DNA of 64,000 bases from Photobacterium sp. CCB-ST2H9 (lineage in GTDB: Bacteria > Pseudomonadota > Gammaproteobacteria > Enterobacterales > Vibrionaceae): contig NZ_CP100425.1 in assembly GCF_023151555.2 (NCBI RefSeq), positions 806,001 to 870,000 on the forward strand, written 5' to 3'. The notes below the pieces were generated by a model, which was not told the origin of the DNA, ran no database searches, and worked only from the letters and a program-made list of their open reading frames with translations. This document shows positions 1-64,000 of the stretch, in pieces; the first letter of the stretch is position 1, and each line of letters opens with the position of its first letter. Position numbers and translations under genes: made by a program.

Positions 1-17
1 CCCCGGCAGGCCGGGGT
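1..17 (-). terminator. Hairpin downstream of pta, cut by the window edge
   Basis: A GC-rich inverted repeat (CCCCGGC, two bases, GCCGGGG) lies 28 bases beyond the pta stop codon. On the minus strand this is where an intrinsic terminator would sit. The run of T that would confirm it lies outside the window. Confidence 0.5.
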
Positions 18-44
18 ATCTGGATGTCGTGTCAGGACAGCGGT

Positions 45-2198
45 TTAAGCACCTTGCTCTTCAGCCTGTTTCGCCTGAATCGCTGTCAGCGCGATGGTGT
101 AGACGATATCGTCAACCAGAGCGCCACGGGACAGGTCGTTTACTGGCTTACGCATGCCTTGCAGCATTGGACCGATCGAAACCAGATCCGCAGAACGCTG
201 TACCGCTTTGTACGTGGTGTTACCGGTGTTCAGGTCAGGGAACACGAATACCGTTGCTTTACCTGCAACCGGAGAGTTCGGTGCCTTGGATTTTGCAACG
301 TTCTCCATGATTGCTGCGTCGTACTGCAGCGGACCGTCGATGACCAGATCAGGACGTTTTTCCTGAGCGAGGCGGGTTGCTTCGCGGACTTTATCGACGT
401 CTGCACCCTGACCGGAGTTACCGGTAGAGTAAGAGATCATCGCCACGCGTGGTTCGATGCCGAAAGCTTTGGCAGAATCAGCAGACTGAATCGCGATTTC
501 AGCCAGTTGCTCGGCGTTCGGATCCGGGTTGATCGCACAGTCACCGTAAACCAGAACCTGATCCGGCAGCAGCATGAAGAACACGGAAGAAACCAGCGAC
601 GCGTTTGGCGCAGTTTTGATCAGCTGCAGCGGCGGACGGATGGTGTTGGCTGTGGTGTGAACTGCACCGGAAACCAGACCGTGTACTTCGTCACGCTCCA
701 GCATCATGGTACCCAGAACGACAGTGTCTTCCAGCTGCTCGCGGGCGACCACTTCGGTCATGCCTTTGTTCTTACGCAGCTCAACCAGACGCTCAACATA
801 CTGCTCGCGTACGGTTTCAGGATCGATGATTTCCACACCGGCACCCAGAACCACGCCTTGCTGTTCTGCAACACGCTTGATTTCAGCCGGGTTACCCAGC
901 AGAACACAGTCAGCAATACCGCGCTCCGCACAAATCGCTGCTGCTTTCACAGTACGCGGCTCATCACCTTCAGGCAGCACGATGCGCTTGGCGGCTTTAC
1001 GGGCCAGTTCAGTCAGCTGGTAACGGAAAGCCGGCGGGCTCAGGCGACGCTCACGGGCAGAGCCTTCAGACAGGGATTCGATCCACTGACCGTCGATATG
1101 GCTGGCCATGTACTCGTTGACCATTTCCACACGCTCTTTATCGTCTGCCGGTACTTCCAGGCTGAAACTTTGCAGGTTCAGGGAAGTCTGCCAGGTATTC
1201 CCCTGGGCCGTCATCACCGGCAGGCCGGTTTCAAATGCGCGCTTACACAGGGTCTTCACGGCTTCTGGCAGCTCGTAACCACCGGTCAGCAGCAGGGCAC
1301 CGATTTCCACACCGTTCATGGCAGCCAGACAGGCGGCAACCACAACATCCGGACGGTCAGCAGAAGTCACCAGCAGTGAGCCGGGACGGAAGTGCTGAAC
1401 CATGTTCGGAATGGAACGGGCACAGAAGGTAATGCTCTTGATGCGGCGGCTCTCGATTTCACCTGCGTTGATGATTTCAGCATTCAGGTGATGCGCGATG
1501 TCAGTTGCACGGGTCGCGATCAGTTCAGCGTTGAATGGCGCACAACCCAGCACACGGATCGGGCTGGAGTTGAAAACCTGCATCACTTCAACGTGAGTCG
1601 GCATAACAGCGTCAGAACCGTCGAAGATTTCAGACAGGTCAGGACGTGTACGGCCTTCCGCATCAACCGGTGCGTTCAGCTTGTTCACGATGACGCCGGC
1701 GATGTGTTTGTTTTTGATGCCGCCGAAGTTCGAGCAGGCAATTTCAATGCGCTCTTTCAGCTGAGCCGGGTTGTCTGTACCCGGTGCAACCACGAACACG
1801 ATTTCCGCGTCCAGGGTTTTGGCGATTTCGAAGTTAATCTGATTCGCAAACGGGTGCTTGCGGGTCGGGACCAGACCTTCGATCAGGGCAACTTCGGCAC
1901 CTGCAGTCGCTTCTTTAAAGCGTGCAACGATGTCTTCCAGCAGCACATCGCTCTGGTCGCTGCGGATCAGCTCATCGGCCTGTGCCATAGAAACTGGCTC
2001 GGCGATTTGCATGTCGCTGTTCGCACGGATAATGGTGGTGGTCAGGTCAGGCTGATCGCCGCCGTGACGTGGCTGGGCGATAGGTTTGAAAAAGGAAACA
2101 CGGACGCCTTTGCGCTCCATAGCGCGTAGCACACCCAGGCTGACGCTGGTCAGGCCGACTCCGGCACCAACCGGAATTAGCATAATGGTACGTGACAC
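45..2198 (-). CDS. pta: Phosphate acetyltransferase
   Basis: Converts acetyl-CoA and phosphate to acetyl phosphate and CoA, the first step of the Pta-AckA acetate overflow pathway in the cytoplasm. The 717-residue protein has the long enterobacterial-type layout: an N-terminal P-loop-like domain opening with [14 protein letters not shown], a middle DRTGG-type domain, and the C-terminal catalytic PTA domain from about residue 390 ([17 protein letters not shown], then [20 protein letters not shown]). I start it at the GTG at 2196-2198 because GAGGAA lies a few bases upstream. The open frame reaches back to 2258, but that extension does not look like family sequence. It follows ackA on the same strand with a 120-bp gap, the usual ackA-pta order. 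Confidence 0.96.
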
Positions 2199-2287
2199 AG
2201 TCAATTCCTCAAACTGATGGCAAACGGTAGAAAATGTTGGCAGATGGATTATAGGCAACCCTCTGCCTTATCATCTTTCTGGATAGA

Positions 2288-2312
2288 AAATGGCCGACTG
2301 AGTCGGCCATTT
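2288..2312 (-). terminator. Perfect 12-bp palindrome between ackA and pta
   Basis: AAATGGCCGACT and its exact reverse complement flank a single base. The stem lies just after the ackA stop. On the minus strand only a weak T tract follows, so it may be a partial terminator or an RNA-stabilising hairpin that sets the ackA to pta ratio. Confidence 0.6.
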
Positions 2313-2318
2313 GATGTC

Positions 2319-3518
2319 TTAGATTTCAGCCAGACGCGCTGTATCTTCAGCAATCACCAGCTCTTCATTGGTTGAAATCACCATAGCTGGGACGCGGCTG
2401 TTTTCGGTGGTAATGACACCTTCGCCGCCGAAACGTGCTTTCAGGTTCTTCTCGCTGTCAACTTCGATACCGAAGATCTTCAGGCGGTTCAGCACCATTT
2501 CACGGATTGGTGCTGAGTTCTCACCGATACCACCGGTGAACGTGATGGCATCCAGCTGGCCATCCAGAGTCGCCGTGTAGCTGGCAACGTACTTCGCCAG
2601 ACGGTGGCAGAAGACGTCCATTGCACGGGTCGCTTCTTCTTTCTGGCCGTAGTTGTCTTCAACGAAACGGCAGTCAGAAGTCACTTCAGTCAGACCAGCC
2701 AGGCCAGACTCTTTAGTCAGCATGGTGTTGATCTGATCGACGGTGTAGCCCAGCGTATCGTGCAGGTGGAAGATGATTGCAGGGTCGATGTCACCACAAC
2801 GGGTACCCATCACCAGACCTTCCAGCGGCGTCAGACCCATAGAGGTATCAACAGACTTACCATTTTTGATTGCACAGACAGATGCGCCGTTACCCAGGTG
2901 GCAGTTGATGATGTTCAGTTCGCTCTCTGGCTTGCCCATGCGGCTTGCTGTTTCACGGGTGATGAACAGGTGAGACGTACCGTGCATGCCGTAACGACGG
3001 ATGCCGTGCTCTTTGTACAGTTTGTACGGCAGTGCGTACAGGTAAGCTTCTTCCGGCATGGTCTGGTGGAATGCTGTATCGAATACTGCGACGTTTTTCA
3101 GGCTTGGGAACGCTTTCTGAGCTGCTTTGATACCAATGATGTGTGCAGGGTTGTGCAGTGGCGCCAGCGTTGCACAAGACTCAATACCTTTCAGTACAGC
3201 GTCGTCAATCAGGGCAGACTGAGTAAACTGCTCACCACCATGAACCACACGGTGACCGATTGCTTTCAGGTTTTCAGCCAGTTCAGGTTTAGAAGCCAGA
3301 ATAGTTTCTACCATGAAAGCCAGTGCTTCTTCGTGAGCGGCACCATTGCCCAGTTGAGCTTCATGTTTGGCGCCATCAAGTTTCCACTTGATACGAGCTT
3401 CCGGGAGGTGCAAACATTCTGCAAGACCTGTCAGATGCTCATCACCTGATACTGCGTCAACGACTGCAAATTTCAGTGAAGAACTACCGCAGTTAAGTAC
3501 TAGAACCAGCTTAGACAT
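2319..3518 (-). CDS. ackA: Acetate kinase
   Basis: Transfers phosphate from acetyl phosphate to ADP, giving ATP and acetate, and works with Pta in fermentative and overflow metabolism. The 399-residue length is typical. Signature stretches are present: [12 protein letters not shown] at the N-terminus, the GHRVVHGG motif near residue 90, [12 protein letters not shown] near residue 180, and the ASKHA-type [14 protein letters not shown] near residue 330. The ATG at 3518 gives the family N-terminus. The gene heads a two-gene unit with pta and is divergent from yfbV, as in enterobacteria and vibrios. Confidence 0.97.
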
Positions 3519-3722
3519 GTGAGTGACTACCTATATAATCTGTCTGAAAGTTGATATTCAATTGAATAAGCGTTACCCATAGAATAGTCGCCGGGTTTTC
3601 TGAGGCGGCTAGACCAGGTAAGTGTCGCTTCTGTCCGTAGAAGTGATGTGAACCTGAGGAGTCAGTTATCCTTAATGTTGCGATAACGGGGTTATCGGCC
3701 AACAATTACCAAAGGCGTGCAT

Positions 3723-3751
3723 AGGATAGCCCTTGTTGCGCGATATAACAA
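3723..3751 (-). promoter_or_regulatory. Predicted sigma-70 promoter for ackA
   Basis: Read on the minus strand: -35 TTGTTA (3746-3751), a 17-bp spacer, and -10 TATCCT (3723-3728). It lies about 200 bp upstream of the ackA start. Confidence 0.5.
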
Positions 3752-3785
3752 AAAAATTTTTAAAAATTAATTCGAGTTAGATTGA

Positions 3786-3814
3786 TTGTTGTCTATTTTT
3801 AAAATTTCTAAAAT
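3786..3814 (+). promoter_or_regulatory. Predicted sigma-70 promoter for yfbV
   Basis: -35 TTGTTG (3786-3791), a 17-bp spacer, and -10 TAAAAT (3809-3814), placed just before the yfbV start. The predicted leader is only about 12 nt. Confidence 0.4.
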
Positions 3815-3833
3815 TTGTTGAGGCTGGTGCGAT

Positions 3834-4283
3834 ATGAATCAGACAAAAATCTGGAAGCAGGTCCAATATGGCCAGCATTACATGTCGGTATGGCCCATGC
3901 GCAAAGAGCTGGCCCTGTTATTTCCCGAACAGCGCTATATCAGAGCGACCCGGTTTGCGGTGCGGGTGATGCCTGCAGTCGCGGTGATGAGTGTCCTCAG
4001 TCAGATGGCGTTTCACAATACTTCAGGTTTGCCGCTGGCGATGGCCGTTGCCTTATTTGCGCTGAGTATGCCGTTACAGGGACTGTTGTGGCTGGGGAAA
4101 CGCAGCCGGACGGATCTGCCGCCGTCTCTGGCGAGCTGGTACAGGGAAATTCACGGAAAAATTCTGAGTGAAGGGTATGCGATGCAGCCGCTGAAGGAGC
4201 GTCCGCGATATCTGGAACTGGCGATGGTGCTGAACCGGGCTTTCAAGCAACTGGATAAGACGTCGCTGGAGCGTTGGTTCTGA
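3834..4283 (+). CDS. yfbV: UPF0208 inner-membrane protein YfbV
   Basis: A 149-residue protein of the YfbV/UPF0208 family; the E. coli member is of near-identical length and also sits beside ackA. The N-terminal part ([20 protein letters not shown]) is the conserved family opening. Two hydrophobic segments at about residues 45-61 and 66-86 predict two membrane spans. A charged cytoplasmic C-terminal region follows. Family members have been linked to chromosome macrodomain organisation in E. coli, but the biochemical role is not settled. GAGG upstream of the ATG serves as ribosome-binding site. The gene is monocistronic, with its own terminator. Confidence 0.9.
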
Positions 4284-4317
4284 GTTTCACGGATGATTGC
4301 GTAAGATGATTGCGTAA

Positions 4318-4352
4318 AAGAAAACGGACCGGTTTGTACCCGGTCCGTTTTT
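4318..4352 (+). terminator. Intrinsic terminator after yfbV
   Basis: AAAACGGACCGG, a short loop, then CCGGTCCGTTTTT. The A-rich left arm and T-rich right arm would let it act for dxs on the minus strand as well. Confidence 0.8.
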
Positions 4353-4381
4353 GTATTCATCTGGCTGAACGGCAGGAATTA

Positions 4382-6244
4382 TTAGTCCAGATACCGGCGG
4401 ATTTGCGCCTCGATACCCGGGCCGTCGATCTCAAGCTCTGCATGTAACTCAGCCTGAGTGCCCTGATGGATAAATTTGTCCGGTAAACCAATTTGCAACA
4501 CAGGTTTGAGGCGTTTCTCTTTCATCAGGAATTCAATCACCCCTGAACCTGCGCCCCCGGCAATCGCATTTTCTTCCACGGTCACCAACACATCATGGCT
4601 GTCTGCCAGTTCACGGATCAGAGCTTCGTCCAGTGGTTTCACGAAACGCATGTCTGCAACCGTCGCATTCAGGTTCTCTGCGGCTTCCAGTGCAGAGCTC
4701 AGGGTCGTGCCGAAGTTCAGAATGGCAACGGTTTCGCCCTGACGACGAATCACGCCTTTACCCAGTTCGAGTGCGGTCATGGTCGTATCCGGCGTTACGC
4801 CAGACGCGCTGCCACGCGGATAGCGAACGGCACTCGGTCCCTGATGCAAGTGGCCGGTATAGAGCATCTGACGGCACTCGTTTTCATCGCTCGGTGCCAT
4901 GATCACCATGTTCGGAATACAGCGCAGATAGCTGAGATCGAAGGCACCCTGATGGGTCTGACCATCGGCACCGACCAGACCACCACGGTCAATGGCGAAC
5001 ATGACCGGCAGATCCATAATTGCCACGTCATGGATCAGCTGATCATAACCGCGCTGCAGGAACGTTGAGTAGATTGCAACGACCGGGTGATACCCGCCAA
5101 TGGCCATCCCGGTTGCCAGCGTCACTGCGTGCTGCTCGGCAATCGCCACGTCAAAATACTGATTCGGGTATTCTTTGGAAAAACGGACCATGCCCGAGCC
5201 TTCACGCATGGCTGGCGTGATGGCCATGAGTTTATCGTCCTGAGCCGCCATATCGCACAGCCAGTCGCCGAAGATGTTCGAGAACGTCGGCTTGCTGCTT
5301 TTTGCTTTTGGCAGCGGATTTTCGCTCAGATCGAATTTCGGCACAGCATGGTAGTTGATCGGGTCGGCTTCTGCAGGCGCGTAGCCTTTGCCTTTTTTAG
5401 TCATGATGTGCAGGAACTGCGGGCCTTTCAGGTTCCGCATATTTTTCAGGGTGCGGACCAGTTCCTGTACATCGTGACCGTCAATCGGGCCAATGTAGTT
5501 GAATCCCAGTTCCTCAAACATAGTGCCCGGAACGACCATGCCTTTCAGGTGTTCTTCAGCGCGGCGGACGAGTTCTTTAATCGGCGGTGCGCCGGACAGG
5601 ACTTTTTTACTGCCTTCGCGGATACTGGTGTAAAAGTTGCCGGACAGCAGGCGGGCCAGGTGGTTATTCAGAGCGCCGACGTTTTCAGAAATCGACATTT
5701 CGTTGTCATTCAGAATCACCAGCATGTCGCTGTGGACATCACCGGCATGGTTCATGGCTTCAAATGCCATACCAGCGGTGATCGCGCCATCGCCAATCAC
5801 GCTGACGACTTTACGGCCCTGTCCTTCACGCTCGGCTGCGATCGCCATCCCCAGTCCGGCACTGATGGAGGTGGAAGAGTGTCCGACGGACAGAACGTCG
5901 TATTCACTTTCTCCACGCCATGGGAACGGGTGCAGGCCGTCTTTCTGGCGGATGGTATTCATCTGCTCCCGGCGGCCGGTCAGAATTTTATGGGGATAAG
6001 CCTGGTGTCCAACGTCCCAGATCAGATGATCAAACGGGGTGTTGTATACATAATGCAGGGCAACCGTCAGCTCGACGGCACCGAGTCCAGAGGCAAAGTG
6101 TCCACTGGACTGGCTCACCGATCTGAGCAGGTATGTCCGCAGCTCTTCACAGAGAGCAGGCAGACTTTCCACCGGCAGTAAACGGAGTTCGTCCGGTGTG
6201 TTGGCTAAAGCCAAATGCGGGTACTTTGAAATATCCAGTGTCAT
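4382..6244 (-). CDS. dxs: 1-deoxy-D-xylulose-5-phosphate synthase
   Basis: Condenses pyruvate and glyceraldehyde 3-phosphate with thiamine diphosphate to give DXP, the entry step of the MEP isoprenoid pathway, also used for thiamine and pyridoxal synthesis. The 620 residues match the E. coli length. The thiamine-diphosphate motif [19 protein letters not shown] is near residue 150, a transketolase-type central domain holds [14 protein letters not shown] near residue 370, and a transketolase C-terminal domain ends the protein. It is the last gene of xseB-ispA-dxs, 24 bp after ispA. This operon order is widely conserved in gammaproteobacteria. Confidence 0.97.
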
Positions 6245-6268
6245 AACATGTCGGCGCTTATACTGTTT

Positions 6269-7165
6269 TTAGTTGTTGCGCTCGATAACGTATCGGGCAA
6301 AAACTTCGAGTGAATCTGTATTGTAGGGGATTGCTTCCAGAGCTTGTAGGGCTTCCTGATACAGCTGCTGTGCTTTTTTCTGTGCACCTTCCAGTCCGAG
6401 CAGGGCAGGATAAGTGCTTTTCTCCAGTGCTAAATCCGAGCCCTGGGGTTTCCCCAGTGTCTGAGTGTCGCTGATCACGTCCAGAATGTCGTCCTGTACC
6501 TGAAAAGCCAGGCCAATTGCATTGGCATACTGATCGAGCTGCGGCAGAACGGCGACGCCTTTGTCTCCGGCAGCCAGTGCACCCAGACGGATGGCACAAC
6601 GGATCAGGGCACCGGTTTTATGGCGGTGGATGCTTTCCAGTTGAGTGAGACCGACCTGCTTTTTCTCCGCCGCTAGATCCAGTGCCTGTCCGGCACACAT
6701 TCCGGAAGCCCCTGCAGCGAGAGCAAGCTCGCGAACCATGGCGATACGCTGGCTGTTACCTGCATCACTGAGTTGTCCGCAGGCCAGAATTTCAAATGCC
6801 AGCGTTTGCAGAGCATCTCCGGCCAGGATTGCTGTCGCTTCGTCAAAAGCAATGTGACAGGTTGGTTGACCACGGCGCAGGTTATCGTCGTCCATGGCGG
6901 GTAAATCGTCATGGATCAGAGAGTAAGCATGGACACATTCGACGGCGGCTGCCGGTGCATCCAGGTCACTGATTTCGGCACCCAGCATCTGACCGGTCAC
7001 ATAGGTCAGGAAAGGACGGGCTCGTTTTCCGCCCAGCAACGTACCATGGCGCATGGCCTGAACCAGCGGCTGTTCAGCAAACGGCTGCCGGGTCAGCCAG
7101 TGTTCCAGTTGTTCATTATTACGGGCCGCAAAGAAGGCCAACTGTTGGGAAAGGCTGTTAGTCAT
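6269..7165 (-). CDS. ispA: Farnesyl diphosphate synthase (geranyltranstransferase)
   Basis: Builds farnesyl diphosphate from DMAPP and IPP, supplying quinone side chains and undecaprenyl carrier lipid. The 298 residues are close to the E. coli enzyme. Both aspartate-rich magnesium sites are visible: HDDLPAMDDDNLRRG near residue 85 and QVQDDILDV near residue 222. I start at the ATG at 7163-7165 (MTNSLSQQL), which overlaps the xseB stop by 8 bp and indicates translational coupling. A TTG four codons upstream is the alternative. Middle gene of the operon with dxs. Confidence 0.95.
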   Translation of the reverse strand: MTNSLSQQLAFFAARNNEQLEHWLTRQPFAEQPLVQAMRHGTLLGGKRARPFLTYVTGQMLGAEISDLDAPAAAVECVHAYSLIHDDLPAMDDDNLRRGQPTCHIAFDEATAILAGDALQTLAFEILACGQLSDAGNSQRIAMVRELALAAGASGMCAGQALDLAAEKKQVGLTQLESIHRHKTGALIRCAIRLGALAAGDKGVAVLPQLDQYANAIGLAFQVQDDILDVISDTQTLGKPQGSDLALEKSTYPALLGLEGAQKKAQQLYQEALQALEAIPYNTDSLEVFARYVIERNN

Positions 7166-7400
7166 CGCTCGGGTCAAAGTCCGTCAGTGGCGCATTGTCA
7201 TCAGCTTGTAGCAGAATTTCGACACGCTGTTCAGCCTGGGTCAGTTTCTGCTGGCTGTTGCGTGCCAGGGCAATTCCGCGCTCGAATTTTTTCAGCGCGT
7301 CTTCCAAAGGGATTTCACCGGATTCCAGCTCGTTGACAATGACATCGAGTTCATTCATGGCTTCTTCAAAGGCCATATTTTCTGGTTTTTTGGTTGCCAT
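7158..7400 (-). CDS. xseB: Exodeoxyribonuclease VII small subunit
   Basis: The 80-residue small subunit of exonuclease VII, which degrades single-stranded DNA with XseA. The length equals the E. coli protein. The helical coiled-coil pattern EEAMNELDVIVNELESGEIP, then LEDALKKFERGIALARNSQ, is the family signature. I start at the ATG at 7398-7400 (MATKKPENM); the open frame runs back to 7487 but that part is unlike the family. It is first in the operon with ispA and dxs, and divergent from pomA. Confidence 0.95.
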   Translation of the reverse strand: MATKKPENMAFEEAMNELDVIVNELESGEIPLEDALKKFERGIALARNSQQKLTQAEQRVEILLQADDNAPLTDFDPSDD

Positions 7401-7745
7401 ATCCGGTCCATTGATTGGGTTGAGAGCGCGGTCAGGTGTACGCTCGGAAAATGAGGGGAAAATAGCGCACAGGCTAGGCCGGGTCAAATTATGGCACAGG
7501 GAAGTGTGCGCATTACAGTGTTATTTTTATGGTTTTCCGTTTGCCGGCTGAAATTGCCAGGGCAGATTTTCAGGGGGCGCTGACACGGGCTTGAGAAGGA
7601 ATGTGTTTTTTTTCCCAGCAGAGCACAAAACCGGGGTTGAATCCGTGCTAAACCAAAATCCAAAGATGCCGATACAGGGTGAGTAAGTTAGAATGGCGCC
7701 AGTGCGAGTTGGCCGGAAAGAAAAAAAATTACATAGGAGTGAGCC
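7401..7745. other. xseB-pomA divergent intergenic region
   Basis: This 345-bp region separates the xseB operon from the stator genes. It contains the sigma-28-type promoter at 7649-7675. I see no small gene in it. Confidence 0.6.
7649..7675 (+). promoter_or_regulatory. Predicted sigma-28 (FliA) promoter for pomAB
   Basis: TAAACCAA at 7649-7656, an 11-bp spacer, and GCCGATAC at 7668-7675. The flagellar sigma-28 consensus is TAAAGTTT, 11 bp, GCCGATAA. The -10 element matches at 7 of 8 positions and the spacer is exact. Known polar stator genes in Vibrio are late flagellar genes under this sigma factor. Confidence 0.7.
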
Positions 7746-8507
7746 GTGGATTTGGCAACCCTCATAGGTTTAGTCGGTGCCTTTGCTTTCGTCATCATGG
7801 CGATGCTGCTGGGCGGTAGCCTGGATATCTTTTTTAACATGCCTTCGGTTCTGATTGTATTTTGCGGGACGTTATTTGTTGTCCTGATGAAGTACAGTCT
7901 GTCGCAGTTTTTTGGTGCAGCCAAAATTGCGGCCAAGGCGTTTATGTTCAAAACGGACGACCCGGAAGATTTGATTGCTAAGATCGTAGAGATGGCTGAT
8001 GCCGCCCGTAAAGGGGGGTTTCTGGCTCTTGAAGAGATGGAAGTTAATAACAGCTTCCTGCGTAAAGGCATTGATTTGCTGGTGGATGGTCATGATGCAG
8101 ATGTGGTGCGTTCGACATTGCAGAAAGATATTTCGCTTACCAATGAACGTCATGAGCGTGGTATCGGTATTTTCACTGCAATGGGTGATGTTGCCCCGGC
8201 AATGGGGATGATCGGGACACTGATCGGTCTGGTCGCCATGCTGACCAATATGGATGATCCGAAGTCGATCGGTCCTGCGATGGCGGTTGCACTGCTGACC
8301 ACCCTGTATGGTTCTGTGCTGGCTAACATGGTGGCGATTCCGATTGCGGATAAGCTGTCCTTGCGTAAAAACGAGGAACGTCTGAACCGTCGGTTGATTC
8401 TTGATGGCGTGCTGGCAATTCAGGACGGTCAGAACCCGCGTGTGATTGACGGCTTCCTGAAAAACTACCTCCACGAAAAACAGCGTCGTATCGACGTTGA
8501 TGAATAA
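7746..8507 (+). CDS. pomA: Sodium-driven polar flagellar motor protein PomA (MotA family)
   Basis: Stator subunit that, with PomB, forms the sodium channel powering the polar flagellum in the inner membrane. The 253-residue protein has four hydrophobic segments, two at the N-terminus (LIGLVGAFAFVIMAML and SVLIVFCGTLFVVLM) and two after residue 150 (MGMIGTLIGLVAML and AVALLTTLYGSVLANMVAIP). The large cytoplasmic loop between them is rich in charged residues that contact FliG. Translation starts at GTG 7746 with AGGAG just upstream. Eleven bases separate it from pomB. Confidence 0.95.
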   Translation: MDLATLIGLVGAFAFVIMAMLLGGSLDIFFNMPSVLIVFCGTLFVVLMKYSLSQFFGAAKIAAKAFMFKTDDPEDLIAKIVEMADAARKGGFLALEEMEVNNSFLRKGIDLLVDGHDADVVRSTLQKDISLTNERHERGIGIFTAMGDVAPAMGMIGTLIGLVAMLTNMDDPKSIGPAMAVALLTTLYGSVLANMVAIPIADKLSLRKNEERLNRRLILDGVLAIQDGQNPRVIDGFLKNYLHEKQRRIDVDE

Positions 8508-8518
8508 GGAGGTGTCTG

Positions 8519-9460
8519 ATGGACGAGCTCGAGTGCAACTGTAAAAAAGGGGCGCCAGCCTGGATGGCAACCTTTGCCGATCTGGCGACCCTGCTGATGT
8601 GTTTCTTTGTGCTTTTGCTGTCTTTTTCAGAAATGGACGTTCTGAAGTTCAAGCAGATTGCCGGATCCCTGAAATTTGCTTTCGGGGTCCAGAATATGGT
8701 GGAAGTGAAGGATATTCCGAAAGGGACCAGTGTCATTGCTCAGGAATTTCGTCCGGGCAGGCCGGAACCGACCCCGATTGAAGTCATCATGCAGCAGACG
8801 ATTGACATGACGCAGCGGACGCTGGACTTCCATGAGGGGGAATCGCAGAAGGCTGGCGGGACCAAACGCGAAGCCGGTAAGCTGACCGGTGGTCGCTCTG
8901 AGCATACCGCCACACAGATGAACCAGAACACCCAGTCGGAAATGACGCAGGCACAGCAGCAGCTGGCCGATATTCTGGAAACCGCGCTGGAGCGTGAAAT
9001 TCAGGAAAATCTGATTGAGGTGGAAAACCTCGGGCAGCAGGTGGTGATTCGTATCCGTGAGAAAGGTGCTTTCCCGGAAGGCTCTGCGTTTCTGCAGCCG
9101 AAATTCCGTCCGCTGGTGCGCCAGGTGGCGGACCTGGTGAAAGATGTGCCGGGTGTGATTACGGTCTCCGGTCACACGGATAATCAGCGTCTGGATTCGG
9201 AGCTTTACCGATCCAACTGGGATCTGTCTGCGCAGCGGGCTGTATCGGTCGCGCAGGAGATGGAAAAAGTGACCGGTTTTGATCACAACCGGATGCGGGT
9301 GCTGGGTCTGGCAGACACTGTGCCGCTGGAAAGCAATGATACTGCGGAAGGACGCAAACTGAACCGCAGGGTTGAGATTGCGATCATGCAGGGTAAACCG
9401 CATTTCTCCAATGAACTGACCAGTGACCCGGCAGGTGAATCTGCCGTCCCTTCAAATTAA
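8519..9460 (+). CDS. pomB: Sodium-driven polar flagellar motor protein PomB (MotB/OmpA family)
   Basis: Stator subunit anchoring the motor to peptidoglycan. One membrane span at about residues 17-36 carries the ion-binding aspartate at D21 (TFADLATLLMCFF), equivalent to D24 in Vibrio alginolyticus PomB. The plug region follows (FRPGRPEPTPIEVIMQQT). A linker of low conservation precedes the C-terminal OmpA-like peptidoglycan-binding domain, about residues 170-300, with VSGHTDNQRLDSELYRSNWD and LNRRVEIAIM. The 313-residue length fits PomB. An N-terminal cysteine pair (ECNC) precedes the span. Ribosome-binding site AAGGAGG lies upstream. Confidence 0.95.
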   Translation: MDELECNCKKGAPAWMATFADLATLLMCFFVLLLSFSEMDVLKFKQIAGSLKFAFGVQNMVEVKDIPKGTSVIAQEFRPGRPEPTPIEVIMQQTIDMTQRTLDFHEGESQKAGGTKREAGKLTGGRSEHTATQMNQNTQSEMTQAQQQLADILETALEREIQENLIEVENLGQQVVIRIREKGAFPEGSAFLQPKFRPLVRQVADLVKDVPGVITVSGHTDNQRLDSELYRSNWDLSAQRAVSVAQEMEKVTGFDHNRMRVLGLADTVPLESNDTAEGRKLNRRVEIAIMQGKPHFSNELTSDPAGESAVPSN

Positions 9461-9486
9461 GCCTACACTCTGAGTAAGGAATCGGA

Positions 9487-9513
9487 GGCTGTCCGGCTCA
9501 GTGCCGGACAGCC
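9487..9513 (+). terminator. Strong 11-bp hairpin after pomB, no T tract
   Basis: GGCTGTCCGGC, a 5-base loop and GCCGGACAGCC form a perfect stem 27 bp after the pomB stop. No run of T follows, so it may be a Rho-assisted terminator or a 3'-end protector. Confidence 0.5.
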
Positions 9514-9595
9514 CATGGCTGAGCGCAGCGGTTGTCTGAGCACTCTGTCTGGCCTGAAATGTCTGCCCTCACTATGATTCTGATAATCCTTTGTA

Positions 9596-9624
9596 TTTCA
9601 GCGACCGCTTGCTTGCTGTATAAT
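9596..9624 (+). promoter_or_regulatory. Predicted sigma-70 promoter for thiI
   Basis: -35 TTTCAG (9596-9601), a 17-bp spacer and a perfect -10 TATAAT (9619-9624), 39 bp before the thiI start. Confidence 0.55.
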
Positions 9625-9662
9625 CCGCGCCTTTAGTTAGGCCCTGTGAAGCGAAGCATGTT

Positions 9663-11111
9663 ATGAAATTTATTGTAAAGCCCCATCCTGAGATTTTTGT
9701 AAAGAGTGAATCAGTGCGGAAGCGCTTTACCAAAATCCTGGAGTGCAATATCCGCATTATTCTTCAGCGCCTGTCCGATCAAGTGGCGGTCTATAACCGT
9801 CGCAGTTATATCGAAGTTACCGTGAAGGACGACAGCCTTCGCGAGCAGGTTCTGACCGTGCTGACGCAGACGCCGGGCATTCATCATGTCCTGGAAGTGA
9901 AGCAGACCAGCTTCACGGACATGCACGATATCTATGAACAGACACTGGCTCATGTGGCTGATCAGCTGGACGGTAAAACGTTTTGCGTTCGAGCCAAACG
10001 GACCGGGAAGCATGATTTCACCTCGATTGAACTGGAACGTTATGTCGGCGGTGGTCTGAATCAGGCCATTGAAAGCGCCAAGGTGCAGCTGAAAAATCCT
10101 CAGGTGACGGTACAGATCGAAGTGGAAGGCGAAAAGCTGAACCAGATCCTGGCCCGCCACAAAGGCTTGGGGGGCTTCCCGCTGGGGACTCAGGAAGACG
10201 TGCTGAGCCTGATTTCCGGTGGCTTTGACTCGGGTGTGTCCAGCTACCTGCATATCAAGCGCGGCAGTAAGGTGCATTACTGCTTCTTCAACCTGGGTGG
10301 CCCGGCACACGAAATCGGCGTGAAGCAGGTATCTCATTACCTGTGGAAGAAATTCGGTTCTTCGGCCAAGGTGAAATTCATTGCGATTGATTTTGAACCG
10401 GTCGTGGCTGAAATTCTGGAAAACGTGGATGACGGCCAGATGGGCGTCGTGCTCAAGCGGATGTTCATGCGTGCCGCTGCTCAGGTTGCGGAACGTTTCG
10501 GGATTCAGGCGCTGGTGACCGGTGAGGCCCTGGGGCAGGTGTCCAGTCAGACGCTGACGAACCTGCGTCATATCGATAATGTGACCGATACGCTGATCCT
10601 GCGTCCGCTGATCAACTGGGACAAAGAAGACATCATCAATGTGGCGCGTGATATCGGCACTGAAGATTTCGCCAAGACCATGCCGGAATTCTGTGGTGTT
10701 ATTTCCAAGAGCCCGACGGTGAAAGCCGTGAAGGAGAAACTGGAAGCTGAAGAAGCCAAGTTTGACTTTGCAGTGCTGGATCGCGTGGTGAGCGAAGCCC
10801 GGGTGATGGACATCCGTGACATCGAGAAAGAGAGCCAGGCTCAGGCGCCGGAAATTGAGCTGGTGGATCAGATTGATGGCAACAGTACGGTGCTGGATAT
10901 TCGCAGCCCGGACGAAGAGGATGAAAATCCGCTGGAGATTGAAGGTGTGGAAGTGAAACACCTGCCATTCTACAAACTGGCAACTCAGTTCGGTGATCTG
11001 CCGCAGGACAAAACGTACCTGCTGTACTGTGCCCGCGGTGTGATGAGCCGTTTACAGGCGCTGTACCTGAAAGAAAATGGTTTCGAGAACGTGAAAGTCT
11101 ACCGCCCGTAA
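9663..11111 (+). CDS. thiI: tRNA uracil 4-sulfurtransferase ThiI
   Basis: Inserts sulfur at U8 of tRNA (s4U, a near-UV sensor) and provides sulfur for the thiamine thiazole. The 482 residues equal the E. coli length. Domains in order are an N-terminal ferredoxin-like region, THUMP (about 60-165), a PP-loop ATPase with [12 protein letters not shown] near residue 183, and a C-terminal rhodanese domain whose catalytic cysteine lies in [10 protein letters not shown], about position 456. The gene stands alone between pomAB and a convergent panE-yajL pair and ends in a clear terminator. Confidence 0.97.
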
Positions 11112-11137
11112 CGGGTCAGGACAGACATATCACTGAA

Positions 11138-11168
11138 GAAAGCGAGATCTCCGGATCTCGCTTTTTTT
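11138..11168 (+). terminator. Intrinsic terminator after thiI
   Basis: AGCGAGATC and GATCTCGCT pair around a short loop and are followed by a run of seven T. Confidence 0.85.
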
Positions 11169-11198
11169 GTGTGAACGGTCTTGTCAGTGTGTCCGGGA

Positions 11199-11831
11199 TC
11201 AGGCTTTGCCCCCGATGACGTCGAAGCACATGCTTGGCCACATCACCATAGGTTCGGCAACTTCGGCCGTTTTGGATTTGCCCATCAGCAATGTGATGAT
11301 TTCCAGTGCGAATTCCTGTGATGTACCGGGAGCCTGGCTGGTCAGCAGATTGTTGTTCACATCAAACATGACTCGGCGTCCGGCTCGGCGGCGGTCTTCC
11401 GGAATACGTTCGACAAAAGCCGGATGTGCGGTCATCAGCGCTTCCGGATACAGCCCATGATGTTCTAGGACAATCACCGGGGCCGCACAGATGGCTGCGA
11501 CCAGTTTACCGTCGTATTTATGCTGCTTCACAAATTCTACCACCAGCGTGCTGTCGCGCAGATATTCTGCGCCGGGCAGACCGCCGGGCAGCACGACACA
11601 GTCAAAGGGCTCATCAGCAATATCGACCAGCGGACAGTCTGCCGTCAGGGTAATCCCCCGCGAGCCTTTCACCGCCAGCGAACCGTCTTCAGCGGCGCTG
11701 GCAATGGTGAGTTGCATTCCGGCACGAATCAGAATATCGGCCGTGTTGATGACTTCCATTTCTTCGCTGCCGGGGGCGATACAAAGCGCGACTTTCAGGG
11801 CTTGGTCAGCGGGTTGATAGGCGTTAGTCAT
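11199..11831 (-). CDS. yajL: DJ-1/PfpI family protein YajL
   Basis: A DJ-1/PfpI superfamily protein of 210 residues. E. coli YajL is an oxidative-stress chaperone also described as a deglycase, a claim that is disputed. The redox cysteine sits in the nucleophile elbow AAICAAPVIVLEHHG, near residue 105, and the acidic partner in APGSEEMEVI near residue 20. I start at the ATG at 11829-11831 (MTNAYQPAD), which overlaps the panE stop by 8 bp. The frame extends upstream into panE but without family similarity. It is cotranscribed with panE. Confidence 0.9.
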   Translation of the reverse strand: MTNAYQPADQALKVALCIAPGSEEMEVINTADILIRAGMQLTIASAAEDGSLAVKGSRGITLTADCPLVDIADEPFDCVVLPGGLPGAEYLRDSTLVVEFVKQHKYDGKLVAAICAAPVIVLEHHGLYPEALMTAHPAFVERIPEDRRRAGRRVMFDVNNNLLTSQAPGTSQEFALEIITLLMGKSKTAEVAEPMVMWPSMCFDVIGGKA

Positions 11832-12723
11832 AGTGTTGCTCCAAGTCTTTAATGTGTTGCCACAGTCGGGTGTTGGCTGGTGTGGCAATCTGAAAATGGT
11901 TCGCTTGCCGGATCAGAAAGCCGGTAATGGCATCAATTTCTGTCGGTCGCTGGTGAGCGACATCCTGCTGCATAGAAGAATAGTTAGCTGCGGTTGCTTC
12001 AATGACCTTCATCACCCGTTGCCTGAGTGTCACAGTATCAATCGGATAACCCGCAGCAGTCATCACAGCAGAAACTTCATGGCAGACAGCGGTCAGTTCA
12101 TCGGCATACCGTGTTTCGGATAATTCACCGTTCCGGCACTGGTGAATCGCTGTCAGCGGGTTGATTGCACAGTTGATGGCGAGCTTCTGCCATTGAGGTT
12201 CGTGAATATCAGTCTGCCAGTGACAGGGCGGAAGTGCAGTGTGCAGGAGTTCTGCAAGACCTGAGCAGGCCTGGCCAGCCGGGTTGACGCCGCCGAGATA
12301 AGTCGGGCCGTTACCGGTATGGCGGACAGAATGCGGGTCCGGACGGAAGGCAGCCTGAGCGGTGGTGGCGTATAACACCGGATTGTCCGGCAGCAGTGAC
12401 AGCACTTCGTCTTCTGTTCCCATCCCGTTATGCATGATGATGACTGGTGTGTCTGCACTGAGCCAGGGTAAAAGGGTGGTGACTGCGTCTGCGACCTGAA
12501 AGGCTTTGACTGTGATGAAAACAACATCACTGTCTGCCAGTTGTGCAGGCTGATTGCTGTCAAAAAAGAAAGTATCTTCCCGGGAGGAATGGACATCCTG
12601 CCAGTTCAGTGTGTACGTATTGCCGGGCTGACGCCGCCAAAGATGTAATTGATGGCCTTGTTTTGCCAGTGCGCCAGCCCAGAGGCTGCCAATTGCACCT
12701 GCTCCAACCAGAGAAATCTTCAC
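11824..12723 (-). CDS. panE: 2-dehydropantoate 2-reductase
   Basis: Reduces ketopantoate to pantoate with NADPH in coenzyme A synthesis. The 299-residue protein opens with the Rossmann motif MKISLVGAGAIGSLWAG. The catalytic lysine region is WQKLAINCAINPLTAI near residue 175, followed by the helical C-terminal domain. I take GTG 12721-12723 as start because it places the GxGAxG motif at the usual position and has AGGA upstream. The frame can extend nine codons further. It overlaps yajL by 8 bp, as in other vibrios. Confidence 0.92.
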   Translation of the reverse strand: MKISLVGAGAIGSLWAGALAKQGHQLHLWRRQPGNTYTLNWQDVHSSREDTFFFDSNQPAQLADSDVVFITVKAFQVADAVTTLLPWLSADTPVIIMHNGMGTEDEVLSLLPDNPVLYATTAQAAFRPDPHSVRHTGNGPTYLGGVNPAGQACSGLAELLHTALPPCHWQTDIHEPQWQKLAINCAINPLTAIHQCRNGELSETRYADELTAVCHEVSAVMTAAGYPIDTVTLRQRVMKVIEATAANYSSMQQDVAHQRPTEIDAITGFLIRQANHFQIATPANTRLWQHIKDLEQHYD

Positions 12724-12794
12724 CTTAAGTCCTGTCCGGAAAGGAATCATTGTTCGTTATTGTAACGGTTGATAAATCAAAGGGGAAAGAGAAA

Positions 12795-12822
12795 GTCCGG
12801 ATGAGCAGGAGCTGATCCGGAC
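12795..12822 (-). terminator. Hairpin terminator after the second ompK-type gene
   Basis: GTCCGGAT and ATCCGGAC form an 8-bp stem around a 12-base loop. On the minus strand it is followed by TTTCTCTTT. Confidence 0.6.
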
Positions 12823-12840
12823 GATTACGGGGACGGCCAA

Positions 12841-13653
12841 TCAGAATTTATAAGTGACCGAGAAATAATGAGACGGGCCGGTGGATTCAAATGTGTCTGA
12901 ATCTTTAATCAGATAGACATCATAGAAGAGCTTCAGGCCGTAACCGACAGAGAAACGGTCTGAGTGCCAGTAAAGGCCGTTGAACCAGTTCCCGCCATGC
13001 GTTGCCTGCGGATTACCCTGAAATTCAGTGTCGGCACCAAACTGGTAATCAATGTAGCCTTGATAAGAGATAAATGAACCATTTTCAAAGGTGTAAAAGG
13101 GCTTGAACCAGTTGGTGGAAACCTGATAACCATTCCAGGCTTTCGCATTTACGTCATACAGGCCATACAGGTTCAGGCCGACTTTGCCGAACCAGGGCAC
13201 CATGATGTCGGAACCGATGCCCCAGAAGGAGTTGTTGACATCCTGGGCACCACCGCCCCAGTTGAACAGGGTCGCGAAATAAAGTTCCTGCACTGGGCCG
13301 AAAGACAGGTCCGTGTTTGTGAGGGCATCCAGTGAAACCCGGGGAGCAAATTTCATGAACATTTTCGGCCGGTCTTTTTTATCACTGGCACCGCTTTCGG
13401 TCAGGTCAAAGAAATCGACATAGCCGTAGAGATCAAAAATGCCGGAGCGGCCGCCAAATTCCATTTCCAGGTAATCGTGACCGGATGGGTCATCAGGTGC
13501 GCGGGGGTATTCTTCCAGAGCGTACATCAGGTTGAACTGGAACCATTTGTAGTCGTTTTTATGGATATCGCCATCGGTGTAATCTGCGGCGAGGCTGATT
13601 CCGGGGACAACAAGTGCAGCTCCAAGAGCCAAAGCTAACGGTGTCTGTTTCAT
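12841..13653 (-). CDS. Nucleoside-specific channel-forming protein, OmpK/Tsx family (paralogue 2)
   Basis: An outer-membrane beta-barrel of the Tsx/OmpK family, 270 residues with a signal peptide cut after ISLAA. Family hallmarks include ADYTDGDIHKNDYKWFQFNLM, LEMEFGGRSGIFDLYGYVD, and the closing SHYFSVTYKF with terminal phenylalanine for barrel assembly. It is clearly related to the neighbouring ompK at 13960-14787, the two lying head to tail. Differences cluster in loops, for example ALEEYPRAPDDPSGHDY instead of AFDELPGESSHDY. Tsx channels take up nucleosides; OmpK is also a vibriophage receptor. Which substrate this copy prefers cannot be told from sequence. Confidence 0.88.
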   Translation of the reverse strand: MKQTPLALALGAALVVPGISLAADYTDGDIHKNDYKWFQFNLMYALEEYPRAPDDPSGHDYLEMEFGGRSGIFDLYGYVDFFDLTESGASDKKDRPKMFMKFAPRVSLDALTNTDLSFGPVQELYFATLFNWGGGAQDVNNSFWGIGSDIMVPWFGKVGLNLYGLYDVNAKAWNGYQVSTNWFKPFYTFENGSFISYQGYIDYQFGADTEFQGNPQATHGGNWFNGLYWHSDRFSVGYGLKLFYDVYLIKDSDTFESTGPSHYFSVTYKF

Positions 13654-13959
13654 GTTGGCGTTCTCACTTATCGTTTATCGATGCCATTGCTTGTTGCTTG
13701 TCGACAGAGGCTTGTTTCTAAACAGAAAGACAATGTCTAACTTAAAAGATTAGTGTATTGCGGGTGGGATGCCTTACCGGCAGGACCGGAAAATATCTGT
13801 CAGACGCCCATGTGACGCAGGCTGTGGAAATTTCTGAAGAAAATGAAGTACAAAGCAGGGCCGAGAAGCAGAGAAAAGTTGTCTCAGGAATGGGAAAGAA
13901 AAAACAAAGGCGCCTGAAGGCGCCTTTGCTGAAAAGAAATCGTGTCCTGTGACGCGACC
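13654..13959. other. Spacer between the two ompK-type genes
   Basis: 306 bp. It holds the ompK terminator at 13898-13930 and, towards 13660-13760, the probable promoter region of paralogue 2. I see no further gene. Confidence 0.55.
13898..13930 (-). terminator. Intrinsic terminator after ompK
   Basis: On the minus strand CAAAGGCGCC, a 3-4 base loop, GGCGCCTTTG, then a run of T. It separates ompK from the downstream paralogue, so the two genes are probably transcribed separately. Confidence 0.85.
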
Positions 13960-14787
13960 TTAGAACTTGTAAGTCACGCTCACGTAGTGGCTGACACCAG
14001 ATGTTTTGCCTGCCCAGCCACCGTCTTTCAGACCGTATACGTCTTGGTAAGCTTTCAGACCGTAACCCACTGCATAACGGTCAGAGTGCCAGTAGATACC
14101 GTTGAACATTGCACCGCCGTTGGCAGTGTTCAGGTTTTTGTTGTCATCGTTCATAGCGAACTGATAATCAATGTAACCCTGGTAAGACATAAAGCTGCCG
14201 TTGTCGAAGGTGTAGAAAGGTTTGAACCAGTTGGTCGAGATCTGGTAACCGTTCCAGTCTTTTGCGTTCATGTCGTATGTTTTGTACAGGTTCAGGCCAA
14301 TTTTGCCCAACCAAGGTACAATCACGTCTGAACCCAGACCAACTTTGTAGTTGTTTACACCAAAAGTGCCTTTAGTCGCATTGGTAGTTACGCCATCCCA
14401 AGTCAGTTCTGAAGCAATGTACAGTTCTTGAACCGGACCGAAAGAAAGGTCAGCACCAGTCACTGCGTCCAGAGAAACACGCGGTGCGAATTTCATGAAC
14501 ATTTTAGCGTCAGCATTTGCTTTGTCGCTGTCTGGGCTACCAGTCAGATTGAAGATATCCACGTAACCGTACAGGTCGAAGATACCAGAGCGGCCGCCGA
14601 ATTCCATTTCCAGGTAATCGTGGCTTGATTCGCCTGGCAGTTCGTCAAACGCGTACATCAGGTTGAATTGAGACCATTTGTAGTCGTTTTTATGGATATT
14701 ACCGTCGGTGTAATCAGCAGCTTGGGTCGCAGCAGACAGGGAAGCAGCCAGTACACTCAGTGCAACAAGGGATTTACGCATCGTCAA
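13960..14787 (-). CDS. ompK: Outer membrane protein OmpK (nucleoside-specific channel, Tsx family)
   Basis: A 275-residue barrel with a signal peptide (LSAATQA, cleavage before ADYTDG) and the OmpK hallmarks IHKNDYKWSQFNLMYAFDE, SSHDYLEMEFGGRSGIFDLY, KMFMKFAPRVSLDAVTG, and the terminal YVSVTYKF. This is the copy closest to Vibrio OmpK, the receptor for phage KVP40, judged by the GESSHDYLEMEF segment and overall length. Codon use looks more biased to high-expression codons than in paralogue 2, suggesting it is the abundant one. A hairpin (14811-14833) lies in its predicted leader. Confidence 0.93.
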   Translation of the reverse strand: MTMRKSLVALSVLAASLSAATQAADYTDGNIHKNDYKWSQFNLMYAFDELPGESSHDYLEMEFGGRSGIFDLYGYVDIFNLTGSPDSDKANADAKMFMKFAPRVSLDAVTGADLSFGPVQELYIASELTWDGVTTNATKGTFGVNNYKVGLGSDVIVPWLGKIGLNLYKTYDMNAKDWNGYQISTNWFKPFYTFDNGSFMSYQGYIDYQFAMNDDNKNLNTANGGAMFNGIYWHSDRYAVGYGLKAYQDVYGLKDGGWAGKTSGVSHYVSVTYKF

Positions 14788-15179
14788 CTCTCGCTAATTG
14801 TATTAAGACACCGGACTTTTTTAACCAGTCCGTTTGCAATGGCGGGAAGTGTATTGTTTGATGTCACGAATGTGAATGTAACGTTTCACTTCTAATTTTT
14901 TGATCGTGAGCTGGATCTTGTGTAATGGATTACAAAAAAATACAAAGGTGATTTTGATCGCTATTTGGCCGTGATTTGATGCAAATATTTCGAACCTAAT
15001 GAGTGTTTGGTCATTAAGTGTTCATCTCTGGGTGGGGGGAAAGTTATCTGAAATCAAATAAAGTCAAAAAGTGCTGGCATGGCGTCAACAAAATCAGAAA
15101 AAACGGGATGGAAGTGAGGGTGTATCTGGCCTGAATTGTTGGAACATTCAGGCCAGAAATAGTTCACAGGACTGAGAAA
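14788..15179. other. ompK upstream region
   Basis: 392 bp, AT-rich between 14880 and 15070. It contains an inverted repeat in the ompK leader (14811-14833, CGGACT/AGTCCG) and a hairpin at 15126-15156 after ampG. I cannot place a confident promoter. Confidence 0.5.
15126..15156 (-). terminator. Hairpin downstream of ampG
   Basis: A perfect 10-bp stem CTGGCCTGAA/TTCAGGCCAG around an 11-base loop, 24 bp after the ampG stop. It has no T tract on the minus strand. Confidence 0.45.
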
Positions 15180-16544
15180 TTAATCCTGATGCGGGGTGTG
15201 TTTTTCTACGGCTTTGATCAGGATCAGTACAGGCAGGCCAATCAAAGCGGTACTCAGGAAGAAGATGTTATAGCCGAAGTGATCCACATACAGACCAGAG
15301 AAACCGGCCAGGAATTTCGGGAACAGCAACATGATGGAGCTGAACAGCGCATACTGAGTGGCGGAGAACGCCACATTGGTCAGACCCGACATAAAGGCAA
15401 TGAAGGCTGCTGTCGCAATGCCGGCGCTCAGGTTGTCGATGGAAATGACCAGCGTCAGCATCGGCAGGCTGTTTCCGATGTAGGTGAATGCCATGAAGAG
15501 CAGGTTTGTGAATGCTGACAACACGGCGCCCAGTGCCAGAATCCGTAATGTGCTGTAACGGGTAATTAACAGACCACCAAGGCCCGCACCGGCCAGTGTC
15601 ATGATCACACCATAGATTTTGGAAACTGTGGCAACTTCGCTTTTTGCGAATCCCATATCGACATAGAAGGCATTCGCCATAATTCCCATGACAACGTCTG
15701 AAATCCGGTAACAGCCGATCAATGCCAGTAACAGCATGCCGGCTTTGCCATAGCGGCTGAAGAAATCCAGGAAAGGCATGACCGCTGAGGTGTAAATCCA
15801 GGCCATGGCTCTGGCCAGCGGGTAGGGGACATTGGCATCCTGCAGACGCAGGCGGATATCCGTTTCAAGGTTGTCGATGGCTTTGCCATCCAGCTGAGGT
15901 TCATGGATACACAAAGCGGTAATTAAGCCGACTGACATTAAACCCGCCATGATGAAATAAGCAGTTTTCCAGCCGATAGGATCATAACTGGTGTCTGAAC
16001 CGAACAGCGCAGCAATAGCCAGTACACCCGCACCGGCCATAATCATTGCCAGACGATAGCCTGTCATATACGCGGCAGCCAGGGCGGCCTGTAAGCGCTC
16101 GGTGGCCAGTTCAATCCGGTAAGCATCGATCACGATGTCCTGTGATGCAGACGCAATGGCGACAATGATCGCGAAAACGGCTAACTGAGAGAGGTCTGCC
16201 TGGGGATTACTGATCGCCATACCGCACAGCGAAGCGATGATCAGCATTTGTGAGAACACCATCCAGCCACGTCGACGTCCTAAAAGTTTTGAAAAAAGCG
16301 GGACGGGAAAGCGGTCAATGAGTGGGGACCAGGCCCATTTCAAACCGTAGGCCAGTGCCACCCAACTGAAGTAGCCAATATCGGTCCGGCTGACTTCCGC
16401 TTCCCGTAACCAGAATGACAGGGTTCCGAATACCAGCAAAATCGGCAGACCGGATGAGAACCCCAGCGCCAGCATGATCAGGACTTTTTTTTCTAGATAT
16501 ACACGCCAGCCGGTGCCCGGGCGGTCGTCAACAGCTTGCTCCAT
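15180..16544 (-). CDS. ampG: Muropeptide permease AmpG (MFS)
   Basis: A major facilitator permease of 454 residues that imports anhydro-muropeptides from the periplasm for cell-wall recycling. The AmpG opening is clear: EKKVLIMLALGFSSGLPILL, then FGTLSFWLREAEVSRTDIGY, and the loop LIDRFPVPLFSKLLGRRRGW. At least twelve hydrophobic spans can be traced. It is the last gene of the minus-strand run with a YajG-like lipoprotein upstream, the same association as yajG-ampG in E. coli; here a cyclophilin and an unknown gene lie between them. The start at 16544 gives a normal N-terminus. Confidence 0.93.
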   Translation of the reverse strand: MEQAVDDRPGTGWRVYLEKKVLIMLALGFSSGLPILLVFGTLSFWLREAEVSRTDIGYFSWVALAYGLKWAWSPLIDRFPVPLFSKLLGRRRGWMVFSQMLIIASLCGMAISNPQADLSQLAVFAIIVAIASASQDIVIDAYRIELATERLQAALAAAYMTGYRLAMIMAGAGVLAIAALFGSDTSYDPIGWKTAYFIMAGLMSVGLITALCIHEPQLDGKAIDNLETDIRLRLQDANVPYPLARAMAWIYTSAVMPFLDFFSRYGKAGMLLLALIGCYRISDVVMGIMANAFYVDMGFAKSEVATVSKIYGVIMTLAGAGLGGLLITRYSTLRILALGAVLSAFTNLLFMAFTYIGNSLPMLTLVISIDNLSAGIATAAFIAFMSGLTNVAFSATQYALFSSIMLLFPKFLAGFSGLYVDHFGYNIFFLSTALIGLPVLILIKAVEKHTPHQD

Positions 16545-16714
16545 CGGAATGGACCCTCTTCAGCATAAAATAAAACGCGTGACGTTCTGCGGGAAGTTGC
16601 CGCGGTGCGGGCAGCAGCTTCAAACAGGTCAGAGATATAAAGGTATCAGTATGGCGGGTGGAGAAAAACCATCAGAACGTCAAAACTGAGGCGTCGCTGG
16701 AGAGAAATGTGTGT

Positions 16715-17077
16715 TTAAGGACGAATTCCCTGCATTTTTTCAGGTGCTTCGCCAATGCCCAGCAGATACTTGGCCCCCGCAGTGACCCGAAACTGGATAA
16801 AGCAGTTTCCCAGAAGCTGATGCTCTTCCAGCGATTCCATGAGGTGGAGCAGGTACCAGTAGACGGATTCATAAGCTGTGCCCGGCGTGCCACTGGGAAC
16901 ACAGAGCTGCCACCACTCATGAAGCTGTTCCGTACAGGTTTGCCGCAAGGAGTCGTAACTGGTTTCCCCGTTGATGGTTCCCAGCATCGACAGCGCCAAC
17001 GCTGGGGCATGGTCAGCAATGTGACGGGCAATTCGCTCTGTCGGCACATCCGGCTGTGAGGAAACAAGTCTAAGCAT
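16715..17077 (-). CDS. Conserved-looking small protein of unknown function
   Basis: I do not recognise this 120-residue protein. It is predicted soluble, with no signal peptide and no membrane span, and is rich in Leu, Trp and acidic residues (EQLHEWWQLCVPSG, YWYLLHLMESLEEHQLLGNC). The start is ATG 17075-17077 because AGGTGA lies five bases upstream; an in-frame GTG three codons earlier has no such site. It sits between the cyclophilin and ampG in a same-strand run, 41 bp after the cyclophilin stop, so cotranscription is likely. Overlapping frames on both strands have poor composition and are rejected. Confidence 0.7.
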   Translation of the reverse strand: MLRLVSSQPDVPTERIARHIADHAPALALSMLGTINGETSYDSLRQTCTEQLHEWWQLCVPSGTPGTAYESVYWYLLHLMESLEEHQLLGNCFIQFRVTAGAKYLLGIGEAPEKMQGIRP

Positions 17078-17118
17078 GGGGATCACCTGACCGCAGACTC
17101 ACGGCCAGGGACGTCAGT

Positions 17119-17673
17119 CTACTTGTTGATAACGTTGATTGCTTTAATAACTATAGGCTGCTGAGGTACATCTTTCATACCTATTGAGCGGACTGTTGTT
17201 GTAGGAACTGCGGCCATTTTTTCAATAACTGAGAACCCTTTCACAACTTTTCCGAACACAGCATAGCCCGGACGGTTTGGCTGACCGTCCAAAAAGGTGT
17301 TGTTCTGGTAGTTGATATAGAACTGACGGGTTGCCGAATCGGCAACCTGCGTCCGGGCCATCGCGATGGTCGCTCGCTGGTTGCTCAGGCCGTTGTCAGA
17401 TTCGCTCTTGATTGGCTCGTAGCTCGGACGGCGGTTCAGTTCGGCATCGAAGCCTCCGCCTTGTGCCATGAACCCCGGGATCACCCGGTGAAAAATGGTG
17501 CCGACATAGCTGCCGTCTTCAACATACCGCAGAAAGTTTTTGGTTGTCACAGGGGCTTTTTCTTCATTCAGCTCAACCACAAATTCCCCCAGACTGGTTT
17601 CTACGGCAACTTGTGTAGCGGCTGCGGCAGAAAAAGACAGGGTCAGCAGGGCTGCAGTTAAAATTCGGCGCAT
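17119..17673 (-). CDS. Peptidyl-prolyl cis-trans isomerase, cyclophilin type, periplasmic
   Basis: A cyclophilin of 184 residues with an N-terminal signal peptide (ILTAALLTLSFSAAAA), so probably periplasmic like E. coli PpiA. Cyclophilin motifs include TTKNFLRYVEDGSYVGTIFH, the catalytic-arginine stretch FHRVIPGFMAQGG, and ATIAMARTQVADSATRQFYI. It assists folding of exported proteins by isomerising proline bonds. Its ATG shares one base with the stop of the upstream lipoprotein gene (TAATG), indicating translational coupling. Confidence 0.93.
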   Translation of the reverse strand: MRRILTAALLTLSFSAAAATQVAVETSLGEFVVELNEEKAPVTTKNFLRYVEDGSYVGTIFHRVIPGFMAQGGGFDAELNRRPSYEPIKSESDNGLSNQRATIAMARTQVADSATRQFYINYQNNTFLDGQPNRPGYAVFGKVVKGFSVIEKMAAVPTTTVRSIGMKDVPQQPIVIKAINVINK

Positions 17674-18242
17674 TACAGGTTTTCCTCCATGTAGCTGTTC
17701 AGTTCAGAATCGGTCTGAATATCACGCAGGACAGCATCCATCAGGCCGTTCATGGCCAGCTCCATCGATTCCTTCGAGGCGGCCATGGCACCTTCCCGGG
17801 ATGACTTGCCTGCATAACGTTTGATGAATTTGCCGTTGGGTGTGTTCAGGACCAGCTGGAGCTGCAGTTTACTGCTCAGCGTGTGGCTGAGCGTGCTTTG
17901 CTTCACGTTGACCATGGCTTCCAGAATATCCAGACGCAGCGTGCTCTGGCTGTCGTGATCGATTTGGATGCCCTGAGATTCCAGCTGTCGGGACAGCGCT
18001 GTTTGCAGGGTCTGACGCAGGTTTTCCCGGGCATGCAGCGGGTGAACATTTTTGTCGCCGTTATCGATCAAGGCAACAAATTGCGCAGTGCGAAGGTCAC
18101 GGCTTTCCAGGTTCAGATGCAGGCCCTGTACATTTGGCTGAGCGGCCAGTGCGGGGGTGGGCTGCAGGTTAAGTTGCGTATCCGTCGGCGTTGTACAGGC
18201 CGTCAAAGTCAGCAGGGCGGCAGCAAAAACAAGCGGTTTCAT
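17673..18242 (-). CDS. yajG: YajG-family lipoprotein
   Basis: A 189-residue lipoprotein with a short signal and lipobox (LLTLTAC, lipidated cysteine at residue 16). The mature part begins TTPTDTQLNLQP and contains LRQTLQTALSRQLESQGI and the C-terminal GAMAASKESMELAMNGLMDAVL typical of YajG. Function is unknown; the gene is regularly found upstream of ampG. Its stop overlaps the cyclophilin start by one base. A 54-bp gap separates it from rlmG upstream. Confidence 0.88.
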   Translation of the reverse strand: MKPLVFAAALLTLTACTTPTDTQLNLQPTPALAAQPNVQGLHLNLESRDLRTAQFVALIDNGDKNVHPLHARENLRQTLQTALSRQLESQGIQIDHDSQSTLRLDILEAMVNVKQSTLSHTLSSKLQLQLVLNTPNGKFIKRYAGKSSREGAMAASKESMELAMNGLMDAVLRDIQTDSELNSYMEENL

Positions 18243-18296
18243 CCAGGTGTTCCTTATTCAGCAGGCTGTGAGTCAGCCAGGATGTTCAGAGCGGGT

Positions 18297-19439
18297 TTAT
18301 TTTTCAGCTTGATAAACCACAAATTTATTGTTTTGAGCAATTTGATGTACTTTAGCAAACAGGCGCTTGAGTTTCCCGTCATAGCCCAGATGGCGGTTGC
18401 CTATCACAATCAGCCGGCCATGACGGCGCAGGCAGCGTTTTGCATCGCAGAACATCTGCCAGGCGATATGGTCTGTAATGGTGTTTTGCTGATGGAACGG
18501 CGGATTACACAGCACCAGATCAGCCTCATCATTTACCATACTTTCCAAACAGTTATCTACTTTAGCGGTCAACTGTTTGTTGTTCGTCAGGTTCAGGTCA
18601 GCATTTTCACGGCAGGATGCTGCGGCCATGTAGCTTTCATCGACACAGGTAACGCTGGCTTCCGGATTGAGCCGCGCGGCATGCAGCCCGATCACCCCGT
18701 TTCCGCAGCCCAAATCAATGATATGTTTCAGGGCCGGATCCTGAGGGATGTGCTGCAGAAGCAGCCGGGCACCGATATCCAGACTTTCTCCGGAAAAGAC
18801 ATTGGCATGATTGGTCAGTGTCAGGTTGTACTCCGGGACTTCCCAGCGCTGAACCGCTGGCAATTGTGCCGCAAGTGATTTGTCTGGCTGACAGAAAATC
18901 AACCGGGCTTTTTTCACAGCCAGTGACGTCGTGGTCGGTCCCAGGTGTTTTTCGAACAGTTTCAGTGTCGAAGTATGGATTTCCTTGGCTTTGGCTGCCG
19001 CAATCACTGTGCAGTCGTCAGGTAACGCGGCGCACAGTTGCGTCAGTTGCCAGATCAGCAGACGGTTGTTCTTTGGCAGTTTGATTAAGACCAGCTGTGA
19101 ATTCTCGGGCAGAGCAGCGAGGCAATCCGTAAAGGTCACCGCAGGCAGATTGTTGTCTGCCAGATTCGCTTCACTGGCTTTACGCGCAATATAGGAGTCG
19201 CCTGATGAAACGACCTGTCCCTGTTCAGCGAACCAGCAGGCCAGCGTACCAAAGCTGTCGTTCAGGATCACAATGGGACGCTCTGAATTCAGGGACAGTT
19301 GCTTGGCTTCTTTCATCGCTTCAACCTGATTAATCAGGTATTCATCGGCCGCATCCCAGGCTTGCAGGGTTTCTCGGTTTCGGACGGGATAACGTTGCAG
19401 TTGCAGGCTGCGGCCGTGCAGGGTGAGCTCAGGTTTCAT
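18297..19439 (-). CDS. rlmG: 23S rRNA (guanine-1835-N2)-methyltransferase RlmG
   Basis: Methylates G1835 of 23S rRNA using S-adenosylmethionine. The 380-residue length and the opening ending LQAWDAADEYLINQV match RlmG rather than the shorter RsmC. It has the duplicated layout of this group: a degenerate N-terminal methyltransferase-like half and a catalytic C-terminal half with the SAM loop DLGCGNGVIGLHAA near residue 240 and the motif LCNPPFHQQ near residue 310. The gene lies divergent to bolA and upstream of the yajG-ampG run. Confidence 0.92.
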   Translation of the reverse strand: MKPELTLHGRSLQLQRYPVRNRETLQAWDAADEYLINQVEAMKEAKQLSLNSERPIVILNDSFGTLACWFAEQGQVVSSGDSYIARKASEANLADNNLPAVTFTDCLAALPENSQLVLIKLPKNNRLLIWQLTQLCAALPDDCTVIAAAKAKEIHTSTLKLFEKHLGPTTTSLAVKKARLIFCQPDKSLAAQLPAVQRWEVPEYNLTLTNHANVFSGESLDIGARLLLQHIPQDPALKHIIDLGCGNGVIGLHAARLNPEASVTCVDESYMAAASCRENADLNLTNNKQLTAKVDNCLESMVNDEADLVLCNPPFHQQNTITDHIAWQMFCDAKRCLRRHGRLIVIGNRHLGYDGKLKRLFAKVHQIAQNNKFVVYQAEK

Positions 19440-19613
19440 TCAGGCTATCTTTAGGGTATGTTGTCGGGTTGAATATTTTCGCAGATGCTGGCGAAGCTGC
19501 AAAGACTAACCTGAACACTGTGGCCGATTGTTGTGTCGTTTCCGCAAGTCGCTGCTGTATTTTTCACCAGGATGGTTTTTCAGGCAGCGGACAGCGCCGT
19601 ATCAGGAGGACGT

Positions 19614-19925
19614 ATGATCCAGGAACGTATCGAACAAAAATTACAGCAATCTTTATCTCCGGCTCACCTGGAAGTGGTGAATGAAAGCTATATGCACAAT
19701 GTGCCGGCAGGGGCTGAAAGTCACTTTAAAGTCGTCGTTGTCTGTCATGAATTTGAAGGTCAGCGACTGATCGGTCGCCATAGAATGATAAATACGATTC
19801 TGGCTGATGAGCTGGCGAATCATATCCACGCGCTGGCGATTCACACTTATACACCGGATGAGTGGCAGACGCAGCAGGCTGCACCCGATTCACCCGCTTG
19901 TTTGGGTGGCAGTAAGTTCGGGTAA
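19614..19925 (+). CDS. bolA: BolA family protein
   Basis: A 103-residue BolA protein; these bind monothiol glutaredoxins and iron-sulfur clusters and in E. coli affect morphology and stress genes. The core is [20 protein letters not shown], then [20 protein letters not shown], with the conserved histidines. I start at ATG 19614 ([10 protein letters not shown]), preceded by AGGAGG; the frame runs 27 codons further upstream without similarity. It ends in a terminator and is divergent from rlmG. Confidence 0.93.
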
Positions 19926-20594
19926 GTTAAGCTATACCGGCGTTCAGGACTGACAGATAAAAAACCGCAGCTTTGCGGTTTTTTACAGTCTGAAGTTTGA
20001 AGTCGGTAAGTGAGTGATTACTGAATGATGGCGTAAGATGCGTATCGTTCATTTTTTATCCTTGCCGGGTGTGTAAACCTCTTTGACTTCTGCTGGGGCG
20101 TCTATACTGACACCCGGATATCTCAAAGGTGGTTACCTGTGTGAGAGAGTGAAAACATATGTTGCAGAATCGATGCGAAATTGCATGGAATTTTGCTGCT
20201 TTATAGACATCGAATGCGTGAGTTTAACCGACGGTCCTGTGGTGTTGAAAAATTGATACCGGATTGTAAATAGCAGAAAAACACTCTGATCGTGGCAAGT
20301 GCCGGAGGATTCACCGCAAGTGTGCGTTGGGTCAAATTTATCTATCACAGTGATTATTAGCACATCAGCTATCGCTGAATTTCAGTTCGATTAGCGAGGT
20401 TTGCCATAGTAAAAACCAGTTGATTAATGCTAAAATCCGGCCCTCGAAAATACTCGTCATCCAGTTGTGTGATGAAAGAGTAAATAGGATGTTGCGGTGC
20501 TGGTGGTTTCTGATACCGGCTTCGGACCAAGGAAAGTCGTGTCTAAATTGCGCAATAACAAGTTCTTTTTCCCGTTAATGTAGTGCAAGTGCGT
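19926..20594. other. bolA-nqrA intergenic region
   Basis: 669 bp without a convincing gene. It holds the bolA terminator near its left end and must contain the nqr promoter. The best -10-like element is TAAAAT near 20430, but no good -35 pairs with it. A small palindrome ATCACAGTGAT lies at 20344-20354. Short open frames on both strands lack ribosome-binding sites. Confidence 0.5.
19959..19983 (+). terminator. Intrinsic terminator after bolA
   Basis: AAAAACCGCA, a short loop, then TGCGGTTTTTT. Confidence 0.85.
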
Positions 20595-21935
20595 ATGATT
20601 ACAATAAAGAAGGGTCTGGATATCCCAATTGCTGGGACTCCTGCCCAGGCGATAAATGATGGCAAAGCCATCACTCGAGTCGCCTTGCTTGGCGAAGAAT
20701 ACGTCGGCATGCGTCCAACGATGCATGTCCGCGTTGGGGATGTAGTAAAAAAAGGTCAGGTGCTCTTCGAAGATAAGAAGAACCCAGGCGTGAAGTATAC
20801 TGCTCCGGCCAGCGGCAAGGTTGTGGAAGTCAATCGTGGTGCTAAACGTGTTCTCCAGTCTGTCGTCATCGATGTCGAAGGCGAAGAAACGATCACCTTT
20901 AACCGTTACGACAAAGCGCAGCTGTCACAGCTGGACCGCGCTGCTATTGTAGAGCAGTTAGTGGAGTCTGGTATGTGGACGGCAATGCGTACGCGTCCGT
21001 TCAGCAAGGTTCCTGCAATCGATGCTGAAACGCAGGCGATCTTTGTCAATGCAATGGATTCCAACCCATTGGCGGCCAATCCGGAAGTGATCATCAACGA
21101 ACAAGGCGAAGCCTTTGTTGCTGGTCTGACTCTTCTGTCTCGTCTGACAGGTGGCAAAGTTTATGTGTGTAAGTCTGGCGCCAGCCTGCCGCGCAGCAAC
21201 GAAGCCAATGTCGAAGAGCATGTATTCAACGGTCCGCACCCTGCGGGTCTGGTGGGTACACATATCCACAAACTGTTCGGCGCCGACATGAACAATGTTG
21301 CCTGGCACCTGAACTACCAGGATGTGATTGCCTTTGGTCAATTGTTCCTGACTGGTGAGCTGTACGCTGAGCGTGTGGTTTCTCTTGCGGGTCCTGCTGT
21401 GAATGAACCTCGTCTGGTCCGTACTGTGATCGGTGCTTCTGTTGATCAGCTGACTGACGGTGAACTGCTGACCGGTGAACTGCGTGTTCTGTCTGGTTCT
21501 GTGCTGAATGGTATTCATGCCACAGGTTCGCACGCATATCTGGGTCGCTACCACCTGCAGGTGACTGCGCTGCGCGAAGGCCGTGAGAAAGAGTTCATGG
21601 GCTGGATCGCACCTGGTAAGAACAAATTCTCTGTAACACGTGCTTTCTTTAGCCAATTTTTCCCAGGCCAACTGTACAACATGACAACCACTACCAATGG
21701 TAGTGAGCGTTCTATGGTGCCAATCGGTAGCTATGAGCGTGTCATGCCGCTGGACATCGAACCAACACTGCTGTTGCGTGATCTGTGCGCCGGTGATAGC
21801 GATAGTGCCCAACTGCTGGGTGCGCTGGAACTGGATGAAGAAGATCTGGCGCTGTGTACCTTCGTGTGCCCAGGTAAGTATGAGTACGGTCCAATGCTGC
21901 GTGCATGCCTGGACAAGATTGAGAAGGAAGGGTAA
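20595..21935 (+). CDS. nqrA: Na+-translocating NADH:quinone reductase subunit A
   Basis: Peripheral cytoplasmic subunit of Na+-NQR, the sodium-pumping respiratory NADH dehydrogenase. The 446-residue length matches Vibrio cholerae NqrA when started at ATG 20595 ([16 protein letters not shown]). Diagnostic stretches are [49 protein letters not shown], and [16 protein letters not shown] near the end. First gene of nqrABCDEF, three bases ahead of nqrB. The frame can start four codons earlier at GTG 20583, but neither start has a strong ribosome-binding site. Confidence 0.97.
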
Positions 21936-21938
21936 TTC

Positions 21939-23183
21939 ATGAGCCTCAAGAATTTCCTCGAGCAGATCGAACACCACTTTGAGCCAGGTGGTAAGCATGA
22001 GAAGTGGTTTGCACTGTACGAAGCAGTTGCAACCGTGCTTTATACCCCAGGTATGGTGACCCGTACCGGCTCTCACGTACGTGACAGTATCGACCTGAAA
22101 CGTATCATGATTATGGTCTGGTTGGCCGTATTCCCGGCAATGTTCTGGGGTATGTACAACGTGGGCCATCAGGCTGTTGCTGGTCTGAACCACCTGTATG
22201 CCGGTGCAGAACTGGTGAAAGTGATTCAGGGCGACTGGCATTACTGGCTGACCGAAGCGCTGGGCGGCACCTTAGGTGCTGATGCAGGCTGGGGCAGCAA
22301 AATGTTGCTGGGTGCAACTTACTTCCTGCCAATCTACGCGACTGTATTTATCGTCGGTGGTTTCTGGGAAGTGCTGTTCTGTATGATCCGTAAGCACGAA
22401 GTGAACGAAGGTTTCTTTGTCACCTCGATTCTGTTTGCGCTGATCGTGCCGCCAACACTGCCTTTATGGCAGGCAGCCCTGGGTATTACCTTTGGTGTTG
22501 TTGTGGCGAAAGAAGTCTTCGGTGGTACTGGCCGTAACTTCCTGAACCCTGCACTGGCTGGTCGTGCTTTCCTGTTCTTCGCATATCCTGCTCAGATCTC
22601 TGGTGATCTGGTGTGGACTGCTGCCGATGGTTTCTCTGGTGCAACAGCACTGAGCCAGTGGGCGAGCGGTGGTCAGGCTGCAGTCGTGAATACTGTGACT
22701 GGCGAAGCGATTAGCTGGATGGATGCTTTCATTGGCCGTATTCCTGGTTCAATTGGTGAAGTTTCAACGCTGTTCATTCTGATCGGTGGTGCCTTCATTG
22801 TTTACCTGGGTATTGCGTCCTGGCGCATCATCGCCGGTACGCTGATCGGTATGGTTGCGGCTGCAACGCTGTTCAACATCATTGGTTCTGAAACAAATGC
22901 AATGTTCAGCATGCCATGGCACTGGCACCTGGTTCTGGGTGGTTTTGCGTTCGGTATGATGTTCATGGCAACTGACCCGGTTTCTGCTGCTTTCACCAAT
23001 AAAGGTAAGTGGTGGTATGGTGCATTGATCGGCGTGATGGCTGTTCTGATTCGTGTGGTGAACCCTGCGTATCCGGAAGGCATGATGCTGGCGATTCTGT
23101 TCGCTAACCTGTTTGCACCGCTGTTTGACCATGCAGTGATTCAAGGCAACATCAAACGGAGACTGGCTCGTCATGTCAAGTAA
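21939..23183 (+). CDS. nqrB: Na+-NQR subunit B
   Basis: Integral membrane subunit, 414 residues with about ten hydrophobic spans. It carries covalently bound FMN on the threonine of the motif SGAT ([13 protein letters not shown], near residue 235), attached by the ApbE encoded downstream, and also binds riboflavin. It takes part in the sodium channel. The opening [20 protein letters not shown] is the family start. Its 3' end overlaps nqrC by 11 bp. Confidence 0.97.
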
Positions 23184-23964
23184 GAACGATAGCATCAAGA
23201 AAACGCTGACCGTTGTTGTTGCCCTGAGTCTGGTGTGCTCGATTGTGGTTTCAACAGCAGCAGTTATGCTGCGTCCGATGCAGCAAGATAACGCTAAGCT
23301 GGACGTACAACGGAATATCCTGTCTGTTGCAGGTTTACTGCAAGATGGTGTGAATGTTGGTAAGACTTACAATCAGTACATTGAACCAAAACTGGTTGAT
23401 CTGAAAACCGGCAACTTCGTCGATAGCGTAGACGGCATGGACGCGGCAAAATATGACCAGCGTGATGCAGCAAAAAATCCAGCTCTGTCTGTGAAGCTTG
23501 ATCCAGCGAGTGACCCAGCGAAGCTGATTCGTCTGGCAAACGTTGCCAAGATTTATCTGGTTAAAGATGACAACAATCAGATCCAGAAGCTGATCCTGCC
23601 TGTGAATGGTAAGGGCCTGTGGTCGATGATGTACGCATTCGTTGCGGTTGAAACCGACGGAAACACAGTGTCTGGCATCACTTACTACGAGCAGGGGGAA
23701 ACTCCTGGACTGGGTGGTGAAGTCGAAAACCCTAAATGGCGTGCTCAGTGGGAAGGCAAAAAACTGTTTGATGACAGTTTTAAACCTGCAATCCATGTCG
23801 TGAAAGGTGGCGCACCTGAAGGTGATGCTCACGGTATCGACGGCCTGTCAGGTGCAACTCTGACAAGTAACGGCGTGCAGAATACCTTCAAGTTCTGGTT
23901 GGGCGAAAACGGCTTTGGTCCGTTCCTGACGAAAGTGCGTAACGGAGGCCTGAACAATGGCTGA
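23173..23964 (+). CDS. nqrC: Na+-NQR subunit C
   Basis: A 263-residue subunit with one N-terminal membrane span ([21 protein letters not shown]) and a periplasmic FMN-binding domain. The flavin threonine is in [13 protein letters not shown] near residue 225, the target of ApbE. It relays electrons within the complex. Its start overlaps nqrB by 11 bp and its end overlaps nqrD by 8 bp, so translation of the operon is tightly coupled. Confidence 0.97.
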
Positions 23965-24589
23965 TACTAAAGAAATGAAAAAAGTCCTGTTTGGGCCGAT
24001 CCTGAGTAACAACCCGATCGCCCTTCAGGTACTGGGCGTGTGTTCAGCTTTGGCTGTAACCACGAAACTGGAAACAGCGTTTGTAATGGCGCTTGCGGTA
24101 ACTTTTGTTACAGCATTTTCCAACTTCTTTGTTTCTCTGGTACGTAACCAAATCCCGAGCAGTGTCCGTATTATCGCGCAGATGGCGATTATTGCGTCTC
24201 TGGTTATCGTGGTTGACCAGATCCTGAAAGCATACGTTTACGACATCTCTAAACAGCTGTCTGTATTCGTTGGTCTGATCATCACGAACTGTATCGTGAT
24301 GGGCCGTGCAGAAGCATATGCCATGAAGTCTGCACCACTGCCGTCTCTGCTGGATGGTGTGGGTAACGGTCTGGGTTACGGTTTCGTTCTGCTGACGGTT
24401 GGTTTCTTCCGTGAGCTGCTGGGCTCAGGCAAACTTTTCGGTATGCAGGTGCTGCCGCTGATCTCTGAAGGTGGCTGGTATCAGCCAAACGGTATCATGC
24501 TGCTGGCTCCGTCTGCCTTCTTCCTGATTGGCTTCCTGATCTGGACACTGCGTACTTTCCGTCCGGAACAAGTTGAAGCGAAGGAGTAA
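23957..24589 (+). CDS. nqrD: Na+-NQR subunit D
   Basis: A 210-residue membrane subunit with six hydrophobic spans, homologous to NqrE and to RnfE. Together NqrD and NqrE hold an iron centre within the membrane between conserved cysteines ([15 protein letters not shown] and [15 protein letters not shown] here). Starts 8 bp before the nqrC stop. Confidence 0.97.
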
Positions 24590-24596
24590 GGGAAAC

Positions 24597-25193
24597 ATGG
24601 AACATTATATTAGCTTACTGGTTCGCTCGATTTTCATCGAGAACATGGCGCTGTCTTTCTTCCTGGGGATGTGTACATTCCTGGCGGTTTCTAAGAAAGT
24701 CAAAACCTCTTTTGGTTTGGGGGTCGCGGTTACCGTTGTACTGACCATCTCTGTGCCGGTGAACAACCTGGTTTATAACCTGCTGTTGAAAGACGGTGCA
24801 ATTGCTGAAGGCGTGGACCTGACGTTCCTGAACTTCATCACCTTCATCGGTGTGATTGCGGCACTGGTACAGATTCTGGAAATGATTCTGGACCGTTTCT
24901 TCCCGCCGCTGTACAACGCGTTAGGTATCTTCCTGCCGTTGATCACCGTGAACTGTGCAATCTTCGGTGGCGTATCCTTCATGGTACAGCGTGACTACAA
25001 CTTTGCTGAATCTGTGGTATACGGTTTTGGCTCTGGTGTGGGCTGGATGCTGGCAATCGTTGCTCTGGCGGGTATCCGTGAGAAGCTGAAATATGCTGAC
25101 GTACCAGCGGGCCTGCGTGGTCTGGGTATCACCTTTATCACGGTCGGTCTTATGGCGTTGGGCTTCATGTCCTTCTCCGGTGTACAGCTGTAA
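24597..25193 (+). CDS. nqrE: Na+-NQR subunit E
   Basis: A 198-residue membrane subunit with six spans. Conserved cysteine segments are [16 protein letters not shown] and [16 protein letters not shown], which with NqrD form the intramembrane iron site. I use ATG 24597 ([13 protein letters not shown]), the family start, with AAGGGAAAC before it; the frame extends eight codons upstream over the nqrD end. Seven bases separate it from nqrD. Confidence 0.97.
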
Positions 25194-25215
25194 TCAGGAT
25201 ATTAAGGAATAATTC

Positions 25216-26442
25216 ATGAATGTTATTATTCTTGGCGTAGTTATGTTTACCTTGATTATCCTGGCTCTGGTTTTAGTGATCCTGTTCGCTAAATCCAAGC
25301 TGGTACCATCAGGTGACATTACTATTCTAATCAACAACGACCCGGAAAAAGCGATTACGACCCCTGCGGGTGGTAAGCTTCTGGGTGCGCTGGCGAGCAA
25401 CGGTATTTTCGTATCTTCTGCTTGCGGTGGTGGTGGCTCATGTGGTCAGTGCCGTGTGAAAATCAAATCAGGCGGCGGTGACATCCTGCCAACTGAGCTG
25501 GATCACATTACTAAAGGTGAAGCCCGTGAAGGTGAGCGTCTGTCCTGTCAGGTCAACGTGAAAGCCGACATGGACATCGAGCTGCCAGAAGAAATCTTTG
25601 GTGTGAAGAAGTGGGAATGTACTGTTATCTCTAACGATAACAAGGCAACCTTCATCAAAGAACTGAAGCTGGGTATCCCGGATGGCGAATCTGTACCTTT
25701 CCGTGCAGGTGGTTACATCCAGATCGAAGCGCCTGCTCACCATGTGAAGTATGCTGATTACGACATTCCTGAAGAGTATCGTGAGGACTGGGATAAATTT
25801 AACCTGTTCCGTTACGAGTCTAAAGTGAATGATCACACAATCCGTGCATACTCAATGGCGAACTATCCGGAAGAGGAAGGCATTATCATGCTGAACGTGC
25901 GTATTGCTACGCCGCCACCTCGTAACCCGGATGTACCACCAGGTATCATGTCTTCTTACATCTGGTCACTGAAAGCCGGTGATAAAGTAACGATTTCAGG
26001 TCCGTTTGGTGAGTTCTTCGCGAAAGACACAGATGCAGAAATGGTCTTCATCGGTGGTGGTGCGGGTATGGCGCCTATGCGTTCTCACATCTTCGACCAG
26101 CTGAAGCGTCTGCACTCTAAGCGTAAGATGACCTTCTGGTATGGTGCTCGTTCTAAGCGTGAAATGTTCTACGTAGAAGATTTCGACATGCTGCAAGACG
26201 AGAACGATAACTTTAAGTGGTACTGTGCCCTGTCTGATCCGATGCCTGAGGATAACTGGGACGGTTACACTGGCTTCATCCACAACGTGCTGTATGAAAA
26301 CTACCTGAAAGATCATGAAGCACCGGAAGACTGCGAATACTACATGTGTGGTCCACCGATGATGAATGCCGCTGTTATCAGCATGCTGAAAGACCTGGGT
26401 GTTGAAGATGAAAACATCCTGCTGGATGACTTCGGCGGCTAA
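25216..26442 (+). CDS. nqrF: Na+-NQR subunit F (NADH dehydrogenase, FAD and 2Fe-2S)
   Basis: Electron-input subunit: oxidises NADH through FAD and passes electrons to a 2Fe-2S cluster. The 408-residue protein has one N-terminal span ([20 protein letters not shown]), a ferredoxin domain with cluster cysteines in [15 protein letters not shown] plus a later one in GERLSCQV, an FAD domain with [11 protein letters not shown], and an NADH domain with [15 protein letters not shown] and [13 protein letters not shown]. It ends in the characteristic LLDDFGG. A terminator follows, so apbE is expressed separately or by read-through. Confidence 0.98.
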
Positions 26443-26465
26443 GACAGCCTGAAGCATCATTCAAG

Positions 26466-26495
26466 AATGGCTGATCCTCTGGGTCAGCCATTTTT
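26466..26495 (+). terminator. Intrinsic terminator after nqrF
   Basis: AATGGCTGA, a 9-base loop, TCAGCCATT, then T run. It divides the structural genes from the maturation genes apbE and nqrM. Confidence 0.8.
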
Positions 26496-26594
26496 CGTCA
26501 ACCAATCCCTGATTTATCCTTTGAGAGCCCAAAGCACTCACACCGTGATACCGGTGTCTGAGTGGATATGTTCTGAATTTTGGAGATCCCTTGC

Positions 26595-27617
26595 ATGAAA
26601 AGACTCTTCACCCGAGCGATGATGCTGCTGGTGATGGCACTGGTTATCAGTGGCTGTAGCGAACAACGTCAGCTGATTCACCTGAACGGCTCAACGATGG
26701 GGACATACTATTCAATTAAGTTGATTAAGCAGGAAGGCTTACCAAGCGAAGCTGAACTTCAGAAAGAGATCGATCGGCGCCTGGAACTGGTCAATGACCA
26801 GATGTCGACCTATCGTAAGCTCTCCGAGCTCAGTCAATTTAACCAGCACACCAGCAGCGAGCCGTTTGAAGTTTCAGCGGATACGGCTAAAGTCGTCAAA
26901 GAAGCGATTCGTTTGTCTGAGCTGACAGATGGCGCACTGGATGTGACTGTTGGTCCACTGGTGAACCTGTGGAGTTTTGGTCCGGAAGCACGGCCTGAGG
27001 TGATCCCGACGGATGCTGATTTGGAAGAACGGCGTAAGGAAGTCGGCATTGAGCATCTGAAAGTTGCCGGAAATACTTTAATAAAAGATCTGCCTGGGCT
27101 GTATGTTGATTTATCATCGATTGCCAAGGGATACGGTGTTGATGTGGTGGCAGATTATATTGCCTCCATGGGTGCTCAGGATTATCTGGTTGAAATTGGC
27201 GGCGAAATCCGCCTGAAAGGCAATAATCTGGAAGGTGTGCCATGGCGCATTGCTATCGAGAAGCCGACTCAGGACGGCAGCCGTGCTATCCAGGAAGTGA
27301 TTGAGCCAGTCGAAATGGCTGTAGCAACATCCGGAGATTATCGTAACTATTTTGAAGAAAATGGTGTACGCTACTCGCATCTGATTAACCCGAAGACCGG
27401 GAAGCCAATCACAAACCGTGTTGTGTCTGTGACCGTTTTGCATCCGTCATGTATGACAGCGGATGCGCTGGCAACCGCGTTTTCTGTGATGGGTGAAGAA
27501 AAGGCAATTGCACTGGCAAACAAAGAAAACCTGCCGGTACTGCTGATTGTGAGCACAGACGAAGGCTTTAAAGAGTACAGTTCTGAGGCTTTTGCCCCTT
27601 ACATGCAGAAAAAGTAA
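26595..27617 (+). CDS. apbE: FAD:protein FMN transferase ApbE
   Basis: Periplasmic lipoprotein of 340 residues that attaches FMN from FAD to the threonines of NqrB and NqrC. The signal ends in a lipobox (VMALVISGC). ApbE motifs are LNGSTMGTYYSIKLI, MSTYRKLSELSQFNQ, VDLSSIAKGYGVDVVADY, VEIGGEIRLKGNN, and SHLINPKTGKPI, with the magnesium-binding MTADALATAFSVMG near the end. I start at ATG 26595 (MKRLFTRAMM), preceded by GGAG, rather than the TTG at 26580. It is positioned between nqrF and nqrM, as is usual in vibrios. Confidence 0.96.
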   Translation: MKRLFTRAMMLLVMALVISGCSEQRQLIHLNGSTMGTYYSIKLIKQEGLPSEAELQKEIDRRLELVNDQMSTYRKLSELSQFNQHTSSEPFEVSADTAKVVKEAIRLSELTDGALDVTVGPLVNLWSFGPEARPEVIPTDADLEERRKEVGIEHLKVAGNTLIKDLPGLYVDLSSIAKGYGVDVVADYIASMGAQDYLVEIGGEIRLKGNNLEGVPWRIAIEKPTQDGSRAIQEVIEPVEMAVATSGDYRNYFEENGVRYSHLINPKTGKPITNRVVSVTVLHPSCMTADALATAFSVMGEEKAIALANKENLPVLLIVSTDEGFKEYSSEAFAPYMQKK

Positions 27618-27631
27618 TCTGAGAGCATAGT

Positions 27632-27853
27632 ATGTTGGTATATGTAGCAACTTTTGGTGTGTTTCTGTTGGTCATCGTAGCGATGGCTGTGGGTTATATC
27701 TTCCAGCGCAAAACCGTTGCCGGTAGCTGCGGTGGGTTAGGGGCCGTTGGCATCGAGAAAGAATGTGACTGCCCGGAACCCTGTGATAAGCGTCTGAAGC
27801 GTGAAGCCCGCGCTGCCAAACAAGCAGAATGGAAAAAGAATCAGATTATCTGA
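27632..27853 (+). CDS. nqrM: Na+-NQR maturation protein NqrM
   Basis: A 73-residue DUF539 protein needed to assemble active Na+-NQR, probably by delivering iron to the NqrD/NqrE site. One N-terminal membrane span (VATFGVFLLVIVAMAVGYIF) is followed by four cysteines: GSCGGL and then CDCPEPC. The basic tail RLKREARAAKQAEWKKNQ is likely cytoplasmic. It follows apbE by 14 bp and precedes a strong terminator. Confidence 0.95.
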   Translation: MLVYVATFGVFLLVIVAMAVGYIFQRKTVAGSCGGLGAVGIEKECDCPEPCDKRLKREARAAKQAEWKKNQII

Positions 27854-27881
27854 GAAATTCACTTTTCCCGGAAAGTATTTC

Positions 27882-27907
27882 AAAGCCCGTGATTTTCACG
27901 GGCTTTT
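27882..27907 (+). terminator. Intrinsic terminator after nqrM
   Basis: AAAGCCCGTGA, a 3-base loop, TCACGGGCTTTTT. Confidence 0.9.
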
Positions 27908-27943
27908 TGCTGCTCGCTATCTGACGGTTCGGCGCTTATAATA

Positions 27944-27959
27944 CTGTATATAAAAACAG
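27944..27959 (+). promoter_or_regulatory. LexA (SOS) box upstream of dinB
   Basis: CTGTATATAAAAACAG fits the gammaproteobacterial SOS box CTG-N10-CAG with an AT-rich core. It lies 26 bp before the dinB start, which indicates repression by LexA and DNA-damage induction. Confidence 0.85.
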
Positions 27960-27985
27960 TTTATTCGATATAAAGCACGTCTGTT

Positions 27986-29068
27986 ATGTCAGAGAATGAT
28001 TCCGGGCAACCTGCACAGAAGAAAATCATCCATGTTGATATGGACTGCTTTTTTGCAGCGGTTGAAATGCGTGACAATCCGGCACTTCAGCAGGTGCCGA
28101 TTGCGATCGGAGGTCGCTCTGAGCAGCGGGGTGTGATCAGTACCTGTAACTACCTTGCCAGGAAATTTGGTGTGCGTTCTGCAATGCCAACGGCTCAGGC
28201 CATGAAGCTCTGTCCGGATTTAGTCCTGATCCCGGGCAGAATGTCTGTTTACAAAGAAGCATCCCAGCAGATCCGCGAAATTTTCCAGCGTTATACATCC
28301 CTCATTGAGCCATTATCTCTGGATGAAGCTTACCTTGATGTCACCCTTTGCCCCTTACATCGGGGGTCTGCAACCCTGATTGCGCAGGATATTCGTCAGG
28401 CGATCCGCGAGGAATTGCACCTCACGGCATCTGCGGGTATTGCGCCGGTCAAGTTTATTGCCAAGATTGCTTCGGATATGAATAAACCTGACGGGCAGTT
28501 TGTGGTGACTCCGGCAGATATCCCGGCATTTGTCGCGGAACTGCCTCTGGAGAAAATACCCGGGGTTGGCAAAGTGACTATTCAAAAGTTGCATGAACAT
28601 GGCCTGTATCTGGGCAAAGATGTGCAGGCATACGACAGGACAAAACTGTTACAGCAGTTTGGTAAATTTGGTCAGTCACTCTGGTCGCGGGCACACGGCA
28701 TTGATGAACGAGAAGTGGTCGTTTCACGAGAGCGGAAGTCAGTGGGCGTTGAACGAACATTCTCGCAAAATATCCGTGAATATGATGAGTGCTGGCAAGT
28801 CATTGAGCGGCTGTATCCGGAGCTGGAATCAAGGCTGAAAAGAGTCCGTCCTGATCTTCGGATCGCCCGGCAGAGCATTAAGATTAAGTTTGCTGATTTC
28901 CAGCAAACGACAGTCGAACATAGCCAGCCAGTTCTGGAGAAACGTCAGTTTGCGGTCTTGCTGAGTGAAGCGCTGACCAGACAAAAAGGCCGTGAAATCC
29001 GGTTGATCGGGATGAGTGTGGGACTGGAACTGGGAACCAAGGCCCAGCAGCTTTCCTTTAACTGGTAA
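27986..29068 (+). CDS. dinB: DNA polymerase IV (Y family)
   Basis: Error-prone translesion polymerase, 360 residues. Y-family motifs are [19 protein letters not shown] at the N-terminus with the first catalytic aspartate, and [14 protein letters not shown] near residue 100 with the acidic pair. The helix-hairpin-helix region [19 protein letters not shown] is near residue 180 and the little-finger domain follows. The protein ends without an obvious beta-clamp motif beyond [12 protein letters not shown], whose QLSF resembles one. An SOS box lies directly upstream. Confidence 0.96.
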
Positions 29069-29080
29069 CTCATGAAAGAA

Positions 29081-29104
29081 AAAGGGAGCCTGTGGCTCCC
29101 CTTG
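29081..29104. terminator. Hairpin between convergent dinB and pepD
   Basis: AAAGGGAGCC, a 3-base loop, GGCTCCCCTT. It lies 12 bp after the dinB stop and 28 bp beyond the pepD stop, so it can serve both strands. Confidence 0.65.
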
Positions 29105-29131
29105 ACATTCAGAGGTTCATTGTGACCGGAA

Positions 29132-30592
29132 TTATTGTTTGACCGGAATCTGTTTCAGGATGGCAACCATTTGCTCCCAGAACAGGCCGACGGTCTCAAT
29201 ATTTACTTTCTCGTCTGGTGAATGCGGGAACTTAATGGTCGGGCCGAAAGAAATCATATCCATCTCCGGATAAGGTTCTTTGAACAGTCCGCACTCCAGG
29301 CCTGCATGGATCACCATGATATTCGGAATATTTCCGTAGATATCTTTATAAGTTTCGCGGAACAGGTGCATCACTTCTGAACTTGGATCCGGTTTCCAGC
29401 CAGGGTAAGCACCGGAAAATTCACACTGCGCGCCTGCCAGTTGAGTCAGTGCCAGCAGCGTGTGCTCAACATAGCTGCGGCCGGAATCGATCAGGGAACG
29501 GATCAGGCACAGCAGGGTAATGCGATCTGAATCTGTGGTGATAACGCCCAGATTCAGTGAAGTTTCTACCACACCCTGAATATCGTCACTCATGCGAACC
29601 ACGCCGTTTGGGCAGGCATTGATCAGTGACATCAGGCGTTGCTGACTGCTGATCGCCAGAACGTCAGACGGCATTTCTGCCTGGTCAACCGACAGCTGGA
29701 TGTTGGTTTCCACCTTACCCAGCTCTTCATTCAGGATTTGCTGGAATGTTGCGAAACGGGCATGTAAAGCATCTGCTTGTTCTGCTGGCAGGGTGGCAAT
29801 CGCAAATGCTTCCCGCGGAATGGCGTTACGCAGTGTGCCGCCGGTCAGGCTGCTGACTCGCAGACCGAGTTCATCTGCTTGACCGAACAGGAAGCGAGCC
29901 AGCAGTTTGTTCGCATTGGCACGGCCGGTGTGGATATCACAGCCGGAGTGACCGCCTTTCAGACCCTTGATGACCAGTTTCACGGCAGTGTGACCGGCAG
30001 GAACGGCTTCACGGTCAATGGACAGCGACAGCTCGGCGTCGACACCGCCGGCACAACCCATATAAATTTCGCCTTCCTGCTCTGAGTCGGTATTCAGCAG
30101 AATGTCGCCTTCCAGCCAGCCTTCTTCCAGACCAAAGGCACCGGTCATTCCTGCTTCTTCATCAATCGTCAGCAGCACTTCCAGCGGACCGTGCTCGATA
30201 TCTTTCGAAGCCAGTACGGCCAGACAGGTTGCCATGCCGATCCCATTATCCGCCCCCAGGGTGGTCCCTTTCGCGGTGACCCACTCGCCATCAATGTAAG
30301 GCTGAATCGGATCGACGGTGAAATCATGATCAGTGTCTTCGTTTTTCTGCGGCACCATATCAATGTGCGCCTGAAGAACAACACCCTTACGGTCTTCCAT
30401 ACCCGGTGTCGCTGGTTTTTTGATGAAGACATTACCCGTGGCATCACGGCGAACTTCCAGACCTTCGCTTTCAGCAAAACGAATGATGTGCTGGGCCAGC
30501 GCTTCTTCATGCTTGGATGGATGAGGGATGGCGCAGATTTGATCAAAGAATTGCCACACGATTTGTGGCGAAAGTTGGCTGATTTCAGACAC
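29132..30592 (-). CDS. pepD: Aminoacyl-histidine dipeptidase (peptidase D)
   Basis: Cytoplasmic M20-family zinc dipeptidase (Xaa-His, carnosine type), 486 residues as in E. coli PepD. Metal-site motifs are VVLQAHIDMVPQ near residue 75, LGADNGIGMA near residue 115, LLTIDEEAGMTGAFGL with the catalytic glutamate near residue 145, and the C-terminal HAGLECGLF. The insertion (lid) domain lies between about 200 and 390. It starts at a GTG preceded by GGGAGAG. In related vibrios pepD is next to gpt; here a chemoreceptor, a small-peptide unit and a permease lie between them. Confidence 0.95.
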   Translation of the reverse strand: MSEISQLSPQIVWQFFDQICAIPHPSKHEEALAQHIIRFAESEGLEVRRDATGNVFIKKPATPGMEDRKGVVLQAHIDMVPQKNEDTDHDFTVDPIQPYIDGEWVTAKGTTLGADNGIGMATCLAVLASKDIEHGPLEVLLTIDEEAGMTGAFGLEEGWLEGDILLNTDSEQEGEIYMGCAGGVDAELSLSIDREAVPAGHTAVKLVIKGLKGGHSGCDIHTGRANANKLLARFLFGQADELGLRVSSLTGGTLRNAIPREAFAIATLPAEQADALHARFATFQQILNEELGKVETNIQLSVDQAEMPSDVLAISSQQRLMSLINACPNGVVRMSDDIQGVVETSLNLGVITTDSDRITLLCLIRSLIDSGRSYVEHTLLALTQLAGAQCEFSGAYPGWKPDPSSEVMHLFRETYKDIYGNIPNIMVIHAGLECGLFKEPYPEMDMISFGPTIKFPHSPDEKVNIETVGLFWEQMVAILKQIPVKQ

Positions 30593-30708
30593 GGAACTCT
30601 CCCTAATAAACTGTCATTCATACTGCCTGTTCTGGGCTATCCTTCGGTTTATTTCCAGATCAGGCAGCTGAATATATTACAACAGCTGAAGGGTGCTTGC
30701 CATTTTTC

Positions 30709-32352
30709 CTAAATTTTGAACTGAGAGATTTGCTCATTCAGATGGCGGCCACTGGAGAGTAACTGCTCACTCGCTGCGGCGATTTGTTCTCCCTGTGCAA
30801 CATGGTGATGACTGTGCTCACTCAGTTCTGCCAGACTCATGTTGATGGCTTCTGCGGCATCTGTCTGCTGCTGGCTGGCGTCAGCGATATGCTGATTTAA
30901 ATCCCGGATGGTGTTGATTTGCTGACTGATGGCTGCCAGCGCCTGAGCGACTTCCCCTGAATGTTCAACGGTACTGACTGATTGATCCCGGGTTTGAACC
31001 AGGGCACGGCTGACATCGGCAGAGCGGTTTTGCAGGCGGGTAATAATGGTTTCGATTTCATTGGTACTGCTTTGGGTCCGGGTCGCCAGGGTGCGGACTT
31101 CATCCGCGACGACCGCAAAGCCACGACCCTGCTCACCGGCCCGAGCTGCTTCAATCGCGGCGTTCAGGGCCAGCAGGTTGGTTTGCTCGGCAATATTGCG
31201 GATGACATCAAGGACGGCGCCAATGGTTTCAGAATCTTCTGCCAGCGCCTTGGCGCTTTCATTGGTTTCGTCGAGCAGCGCAAGTAGTGCACGCATTTCC
31301 TCACTGGAGCGCGAGACAACGTCCAGTCCCTGATCGCTGTGAGTCTGTGCTTCCGTTGCGGCTTCTGCGGCGTTCGTCGCTGAGCGGGCGACTTCCTGAT
31401 TGCTTGAATGCAACTCAGTCATTGCTGACGCGACTGAATCAACACGCTGATGCGCCTGACCTGCACTTTCTGCTGTGGTATTGGCGACGACATTGAGCTG
31501 ACTGGCTGCCGCGCTGATGTGTTCACTGACGGGGGAGACGGCTCTCAGCATTTCGCTGATCTTGTCTGCAAACTGGTTGTAAGCCGTGGCAATTTTACTT
31601 AATTCATCATTGCCCTGAACGGGCAGGCGGCGGGTCAGATCGCCTTCTCCCCGAGAGATGTCCTGCATGGCTTTCAGCGTTGATTCACAGGGGGCGGTGA
31701 TGGTCCGGCCGATGGCTCTGGCCAGAATGAGCATGAGGATCAAGGAGCCGCCAATAATCAGACCAAGGCGTTTCAGCTCGGCATAGAATTGAGCTGCCAC
31801 GTCATCGACATAGATTCCCGAACCGATGATCCACCCCCAGGGGCTGAAGCCTTTCACGAAAGAAATTTTGTCGACAGGTTGGGCATGTCCGGGTTTTTCC
31901 CATTGATAGTCGACAAAGCCTTCCCCCTGACGCTGAACAATTTCAGCCATGTTGACGAAAAGCTTGTTCCCGATGGGATCCTGAAACTGAGACAGATCTT
32001 TACCATCGAGTTCTGGCTTGAAGGGGTGCATGATCATGCGGGGATGGCTGTCGTTAATCCAGAAGTAGTCATTTTTCTCATATCTCAGGCTGGCAATTGC
32101 TTGCCTTGCAAGCTGCTGAGCTGTTTCGCGGTTCAGATTTCCGGTTTTTTCCTGCTGATAGTAGAAGTTCAGCAGGCTGTGGGCACTTTCAACCAGATTC
32201 CGCGTCTTATCTCGCTTTTGATCCAAGAGTGAATCCTGGTAACCAGATACAAATGTCATCAGCGGGAAGAGTGTGAGGAGCGTGATGATAAAGCCAAGCA
32301 GGTAGAGTCGGCTGCTGATCGATAAAGAACGTAGGTGGTGAAGTATTGTCAT
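30709..32352 (-). CDS. Methyl-accepting chemotaxis protein with a single Cache domain
   Basis: A transmembrane chemoreceptor of 547 residues. A first membrane span ([20 protein letters not shown]) leads into a periplasmic single-Cache (sCache_2-type) sensor at about residues 35-185, with [17 protein letters not shown] and [16 protein letters not shown] second span is followed by a HAMP-like linker ([16 protein letters not shown]). The signalling tip [20 protein letters not shown] near residue 400 binds CheA and CheW. The ligand is unknown; sCache sensors often bind small carboxylates. I choose ATG 32352 ([10 protein letters not shown]) for its AAGGAAGG site. A sigma-28-like promoter lies upstream. 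Confidence 0.93.
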
Positions 32353-32409
32353 AGCGCTGCCTTCCTTGTTTGCACTCATGGCAAATGAGCATGAGTCATG
32401 TTGTATTCT

Positions 32410-32436
32410 TATTTGGCGACTATATATGCAACTTTA
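32410..32436 (-). promoter_or_regulatory. Predicted sigma-28 (FliA) promoter for the chemoreceptor gene
   Basis: On the minus strand TAAAGTTG (32429-32436), an exact 11-bp spacer and GCCAAATA (32410-32417). The -35 matches the consensus TAAAGTTT at 7 of 8 positions, the -10 at 5 of 8. It lies 58 bp upstream of the chosen start. Confidence 0.55.
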
Positions 32437-32531
32437 GTCTCATTTCTTAATTTTTATGCGTTTGCTAACACTTGTGTTGTAAGAAAAATACTTTCACAAG
32501 GGTGAGTTTTGTGGTGTTGATCCAGGAAAAG

Positions 32532-32547
32532 TGTGATCTAGTTAAAA
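32532..32547 (+). promoter_or_regulatory. CRP-like binding site
   Basis: TGTGATCTAGTTAAAA matches the 16-bp CRP core TGTGATCTAGATCACA at 13 of 16 positions, with a perfect left half. Its centre is about 49 bp before the predicted transcription start and just upstream of the -35, a position compatible with repression or unusual activation. Confidence 0.5.
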
Positions 32548-32553
32548 TTAATA

Positions 32554-32582
32554 TTGTAATTAAATTACCTTTTGGTTATCCT
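32554..32582 (+). promoter_or_regulatory. Predicted sigma-70 promoter of the small-peptide/sRNA unit
   Basis: -35 TTGTAA (32554-32559), a 17-bp spacer and -10 TATCCT (32577-32582). Transcription would begin near 32589. Confidence 0.6.
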
Positions 32583-32713
32583 GTGACCAAGTTGCAAGAA
32601 CGATAGTCAGCACAGGGAAAAGGTATGTGCGCGGACTCCAGGGAACCGAGATCAATCAGCTCTGCTTTGTTTGCAACCTCAAAGCAGCATAAGTAATTGA
32701 GGAAGTCGTTGTC

Positions 32714-32803
32714 ATGAAAGTATATGAATCCACAGCTAAATTTTGGAACAAGAAAGGCATTTTCGGTGGTTCTTTCAACTATCCAAGTGCGTTTGGTTAC
32801 TAA
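32714..32803 (+). CDS. 29-residue small protein (VcdP-like candidate)
   Basis: A 29-codon ORF starting ATG with GAGGAAG eight bases upstream and ending TAA. The peptide begins MKVYESTAKFWNKKG and ends NYPSAFGY. It is rich in aromatic and glycine residues, has a basic centre, and has no membrane span or signal. The strong ribosome-binding site, the non-random composition and its place inside a short promoter-terminator unit argue that it is translated. By length and context it may correspond to VcdP, the citrate-synthase-binding peptide of Vibrio cholerae. If not, it is an unassigned small protein. No longer ORF overlaps it with coding character. Confidence 0.7.
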   Translation: MKVYESTAKFWNKKGIFGGSFNYPSAFGY

Positions 32804-32963
32804 GTAAATTCAAGCCAGCTTTGTTTCTGTCTGGCTATCTGCCTGATTGACTCGCAGCGCTGAGGCGGTGCGAGGTTGATATTCACCCCCTAACTTTCAA
32901 GACTGTATACAGCGGTTTGGTAGCAATTTTGATTGTTGCTCTCGCCAGTGAGATTAGTTTTGG

Positions 32964-32992
32964 CGCCACCCAGGATCGGGTGGCGTTTTTTT
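32964..32992 (+). terminator. Intrinsic terminator of the small-peptide/sRNA unit
   Basis: CGCCACCC, a 6-base loop, GGGTGGCG and seven T. It has the 8-bp stem and uninterrupted T run typical of Hfq-dependent sRNA 3' ends. Confidence 0.9.
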
Positions 32993-33295
32993 ATTTCTGT
33001 TTTTTTATTCATGAAGTTTCATTCATTCTTTCTCATTGAGAGATTGGATAAAAAAGCATGTATACGATTACATCCTGATAAGCCAGCCAAAGCAGGCACT
33101 CTTTTTTCTGATTTAAGCGTTTGCCTTGAAAGCAAAAAATAAATTCGGTTAAAAGACATACATCCTTGCATCTGTTTAAGGTGATGATTTTTAATTGTTT
33201 TTAATCTTCAGTAATTTTTGCCGAAGAAAATTTACGCATTATTTGCCGTCAGGCGTGTATTCTTGATGAGTCTGGTAATTTATTAGTGATAAGCC

Positions 33296-33301
33296 TATAA
33301 T
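33296..33301 (+). promoter_or_regulatory. -10 element of the purine permease promoter
   Basis: A perfect TATAAT. The hexamer 17 bp upstream (TGGTAA) is a weak -35. Transcription would begin near 33308, just ahead of the PurR box. Confidence 0.5.
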
Positions 33302-33322
33302 CGCCCCCCAAAAATGGCTGTG

Positions 33323-33338
33323 ACGCAAACGTTTCCCT
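33323..33338 (+). promoter_or_regulatory. PurR operator upstream of the purine permease
   Basis: ACGCAAACGTTTCCCT matches the PurR consensus ACGCAAACGTTTGCGT at 13 to 14 of 16 positions with the central CAAACGTTT intact. It lies just downstream of the predicted transcription start, fitting repression when hypoxanthine or guanine is abundant. Confidence 0.75.
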
Positions 33339-33402
33339 TTTTGAGGTATAAAATTTCAGCGTTCAGTCTGAACAGATACTTTTCTCCAAGGACCAGAGAA
33401 CA

Positions 33403-34692
33403 ATGCTTGAGAAACTGTTTAAGTTAGAAGAAAACGGTACGAATGTTCGTACTGAAGTGCTGGCAGGGGTAACGACCTTTTTGACCATGGCCTACATCAT
33501 CTTTGTCAACCCATCAATGCTGGCCGCGACGGGGATGGATAAAGGCGCGGTTTTTGTTGCAACCTGTCTGGCTGCGATGATCGGCTGTTTCATGATGGGG
33601 CTTGTCGCCAACTACCCGGTTGCTCAGGCACCTGGCATGGGTCTGAATGCCTTCTTTACCTATTCAGTTGTCCTTGGTATGGGCCACACCTGGCAGGTTG
33701 CCCTGGCTGCTGTGTTTTTCTCCGGTTTATGTTTCATCTTGCTCAGCTTGCTGAAAGTTCGGGAGTGGCTGATCCATGCGATACCACTGTCTCTGAGAAC
33801 AGGCATCACTGCTGGTATCGGTTTATTCCTGGCCTTTATTGCGCTGCAAAGCGCTGGCATTGTGGTTGATAACCCGGCGACCCTGGTGCACGTTGGTGAT
33901 TTGACCAGCTTCCCGGCGGCAATGGCTGCGCTGGGATTCATGCTGACCATCGGTCTGGTTCACCGGGGAATGAAAGCGGCTGTGCTGGTGGCGATCCTGA
34001 TCGTGACCGGTTTGGGCATTGCGTTTGGTGATGTTCAGTACAACGGCATTGTGTCTGCGCCACCGAGTATTGCGCCAACATTTATGCAACTGGATATCAG
34101 TGGTGCCATGGATGTCGGGCTGATCTCAATCGTGTTTGCTTTCCTGTTTGTTGACCTGTTTGATACGGCTGGGACTCTGGTCGGAGCCACCACGAAAGCA
34201 GGAATGGTTGATAAAGATGGCAAAATGCCGCGTCTGGGCCGTGCTTTGCTGGCCGACAGTACGGCGACATCTGTGGGTGCTCTGCTGGGCACATCCAATA
34301 CGACCTCTTATGTTGAGAGTGTGGCCGGTGTCGCTGCGGGTGGCCGGACAGGTCTGACGGCGGTTACAGTGGGTATCATGTTCCTGCTGGCACTGTTTTT
34401 TGCCCCTTTGGCTGGGATGGTTCCGGCTTATGCGACCGCTGGCGCGTTGTTTTATGTGGCCATTTTAATGGTCTCCGGCCTGGCGGGAATCGACTGGCGT
34501 GACTTAACAGAAGCTGCACCTGTAGTTGTGGTCTGCCTGCTCATGCCGTTAACATACTCCATTGCGGAAGGTATTGCGCTGGGCTTTATTACTTATGCAG
34601 CGGTGAAACTGCTGAGTGGTAAAGGCCGTGATGTGAATGTCAGTGTTTGGGTCATTGCCGCACTGTTCACAGCTAAAATCGTCTTTTTATAA
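33403..34692 (+). CDS. NCS2 family purine permease (hypoxanthine/guanine, AzgA type)
   Basis: A 429-residue inner-membrane symporter of the nucleobase-cation symporter-2 AzgA-like group, which imports hypoxanthine and guanine or adenine. The family opening is FKLEENGTNVRTEVLAGVTT, FLTMAYIIFVNPSMLAATGMD. Conserved motifs include NYPVAQAPGMGLNAFFTY, DLFDTAGTLVGATTKAGM, and ALLGTSNTTSYVESVAGVAA. About twelve to fourteen hydrophobic segments are present. The PurR box and the neighbouring gpt argue for a purine rather than uracil substrate. Relatives in E. coli are GhxP, GhxQ, AdeP and AdeQ; I cannot choose among them. Confidence 0.92.
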   Translation: MLEKLFKLEENGTNVRTEVLAGVTTFLTMAYIIFVNPSMLAATGMDKGAVFVATCLAAMIGCFMMGLVANYPVAQAPGMGLNAFFTYSVVLGMGHTWQVALAAVFFSGLCFILLSLLKVREWLIHAIPLSLRTGITAGIGLFLAFIALQSAGIVVDNPATLVHVGDLTSFPAAMAALGFMLTIGLVHRGMKAAVLVAILIVTGLGIAFGDVQYNGIVSAPPSIAPTFMQLDISGAMDVGLISIVFAFLFVDLFDTAGTLVGATTKAGMVDKDGKMPRLGRALLADSTATSVGALLGTSNTTSYVESVAGVAAGGRTGLTAVTVGIMFLLALFFAPLAGMVPAYATAGALFYVAILMVSGLAGIDWRDLTEAAPVVVVCLLMPLTYSIAEGIALGFITYAAVKLLSGKGRDVNVSVWVIAALFTAKIVFL

Positions 34693-34744
34693 TTTGTTTT
34701 ATTGACCAGCGGTATTGATTCGCTGATTTAGAGGTTCATCGGAT

Positions 34745-35206
34745 ATGACTAAAAAGTTCGTCATCACCTGGGATAACATGCAAAGCTACACGCGCCAACT
34801 GGCGGAAAAACTGCTGCCGGCGGATCAGTGGCAGGGGATTATCGCAGTGAGCCGTGGTGGCCTGGTGCCGGCTGCAATTCTTGCTCGCGAACTGGGTATT
34901 CGTTATGTCGATACTGTTTGTATTTCCAGCTACGACCATGACCACCAGCGTGACATGAAAGTATTGAAGAAAGCCGACGGTGATGGTGAAGGATTCATTA
35001 TTGTGGACGATCTGGTTGATACAGGCGGCACCGCGGAAATGATTCGTGCTATGTATCCGAAAGCAAAATTTGTGACGGTCTGCGCCAAGCCAGCCGGTAA
35101 ACATCTGGTTGATGATTATGTGGTTGATATTGAGCAGGATACCTGGATTGAACAACCATGGGATATGGCTGTCACTTTTGTTGAGCCGATTTCCAAGCGC
35201 TCATGA
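34745..35206 (+). CDS. gpt: Xanthine-guanine phosphoribosyltransferase
   Basis: Salvages guanine and xanthine (and weakly hypoxanthine) to their nucleotides with PRPP. The 153-residue length is close to E. coli Gpt (152). The start region includes [20 protein letters not shown]. The PRPP loop is [17 protein letters not shown] near residue 85, and [16 protein letters not shown] is near residue 40. It lies 52 bp after the purine permease with no terminator in between, so import and salvage are probably cotranscribed. A terminator follows. Confidence 0.96.
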
Positions 35207-35231
35207 TCCAGCCCGGTAGAAAATATATTTG

Positions 35232-35257
35232 AAAAGGAGCCTTCAGGCTCCTTTTTT
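35232..35257 (+). terminator. Intrinsic terminator after gpt
   Basis: AAAAGGAGCC, a 4-base loop, GGCTCCTTTTTT. Confidence 0.9.
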
Positions 35258-35354
35258 GTGTGCCGTGTTTGGGGTAATTATCCCGAAAACATATACAATG
35301 AAGCCAGATTGAAAGTAAAACGGGTTTTGAACCTTCCACACGCAGGAGTCAATA

Positions 35355-36611
35355 GTGTCTGAGCCTTCCAAGGTGAACCTGTCTGAAAAACTGTTCGCAC
35401 CGCGTCAAACGACCAAAGAAACCTCCAGTCTGGTCAGGCTGGCCCATGCCTCATCTACAGAAGTTCACAATGCGCTTGACGGCGATACCGTTGCTGGCTG
35501 GTATCGGGTCTTACGTCGTCCGCTCTGGATTTGGCAGGGAGTCGATCCCATTGAAATGGAAGGGATCTTTGCCAGAATTGCCACCGCGAAAGCAAAGCGG
35601 ACCAATGATGAACTGCTGGATACCGTGATTGGATATAAGCCCGGGAACTGGGTTTATGAATGGTCACAACTGGGGAGTCAGTACCAGCGTCTCAGCCGTG
35701 AACATCTGGACAAAGGCAATAAGGAAAAAGCGGCCGAGATGATGCTGAAAGCCAGTACTCATTACAGCATCGCAGCTTATCCGCATCTGAAAGGGGATGA
35801 GCTGGCTGCCCAGGCTGAGCTGCAGGCGACCGTCACTTATAAAGATGCCATGGAACTGATGCCGCATCAGGTCAAAACGATTGATGTGTCTTATCAGGGA
35901 AAAACATTCCAGGCCTTTATCCACTTGCCGCGTACCGATCAGCTGTTACCGACCGTGATTGTCAGCGGCGGTCTGGATACACTCCAGACGGAACTCTGGC
36001 CGCTGTATCAGCAATATCTGGGACCAGCGGGTTATGCCATGATCACACTGGACATGCCGTCGGTTGGCCACAGTGCAGCATGGACACTCACCGAAGACAC
36101 CAGTCAGCTGCATCAGGCATTGCTGCAACAGGTCAGGGACGTCCCCTGGGTTGATCACCACCGGGTCGCAATGCTTGGTATCCGGTTTGGCGGGAATGCT
36201 GCAATCCGGCTGGGGTTCGTTGAGCCGACCCGGCTGAAAACCTGTATCAGTCTTGGCGGAATTATTCATAGTTTTCTGTCCCAGCCCAAGCTGCTGAACA
36301 GTATGCCGCGCATGTATCTGGATATGTTTGCTTCGCGCATGGGTAAAAACGGCGTGTCTAAAGCAAGTCTGGTTTCCCATATGACGGCCTGGTCGCTGAA
36401 GCAGCAGGGGCTGCTCGGGCGCAGGAAAGTTGATATTCCGATGCTGGGTGTCAACCTGAAAGACGATCCGGTCAGCACCGACATGGATAATCAGCTGATT
36501 GCAATGTCCAGCCGGGGCGGGAAAGCGGTCAGCCTGCCGGCCGCGCCGCTTCACGACGGTTATCACAGAGCCATGACCCAGGTTGTCGAGTGGCTGAAGG
36601 ATAAGCTGTGA
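35355..36611 (+). CDS. frsA: Esterase FrsA (fermentation-respiration switch protein)
   Basis: An alpha/beta-hydrolase family protein of 418 residues. In E. coli it binds unphosphorylated EIIA-Glc (Crr, also encoded in this window) and favours fermentation. Family stretches include LAHASSTEVHNALDG, WYRVLRRPLWIWQGVDPIE, KPGNWVYEWSQLGSQYQRLS, and the hydrolase core TVIVSGGLDTLQTELWPLY with RVAMLGIRFGGNAAIRLGF. A claimed pyruvate decarboxylase activity for the Vibrio vulnificus protein has been disputed. It starts at GTG with GGAG upstream. Confidence 0.93.
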   Translation: MSEPSKVNLSEKLFAPRQTTKETSSLVRLAHASSTEVHNALDGDTVAGWYRVLRRPLWIWQGVDPIEMEGIFARIATAKAKRTNDELLDTVIGYKPGNWVYEWSQLGSQYQRLSREHLDKGNKEKAAEMMLKASTHYSIAAYPHLKGDELAAQAELQATVTYKDAMELMPHQVKTIDVSYQGKTFQAFIHLPRTDQLLPTVIVSGGLDTLQTELWPLYQQYLGPAGYAMITLDMPSVGHSAAWTLTEDTSQLHQALLQQVRDVPWVDHHRVAMLGIRFGGNAAIRLGFVEPTRLKTCISLGGIIHSFLSQPKLLNSMPRMYLDMFASRMGKNGVSKASLVSHMTAWSLKQQGLLGRRKVDIPMLGVNLKDDPVSTDMDNQLIAMSSRGGKAVSLPAAPLHDGYHRAMTQVVEWLKDKL

Positions 36612-36700
36612 CGGCTCGATGATCTGGTCTGAGGATGTAAATAAAATGTTGCCATTTCTCTGTCGCTGTGTGTTAAATGATAGCGATAGGGGAAACAAGT

Positions 36701-36716
36701 AGGGTCAACAGACCCT
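36701..36716 (+). terminator. Weak terminator-like hairpin between frsA and crl
   Basis: AGGGTC, four bases, GACCCT, then a few bases and TTTTT. It may be a weak frsA terminator; a crl promoter would then have to lie downstream or overlap it. Confidence 0.35.
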
Positions 36717-36754
36717 TAGCGCTTTTTGTTGAATACCAGACTAAGGATGGACCT

Positions 36755-37159
36755 ATGCCAACACAAGTCACTTTTCCTTCCCATGGCCGTCTGATGACCA
36801 AGCTGACCGCACTTGGTCCTTACCTGCGTCAGCAACAGTCATCTGAAGGACACTTTTTCTTCGATTGCTTAGCCAGCTGCATTAATGCCAAAAAAGCACC
36901 GGAAGAGCGTGAGTTCTGGGGATGGTGGCTGGAACTGACCCAAAGTGAGGGCGGGTTCCAGTACCATTACTACTTCGGCCGCTATGATATTCATGGTGAT
37001 TGGCTGGAAGATAAGGTGCCGGCAAAACATCTGGAGCCGGTACAACAGACACTGGAAGATTTTTACCACAAGCTCAGTACGTTACTGGAACAGGAATACG
37101 ACCTCCCGATTCATCCGGCCCCGGATCTGTCAGCACCGACTTTATCCGTTTCGGCCTGA
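36755..37159 (+). CDS. crl: Sigma factor-binding protein Crl
   Basis: A 134-residue Crl protein, which binds the stationary-phase sigma factor RpoS and assists its holoenzyme formation. Family features are SHGRLMTKLTALGPYLRQ, FFFDCLASCINAKKAPEERE, FWGWWLELTQSEGGFQYHYY and DWLEDKVPAKH. The start is ATG 36755 (MPTQVTFPSHG) with AAGGA upstream; the frame extends 26 codons further without family similarity. Monocistronic, with its own terminator, next to proBA as in many gammaproteobacteria. Confidence 0.94.
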   Translation: MPTQVTFPSHGRLMTKLTALGPYLRQQQSSEGHFFFDCLASCINAKKAPEEREFWGWWLELTQSEGGFQYHYYFGRYDIHGDWLEDKVPAKHLEPVQQTLEDFYHKLSTLLEQEYDLPIHPAPDLSAPTLSVSA

Positions 37160-37186
37160 TTTCCGCATGAAATCCTGAAAAAATAG

Positions 37187-37213
37187 AAAATGCGTCGACT
37201 CAGACGCATTTTT
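37187..37213 (+). terminator. Intrinsic terminator after crl
   Basis: AAAATGCGTC, a 6-base loop, GACGCATTTTT. Confidence 0.85.
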
Positions 37214-37277
37214 CTTGTGCTTTACGGTCGGGGTTGATAAAACAAATGCCATTCTTCCGCATCCTTTAGTTTTCTTC

Positions 37278-38438
37278 ATGGCAGACAATCACAAATTACA
37301 AGCAAGTGAGCACCAGGCTCATCATGCAGCTGAGACTGCATCACAGACCATCGTTGTGAAGTTGGGAACCAGCGTTCTGACGGGGGGCACACTGAGACTC
37401 GACCGTGCACATATGGTTGAACTGGTCCGGCAGTGCGCCCATCTTCGCCGACAGGGTCATCAGGTGGTGATTGTGACCTCCGGTGCCATTGCCGCAGGTC
37501 GCGAGCATTTAGGTTACCCGGAACTGCCGAAAACCATGGCCAGCAAACAATTGCTGGCTGCCGTGGGTCAGAGTCGTCTGATCCAGGAGTGGGAAAAGCT
37601 GTTCAGTATTTACGGACTGCATGTGGGCCAGATGTTGCTGACCCGTGCCGACCTGAACGACAGAGAACGTTATCTGAATGCCCGCGATATGCTGCTGGCA
37701 CTGCTTGAGAACGATATTATTCCGGTGGTAAATGAGAATGATGCTGTCGCCACCACGGAAATTAAAGTCGGCGATAATGACAATCTATCTGCGCTGGTCG
37801 GGATCCTGGCCGGAGCAGACAAGCTATTGTTGCTGACAGACCAGCCCGGACTTTTCACTGCGGATCCGCGCAGCAATCCGGATGCGGAACTGATCCGGGA
37901 AGTACATACTATTGATGAAACCCTGCGGAAGCTGGCGGGTGGCAGCGTCGGTGGTCTCGGAACCGGCGGGATGGCGACGAAGTTGCAGGCCGCGGATGTT
38001 GCACGTCGTGCCGGAATTGAAGTCATTATTGCTGCGGGCAGCCGTCCGGAAGTGATTGCCGGTATTGTCAATGGTGAGCAGGTCGGAACCCGGTTCCTGC
38101 CGCTGGAATCACCACTGGAAAGCCGGAAGCGCTGGATCCTCGCGGGACCGCCACCAGCCGGGGATATCATTGTTGATGCCGGTGCCGCGATGGCGGTGAC
38201 TCAGCGTGGCAGCAGTTTGCTGGCGAAAGGGATCACTGAGGTCAAAGGCCAGTTTGAGCGGGGTGAAGTGGCGCGGATATACAGTGCCGACGGAATTTTG
38301 CTGGCCCGCGGGATCAGTCGCTATTCCAGCCAGGATATTGCGAAAATTGCCGGAAAACACAGTCAGGATATTCATAAAGTGCTGGGCTATGAGTACGGTC
38401 CGGTTGCTGTCCACCGGGACGATCTGGTACTCATCTAA
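37278..38438 (+). CDS. proB: Glutamate 5-kinase
   Basis: Phosphorylates glutamate to start proline synthesis. An amino-acid kinase domain (about residues 28-270) opens with [14 protein letters not shown] and holds [20 protein letters not shown] and [20 protein letters not shown]-terminal PUA domain follows from about residue 290. I use ATG 37278 ([10 protein letters not shown]), giving 386 residues; the frame begins earlier at 37215 within an unlikely extension, and no strong ribosome-binding site settles the choice. It is 38 bp ahead of proA. Confidence 0.95.
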
Positions 38439-38476
38439 TACAACAGCACAATCATACGGACCGAGAGGGAAACAGG

Positions 38477-39733
38477 GTGGAATTGCAAGCAATGGGACAA
38501 GCAGCAAAACAGGCTGCTTTTACACTGGCGACAACAGCGACCGCACAGAAAAACCAGGCACTGGCTTTTATTGCGGATGAACTGGAAGCCCGTCAGGCTG
38601 AAATCCTGGCTGCCAATGAAAAAGATCTGGCTGCTGCGCGGGAAAGCGGGATGTCAGAAGCGTTACTGGATCGTCTGATGCTGAATGCACCGCGTCTGGG
38701 GGCAATTGCCGGTGATGTCCGGAACGTGATTGGATTGCCGGATCCTGTGGGTGCTGAGCTGGACTCCCGGGTGCTGGAAAATGGCATGCGCCTGAGTCGT
38801 CGCCGGGTTCCGCTGGGTGTTGTTGGTGTGATTTATGAAGCGCGCCCGAATGTGACCATTGATATTGCAGCGCTTTGTCTGAAAACCGGGAACGCCAGCA
38901 TTCTGCGCGGCGGTCGTGAAACCTTCCATTCTAATATGGCGCTGGTGAGCGTCATTCAACAGGCACTGGAAAAGGCCGGTTTACCGGCAGCGGCGGTGCA
39001 GTACATTGCCAAGCCTGACCGTGAACTGGTGTCTGAGTTGCTCACGATGGATCAATATGTCGATATGATCATTCCGCGTGGTGGTGCCGGTCTGCACAAG
39101 ATGTGTAAGGAAAAGAGCACGATTCCTGTCATTATCGGCGGCTTTGGAATCAGTCATACTTTTGTGGATCAGTCTGCGGATCTGATCCGTGCACTGGATG
39201 TGGTTGAAAATGCAAAAGTTCAGCGTCCGTCAGCCTGTAATGCGCTGGATACGCTGCTGGTGCATGAAGCGGTAGCCCCGGAGTTTTTGCCGAAACTGGC
39301 CGCGCGGATGAATCAGAACAAGGTCACACTGGTTGCAGAAGCGCAGGCAATGACTTTGCTGAAAGACCACGCTGATCAGGTGCGTGCAGCTCAGGAAGGC
39401 GACTTTGATACTGAATGGCTCAGTTATACGCTGGGGGTGAAAATTGTTCCGGATGTCGACGCGGCGATTCAGCATATGCACGCGCACAATGCCAGCCATT
39501 CAGATGCGATTCTGACCAATGACCTGATGTCTGCGGAGCGGTTTATTAATGCAGCGGGTTCAGCGGCGGTCTACGTCAATGCATCCACCCGTTTTACGGA
39601 TGGGGCGCAGTTTGGTCTGGGCGCTGAAGTTGCGGTGTCGACTCAGAAATTACATGCCCGCGGTCCGATGGGACTGGAAGAACTGACCAGTTACAAATGG
39701 GTTGGTCAGGCTGATTACCTCTGCCGGAGCTGA
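38477..39733 (+). CDS. proA: Gamma-glutamyl phosphate reductase (glutamate-5-semialdehyde dehydrogenase)
   Basis: NADPH-dependent second step of proline synthesis. The 418-residue aldehyde-dehydrogenase-fold protein has [20 protein letters not shown] near residue 115 and the catalytic cysteine in [16 protein letters not shown] near residue 255. [20 protein letters not shown] lies near the C-terminus. It starts at GTG with GAGGGA some bases upstream. It forms the proBA operon and ends in a terminator. Confidence 0.96.
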
Positions 39734-39754
39734 TGATTCAGCCACTAAACAGTC

Positions 39755-39788
39755 ATAGCCGGTTTTTGAAACCGGCTATTTTTTTTCT
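39755..39788. terminator. Intrinsic terminator after proA
   Basis: ATAGCCGGTTT, 3 bases, AAACCGGCTAT and a run of eight T. It overlaps the last codons of the convergent DUF2897 gene. Confidence 0.9.
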
Positions 39789-39973
39789 TCATTTTCAGCG
39801 GGGTGACCTTTGTGGGTCAGGTTTTCTACTTCCTGCTGTTTTTTCAGTAACTCGCTGGTTTTGTCGTGATGGCCAAATTTCATATTGGCCGTGTATTTAA
39901 TGGCCGCAATGTTACTGACCACAACACTCACGATGATGATGGTGATGACCCAGGGGTTGAGCAGCCAGTCCAT
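39776..39973 (-). CDS. DUF2897 family small membrane protein
   Basis: A 65-residue protein beginning MDWLLNPWVITIIIVSVVVS, with one membrane span (residues about 8-26) and a charged cytoplasmic tail (KTSELLKKQQEVENLTHKGH). It matches the DUF2897 pattern seen in vibrios. Function unknown. I use the internal ATG at 39971-39973; the longer frame has no membrane-protein logic before it. The start lies one base beyond the stop of the M15 peptidase gene, so the two are coupled. Confidence 0.8.
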   Translation of the reverse strand: MDWLLNPWVITIIIVSVVVSNIAAIKYTANMKFGHHDKTSELLKKQQEVENLTHKGHPAENEEKK

Positions 39974-39974
39974 A

Positions 39975-40664
39975 TCAGACCTCACAGATGTTGTTGATGT
40001 ACTTACTATAAAGCGTATCAAGGTTTGCCAGAATATGCGATTTTCCTGCAACAGGTTGATCGGCAATGACAGTGGCAAGCTGGCTTGGCGTCAGCTGAGT
40101 TCTGAGCTGACTGCTGAGTGGAAAATAGCTGATGTGCCAGGGTTCAATGGCGACCCCGCCTAAGTCAGCGGCATAAGGGCGGTAAAACCCGAAACGGTTC
40201 ATATGCGCTGTCAGCCAGTTGTTGAATCCGGCCTGATGTCCGCCGTCAAGATATTCCCAGGGTTCCAGTTGCAGCGATTCTCCCTGAGGCAGGCAGTTGG
40301 CTGCGTAGACATCCAGATCGGTGCCCCAGTGGTGGCGGCTGGCACCGGGCAGGGCAGACCAGCGTAAAATGGCGTGGATCTTTTCCAGTTCAGACAGACA
40401 GGCCGGATTAAGCGGCTGACTGTTGTTGTCCAGAATGGGTCGCAGGCCGTTGAACTTGCTGTTCCAGATCAGCAGCTGACGGTCAAAGGAGCGAAATGCA
40501 CTGGCCAGTTTCAGATCAAATCCAGCCTGAGCGGCCGCCTCTTGCAAGGCGGCCAGTGCATCCTGAATACCAGCGTGAATCTGGCGTCCCTGATACTCAC
40601 AGAGATGGCTTTCATCCAGCCCGGTGAGTTGCGCCAGCGTTAAATGGGGCAGGCTGAGAGTCAT
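39975..40664 (-). CDS. M15 family metallopeptidase (D-alanyl-D-alanine carboxypeptidase type)
   Basis: A 229-residue zinc peptidase of the VanY/M15B group that trims peptidoglycan peptides. The three expected motifs are [16 protein letters not shown] near residue 75, the zinc motif [10 protein letters not shown] near residue 135, and the catalytic [11 protein letters not shown] near residue 195. No signal peptide is evident, so it may act in the cytoplasm on recycled muropeptides. The start ATG 40662-40664 overlaps the dapE stop (ATGA), showing coupling. The open frame runs upstream into dapE. Confidence 0.9.
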
Positions 40665-41794
40665 ACCAGCGTGTTTTCCAGTACTTTCTGGTACATGTCG
40701 GTCAATTTTTCCAGATCGGCAATCTTCACGCATTCGTTGACCTTGTGAATGGTCGCGTTCACAGGACCCAGTTCAACCACCTGCGCACCGGTGCGGGCAA
40801 TGAAACGGCCATCAGAGGTGCCGCCGGTGGTCAGCAGCTCCGGACGCTGATGGTTCACTTCTTCAATCGCACGGACGACAGCTTCCAGCAGGGTGCCCTT
40901 GTCCGTCAGGAACGGCTGGCCGTTGAAGGTCCAGGCCAGATCATATTCCAGACCATGAGCATCCAGTACGGAGTGTATTTTGCGCTGGATGTCTTCGTTG
41001 GTCAGCTCCGTGCTGAAACGCAGGTTAAACTGAACCTTGAGTTCTCCGGGGATTACATTGGATGCGCCGGTGCCTGCTGCCATATTGGCAATCTGGAAAC
41101 TTGTTGGCGGAAAATAATCGTTGCCGTGATCCCAGACTGTGGTTGCCAGTTCTGCCAGCGCAGGCATAGCTCTGTGAACCGGGTTGTCAGCCAGGTGCGG
41201 GTAGGCAACATGCCCTTGAACACCTTTCACGACGAGATCACCGGTGATTGAACCGCGGCGGCCATTTTTCACCACATCACCCACTTCATGGGTACTGGAC
41301 GGTTCACCGACAATACACATGTCGATTTTTTCGTTGCGGGCTTCAAGGGTATCAACAACACGGGTGGTTCCGTTGATAAACGGCCCTTCTTCGTCGGAAG
41401 TGATCAGCAACGCAATGGAGCCCTGATGGTCAGGGTGCTCGGCCAGAAAACGTTCAATCGATACGATCATACAGGCCAGTGAGCCTTTCATATCCGCAGC
41501 ACCGCGGCCGTGCAGATAACCGTCGATAATGGTGGGTTCAAAAGGCGGTGTATGCCACTGTTCAGCCGGACCGGCAGGAACGACGTCAGTATGACCGGCA
41601 AAGACAAACAGCGGGGCTTCTGTACCCCGGCGAGCCCAGAGGTTGGTGGTGTCTTCAAACACCATGGTCTCTATCTGAAAGCCCAGTTTTTCCAGTCGGG
41701 CGATCATGACATCCTGACACCCTTCGTCTTCCGGGGTGACTGAGGCTCGGCTGATAAGGTCTTTGGTCAGGGCGATCACTGGGCTGTCTGACAT
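40661..41794 (-). CDS. dapE: Succinyl-diaminopimelate desuccinylase
   Basis: Zinc-dependent hydrolase of the lysine/diaminopimelate pathway, feeding peptidoglycan synthesis. The 377-residue M20-family protein has [15 protein letters not shown] near residue 60, [14 protein letters not shown] near residue 95, and [15 protein letters not shown] near residue 130 with the catalytic glutamate. The dimerisation domain and [16 protein letters not shown] follow. AAGGAAA precedes the ATG. It lies after yffB and is coupled to a peptidoglycan carboxypeptidase gene. Confidence 0.97.
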
Positions 41795-41843
41795 CCGTGT
41801 TTCCTTCTGTGTTCTTTGGGTTGGGAAAAGTAAATATGGGCAG

Positions 41844-42191
41844 TTACGCGAAAATGGCCTGATATTGCTCAGGCTTAAAGCCGAGGTGGCAGGTTTGGTT
41901 GTGGACCAGCAGCGGGCGTTTGATCATCGCCGGATATTCCAGCATCAGTGCCAGGGCATTCTCCCGGTCCAGGTTGTTTTTCTGCTCATCGGTCAACTGA
42001 CGGAAAGTGGTGCCGCGCTTGTTCAGCATGGCTTCCCAGCCCAGTTCGGCTTCAAAAGACTCAAGAAGAGTGCGATCCAGACCGTCAACACGGTAGTCAT
42101 GGAAGTGGTATTCAACGCCCTGGGCATCGAGCCACTTCTTCATTTTTTTGATGGTATCGCAGTTTTTGATCCCGTAGGCAATGGTGCTCAT
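41844..42191 (-). CDS. yffB: ArsC/Spx-like protein YffB
   Basis: A 115-residue thioredoxin-fold protein of the ArsC/Spx family, close to YffB, which precedes dapE in E. coli. The N-terminal [20 protein letters not shown] has a single active-site cysteine with the CDT pattern. [20 protein letters not shown] and [16 protein letters not shown] are further family stretches. It may be a glutathione-dependent thiol reductase; the substrate is not known. It is 49 bp ahead of dapE on the same strand. Confidence 0.9.
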
Positions 42192-42313
42192 AATCTAACC
42201 TGTTTTGTGCATGGCAGTTGTTTTGAAACAAGCCCCTTTTATAACGGGAATGAGAAAGCGACGCAATGGGAAAGCCTGTGTATCCGCCACCGAAGCAGAC
42301 CTGAGTGCCGGGG

Positions 42314-42952
42314 CTATTTCTCCTGCGTTTGCAGATAAATGACTGTGGCAGCTGTGCGTGACCCCACCTCCAGTTTTTTGAGCAGGCTTTTGATATGGAC
42401 CTTCACTGTGGCTTCTGAAATGAAAAGTAGCATGGCGATGTCTTTATTTCGTTTGCCCTGGGCAACCAGATGAAGAATTTCTCTCTCCCTGCCGGTGAGT
42501 TCCTGCAGCGGATCGTCGGCCTGAGTGTTGTTTTCCAGATATTGCCTGACCTGCTCGCTGAATACCTGCTGTCCGGTCAGCGCCTGCTGAAGCAGCGCCA
42601 GCAATTGTTCCGGTTCGGTATCCTTCAGTAAATATCCGTCTGCACCGGCCTCCAGCAAGGTCCGGATGTCGTTTGGGTTGTCGGAAACCGTCAGGATGAC
42701 CACGATTGCCTGACAGCCCTGTTCGCGCAGAGCGCGTAAGGTGTCGAGGCCGGACAGCCCTTTCATGTTGAGATCCAGTAATATCAGATCCGGTTCTTGT
42801 TCCAGGGCAATATCCAGTGCCTGATAACCATTGCTGGCTTCCCCGGCAAGCTCGAAATCTGGCTCCAGTTCCAGTAACTGACTGAGGCCGCGTCGCATCA
42901 GAGGATGATCATCAACAATGACGATCCGGTGGGCCGGTGGGTTGTGCATCAT
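42314..42952 (-). CDS. narP: Nitrate/nitrite response regulator NarP
   Basis: A two-component response regulator of 212 residues. The receiver domain has the acidic pair in IVIVDDHPLMRRGL, the phosphorylated aspartate in LILLDLNMKGLSG near residue 59, and the switch lysine in GYLLKDTEP. The C-terminal LuxR-type helix-turn-helix is LTGREREILHLVAQGKRNKD and EATVKVHIKSLLKKL. It is two bases after narQ and divergent from nap, so its target is most likely the nap promoter. NarL is the alternative name, but nap linkage favours NarP. Confidence 0.92.
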   Translation of the reverse strand: MMHNPPAHRIVIVDDHPLMRRGLSQLLELEPDFELAGEASNGYQALDIALEQEPDLILLDLNMKGLSGLDTLRALREQGCQAIVVILTVSDNPNDIRTLLEAGADGYLLKDTEPEQLLALLQQALTGQQVFSEQVRQYLENNTQADDPLQELTGREREILHLVAQGKRNKDIAMLLFISEATVKVHIKSLLKKLEVGSRTAATVIYLQTQEK

Positions 42953-42954
42953 GG

Positions 42955-44682
42955 TTATCCTGTACTTTGTAAGGCGAATTTCAGTTGAACGCGGCAGCCC
43001 TGACCGGCGTCGCTGAGGATGGTCAGTTTTCCGCCGAGACTTTCTGCCCGCTCGTTCATGATCGACATCCCATAGTGGGATGTTTTGCTCTGATCCGGAT
43101 CGAATCCCTGACCATCATCACTGATCTCGACCAGTACCTGATCGCCCTGCGGGATACAGTCGACCGTGATGGTTGTCGCTTTTGCATGCTTGATGGCATT
43201 GAGCACAGCCTCCCGTGTCAGCTGAATCAGGTGAATGTGCTGTGGCGCCGTCAGTTGCAGGGAGGGCAGCTGATTATGCAGCAGAATCGTCGCTGTGGTC
43301 TGATTCCGGAGCGGTGCCAACATGTCATTTAAGGCGTCGCTGAGCTTGCCGGGTTTAATCGACAGACGAAATGTATTCAGCAGCTCACGAAGCTGACGGT
43401 AAGCCTGAGACAGCCCCTGTTCGAGATCATCAATAATGTTGTTTGCGGCGTCCGGGGATGTGGCCAGCTGACGCTTGAGCAGTGTCAGCTGAATTTTCAG
43501 ATAGGACAGGGCCTGTGCCAGTGAATCATGCAGTTCACGGGCAATGGTGGCCCTTTCCTCCATCAGGAGTAACTGGTCGCTCTGTGTCTGCGTCTGGTGG
43601 GCGTACAGCGCCCGGCTGAGCAAATGGCCGACACTGATGATCAGCGCCGGATCCGGACAGGGCAGGGTGTGTTGCCACCAGAGGGTTCCCAGATGCTGGT
43701 CTTCCTGTTTGAGCGCATGCTGATGCCAGCTCTGGCTGTCGTCGGGCTTGCCTGCCTGAAATTCAGTGCGAATCCCGTGGCCCTCTTCGACCACCAGCCG
43801 GATGACGGCAAAGCCTTCGAGCTGGATCAGTCTGTCCAGAATCTGACTGAAATGTCTGGCCTGAATCCGGTTTACGGACAGCAACTGCGCGCAGTCGTAC
43901 AGGGTTTTCAGGGCATTATTGGCTTCTTTCAGGCGATGGGTTTTCTCTTCGACTGTGGTTTCCAGTGCCCGGTAGCTCTGTCCCAGCTCTTGTGCCATAT
44001 GATTGAAAGCCCGGGCCAGGGTTCCCAGCTCATTTTGGCTGTTTTCATCAACCCGGACCGAGAAATGACGGGCCTGAACCTGTTGGCTGGCGGCAAGCAA
44101 GCTCTGCAGTGGCGGCACAATACGGCGTCGGCTGTAGTGAATGGCAAATAATGCCAGCATCAGGATTATCCCCAGCCCCAGACCGGAAATTGCGGCCATG
44201 ATGTGCAGTTTTTGCTGAGAAAAAGCCTGCAATTCATAGACAAAGTGATCAATGCGATCAACAAACTCGGGCACCTGATGAACAAAGTAATCCGGGGTAG
44301 CACCGGTCAGCTGTGGACTGATCCGGCGCCAGTCATCCAGCAGGTTCTGATAGCTTTGCAGCAGATTATCCGGTGTCGTCAGGCTTCTCAGCGAGGTCAT
44401 GGCTGGTGCATTCAGGGTCTGACTGAAATGGGCAATGTCAGTTTCACGGGCTTGGCCGTCCTGGGCCAGCTGAAAAGCAAGCCGGTAACTCTGCATCCGC
44501 AGTGACCCGGCCAGATTCACCATTTCTGCATCATATCGACTGGCATTGACAGCCAGCATGGTGGCGCCTGTTGTCAGAAGCGACAGCAGCACAATCGCGA
44601 GCATCACGCGGGCAATAACCCCGGTGACGCTGCCGGCACCGGCACTTTTCAAGGCGGCTTTCGTTGTTGTCTTTCGGTACAC
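42955..44682 (-). CDS. narQ: Nitrate/nitrite sensor histidine kinase NarQ
   Basis: Membrane sensor kinase partner of NarP. After a first span the periplasmic helix carries the nitrate-binding P-box AEMVNLAGSLRMQSYRLAFQ. A second span, a HAMP domain (LLAASQQVQARHFSVRVDE) and a signalling helix follow, then a central cysteine-poor module and the HisKA_3 domain with phospho-acceptor histidine in ARELHDSLAQALSYLKIQL. The ATPase domain has EISDDGQGFDP. I prefer GTG 44680-44682 (575 residues), since AAGGA lies upstream and the FNR and NarP sites at 44763-44806 would fall inside or next to the TTG start at 44772 that the longer frame needs. Confidence 0.88.
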   Translation of the reverse strand: MYRKTTTKAALKSAGAGSVTGVIARVMLAIVLLSLLTTGATMLAVNASRYDAEMVNLAGSLRMQSYRLAFQLAQDGQARETDIAHFSQTLNAPAMTSLRSLTTPDNLLQSYQNLLDDWRRISPQLTGATPDYFVHQVPEFVDRIDHFVYELQAFSQQKLHIMAAISGLGLGIILMLALFAIHYSRRRIVPPLQSLLAASQQVQARHFSVRVDENSQNELGTLARAFNHMAQELGQSYRALETTVEEKTHRLKEANNALKTLYDCAQLLSVNRIQARHFSQILDRLIQLEGFAVIRLVVEEGHGIRTEFQAGKPDDSQSWHQHALKQEDQHLGTLWWQHTLPCPDPALIISVGHLLSRALYAHQTQTQSDQLLLMEERATIARELHDSLAQALSYLKIQLTLLKRQLATSPDAANNIIDDLEQGLSQAYRQLRELLNTFRLSIKPGKLSDALNDMLAPLRNQTTATILLHNQLPSLQLTAPQHIHLIQLTREAVLNAIKHAKATTITVDCIPQGDQVLVEISDDGQGFDPDQSKTSHYGMSIMNERAESLGGKLTILSDAGQGCRVQLKFALQSTG

Positions 44683-44762
44683 CACGGTTCCTTTCTGCTG
44701 AATCCCCGACGCCCTGTTTTCGCCGATGTCAGTCATTTTGTGAAGGCTGACAATGTACTTTC

Positions 44763-44776
44763 TTGATCTCAAACAA
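44763..44776 (+). promoter_or_regulatory. Predicted FNR site
   Basis: TTGATCTCAAACAA matches the FNR consensus TTGAT-N4-ATCAA at 9 of 10 specified positions. It suggests anaerobic activation of nap and possibly of narQ. Confidence 0.65.
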
Positions 44777-44790
44777 GCTTACCCCCGAAT

Positions 44791-44806
44791 TACCCCCTTA
44801 GAGGTA
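44791..44806 (+). promoter_or_regulatory. Predicted NarP site (7-2-7 heptamer pair)
   Basis: TACCCCC, two bases, AGAGGTA. The second half on the other strand is TACCTCT, a perfect TACYYMT heptamer; the first differs only in the last base. NarP binds this 7-2-7 arrangement. A third heptamer-like TACCCCC lies at 44780-44786. Confidence 0.7.
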
Positions 44807-44841
44807 TATTCTGCTACCAATAACCCTTTTTAAACTAAGTC

Positions 44842-44847
44842 TATACT
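44842..44847 (+). promoter_or_regulatory. -10 element for napF
   Basis: TATACT, with no -35 match at the correct distance, consistent with an activator-dependent promoter. The NarP site is centred about 56 bp before the predicted start point. Confidence 0.4.
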
Positions 44848-44908
44848 TTGACCATCATGTTTTGCATACCCCGGTCAGGCAAAACGGAATAACTGCTGTG
44901 ATGAATCT

Positions 44909-45472
44909 ATGGCTGATTTAGCTCGACGTTTCTGGCTGAGGCGGGGGAACGCGCCGCAAGCCCCCCGGCTTCCCTGGATGACAGAAGACAAGGTGTTCAC
45001 AGAACAGTGCACACGCTGCCAGGCGTGCCAGAAAGCCTGTGAGGCCAGCATTATTGTCCAGGGTGACGGCGGTTTTCCTCAGGTTGATTTTCAGCGCGGA
45101 GAATGCACGTTTTGCTATCAGTGTGCTGAGGTGTGCCCGGAGCCGTTGTTTCGCCCGCAGGCAGAAGCGCCCTGGCAGGTAAGTGCTGAAATCTCTGAGA
45201 CCTGTCTGGCATTCAACGGGGTGGAGTGCCGGTCTTGCGGAGAGCAGTGTGAGCCGGTGGCGATTCGTTTTGTATTACAGCAGGGCAAAGTGGCTCAGCC
45301 TGTGGTCAGTGCTGCGGATTGTACCGGCTGCGGGGCCTGCGTTTCCGTGTGCCCGGCTCAGGCCATCCAGATTCACTCAGACAGCCTTCATGCAGAAAAC
45401 CATCATTCAGACAACTATCAATCAGAAAACTATTACCCAGACAACTATCACCCAGACAGCCAGGTGGAATAA
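44909..45472 (+). CDS. napF: Ferredoxin-type protein NapF with a repetitive C-terminal tail
   Basis: Cytoplasmic iron-sulfur protein of the nap operon, thought to assist NapA maturation before export. Cluster motifs are CTRCQACQKACEASI, CTFCYQCAEVCPEPLF and CTGCGACVSVCPAQA, plus a partial CRSCGEQCEP. The conserved part ends near residue 155. Residues 161-185 are an unusual tail of five 5-residue units (HAENH, HSDNY, QSENY, YPDNY, HPDSQ) encoded by five 15-bp repeats. The family usually stops before such a tail. First gene of napFDABC. Confidence 0.93.
   Translation: MADLARRFWLRRGNAPQAPRLPWMTEDKVFTEQCTRCQACQKACEASIIVQGDGGFPQVDFQRGECTFCYQCAEVCPEPLFRPQAEAPWQVSAEISETCLAFNGVECRSCGEQCEPVAIRFVLQQGKVAQPVVSAADCTGCGACVSVCPAQAIQIHSDSLHAENHHSDNYQSENYYPDNYHPDSQVE
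45389..45463 (+). repeat. Five 15-bp tandem units at the 3' end of napF
   Basis: In-frame tandem repeat with unit approximately CATTCAGACAACTAT, present five times with substitutions. The central three units keep AGAMAACTAT. It encodes a hydrophilic Asn/Tyr/Asp/His-rich tail. Gain or loss of units would keep the reading frame. Confidence 0.85.
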
Positions 45473-45475
45473 CAG

Positions 45476-45802
45476 ATGATGAAGCAATTCAGACAAGACG
45501 CGGATCCGCGTTTTCAGAAATCACCGTCGGCACCTTCCGGAGAGGTCCATATTTCCAGCTTGGTTGTGCACGTGAAACCAGAAGGCCTGGCCCGGGTGAA
45601 AACCCGGATCAATGCCATACCGCAGGCTGAAGTTTACGGGGAAAGCCCGGCAGGCAAGCTGGTGGTAGTACTGGAAACCGCAAATCACAGAGAAGTAACC
45701 GACATTATTGATGTCATTCAAGCATTTGAGCATGTGCTGACGACCTTTCTGGTGTTTCACCAGGTTGAGCAGCAGGGACCTGACTTTGAGGATACACCAT
45801 GA
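45476..45802 (+). CDS. napD: NapD, NapA signal-peptide chaperone
   Basis: A cytoplasmic chaperone that binds the twin-arginine signal of NapA and prevents premature export. The 108-residue protein has [20 protein letters not shown] and the ferredoxin-like fold with [21 protein letters not shown] 20-residue N-terminal extension precedes the core. It lies 3 bases after napF and its stop overlaps the napA ATG by four bases. A second in-frame ATG is the next codon. Confidence 0.93.
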
Positions 45803-48285
45803 AAATGACCAGAAGGGCGTTTGTGAAAGCAAACGCGGCAGCTTCGGCCGCAGCAGTGGCCGGCATTACCTTACCGGCCTCGGCAACCAACCTGATTGTC
45901 AGTTCGGATGAAACCAAGATCCACTGGGACAAAGCCCCCTGCCGTTTTTGCGGGACGGGCTGCTCGGTGCTGGTGGGGACGCAGCAGGGCAAGGTGATTG
46001 CGACGCAGGCCGATCCTGAAGCTGAAGTCAACCGCGGCCTGAACTGTATCAAAGGCTATTTCCTGTCAAAAATCATGTATGGCGCCGACCGTTTAACGAC
46101 ACCTTTGCTGCGCATGAAAGATGGCCAATACCACAAAGATGGTGATTTCCAGCCAGTCAGCTGGGATCAGGCCTTCGATATTATGGCTGAAAAATGGAAA
46201 ACAGCCCTGAAAGCCAAAGGGCCAACCAGTGTCGGGATGTTCGGTTCAGGACAGTGGACGGTGATGGAAGGCTATGCGGCCTCCAAGATGATGAAGGCAG
46301 GCTTCCGTTCCAACAACATCGATCCCAATGCTCGCCACTGTATGGCTTCGGCGGTGGTGGGCTTCATGCGGGCGTTCAACATGGACGAACCGATGGGGTG
46401 TTATGACGACTTTGAACATGCGGATGCCTTTGTCCTCTGGGGCTCGAACATGGCGGAGATGCACCCGATATTGTGGACCCGGATTACCGACAGGCGTCTG
46501 AGCTATCCCCATGTGAAGGTGAACGTGCTGTCGACTTACTATCACCGCTCTTTTGAGCTGGCGGATAACGGTATGATCTTCCATCCGCAGTCCGATCTGG
46601 CGATTGCAAACTTTATCGCGAACTACATTATCGAAAACGACGCGGTGAACTGGGATTTCGTCAACAAGCATACTCACTTTAAACGCGCCGACACGGATAT
46701 CGGTTACGGGCTGCGCGACGAAGATCCGCGGCAGAAGGCGGCTGCGAATCCAAACTCAGGTGCCATGCATGACATGACGTTTGAGGAATATAAGGCCTCT
46801 GTCGCGGAATACACGCTGGAGAAAACGATTGAATTGTCCGGTGTGGAGAAAGACAAGCTTCTGGAGCTGGCGAAATATTACGCCGATCCGAATGTGAAAG
46901 TGATGTCACTGTGGACCATGGGGATGAACCAGCATACCCGCGGGGTATGGATGAATAATCTGGTTTACAACATCCACCTGCTGACCGGAAAAATCTCACA
47001 GCCGGGGAACAGCCCGTTTTCACTGACCGGCCAGCCTTCAGCCTGCGGAACCGCACGGGAAGTTGGTACCTTTGCGCACCGTTTACCGGCGGATCTGGTA
47101 GTGATGAATCCGAAACACCGTGCCATCGCAGAGAAAATCTGGAAGCTGCCGGAAGGAACCATCCCGCCGAAGCCCGGATTCCATGCCGTGCTTCAGGATC
47201 GCATGCTGCATGACGGCGTTCTGAACGCGTATTGGGTGATGTGTAACAACAATATGCAGGCGGGCCCGAACATCAATCAGGAGCGGTTGCCCGGCTATCG
47301 CAATCCGGAGAACTTTATTGTCTGCTCCGACCCGTACCCGACAGCAACTGCGCAGTCGGCTGACCTGGTTCTGCCAACGGCGATGTGGGTTGAGAAAGAA
47401 GGTGCCTATGGGAATGCAGAACGCCGGACACAGGCCTGGTACCAGCAGGTTGCTGCGCCCGGAGACGCCAAATCGGATCTGTGGCAGATCATGGAGTTCA
47501 GCAAACGTTTCAAAATCGAAGAGGTCTGGGACGAAGCACTGCTGGCAAAAATGCCGGAATACAAAGGCAAAACCATGTACGACGTGTTATTCCGCAACGG
47601 CCAGGTAGATCAGTTCCCGCTGGAACAGGCTCAGGCACTGAATGATGACGCCAAAGCACAGGGTTATTATGTGCAGAAGGGTCTGTTTGAGGAATATGCC
47701 AGCTTTGGCCGCGGTCATGGTCATGATCTGGCACCATACGATGATTATCACAACGCCCGTGGTTTGCGCTGGCCGGTGGTGGACGGGAAAGAAACCCGCT
47801 GGCGGTATGCCGAGGGCTCTGACCCTTATGTACCTGAAGGGAAAGGTTTCTATTTCTACGGACAGCCGGACGGTAAAGCGAACATCATTTTTGCCCCATA
47901 TGAACAGCCGCCGGAAGTACCGGATGAAGAATACGACATGTGGCTCTGTACCGGCCGGGTGCTGGAGCACTGGCATACCGGCACCATGACCCGTCGTGTT
48001 CCAGAGCTTTATAAAGCAGTTCCGGATGCGGTGTGTTACATGCATCCTGATGATGCGCGGAAGCGCAACATTCGCCGGGGAGACGAAGTCCTGCTGACGT
48101 CTCGCCGCGGTGAAGTTCGCTGTCGGGTGGATACCCGGGGCCGGAACAGACCGCCGGCAGGACTGGTCTTTGTGCCTTTCTTCGATGCCAGGGTTCTGAT
48201 TAATAAGCTGGTGCTGGATGCAACGGATCCGTTGTCGAAACAGACCGACTACAAAAAATGCCCGATCAAGATTACCAAGGCGTAA
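45799..48285 (+). CDS. napA: Periplasmic nitrate reductase catalytic subunit NapA
   Basis: Molybdopterin enzyme reducing nitrate to nitrite in the periplasm. The 828 residues include a twin-arginine signal ([19 protein letters not shown]), the 4Fe-4S motif [13 protein letters not shown] with its last ligand in GLNCIKGYF, and the Mo-ligand cysteine in [12 protein letters not shown] near residue 178. The bis-MGD-binding segments and the C-terminal NAQGY-like ending ([10 protein letters not shown]) fit NapA. It overlaps napD by 4 bp and is followed directly by napB. Confidence 0.97.
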
Positions 48286-48297
48286 ATGGAGCTGCTC

Positions 48298-48783
48298 ATG
48301 AAGATTGCGAACAAATTGACTGGCGGGCTGATGGTCCTGTTGCTTGCCTTGGGTGCTGCCCATGCCGCTACTGACACAAATGATGAGCTGGTGGGCGGCA
48401 ATGGCGGCCTGCATTCGCTGCGGGGGCAGACAGAGATTAAAGATACTTTCCCCGGGGAAAGCTGGAAAAACTATCCGAAGGATGGCAAGCCTATTGACAG
48501 CGACTACGTGTATCAGCCGCCTTTGATTCCGCATACGATACGGAATTACGAAGTCTCGCTGAATGCGAATAAATGCTTGTCCTGCCACAGCTGGAAATAT
48601 GCCAATGAAATGGGGGCGACCAAAATCAGTGTGACTCATTATCGTTCGCCGCGTCAGGGGCAGGTGCTGTCTGATGTATCTCCCAGCCGGTATTTCTGTC
48701 TGCAATGCCATGTGCCGCAGGCGGATGCAACGCCCCTGGTCGACAACACCTTCAAGCGTGTTGACGCCCTGGAAGATAAATAA
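48298..48783 (+). CDS. napB: Periplasmic nitrate reductase dihaem cytochrome NapB
   Basis: Electron-transfer subunit of Nap. A signal peptide (GGLMVLLLALGAAHAA) leads into a 161-residue precursor with two haem c motifs, CLSCH near residue 95 and CLQCH near residue 136, and distal histidine candidates. I choose ATG 48298 (MKIANKLTG) with GGAG upstream rather than the ATG at 48286. It receives electrons from NapC and passes them to NapA. Confidence 0.94.
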   Translation: MKIANKLTGGLMVLLLALGAAHAATDTNDELVGGNGGLHSLRGQTEIKDTFPGESWKNYPKDGKPIDSDYVYQPPLIPHTIRNYEVSLNANKCLSCHSWKYANEMGATKISVTHYRSPRQGQVLSDVSPSRYFCLQCHVPQADATPLVDNTFKRVDALEDK

Positions 48784-48797
48784 CCACGGAGCCAGTT

Positions 48798-49373
48798 ATG
48801 AATATCATTAAACGTTTCTGGTGCCGTTTAAAATCGCCGAGCAAGGCTGCGGTAGGGGTGGTGCTTTTTCTGGGCTTTATGGGCGGTCTGCTGTTTTGGG
48901 GGGCCTTTAACACCGGGATGGAGGCCACGAACACTGAAGCTTTTTGTTCCGGTTGCCATGCGCCGATTGTGAAAGAAATCCGCTCCACTATTCATTACTC
49001 CAACCGTTCCGGGGTGCGGGCGATTTGTTCTGACTGCCATGTGCCTCATGAATGGACGGATAAAATTGTCCGTAAAGTACAGGCTTCCAAAGAACTGTTT
49101 GCTTTTGCAATGGGGACAATCAACACCGAAGAGAAGTTTCAGGAAAGGCGGGGACATCTTGCGCATCGCGAGTGGAGCCGGATGAAGAAAAACGACTCAA
49201 AAGAATGCCGTAACTGCCACCAGTTTGACTATATGGATTATTCAGAGCAGGGTGAACGTGCGGTAAAACAACACTCTCAGGCGCTGGCAACAGGGGATAA
49301 AACCTGCGTGGATTGCCACAAAGGGATTGCGCACCGGTTACCGGATATGAAAGATGTTGAAGGCTGGCAATAA
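48798..49373 (+). CDS. napC: Tetrahaem cytochrome c NapC (NapC/NirT family)
   Basis: A membrane-anchored quinol dehydrogenase that feeds NapB. The 191 residues comprise an N-terminal span (AAVGVVLFLGFMGGLLFWGA) and a periplasmic domain with four haem motifs: CSGCH, CSDCH, CRNCH and CVDCH. No NapG/H genes are present, so NapC is the electron route from quinol here. Confidence 0.95.
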   Translation: MNIIKRFWCRLKSPSKAAVGVVLFLGFMGGLLFWGAFNTGMEATNTEAFCSGCHAPIVKEIRSTIHYSNRSGVRAICSDCHVPHEWTDKIVRKVQASKELFAFAMGTINTEEKFQERRGHLAHREWSRMKKNDSKECRNCHQFDYMDYSEQGERAVKQHSQALATGDKTCVDCHKGIAHRLPDMKDVEGWQ

Positions 49374-49385
49374 GGAGAAAGGAAC

Positions 49386-49529
49386 ATGAGTACGCTGGAA
49401 TCTGTCATCTGGCATGTATTGGGTTATGCCGCGATGCCTGTGATTATTCTGACCGGCTTCCTTGCCGTGGCTGTGGTGTCATTGTGGCTGCTGTCATTCG
49501 GGAAAGACAAATCGACTCACCATTCCTAG
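49386..49529 (+). CDS. 47-residue membrane protein at the end of the nap operon (TIGR02808/NapE-like)
   Basis: A small ORF beginning MSTLESVIWHVLGYAAMP, with AAGGAGAAAGGAAC upstream and 12 bp after napC. One strong membrane span (VIILTGFLAVAVVSLWLL) is followed by a short basic tail. Small single-span proteins occur in nap and tor operons (NapE, TorE), and a short family TIGR02808 is known in vibrios; I think this belongs to that group but the assignment is from memory. Its role in nitrate reduction is unknown. It overlaps the end of the convergent small gene at 49526 by four bases. Confidence 0.8.
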   Translation: MSTLESVIWHVLGYAAMPVIILTGFLAVAVVSLWLLSFGKDKSTHHS

Positions 49530-49717
49530 GAACTTTCCTGATCCGGCTGCCACCAGCTGAGTGCCAGCTGGATCCCCCAAACGGTATATAGTGGCAGCCA
49601 TTCAGTCAGGAAATGAGTTTGTTGGGTTGGGCCAGTGAGCCAGATTTCACCCAGGTGAAGCAAAGCGATACTGGTCAATCCCAGCAGGCAGATCATTCGA
49701 AACACTCGCCGCTCCAT
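49526..49717 (-). CDS. Small two-span membrane protein under a predicted Fur-controlled promoter
   Basis: A 63-residue protein I do not recognise. Two hydrophobic segments (MICLLGLTSIALLHLGEIWL and WLPLYTVWGIQLALSWW) predict a membrane hairpin. AAGGATAA lies properly before the ATG. A near-consensus promoter with a Fur box between -35 and -10 lies 29 to 58 bp upstream, so expression should rise in low iron. The 3' end overlaps that of the nap small gene by 4 bp. The regulatory signals and ribosome-binding site argue that it is real despite its size. Confidence 0.7.
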   Translation of the reverse strand: MERRVFRMICLLGLTSIALLHLGEIWLTGPTQQTHFLTEWLPLYTVWGIQLALSWWQPDQESS

Positions 49718-49745
49718 AGATTTATCCTTTCAAAATTTATGGATA

Positions 49746-49775
49746 AGTATAGATGCAAATGCTAATTATTATCAA
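49746..49775 (-). promoter_or_regulatory. Predicted sigma-70 promoter for the small membrane protein gene
   Basis: On the minus strand TTGATA (49770-49775), 18-bp spacer, TATACT (49746-49751), five of six consensus bases in each element. Confidence 0.65.
49755..49773 (-). promoter_or_regulatory. Predicted Fur box
   Basis: The 19 bases on the plus strand match the Fur consensus GATAATGATAATCATTATC at about 15 of 19 positions, with the core TAAT and right half ATTATC intact. It sits between the -35 and -10 of the small membrane protein gene, a position that would block RNA polymerase. Confidence 0.6.
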
Positions 49776-49795
49776 GTGTGTGGCGTTGATCTGAA

Positions 49796-50137
49796 TCAGC
49801 TGAAATATTGCCAGGCCAAAAAGCCGCACCATGACACAGCTAAAAGCAACCAGGGCAGCGCACTGTGTTTCACGATGATCTGCGGTTCGATGTCGTCACG
49901 GACTGCATTGGTGTGACTGGCGGCGGCAACTTTTTCTTTCTGTTGTTTCTTCCGGAACTTGTCCCTCTCCCTGGCCTTGGCTTTTTGCTGTTTCTTATAG
50001 AGTTCAATCCCTTTCTGGATGCCCTGGGCGATGAGCTTGGTCTGCTCTTTGGTTTGGCCTGGCTTTTGCGTAGCTCTGGCGATTTGCAGTGCTTCCGACT
50101 GAGTCTCTGGGGACGGGCGGTTAGCTGATTTGCTCAT
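49796..50137 (-). CDS. DUF2956 family protein
   Basis: A 113-residue protein beginning MSKSANRPSPETQSEAL, then a long basic helix (GIQKGIELYKKQQKAKARER and DKFRKKQQKEK) and a C-terminal membrane span (LPWLLLAVSWCGFLAWQYF). This matches DUF2956 of vibrios. It is a tail-anchored, probably cytoplasm-facing protein of unknown function. I use the ATG at 50135-50137; the upstream frame to 50251 does not look coding. Confidence 0.85.
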   Translation of the reverse strand: MSKSANRPSPETQSEALQIARATQKPGQTKEQTKLIAQGIQKGIELYKKQQKAKARERDKFRKKQQKEKVAAASHTNAVRDDIEPQIIVKHSALPWLLLAVSWCGFLAWQYFS

Positions 50138-50448
50138 AGCGTTCTCATTGACGATGAAAATAACGTGAAGTAAGCAGTTTATCCCGGAATACTTCAAAGC
50201 GTAAATTGAGATGATTTGTAGGAATTTTCCTACATTTTGGCTGTCGAACATTCACGGTTGAATGTTTCCATGTGACTGACCAAGACTATCAAGTTGATGA
50301 AATATCATCAATTCTCAGGAAAATCGTCTGTCTGTTTGCAGATGGAAAAAACGTCACAGACGAATTGTTTGTTAAGTATACGTAAAATCGTGATCGTGAT
50401 TGCAGGTTAGGCAAATTATTCGTGCGTGATGACGCAGAACGAACGTCT
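50138..50448. other. Divergent region between the DUF2956 and DUF2919 genes
   Basis: 311 bp. It contains two perfect small palindromes: AACATTCA-N4-TGAATGTT at 50247-50266 and TTGATGA-N4-TCATCAA at 50294-50311. They could be operators. No gene is seen. Confidence 0.55.
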
Positions 50449-50970
50449 ATGTCTTTGCCTATTGATCCATATCATTTATTGTCGAAAAAAATAAATACGT
50501 TGTTCAAAACTCTGAGCGAAGGACAGATGTATTCGATTGATGCTTATGACAGTCATGGCCAGCTGAAACCATCAGGCTTGTTATGGCTGAGCATGCTGTT
50601 CAGTGCAAGAGGCTGGGGCGCGTTTGTAATGGCCGGAGCAAGTCAGGCGCAGGGCGCCAATCTGCTTCAGCTGTTTTTTCCCCATACGCAGAATCTTTAT
50701 CTGCTGATGGGAATCGGTTTGCCGGCTGTGGTTTTAATGTGGCTGTGTGGACTTCGACATAAAAAAAACAAAATAGTGAATGGGCTATGGCGATATGGCA
50801 GACCAATTCTGCTGATGACATATGCCCTTGATGTTGTATTGCAAGTGTACCACCTGACGTTAATGAGAGGCGCCTTTAGCTGGCCGGCAGCCGTGACGCT
50901 GCTGATATCGCTCTGGCTGATGGCCTATCTGGTACGGAGTTCCCGAGTCAGACATACATTTGCCAATTAG
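50449..50970 (+). CDS. DUF2919 family membrane protein
   Basis: A 173-residue inner-membrane protein. The N-terminal YDSHGQLKPSGLLWLSMLFS and ARGWGAFVMAGASQ are typical of DUF2919. Four hydrophobic segments can be traced, at about residues 45-65, 83-101, 118-135 and 145-163. Function unknown. I use ATG 50449 (MSLPIDPYHLL); a GTG nine codons earlier is also in frame and neither has a strong ribosome-binding site. It is followed after 19 bp by a secreted-protein gene. Confidence 0.8.
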   Translation: MSLPIDPYHLLSKKINTLFKTLSEGQMYSIDAYDSHGQLKPSGLLWLSMLFSARGWGAFVMAGASQAQGANLLQLFFPHTQNLYLLMGIGLPAVVLMWLCGLRHKKNKIVNGLWRYGRPILLMTYALDVVLQVYHLTLMRGAFSWPAAVTLLISLWLMAYLVRSSRVRHTFAN

Positions 50971-50989
50971 CCTATGGAGAAAGTGTCAG

Positions 50990-51388
50990 ATGAATGATTT
51001 TGGGAGAGGGGTGGTGCTGTTTAGTGCCTTACTGAGCCCGCTGGCGATGGCAGACTGGTTGCTGAATGTGAACCTTGAACTGTCCAGTGCCGGTTACCAC
51101 CAATCAGTAGCGACATCCTTACAGCTGCTGCCAGGTGAAGAAACGGTCATTTTCGGCTCCACTGAAGGAGAGCGCCGTAAGTTTTTCGGCAGTGCTGAAT
51201 TGCTGGAAGTTTCGGCTGAAGAAGTGAAAATCGCCTTTAAGATACAAGAACAGCTGGATGATGGTGCCTGGCGGGTACTGGCTGCACCGGTAATTTCGAC
51301 AGGACTTGATACACCGGCTTCATTTGAAACGTGTGAAGACGACGCACTGAACTCAGTGAAACTGCAAGTGGCTGTGATGTCTGCGTAA
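50990..51388 (+). CDS. Predicted periplasmic protein of unknown function
   Basis: A 132-residue protein with a signal peptide (GVVLFSALLSPLAMA) and a mature part starting DWLLNVNLELSSAGY. The pattern of alternating hydrophobic residues (HQSVATSLQLLPGEETVIFG, KIAFKIQEQLDDGAWRVL) predicts a beta-sandwich. One cysteine occurs in FETCEDDALN. I do not recognise a family. The start ATG 50990 has GGAGAAAG upstream. It probably shares a transcript with the DUF2919 gene and ends in a terminator. Confidence 0.75.
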   Translation: MNDFGRGVVLFSALLSPLAMADWLLNVNLELSSAGYHQSVATSLQLLPGEETVIFGSTEGERRKFFGSAELLEVSAEEVKIAFKIQEQLDDGAWRVLAAPVISTGLDTPASFETCEDDALNSVKLQVAVMSA

Positions 51389-51426
51389 CTCTGTCTCTGT
51401 TTGATAAAAGTGTATTTTGATGATTT

Positions 51427-51451
51427 AAAAGCGCCTTATAAGGCGCTTTTT
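51427..51451 (+). terminator. Intrinsic terminator after the periplasmic protein gene
   Basis: AAAGCGCCTTATAAGGCGCTTTTTT, a nearly perfect self-complementary stem with T run. Confidence 0.85.
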
Positions 51452-51658
51452 TGTTTTCTCTTTGATGAAGATTTGAGTGATGAGGCGCAGCCTTCACGAG
51501 AGTTAACAATTTTGGATTCGATCTCGTCTTGGCTGTTGATGATCAATATGTTTAACTCAGAAGCGACTATTATCATTTTCTAATCATTGATGTTGCAAAG
51601 GCAGAGCGCAGTTTCAATGAGTCGGAAAACAGAACGAGACAATCATGGGAGAATGAAG

Positions 51659-52552
51659 GTGACGCCACAAAGTGCCATATTACCAGAAGCAGGTCCGTTT
51701 TCTTTAGTCTGTGTGTTGAACCTGGTCGGAAACAAGGAAAAGGTTATCCGTCAGTGCCAGGGGCTCCCGGAAATCGCGAAAAAGCTCAACCACCAGCATG
51801 TGAGTGCTGATATTCATTTGAGTATGGGGTTTGGGAAAGCGTTCTGGCAGCAATTCGAGTTGGGTTGTCCGGACGATTTTGAAGAATTTATCCCACTGGG
51901 AAGTGGTGACGTCACGGCACCGGCGACCGGAGGGGATATTCTGCTGCATATTCATTCGAATCGACATGATTTGAATTTCCATTTGCTGAGCAGCTTTTTA
52001 CAGCCTATTTCGTCGGAAGTGGAACTGCTGGATGAGACCCATGGTTTTCGTTATCTCGACGCCCGGGATTTGACCGGATTTATTGACGGCACGGAAAATC
52101 CGAAAATGCAGGAGGCACGCCGTCAGGTTGCAATTATCCCGGATGGGGAGTTTGCGGGGGGAAGCTTCGTGATGGTCCAGCGTTTTGTCCATCAGCTGCC
52201 GGCCTGGCATGCCGTGAACATCGCCCAGCAGGAAAAAATTATCGGGCGGACCAAAGCGGACTCAGTCGAGCTGGATGATGTCCCTGAGAATTCCCATGTG
52301 GGCCGTGTTGATCTGAAAGAAAATGGCAAAGGCCTGAAGATTGTCCGTCACAGTCTCCCTTATGGTGCGGTGAGTGGTGAGCATGGTTTGCTGTTCATTG
52401 CTTACTGTGCGGAGCAGCGAAATTTCCGTGAAATGCTCAGTAGCATGTATGGTGAGAAAGATAGTCAGACGGATAAGTTACTGGATTTCACCCAGGCCGT
52501 GACCGGGGGATACTTCTTTGTGCCGTCTGAAGCAATGCTGAAGCAACTCTGA
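51659..52552 (+). CDS. Dyp-type haem peroxidase (YfeX-like)
   Basis: A 297-residue dye-decolorising peroxidase. Key signatures are the GxxDG motif in DLTGFIDGTENPKMQEA near residue 140, the proximal haem-histidine region VGRVDLKENGKGLKIVRHSL and the distal arginine and aspartate in the same fold. YfeX of E. coli (299 residues) is the nearest model; it is cytoplasmic and oxidises porphyrinogens. I prefer GTG 51659 since GGGAG is seven bases upstream, rather than ATG 51653, which lies almost on top of that site. It stands alone and shares a bidirectional terminator with crr. Confidence 0.9.
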   Translation: MTPQSAILPEAGPFSLVCVLNLVGNKEKVIRQCQGLPEIAKKLNHQHVSADIHLSMGFGKAFWQQFELGCPDDFEEFIPLGSGDVTAPATGGDILLHIHSNRHDLNFHLLSSFLQPISSEVELLDETHGFRYLDARDLTGFIDGTENPKMQEARRQVAIIPDGEFAGGSFVMVQRFVHQLPAWHAVNIAQQEKIIGRTKADSVELDDVPENSHVGRVDLKENGKGLKIVRHSLPYGAVSGEHGLLFIAYCAEQRNFREMLSSMYGEKDSQTDKLLDFTQAVTGGYFFVPSEAMLKQL

Positions 52553-52581
52553 TACTGTTTCGAATGTGATTGACAGAGACA

Positions 52582-52609
52582 AAAAAGCCGCCTGTTGAGG
52601 CGGCTTTTT
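52582..52609. terminator. Bidirectional terminator between the peroxidase gene and crr
   Basis: AAAAAGCCGCCT, 4 bases, AGGCGGCTTTTT. The symmetrical A and T runs serve both convergent genes. Confidence 0.9.
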
Positions 52610-52633
52610 ATGTTTCAGTCTCTCAGGAGAGTC

Positions 52634-53143
52634 TTACTTCTTGATGCGCAGAACTGGGGTTTCGCCAACAGTCACGGCACCGGACAGTTTGCTCAGCTCT
52701 TTGATTTCATCCATGTTAGAAATCACAACCGGGGTCAGCGTAGATTTTGCTTTTTCTTCCAGTACAGCCAGATCAAACTCAATGATAGTGTCACCCACTT
52801 TCACGGTTTGGCCTTCTTCTGCGACACGGGTAAAGCCTTCGCCTTTCAGTTCAACAGTATCAATACCGAAGTGTACGAACAGCTCTACACCGTCATCAGA
52901 CTCGATAGAGAACGCGTGGTTGGTTTCAAAGATCTTACCGATAGTACCGTTAACCGGGGCAACCATTTTGTTACCGGCAGGTTTGATAGCGATGCCATCA
53001 CCAACGATTTTCTCAGCAAAGACAACATCAGGCACGTCTTCGATATTGACGATTTCGCCTGAAAGTGGGGCGATGATTTCAATCGCGCCTGCTTCATTGG
53101 TGTCGTCAGAAACCAGTTTCTTCAATTTGTCAAACAGACCCAT
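52634..53143 (-). CDS. crr: PTS glucose-specific EIIA component
   Basis: Central phosphocarrier of the glucose PTS and a signal protein acting on adenylate cyclase, non-PTS transporters and FrsA. The 169-residue length is standard. Active-site histidines are H76 (ETNHAFSI) and the phosphorylated H91 ([18 protein letters not shown]). It follows ptsI by 40 bp, a gap that holds a hairpin overlapping the ptsI stop. ATG with AGGAGC upstream. Confidence 0.97.
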
Positions 53144-53170
53144 AGCGTTGCTCCTAAGCGTTGTTATTCT

Positions 53171-53192
53171 ATCTGCTGCTATCTTAGCAGAT
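53171..53192 (-). other. Hairpin spanning the ptsI stop codon
   Basis: ATCTGCT and AGCAGAT pair around eight bases. On the minus strand the stem begins at the last codons of ptsI and is not followed by T, so it is not an ordinary terminator. Confidence 0.4.
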
Positions 53193-54911
53193 GGTTTTTT
53201 CTGCGATAAATGTCTCTACGTGTGCTTCGATTTCAGCAGCTGTCGGAAGAGCAAGGGCTTGCTCAGCCATCAGTTTTACATCAGCAAAGTTACTGTTACG
53301 AATCACTTTCTTGATACGTGGAATAGAAATCGCACTCATGCTGAACTCATCCAGACCCATACCAAGCAACAGCAGGGTTGCACGTTCATCACCGGCTAAC
53401 TCACCACACATGCCAGTCCATTTGCCTTCCTTGTGGGAGGCATCAATTACTTGCTTGATGACGGTCAGTACCGCTGGTGACATCGGGTTATACAGATGAG
53501 AAATCAGTTCGTTACCACGGTCAACAGCCAGAGTATACTGGGTTAAGTCGTTTGTACCAATGCTAAAGAAGTCAACTTCTTTGGCCAGGTGGTGCGCAAT
53601 TGCAGCGGCTGCCGGTGTTTCAACCATGACGCCGACTTCAATGCTGTCGTCAAATGCCAGACCTTCTTCACGAAGTTCTGCTTTGTAGGTTTCCAGCTCG
53701 TTTTTCAGTTCACGGATTTCTTCAACCGAGATAATCATCGGGAACATGATACGCAATTTACCATGCGCAGATGCTCGCAGAATCGCACGAAGCTGAGCGC
53801 GCAGGATGTCACGGCGATCCAGGCTGATACGTACGGCACGCCAGCCCAGGAATGGGTTCATTTCTTTTGGCAGATCCATGTATGGCAGATCTTTATCGCC
53901 ACCAATGTCCATGGTACGAATAATGACCGCCTGGCCCTGCATGGCTTCCGCCACGTCTTTGTATGCCTGATACTGCTCGTCTTCTGTCGGCAGTGCATCA
54001 CGGTCCATGAACAGGAACTCGGTGCGGTACAGGCCAACACCTTCACCGCCGTTGCGGTTCACGCCATCACAGTCTTTCACGGTACCAATGTTACCGCAGA
54101 CTTCGACCTGATGGCCGTCCAGCGTAATAGCAGGCAGGTCTTTCAGTTTGGCCAGTTCATCTTTTTCGGCCTGGAATTCATCGCGAATGGTTTTGAACTT
54201 CGCCATTTCACCATCAGTCGGGTTGATGACGATCTGGTTGTTGATCGCATCCAGAACCAGCATGTCGCCGTTCTGTACCTGTTTGGTGATGTCGTTCGTA
54301 CCCACAATCGCAGGCAGCTCCAGTGAACGTGCCATGATTGAGGTGTGTGAGGTACGGCCACCGATGTCGGTGATAAAACCTAACACATAATTCAGGTTGA
54401 TCTGTGCTGTTTCAGACGGAGTCAGATCGTTGGCCACCAGAATAACTTCTTCATTGATGGCACTCAGGTTGACGATATTGATACCCAGCGCATTTTTGAC
54501 GAAACGGTTACCGATATCACGGATATCCGTTGCACGCTCTTTCAGGTATTCATCATCCAGCGATTCCAGCGTCATTGCCTGCTCTTCAATCACTGAATAA
54601 ATAGCGTAGGCTGCTCTCGCTTTGTTTTCTTTAATGAAGGCTATGATTTCCTCTTCAAGCTCTTCATCTTCGAGCAACATGATGTGGCCTTCAAAGATAG
54701 CTTCCTTTTCTTCACCGAAGGTCGCTCTTGCTTTTTCTTTGATAACTTCGAGTTGTTCAGAAGATTTCTGACGCGCATTGAAGAAGCACTCGATTTCTTT
54801 TTCGATCTGATCGCCAGAAACCGGTGACTTATCAAGAGTAATCTCTTCTTCCTGCAGTAGCAGCGCTTTACCAAAAGCGATACCAGGAGATGCCAGGATA
54901 CCTGAAATCAT
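53184..54911 (-). CDS. ptsI: PTS enzyme I (phosphoenolpyruvate-protein phosphotransferase)
   Basis: Transfers phosphate from phosphoenolpyruvate to HPr. The 575 residues show the N-terminal HPr-binding domain, the phosphorylated histidine in [20 protein letters not shown] near residue 189, and the C-terminal PEP-binding barrel with [33 protein letters not shown] and the C-terminal cysteine in [10 protein letters not shown]. It lies between ptsH and crr in the classic ptsHI-crr operon. Confidence 0.98.
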
Positions 54912-54966
54912 AGCCTTACCTTAAAATTAACAAACAACTAGTAGGGAATTTTTGTACTGCGGCTGA

Positions 54967-55224
54967 TTAGTGCAGTTGATCCATCAGGGCAACCAGGTGG
55001 TCAACAGCTTCTTGTGCTTGCGCACCTTCAGCAGAAATAGTTACCACAGTGCCTTTGACCAGGCCCAGTGTTTGCAGTTTGAACAGGCTTTTTGCACTTG
55101 CGCTTTTACCGTTAGAAGTAACAGTGATGTCTGCGTCAAAACCTTTTGCTTCTTTCACGAACTGCGCAGCAGGACGAGTGTGTAGGCCGTTTTCTGCAGT
55201 AATCTCAACTTGCTTCTGATACAT
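54967..55224 (-). CDS. ptsH: Phosphocarrier protein HPr
   Basis: The 85-residue HPr of the sugar PTS. The phospho-acceptor is H15 in [16 protein letters not shown]. The serine region [14 protein letters not shown], around residue 46, is the enterobacterial-type sequence without a regulatory kinase. It heads ptsHI-crr, 55 bp before ptsI. Confidence 0.98.
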
Positions 55225-55543
55225 TTTTCACCCCGATTCTTGATATCGTCTAATGTAATAATCACGCAACTGAAGGTAAGCTTAATCCCAATAGCGAAAG
55301 CTTGCTAATTTAGGTGTTTAATTTCACATTCATTTACATTGATTTAGTGTTGTTCTGGGTCCCATTCTAAGTGGTTTATCACCCAGCAAACATCGACCAG
55401 GTCAATTTTTGCCCCTTTATTTCGATGCTGAAAATAAAAGCGTGGTCGGATTTATATTAAAGGTAAGGTCAAAAAGCAATAAAAAAGCCCCCGTTGGGGG
55501 GCTTGACATTAACAATTGCTTATCAAAAATGGCAATTTTGTGA
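55225..55543. promoter_or_regulatory. ptsH upstream region
   Basis: 319 bp between cysK and ptsH. On the minus strand a TTGACC hexamer near 55400 is a possible -35, and a CRP-like half site (TGTGA with a weak partner) lies near 55325. Neither is strong. The cysK terminator is at the right end. Confidence 0.4.
55481..55504 (-). terminator. Intrinsic terminator after cysK
   Basis: On the minus strand AAGCCCCCC, 3 bases, GGGGGCTTTTTT. It separates cysK from the pts operon. Confidence 0.9.
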
Positions 55544-56512
55544 TCACTGTTGGGTTTCTTTTTCGGTAAAGATGCCAGCAAACAGTGCAGTCGATAAGTA
55601 GCGCTCACCTGAGCTTGGTAGCACAACAACAATGTTCTTTCCTGCGAACTCCGGACGTTCCGCCATGCGGTTGGCAGCAACGACTGCCGCACCGGATGAG
55701 ATACCAGCCAGGATGCCTTCTTCTTCCATCAGACGGCGAGCCATTTCGATGGCATCTTCAGAGCTGACACGCTCAACTTCGTCGATCAGTGTCAGATCCA
55801 GGTTGCCAGGAATGAAACCAGCACCGATACCCTGAATTTTATGCGGGGCCGGTTTGATTTCTTCACCGTTCAGCGCCTGGGTAATGACTGGAGATTCAAC
55901 CGGCTCAACGGCAACTGTCGTAATGGCTTTTCCTTTCTGCTGCTTAATATAGCGGCTGACGCCAGTCAGCGTACCACCGGTACCGACACCGGAAACGAAA
56001 ACATCGATTTCACCATCCGTTGCATCCCACAGCTCAGGACCAGTCGTTTTTTCGTGGATTTCAGGGTTTGCCGGGTTGTCAAACTGCTGCAGCAGCAGGT
56101 ACTTATCCGGATTAGATGCAACGATTTCTTCTGCCTTTTCAATGGCACCTTTCATGCCTTTTGGCGCTTCGGTCAGAACAAGGTTGGCACCCAGTGCTTT
56201 GAGTAGTTTACGACGCTCCAGGCTCATACTCTCTGGCATGGTCAGAGTCAGCTTGTACCCACGGGCTGCGGCAACAAATGCCAGAGCAATCCCTGTGTTA
56301 CCACTGGTTGGTTCTACCAGTTCCACACCTTGTTTCAGGACGCCACGTTTTTCTGCATCCCAGATCATGTTGGCGCCGATACGGCATTTCACACTGAAAC
56401 TAGGGTTACGGGATTCAACTTTGGCCAGAACATTGCCTTTGCTGACACGGTTCAGGCGAACCAGCGGGGTATTACCAATTGTCAGAGAATTATCTTCGTA
56501 AATCTTACTCAT
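55544..56512 (-). CDS. cysK: Cysteine synthase A (O-acetylserine sulfhydrylase)
   Basis: PLP enzyme that makes cysteine from O-acetylserine and sulfide. The 322-residue protein has the PLP lysine K42 in [19 protein letters not shown], the substrate loop [20 protein letters not shown] near residue 70, and the phosphate-binding [15 protein letters not shown] near residue 178. I use the ATG at 56510-56512 ([16 protein letters not shown]), the family start. It is 245 bp downstream of cysZ and upstream of the pts genes, the same neighbourhood as in E. coli. Confidence 0.97.
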
Positions 56513-56695
56513 GCTTGTCGTTCCTTGGTGACACGTTATCAACAGATGATAGTCCAAGCATAATCGCTGACTGCATATTGAAAAGTAATTTATTGTTATA
56601 TCTTAGAGTTATAAGAAAAGGTGTGAACCGGGCCACCGATTTTGTCGTCAGGCCGCCAGAGAACGGAATCCGGGCGTTGTCAGAAGAATAAAGAA

Positions 56696-56716
56696 AGAGG
56701 CGGTCAATCCGCCTCT
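56696..56716 (-). terminator. Terminator after cysZ
   Basis: AGAGGCGG, 5 bases, CCGCCTCT, followed on the minus strand by TTTCTTT. Confidence 0.7.
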
Positions 56717-56757
56717 GTTGTTACCGGCATTGCCGGGGATGAAGGATTCTGACGGGG

Positions 56758-57519
56758 TCAGAGACTCATCATGGGTTTTCGGTAGTGATCCACCCACATG
56801 GCGGTCGCACCGCAGACGGCAACCGGCATGACGAACAGGTTCAGAATCGGGGTCATGGTACACAGCATCACCAGGCTGCCAAAACTCAGGGACTTGCCCC
56901 GATACTGTTTCAGCGCGTCCCGCATGGTAATAAAAGGAACCTTGTGATTATCGAACGGGTAATCGACATATTGGATGGTCATCATCCAGGCACTGAACAG
57001 AAACCACAGTACGGGCCCAAGAGTCTGACCGATTGCAGGGATCCACAGCAAAATGAGCAGCCCGATTGCTTTGGGCAGGTAATATTTGAGTTTGACCCAC
57101 TCGCGATGCAGGATGCGGGGTAAGTCTTTCAGAATATCTTTCAGCCCGCTGTCCGGTGGTGCTTCACCGGTTAATTTGGCTTCCAGATGCTCAGCCAGAA
57201 GCCCATTGAATGGCGCGGCAATCCAGTTTGCGATGGTACTGAAAAAATAAGAGAGCACCACCAGCAGCGCAATTGCCAGCAACGGCCACAGCAGATAAGA
57301 CAACCAGTCCAGCCAGCCAGGCAAGCCTTCCAGCCAGCTGGTAATCCAGTCATTCAGTCGTGTCAGGACAAAACCAAAAGCAGCGCCAAAAAGCAGTATG
57401 TTGACCAGTAAGGGAATGATGACAAAACGGCGGGTTCCCGGCTGCATCGCCAGAGAAACGCCACGGAAAAAATATCCCGCACCGCCGATCGGGGTGGTAT
57501 TTAAAGCAGTATTTGGCAT
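56758..57519 (-). CDS. cysZ: Sulfate transporter CysZ
   Basis: An inner-membrane sulfate permease of 253 residues feeding cysteine synthesis. The family start [20 protein letters not shown] and [20 protein letters not shown] are clear. Hydrophobic hairpins and the C-terminal [19 protein letters not shown] also fit CysZ. I choose the ATG at 57517-57519, preceded by GAGGAG; the frame extends 31 codons upstream without similarity. It is upstream of cysK on the same strand and divergent from zipA. Confidence 0.94.
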
Positions 57520-57918
57520 TGCCAGTCTCCTCAAAAACGATCCTGTTGTCGTGTGTACAGGCGACAGGATATTGATGCAGGCATAGTAACGGTTTCTGTT
57601 GGGTGTGATCAATCTGCCGTCATAGACCCGGCAAGCCGCAGATGCCAGTTCATTGATGGAATTTTGTGCTCGGATGCACTATATGACATCAATCACAACT
57701 TTGAACTTCTCTTTGGGATTTGAGTTTTGATACATTAGGACAATACCTTCACGAGACAGGCTGTCAGGACAACAAAACAGATCCTGGTTACAGCAAAAAT
57801 GTCTCAGGTGTGGCACGCTTAGTGGGGTCTGTCCCTGAAGCCAAGCGTTTCAGATTGGTCAGATACACAGTTTCAGGCCGACTTTGTCAGGTAAAACAAG
57901 TTATTCAGAGTACTCATA
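57520..57918. other. cysZ-zipA divergent region
   Basis: 399 bp that must contain promoters for both genes. I find no confident promoter or operator and no gene. Confidence 0.5.
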
Positions 57919-58950
57919 ATGCAGGAATTGCGTCTGGTTCTAATTATTGTCGGAGTGCTGGCTATCTCTGCACTTCTGTTGCACGGATTGTGGTCGAGCC
58001 GGAAGGACAAGCCCGCCAAGTTTGGTGAAAAACCAATTGGTCGTCTGGACGAAGGCAAGACGAAAGACAACGAAGGGTTCGATCAGGACGGTATCGGTTC
58101 CGTCAGGGTCATCGCGAATGGCGGGGAACCGGAAGCGCCTGCCAAGCGCCCGGCACGTAAAGAGCCAGAATTGCACTTTGGTGATGAACTGGCAATTGAT
58201 CCTTTATTTGACGCGCCGGCGACACCGGCTGCACCCGTGGCGGAAGAACGTCGCGGCGAGATATCTCAGGACTCGCAACCTGAGGTGACCGCTTCGGTAC
58301 AGACATCGGCTTCTGTGGAAGAAGCTGTACTGGAAACGGTCATCCCTGAGGTTGAGGTCCAGGCAGAAGCGGAAGTGATTCAGCAAGCGCCCCAGTCGGA
58401 GCCGCAGTTTGTGTCTGCAGACTCTCGGGTATCGGAGCAGGCGATTTTGCCGCAGACTGAAGAGGTACAAGTTGAGGCAGCACAACAAGTTTCAGAGGTG
58501 CCACTCGCTGAGCCAGAAGCGCCTGTTGAAGAAGTGAAACTTGAGCCGGACTTTCTGGTGCTGAATGTACATGCGCGTGGTGGCGAAATGTTAACCGGTG
58601 TGAAGCTGTTCCAGTGTCTGGAAAGGCATCACCTGATTTATGGTGAAAACTCTGTTTATCACCGCCATGCTGATTTAGCCGGAACGGGTCCAGTTCTTTT
58701 CACGGTGGCTAATATGGTGAGTCCGGGATACTTCCCTCAGGACCAGCTGGATGAGTTTGCCACGCCTGGGGTTGCGTTCTACCTGATGCTGCCTTGTCAT
58801 GGCCGTGCAGATGACAATTTTAATCTGATGCTGCAGACCGTTCAGCGGATTGCGGATGACATGGGCGCAGATATTCTGGACCATGAGCGTAATCTGATTA
58901 CGCCGCAGCGCTTGAAAGCCTACCGGGAAAAAGCCAAACAGTACCTGTGA
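57919..58950 (+). CDS. zipA: Cell division protein ZipA
   Basis: Essential division protein that tethers FtsZ to the inner membrane. The 343 residues comprise an N-terminal span facing the periplasm (LRLVLIIVGVLAISALLLHG), a charged stretch, a long Pro/Glu/Gln-rich linker (about 95-205, e.g. EVQVEAAQQVSEVPLAEPEA), and the C-terminal FtsZ-binding domain with DFLVLNVHARGGEMLTGVKL and FYLMLPCHGRADDNFNLML. It is 178 bp ahead of ligA, the usual zipA-ligA pair. Confidence 0.95.
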   Translation: MQELRLVLIIVGVLAISALLLHGLWSSRKDKPAKFGEKPIGRLDEGKTKDNEGFDQDGIGSVRVIANGGEPEAPAKRPARKEPELHFGDELAIDPLFDAPATPAAPVAEERRGEISQDSQPEVTASVQTSASVEEAVLETVIPEVEVQAEAEVIQQAPQSEPQFVSADSRVSEQAILPQTEEVQVEAAQQVSEVPLAEPEAPVEEVKLEPDFLVLNVHARGGEMLTGVKLFQCLERHHLIYGENSVYHRHADLAGTGPVLFTVANMVSPGYFPQDQLDEFATPGVAFYLMLPCHGRADDNFNLMLQTVQRIADDMGADILDHERNLITPQRLKAYREKAKQYL

Positions 58951-58975
58951 TGGTGCCGTTTCGCAGTGAATATGT

Positions 58976-59002
58976 TTTAGGGCCCCTGATTGGGGCCCTA
59001 AA
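58976..59002 (+). terminator. GC-rich hairpin between zipA and ligA, no T tract
   Basis: TTTAGGGCCCC, 5 bases, GGGGCCCTAAA. A perfect 11-bp stem. Lacking a T run, it may attenuate rather than end transcription into ligA. Confidence 0.5.
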
Positions 59003-59119
59003 TGTTGAGAGTGAAGAATCAGAAAAATCGGGTCTTGTGTCTGCCAACTGCTGTCAAAGTCTTCAGGGCGGTATTTCAGGAACAATACCCGATGGTTTTT
59101 GCGACAAGAATTGATGTAG

Positions 59120-61141
<2,022 letters not shown>

Positions 61142-61707
61142 ACCTTTATTCTTGCCGAAAAACGCCCAAAAGCCCGTCAAACTGCTGACGGGCTTTTTTG
61201 TGTCTGTCGAAAAGAACACTTTTTTTTCTTCGTGTTTAGCTGATTGGGGCGGCATCATTTTTAATTTCATTTGTGAATATAAAGATGAACTGATATGACA
61301 TAAAAAACATAAGTAGCAGTATCTTACATTGGAATGTAATCAATGTTGTAACATGCAGAAAAGTACAATCAAGATCTCACTAATAATAACAATGTTTTTT
61401 TAACTATCTGTATTTAATGGTTTTATTCTCTTTATTGAAAGCGATTTAATGGAATCATGACTAGGATCACTGATACTGGATAAATTTGCACTGAATCATA
61501 TTTTTTTAATAGAAAATTAACTTTCTGATTGATGTTTTGCGCTGCGAAAGTAGTCTTATCCCTGAACTGATTCAGTTCTCAACCAAACAAAAAATATGAT
61601 TGCCAAACTCACAACAAGTTTGACTGACATATTGGGGAGAAAGACCTGACGTCAACGGCGGCCAACCTTTTTGACGCAGGTATTCAGCTAGTTTTTAGGA
61701 GTTTTCC
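61142..61707. other. ligA-porin intergenic region
   Basis: 566 bp, very AT-rich from 61250 to 61540. It holds the ligA terminator, a small inverted repeat GAACTG-ATT-CAGTTC (61564-61578), and presumably a long 5' leader of the porin. A TTGATG hexamer near 61531 is a possible -35, but no good -10 is at the right distance. Such long leaders are common for porins controlled by ToxR or OmpR and by sRNAs. Confidence 0.5.
61169..61200 (+). terminator. Intrinsic terminator after ligA
   Basis: AAAGCCCGTCA, a short loop, TGACGGGCTTTTTT. Confidence 0.9.
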
Positions 61708-62856
61708 ATGGGTAATGTGTTTAAGCGTTCCGTATTAGGTCTTGCGGTTGCTGCCGCGGCGGTTGCAACTGCAACTTCTGCTCAGGCTGCACCAGCAACT
61801 GATACTGTTGATCTGTATGGTCAGGTGGCGGTGTCTGTCTGGCAATATGGTGAAGATAAATTTAAAGATGACAGCGGCAAAGCAGGTGATGCTCCGCTGA
61901 AAGTTGAAAACGAATCCCGTTTTGGTCTGCGCGGCTCAAAAGAGCTGGCTCGTGGGCCAAACCTGATCTGGCAGCTGGAAGGCGGTAACGTTGGTGATGA
62001 CGGTACCGGTTCAGGTCTGGGTGTCCGTGATACTTACGTTGGTGCAAGTTTCAGTGATGGCAGCCGTGTCCGTCTGGGACGTATGCTGACCCCATTATAC
62101 GAAGTGATTGACTGGCCGTATTCAGGTCAGCGCGCGGGTGCAATCTTCGATTGGGGCGGTGACGTTGTTGGTGGTGCTCGTTATGACCGCCAATCGAACA
62201 TGGTTCGTTTTGACTCAGGGAACTACAGCGGCTTCACATTCAATGTTGCAGCTGGCCGGGGAACCGAAAAAGATAAAGATTCAAACTTCTACGGTGTCGG
62301 CGCTCATTACTCTACCGGCCTGTTTACACTGCATGCGGCCTATGAGATGGGGACTGACCGAACTGTCAGCGCATCTTCAACTTTCTACCGTGCATGGTTA
62401 GCTCAGCAGGGCGGCAATCCACCAACATTTGAAAAAGTGGAAGGCGAGACGAAGTCAGATACCGACGCATACCTGTTGGGCTTTGAGTTGAATCTCGGTG
62501 ACTTTGGCCTCTATGGTGCGTATAAGCATGAAGCGGCTGACTATGAAGATGGCTCATTTAAGGTTGATGGTGCAGAAACTACCTTTACGGACATGGATAT
62601 TGATCAGGGCAGTTACTCTGTTGGTGTGGTTTACAATGGTGTAGAGAACTGGCAGTTCAAGGCGAATTACGCTGCGAACCTGGAAGCAGATGTGAAAGGC
62701 AAATCTTTCTCAGGCAGTGAAGACTATATCGTTTCAACAAACGTGACGTACTTCCTGGATGACTCTGCGATTACTTACTTACGCCCATACATGATCTCGA
62801 AAGATGATTCAGACGCTGAGTTTGGTTGGGGATGGGGTGTAGAGTACTACTTCTAA
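61708..62856 (+). CDS. Outer membrane porin (gram-negative general porin)
   Basis: A 382-residue porin with a signal peptide (VLGLAVAAAAVATATSAQA, cleavage before APATD). Barrel hallmarks are TVDLYGQVAVSVWQYG, SRFGLRGSKELARGPNLIWQ, VRDTYVGASFSDGSRVRLGR and the terminal WGWGVEYYF. The WPYSGQRAGAIFDWGGD loop resembles the constriction loop of Vibrionaceae OmpH/OmpL-type porins, of which the Photobacterium profundum proteins are ToxR-controlled. The specific name cannot be given. GGAG precedes the ATG. Codon use fits high expression. Confidence 0.92.
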   Translation: MGNVFKRSVLGLAVAAAAVATATSAQAAPATDTVDLYGQVAVSVWQYGEDKFKDDSGKAGDAPLKVENESRFGLRGSKELARGPNLIWQLEGGNVGDDGTGSGLGVRDTYVGASFSDGSRVRLGRMLTPLYEVIDWPYSGQRAGAIFDWGGDVVGGARYDRQSNMVRFDSGNYSGFTFNVAAGRGTEKDKDSNFYGVGAHYSTGLFTLHAAYEMGTDRTVSASSTFYRAWLAQQGGNPPTFEKVEGETKSDTDAYLLGFELNLGDFGLYGAYKHEAADYEDGSFKVDGAETTFTDMDIDQGSYSVGVVYNGVENWQFKANYAANLEADVKGKSFSGSEDYIVSTNVTYFLDDSAITYLRPYMISKDDSDAEFGWGWGVEYYF

Positions 62857-62885
62857 TCGCTTAGCGACTGCTGCCTTTTTCATTT

Positions 62886-62913
62886 GACCGGCTGATCAGG
62901 CCGGTCCTTTTCC
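62886..62913 (+). terminator. Terminator after the porin gene
   Basis: GACCGG(C) and (G)CCGGTC pair around a short loop, followed by CTTTTCC. A second terminator lies 60 bp further on. Confidence 0.6.
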
Positions 62914-62972
62914 TTTGCCGGTATGGCAAATGTGAGTCAGGAAACCTTCAATTTTCAAGGAATCAGATTGAT

Positions 62973-63000
62973 AAAAAAGTACCCTCATGGGTACTTTTTT
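62973..63000. terminator. Bidirectional terminator between the porin and DUF2057 genes
   Basis: AAAAAAGTACCC, 4 bases, GGGTACTTTTTT. Perfectly symmetrical, serving both convergent genes. Confidence 0.9.
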
Positions 63001-63033
63001 GTTTTTGGCGTCAAATATAGGTAAAGAGCCCTA

Positions 63034-63669
63034 TTAGTTCATATTTTGAATGGCCCAGCTCAGAAAAGCTTTTCGGGTTTCAGGGCTGGCCTGATGAAAC
63101 CAGTATTGCAGCATCTCTTCCGCTTCCGGATTGTCGGCAACAAGATTTGTTTGGTTGTCTGTATTTGCCGGTTTTGGGATGTGCCTGATTGAAGCGATGC
63201 TCTCTGTCCGGTTGTACTCTTTGGTCAGTTGGACAAAATCTGGTGAAAGGGTAAACCCAACGGCTAATTTGTCTGATTTTACTTTCAAAGGATGCCCCTG
63301 ATTCAAAATGCTGAAATCGGGGGATTTGTCATATGCCTGGCCCTGCGCCAGTGTGTCTATTTTCGGGACTTCAAGCGTAAGTGTTGTGTCTTTGGCATCG
63401 AACAGCGCAATGAGAGGCACTGAATCGTATTTGGTCTTCAGACTGCCAGATTCCATGACAATTTTGCCGATACGGAAAACCACCTGATTCTGACCGTTAG
63501 GTAAGGCCAGTACTGGCTGATGATTAAAACCGAGTGAAGAGTAGCCGGCATCCTGTTCATTCACTACCAGTAGATGAACGCCTTTGGGCAGTTCAAGACT
63601 GACCTGTGCGATGGCCGGTGTGGTGCATGCCAGCAGTGCTGACGACAGGAGTAAATTCTTTATTTTCAT
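63034..63669 (-). CDS. DUF2057 (YccT/UPF0319) family secreted protein
   Basis: A 211-residue protein with a signal peptide (LLLSSALLACTTPAIA, cleavage before QVSLEL). The DUF2057 pattern is visible: VSLELPKGVHLLVVNEQDAG, LALPNGQNQVVFRIGKI, and the C-terminal MLQYWFHQASPETRKAFLSW. E. coli YccT (CsgI) has been reported to affect curli polymerisation; whether this holds here is unknown. Single-gene unit, convergent with the porin. Confidence 0.9.
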   Translation of the reverse strand: MKIKNLLLSSALLACTTPAIAQVSLELPKGVHLLVVNEQDAGYSSLGFNHQPVLALPNGQNQVVFRIGKIVMESGSLKTKYDSVPLIALFDAKDTTLTLEVPKIDTLAQGQAYDKSPDFSILNQGHPLKVKSDKLAVGFTLSPDFVQLTKEYNRTESIASIRHIPKPANTDNQTNLVADNPEAEEMLQYWFHQASPETRKAFLSWAIQNMN

Positions 63670-63842
63670 TGAGGCAATCCTTTAGCGCCTGCGGGAATCT
63701 GCTTATTCATTTGTAAAAATACAGTTTACTGGAGCAATCTGCATGGTAAAGCAGTAAAAGGATCAACTTGAAGGAATCTGAACCAGGTCACTCTCGCTCG
63801 CCTGACTTGCAGGCGACTTGCAACGCAGATATCAATCGCAGG

Positions 63843-63870
63843 TTGAGGATTGCAGCGTCAGTGGTAGAAT
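63843..63870 (+). promoter_or_regulatory. Predicted sigma-70 promoter for gltX
   Basis: -35 TTGAGG (63843-63848), 16-bp spacer, -10 TAGAAT (63865-63870), about 76 bp before the start codon. Confidence 0.5.
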
Positions 63871-63946
63871 GCCGCTATTGCAGACTGCGTAAAGTCATGC
63901 ATCAGCTTACGCCTTTCGTTTGAATCATTTGTTTGAAGGTCTTTTC

Positions 63947-64000
63947 ATGACGGTTAAAACTCGTTTTGCTCCGAGCCCAACAGGCTTCCTGCACGTTGGT
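63947..64000 (+). CDS. gltX: Glutamyl-tRNA synthetase, first 18 codons
   Basis: The window ends inside this gene. The 18 residues visible begin MTVKTRFAPSPTGFLHVG, which is the class I synthetase HIGH-type signature FAPSPTGxLHxG of glutamyl-tRNA synthetase. A GAAGG lies eight bases before the ATG. The gene charges tRNA-Glu with glutamate. A glutamyl-queuosine synthetase would share the motif but is less likely with a free-standing promoter and this N-terminus. Confidence 0.88.
   Translation, partial: MTVKTRFAPSPTGFLHVG

Follow-up and report, generated by a model that had tools for sequence, protein, structure and literature searches.

Introduction

The closest described system, VcdRP (formerly Vcr082), has already been published for Vibrio cholerae by Venkat et al. 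in 2021 (PMC8672173). In the accessible parts of that report, vcdRP is placed between vc2278 and vc2279, its transcription is repressed by CRP, and the RNA pairs with the starts of ptsHI, ptsG, nagE and treB. SgrS/SgrT of enterobacteria is organized similarly, with a small ORF ahead of a base-pairing segment by which PTS mRNAs are silenced, but SgrT acts on PtsG and transcription is activated by SgrR (PMC8672173); at the Rfam gathering level, no sequence relation to SgrS/SgrT was seen for the locus described here. Spot 42 of E. coli is likewise a CRP-repressed carbon sRNA (PMC8672173), the activity of which is remodelled by CsrA (PMC10729762), but its sequence is unlike that of vcdRP. The V. 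cholerae toxR leader contains several GGA motifs bound by CsrA, and the published binding data, which include a CsrB test RNA in which two linked GGA were required, indicate that good binding by V. cholerae CsrA depends on a pair of linked GGA motifs (PMC11633198). The toxR leader belongs to an ordinary protein-coding mRNA, and we claim no homology between it and vcdRP.

Results

A vcdRP locus in Photobacterium

We analysed a 64,000-nt stretch of the 5.17-Mb genome of Photobacterium sp. CCB-ST2H9 (bases 806001–870000 of contig 1, hereafter the window), in which the original prediction had proposed a CRP-controlled RNA that was either a homologue or a functional analogue of VcdRP. The proposed CRP-like site, −35/−10 pair with a 17-bp spacer, 29-codon ORF with its ribosome-binding site, ACCCCCT patch and sRNA-style terminator were all recovered (Table 1), and all parts of the locus, including a leader of ~125 nt, fall within window positions 32478–32993. 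The prediction of about 190 nt of structured RNA was not supported as such, as the whole RNA folded no better than shuffled sequences (z = −0.86; 18 of 100 shuffles folded as well or better). The match of the ORF to the VcdP family model, the same order of parts, the complementarity of the C-rich patch (C-patch) to the ptsH and nagE starts, and the pepD and gpt neighbours make it nearly certain that window positions ~32589–32990 are vcdRP, a homologue of VcdRP and not a mere analogue. Overall, the locus is very probably best explained as vcdRP, a single RNA of ~400 nt with the VcdP coding sequence and, at its 3′ end, the VcdR silencing arm.

Table 1 Features of the vcdRP locus (positions within the window)
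Feature	Position	Strand	Basis or remark
Weak upstream HexR-type box TGTAAGAAAAATACT	32478..32492	+	3/12 mismatches
CRP-like site TGTGATCTAGTTAAAA	32532..32547	+	Right half-site degenerate
Promoter: −35 TTGTAA (32554–32559), 17-nt spacer, −10 TATCCT (32577–32582)	32554..32582	+	Read from sequence; predicted start near 32589
HexR-type box TGTAATTAAATTACC overlapping −35	32555..32569	+	1 mismatch to published motif; conserved
Leader hairpin GCACA-GGGAAAAGGUA-UGUGC, GGA in loop (32616–32618)	32610..32630	+	Conserved hairpin
Conserved leader element CTCCAGGGAACCGAG, second GGA at 32642–32644	32636..32650	+	Alignment, pattern searches
Ribosome-binding site GAGGAAG	32699..32705	+	Read from sequence
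vcdP ORF, 29 codons, MKVYESTAKFWNKKGIFGGSFNYPSAFGY	32714..32803	+	NCBIfam NF053523
Predicted VcdR base-pairing patch ATTCACCCCCTAAC, holds ACCCCCT (32885–32891)	32881..32894	+	Pairing, locus comparison
Rho-independent terminator, stem 32962–32987 then T run	32962..32993	+	Terminator scan

As described for V. cholerae VcdRP (PMC8672173), the locus has a CRP-like site upstream of the −35 hexamer, the 29-codon vcdP, a C-patch 3′ of vcdP and a Rho-independent terminator, and it shares the pepD side. The dimensions differ, in that the RNA predicted here is ~400 nt long compared to 306 in V. cholerae, the ORF starts at about +126 rather than +104, and the patch lies 77 nt from the stop codon instead of about 30. 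Here, unlike in V. cholerae (PMC8672173), a chemotaxis receptor gene separates pepD from vcdRP, the right CRP half-site is weak, and pairing with treB was not found.

One flank of the locus consists of pepD and the chemotaxis receptor gene and the other of a permease gene and gpt; pepD and gpt were found by NCBIfam, and the permease, for which NCBIfam gave no match, is our reading of the sequence. We take vc2278 and vc2279 to be the permease and pepD, between whose homologues vcdRP lies here as well, with the chemotaxis receptor gene inserted. This receptor gene (window 30709–32379) is CtpM-like (359.5 bits, cut-off 900). The gpt gene (window 34745–35206) scored 272.9 bits with the Tet(34) exception model, below its cut-off of 345, indicating an ordinary xanthine phosphoribosyltransferase, although the name is a trap for automatic annotation. 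Many Photobacterium loci (e.g. L045, L051 and L056) carry a conserved TGTATTCGATTACA-type motif after the terminator, which is probably the start of the control region of the next gene. The Rfam search of the locus returned no family at gathering score, and the best sub-threshold match, GlmZ (19.5 bits against 60), was rejected as not credible.

VcdP is conserved and appears to be translated

In the comparison with VcdP that the original prediction had called for, the ORF matched the NCBIfam model "small protein VcdP" (NF053523) over its full length (E 6.5e-13, 48.1 bits), 1.9 bits below the curated cut-off of 50, which counts against the assignment. The same model matched in 238 of the 296 Vibrionaceae genomes (160 of them above the cut-off) and in 9 of 13 genera compared to none of the 14 control genomes, contradicting the case, raised together with the prediction, that relatives do not conserve the ORF. 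With the window's own peptide as a query, matches were obtained in 45 of 52 Photobacterium genomes, and P. galatheae S2753 encodes an identical peptide, which places the strain close to this species. Mean differences over pairs of the 31 distinct 29-aa ORFs amounted to 5.23, 6.28 and 13.52 of the 29 codons at positions 1, 2 and 3, respectively, and this concentration at the third position speaks for a translated protein.

Short ORFs are common, and with 130 ORFs of at least 25 aa overlapping the 10 kb around vcdP, a lone 29-codon ORF means little. A chance ORF inside an unrelated intergenic RNA would agree with this abundance and with the lack of an Rfam family at gathering score, but is contradicted by the VcdP model match, the family-wide conservation and the third-position bias; we give this reading practically no weight. 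The model match, the 45 genomes of the genus and the codon-position bias together place vcdP above chance.

Seven Vibrionaceae genomes of at least 99% completeness (G123 of genus g12, G001, G005, G006, G011, G030 and G074) had no VcdP match, indicating that the locus was lost or never gained in some lineages. In another genome of genus g12 (G169, locus L153), vcdP is duplicated in tandem (972–1055 and 1221–1304), each copy having its own GGA leader, and a single C-patch and terminator follow the second copy.

The C-patch is complementary to the ptsH and nagE starts

The C-patch reads AUUCACCCCCUAAC, and the four consecutive cytosines 3′ of vcdP lie within ATTCACCCCCTAAC. Its UUCACCCC segment is the exact 8-nt complement of GGGGUGAA at the Shine–Dalgarno region of ptsH. 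This gene is located in the same window (minus strand, near 55188), which bears out, for ptsH, the statement of the original prediction that the window holds general PTS genes. For nagE, the site offered to the C-patch is GGGUGAAUAU across the start codon. We compared the predicted duplexes with those formed at 42 control starts, which were ORFs of the window and not curated genes. The nagE duplex (−18.6 kcal/mol) was equalled or exceeded in strength by none of these controls and the ptsH duplex (−17.8 kcal/mol) by one, compared to 10 for ptsG (−14.3 kcal/mol), 11 for mtlA (−13.3 kcal/mol), 15 for treB (−12.2 kcal/mol), 20 for fruA (−11.4 kcal/mol) and 21 for a further IIC gene (−10.8 kcal/mol); the names ptsG and mtlA were confirmed by NCBIfam, and nagE, treB and fruA are our reading of sequences found with PF02378. 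When pairing was summed over ptsH, ptsG, nagE and treB, 54 of 1000 shuffled seeds did as well. These comparisons indicate that ptsH and nagE look conserved as targets, that ptsG is doubtful and that treB is unsupported, so the expected pairing with PTS starts stood for the first two, was weak for ptsG and was absent for treB. The complementarity makes VcdR-type silencing of ptsH and nagE likely.

The C-rich patch was expected to be conserved among relatives, and 105 of 109 distinct Vibrionaceae loci had a C-run in the interval from the ORF to the terminator, a count that takes any run of at least four cytosines and hence includes contexts other than UUCACCCC, such as AUACCCCUAU. The exceptions include L188 and L190, in which the C-run is missing, and L016 and L087, where there are just three cytosines.

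A CRP-like site and HexR-type boxes at the promoter

The CRP-like site agrees with the consensus at 13 of 16 positions, and no other site in the window has 3 or fewer mismatches; shuffled sequences gave a mean of 0.13 such matches, with at least one match in 12 of 100 shuffles. Within the 10-base core, there are two mismatches, which are confined to the right half. The original prediction of a CRP-controlled RNA stood as far as the presence of the site is concerned, but the right half is weak and the direction was corrected to the repression reported for V. cholerae (PMC8672173). The promoter pair matches the consensus at 8 of 12 positions, one short of the 9 required by a generic promoter scan, which did not list it. 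A second TGTGA half-site, TGTGACCAAGTTGCAA, lies over the predicted transcription start (window 32582–32597) and is present in the window and in L039.

HexR is responsive to KDPG, which acts as its effector (PMC3223726), and its regulon in Vibrionales has expanded to central carbon genes (PMC3223726, PMC5343134); according to the available part of the V. parahaemolyticus report, sites downstream of a promoter go with repression and upstream sites with activation (PMC11906056). At the −35 hexamer of vcdRP, TGTAATTAAATTACC is one base off the HexR motif predicted for V. parahaemolyticus (PMC11906056). For 54 of 86 distinct loci, the best box near −35 had no more than 2 mismatches, compared to 32 of 1720 mononucleotide shuffles. 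A second box, which lay ~75 nt farther upstream in the rows inspected, had at most 1 mismatch in 60 of the 86 loci; with 3 mismatches, the upstream box of the window itself is weak, leaving just the −35 copy as a good one. The genome encodes hexR (NF008451, 547 bits) and contains 10 HexR-type sites with at most 1 mismatch, one of which is that of vcdRP and four of which lie upstream of pykA (beside hexR), ptsG, mtlA and pckA; among the ORFs neighbouring the other five, read by eye, no central-carbon gene was seen. The reversed control gave 5 sites, so that half of the genomic sites are to be expected.

Because the −35 box overlaps the promoter hexamer, part of its conservation may reflect promoter constraint. 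CRP could be the main regulator of vcdRP, the HexR-type box being an A/T-rich extended −35 and the conserved leader element described below a structural or processing signal. This explanation, which we consider possible though not probable, agrees with the overlap, the 5 reversed-control sites against 10 real ones, the 3 mismatches in the window's upstream box, and the V. cholerae report, in which CRP repression was shown and HexR is not mentioned in the accessible text (PMC8672173). It does not readily account for the well-matched box ~75 nt upstream in relatives, which lies outside the promoter hexamers, or for the same motif at four other central-carbon genes of the genome. We found no work on VcdRP and HexR together in the literature searched. 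On these sequence comparisons, HexR control of vcdRP is somewhat probable.

The leader contains two conserved GGA motifs

Of the 86 distinct leaders, which represent 148 loci, 84 have a GGA-loop hairpin, compared to 480 of 4300 dinucleotide shuffles, on which the script made the same selection of the best GGA-loop hairpin. The stem varies by compensation (GCUCA/UGAGU or UGAGC, GUUCA/UGAAC, GUUUA/UAAAC, GCUUAA/UUAAGC and, in the clade of the window, GCACA/UGUGC), and the loop retains GGA. Three of the 86 best hairpins look non-homologous (TCAG/TTGA, TGCUU/AGGUA, CGUCAAU/AUUGACG), and the count omits L032, L033, L036, L114, L195, L113–L122, L144–L155, the f25 loci L156–L175, and L130, in which the exact downstream element is absent. 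As loop lengths differ, a MAFFT alignment of 33 leaders shifts several stems, and the hairpin evidence therefore comes from the script and not from this alignment. The rows in the hairpin, HexR-box and C-run counts are related sequences and not independent events.

The second leader element, CUCCAnGGAACYGAG, is 15 nt long and near-invariant; columns C43–A47, G49–C53 and G55–G57 of the 33-row alignment are invariant, and the N of ANGGA varies freely. The two GGA motifs, the first in the hairpin loop, are 26 nt apart in the window, and the genome encodes csrA (PF02599, E 7.2e-25). It is plausible that the leader is a two-site CsrA target of the linked-GGA type. Counting against CsrA, the predicted unpaired probability of the second GGA averaged 0.48 and was 0.35 in the window. 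We rate the chances for and against CsrA control of vcdRP, as predicted from these motifs, about even. The sole match of a literature search for VcdRP and CsrA concerns Rickettsia; vc2278/vc2279 are absent from the main text of Butz et al. 2021 on V. cholerae CsrA (PMC7858070), and VcdRP from the accessible part of a 2026 preprint on CsrA binding models (PMC12889724).

Two other roles of the leader were weighed against CsrA binding. Its CCUCC segment, which resembles an anti-Shine–Dalgarno sequence, might pair with the vcdP Shine–Dalgarno region and switch translation without CsrA. More than 0.4 of the segment was predicted to be paired to that region in 13 of 90 leaders, but mean pairing was just 0.17 over the 90 leaders and 0.00 in the window; anti-Shine–Dalgarno folding was rejected as a general mechanism, and we regard such a switch as improbable. 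The near-invariance of the 15-nt element, together with the binding of the published RNA to Hfq and its cleavage by RNase E (PMC8672173), would also suit a second seed that pairs with trans targets, or a site recognized by a nuclease or by another RNA-binding protein. Against this, free variation inside the element is limited to the N of ANGGA, a pattern not favoured by a contiguous duplex, and the adjoining hairpin keeps GGA in its loop; we consider this role possible though not probable.

Relatives beyond Vibrionaceae

The 16-nt pattern CCTCCANGGAACYGAG from the leader was present, always as a single copy, in 61 of the 394 genomes of the order, and its reversed control had no match in any listed genome; the window has A as the first base of this pattern and so falls outside these counts. 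The matches comprised 28 of 34 genomes in Vibrionaceae, 2 of 2 in family f11, 20 of 21 in genus g47 and 0 of 12 in genus g37 of family f25, and 11 of 11 in family f2. In the class, the pattern was found in 1 of 369 genomes, in GC-rich DNA without a VcdP-like ORF, a lone match that looks like chance.

Family f11 has a full vcdRP between gpt and pepD, with the patch CAUCCCUA in both loci and, read by eye, a TGTAATTAAATTCC box at −35. In family f25, the peptide is MSGSNSTYWFAQSLYTQGFNYPNPYASRR and kin, and the loci read (L150, L156) also lie between gpt and pepD. All 4 f25 loci checked contained perfect TGTGAN6TCACA sites, and the same four had no good HexR-type box (best 3 to 6 mismatches of 12). 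CUCCAnGGAAC occurred twice in loci L156, L157, L162, L165 and L151 and once in L150. A C-run was flagged in 10 of 19 f25 loci, where the script often missed the true terminator; in 8 of them the run was CCUCCCCCUGCU, which we read as a terminator arm and not as a VcdR-type patch. In family f2, the peptide is MKNSVPATPVFGDLYNTKFTYPRHFGY and kin, with a hairpin and T run soon after the stop codon; the C-run was absent in 8 of 8 loci, the two loci inspected had no HexR-type box (4 or 5 mismatches), and the neighbouring genes differed in the one locus checked.

The VcdP model scored f25 and f2 peptides weakly (E 0.0006–0.003 for 3 peptides), so that what links them to VcdP is the common leader and the C-terminal pattern, plus synteny in the case of f25. 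As two of the three other families showed no VcdR-type patch, the leader and the small protein may be the older unit. In the simplest history, this unit may later have gained the silencing arm and the HexR boxes; the alternative is a loss in f2 and f25.

Discussion

As far as our literature searches reach, the HexR-type box, the GGA leader with its conserved element, and the occurrence of this leader with a VcdP-like ORF in three further families are new; the original prediction had mentioned neither the box nor the GGA leader. What we computed for the locus is its homology, the conservation of its parts and its complementarity to the starts of ptsH and nagE; the following steps are carried over from V. 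cholerae. With sugar present and cAMP low, CRP would leave the promoter and vcdRP transcription would rise; the VcdR cytosines would pair with the start regions of PTS mRNAs, lowering sugar uptake, and VcdP would bind and activate citrate synthase. To these we add two putative steps, in which HexR at the −35 box would be a second gate opened by KDPG, and CsrA, by bridging the two leader GGA sites, might set VcdP translation or RNA stability.

A more speculative history, which we consider possible though not probable, starts from an older unit found in four or more families, a CRP-controlled, CsrA-bridged leader joined to a citrate-synthase-activating micro-protein. The protein-only form would persist in families f2 and f25, whereas Vibrionaceae and f11 would have added the VcdR arm with HexR boxes, so that one RNA might integrate cAMP, KDPG and Csr before throttling PTS uptake and speeding the citric acid cycle.

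Finding vcdRP in Photobacterium confirms its occurrence well beyond the genus Vibrio and shows what selection retains of it; worth pursuing are the HexR box, the GGA leader and the relatives that have the protein alone. Should the predictions on HexR and CsrA both be true, a known dual-function RNA would be a hub for three global carbon signals. Relatives with just the protein would illustrate how such an RNA can arise and would provide a natural test of whether VcdP functions without VcdR.
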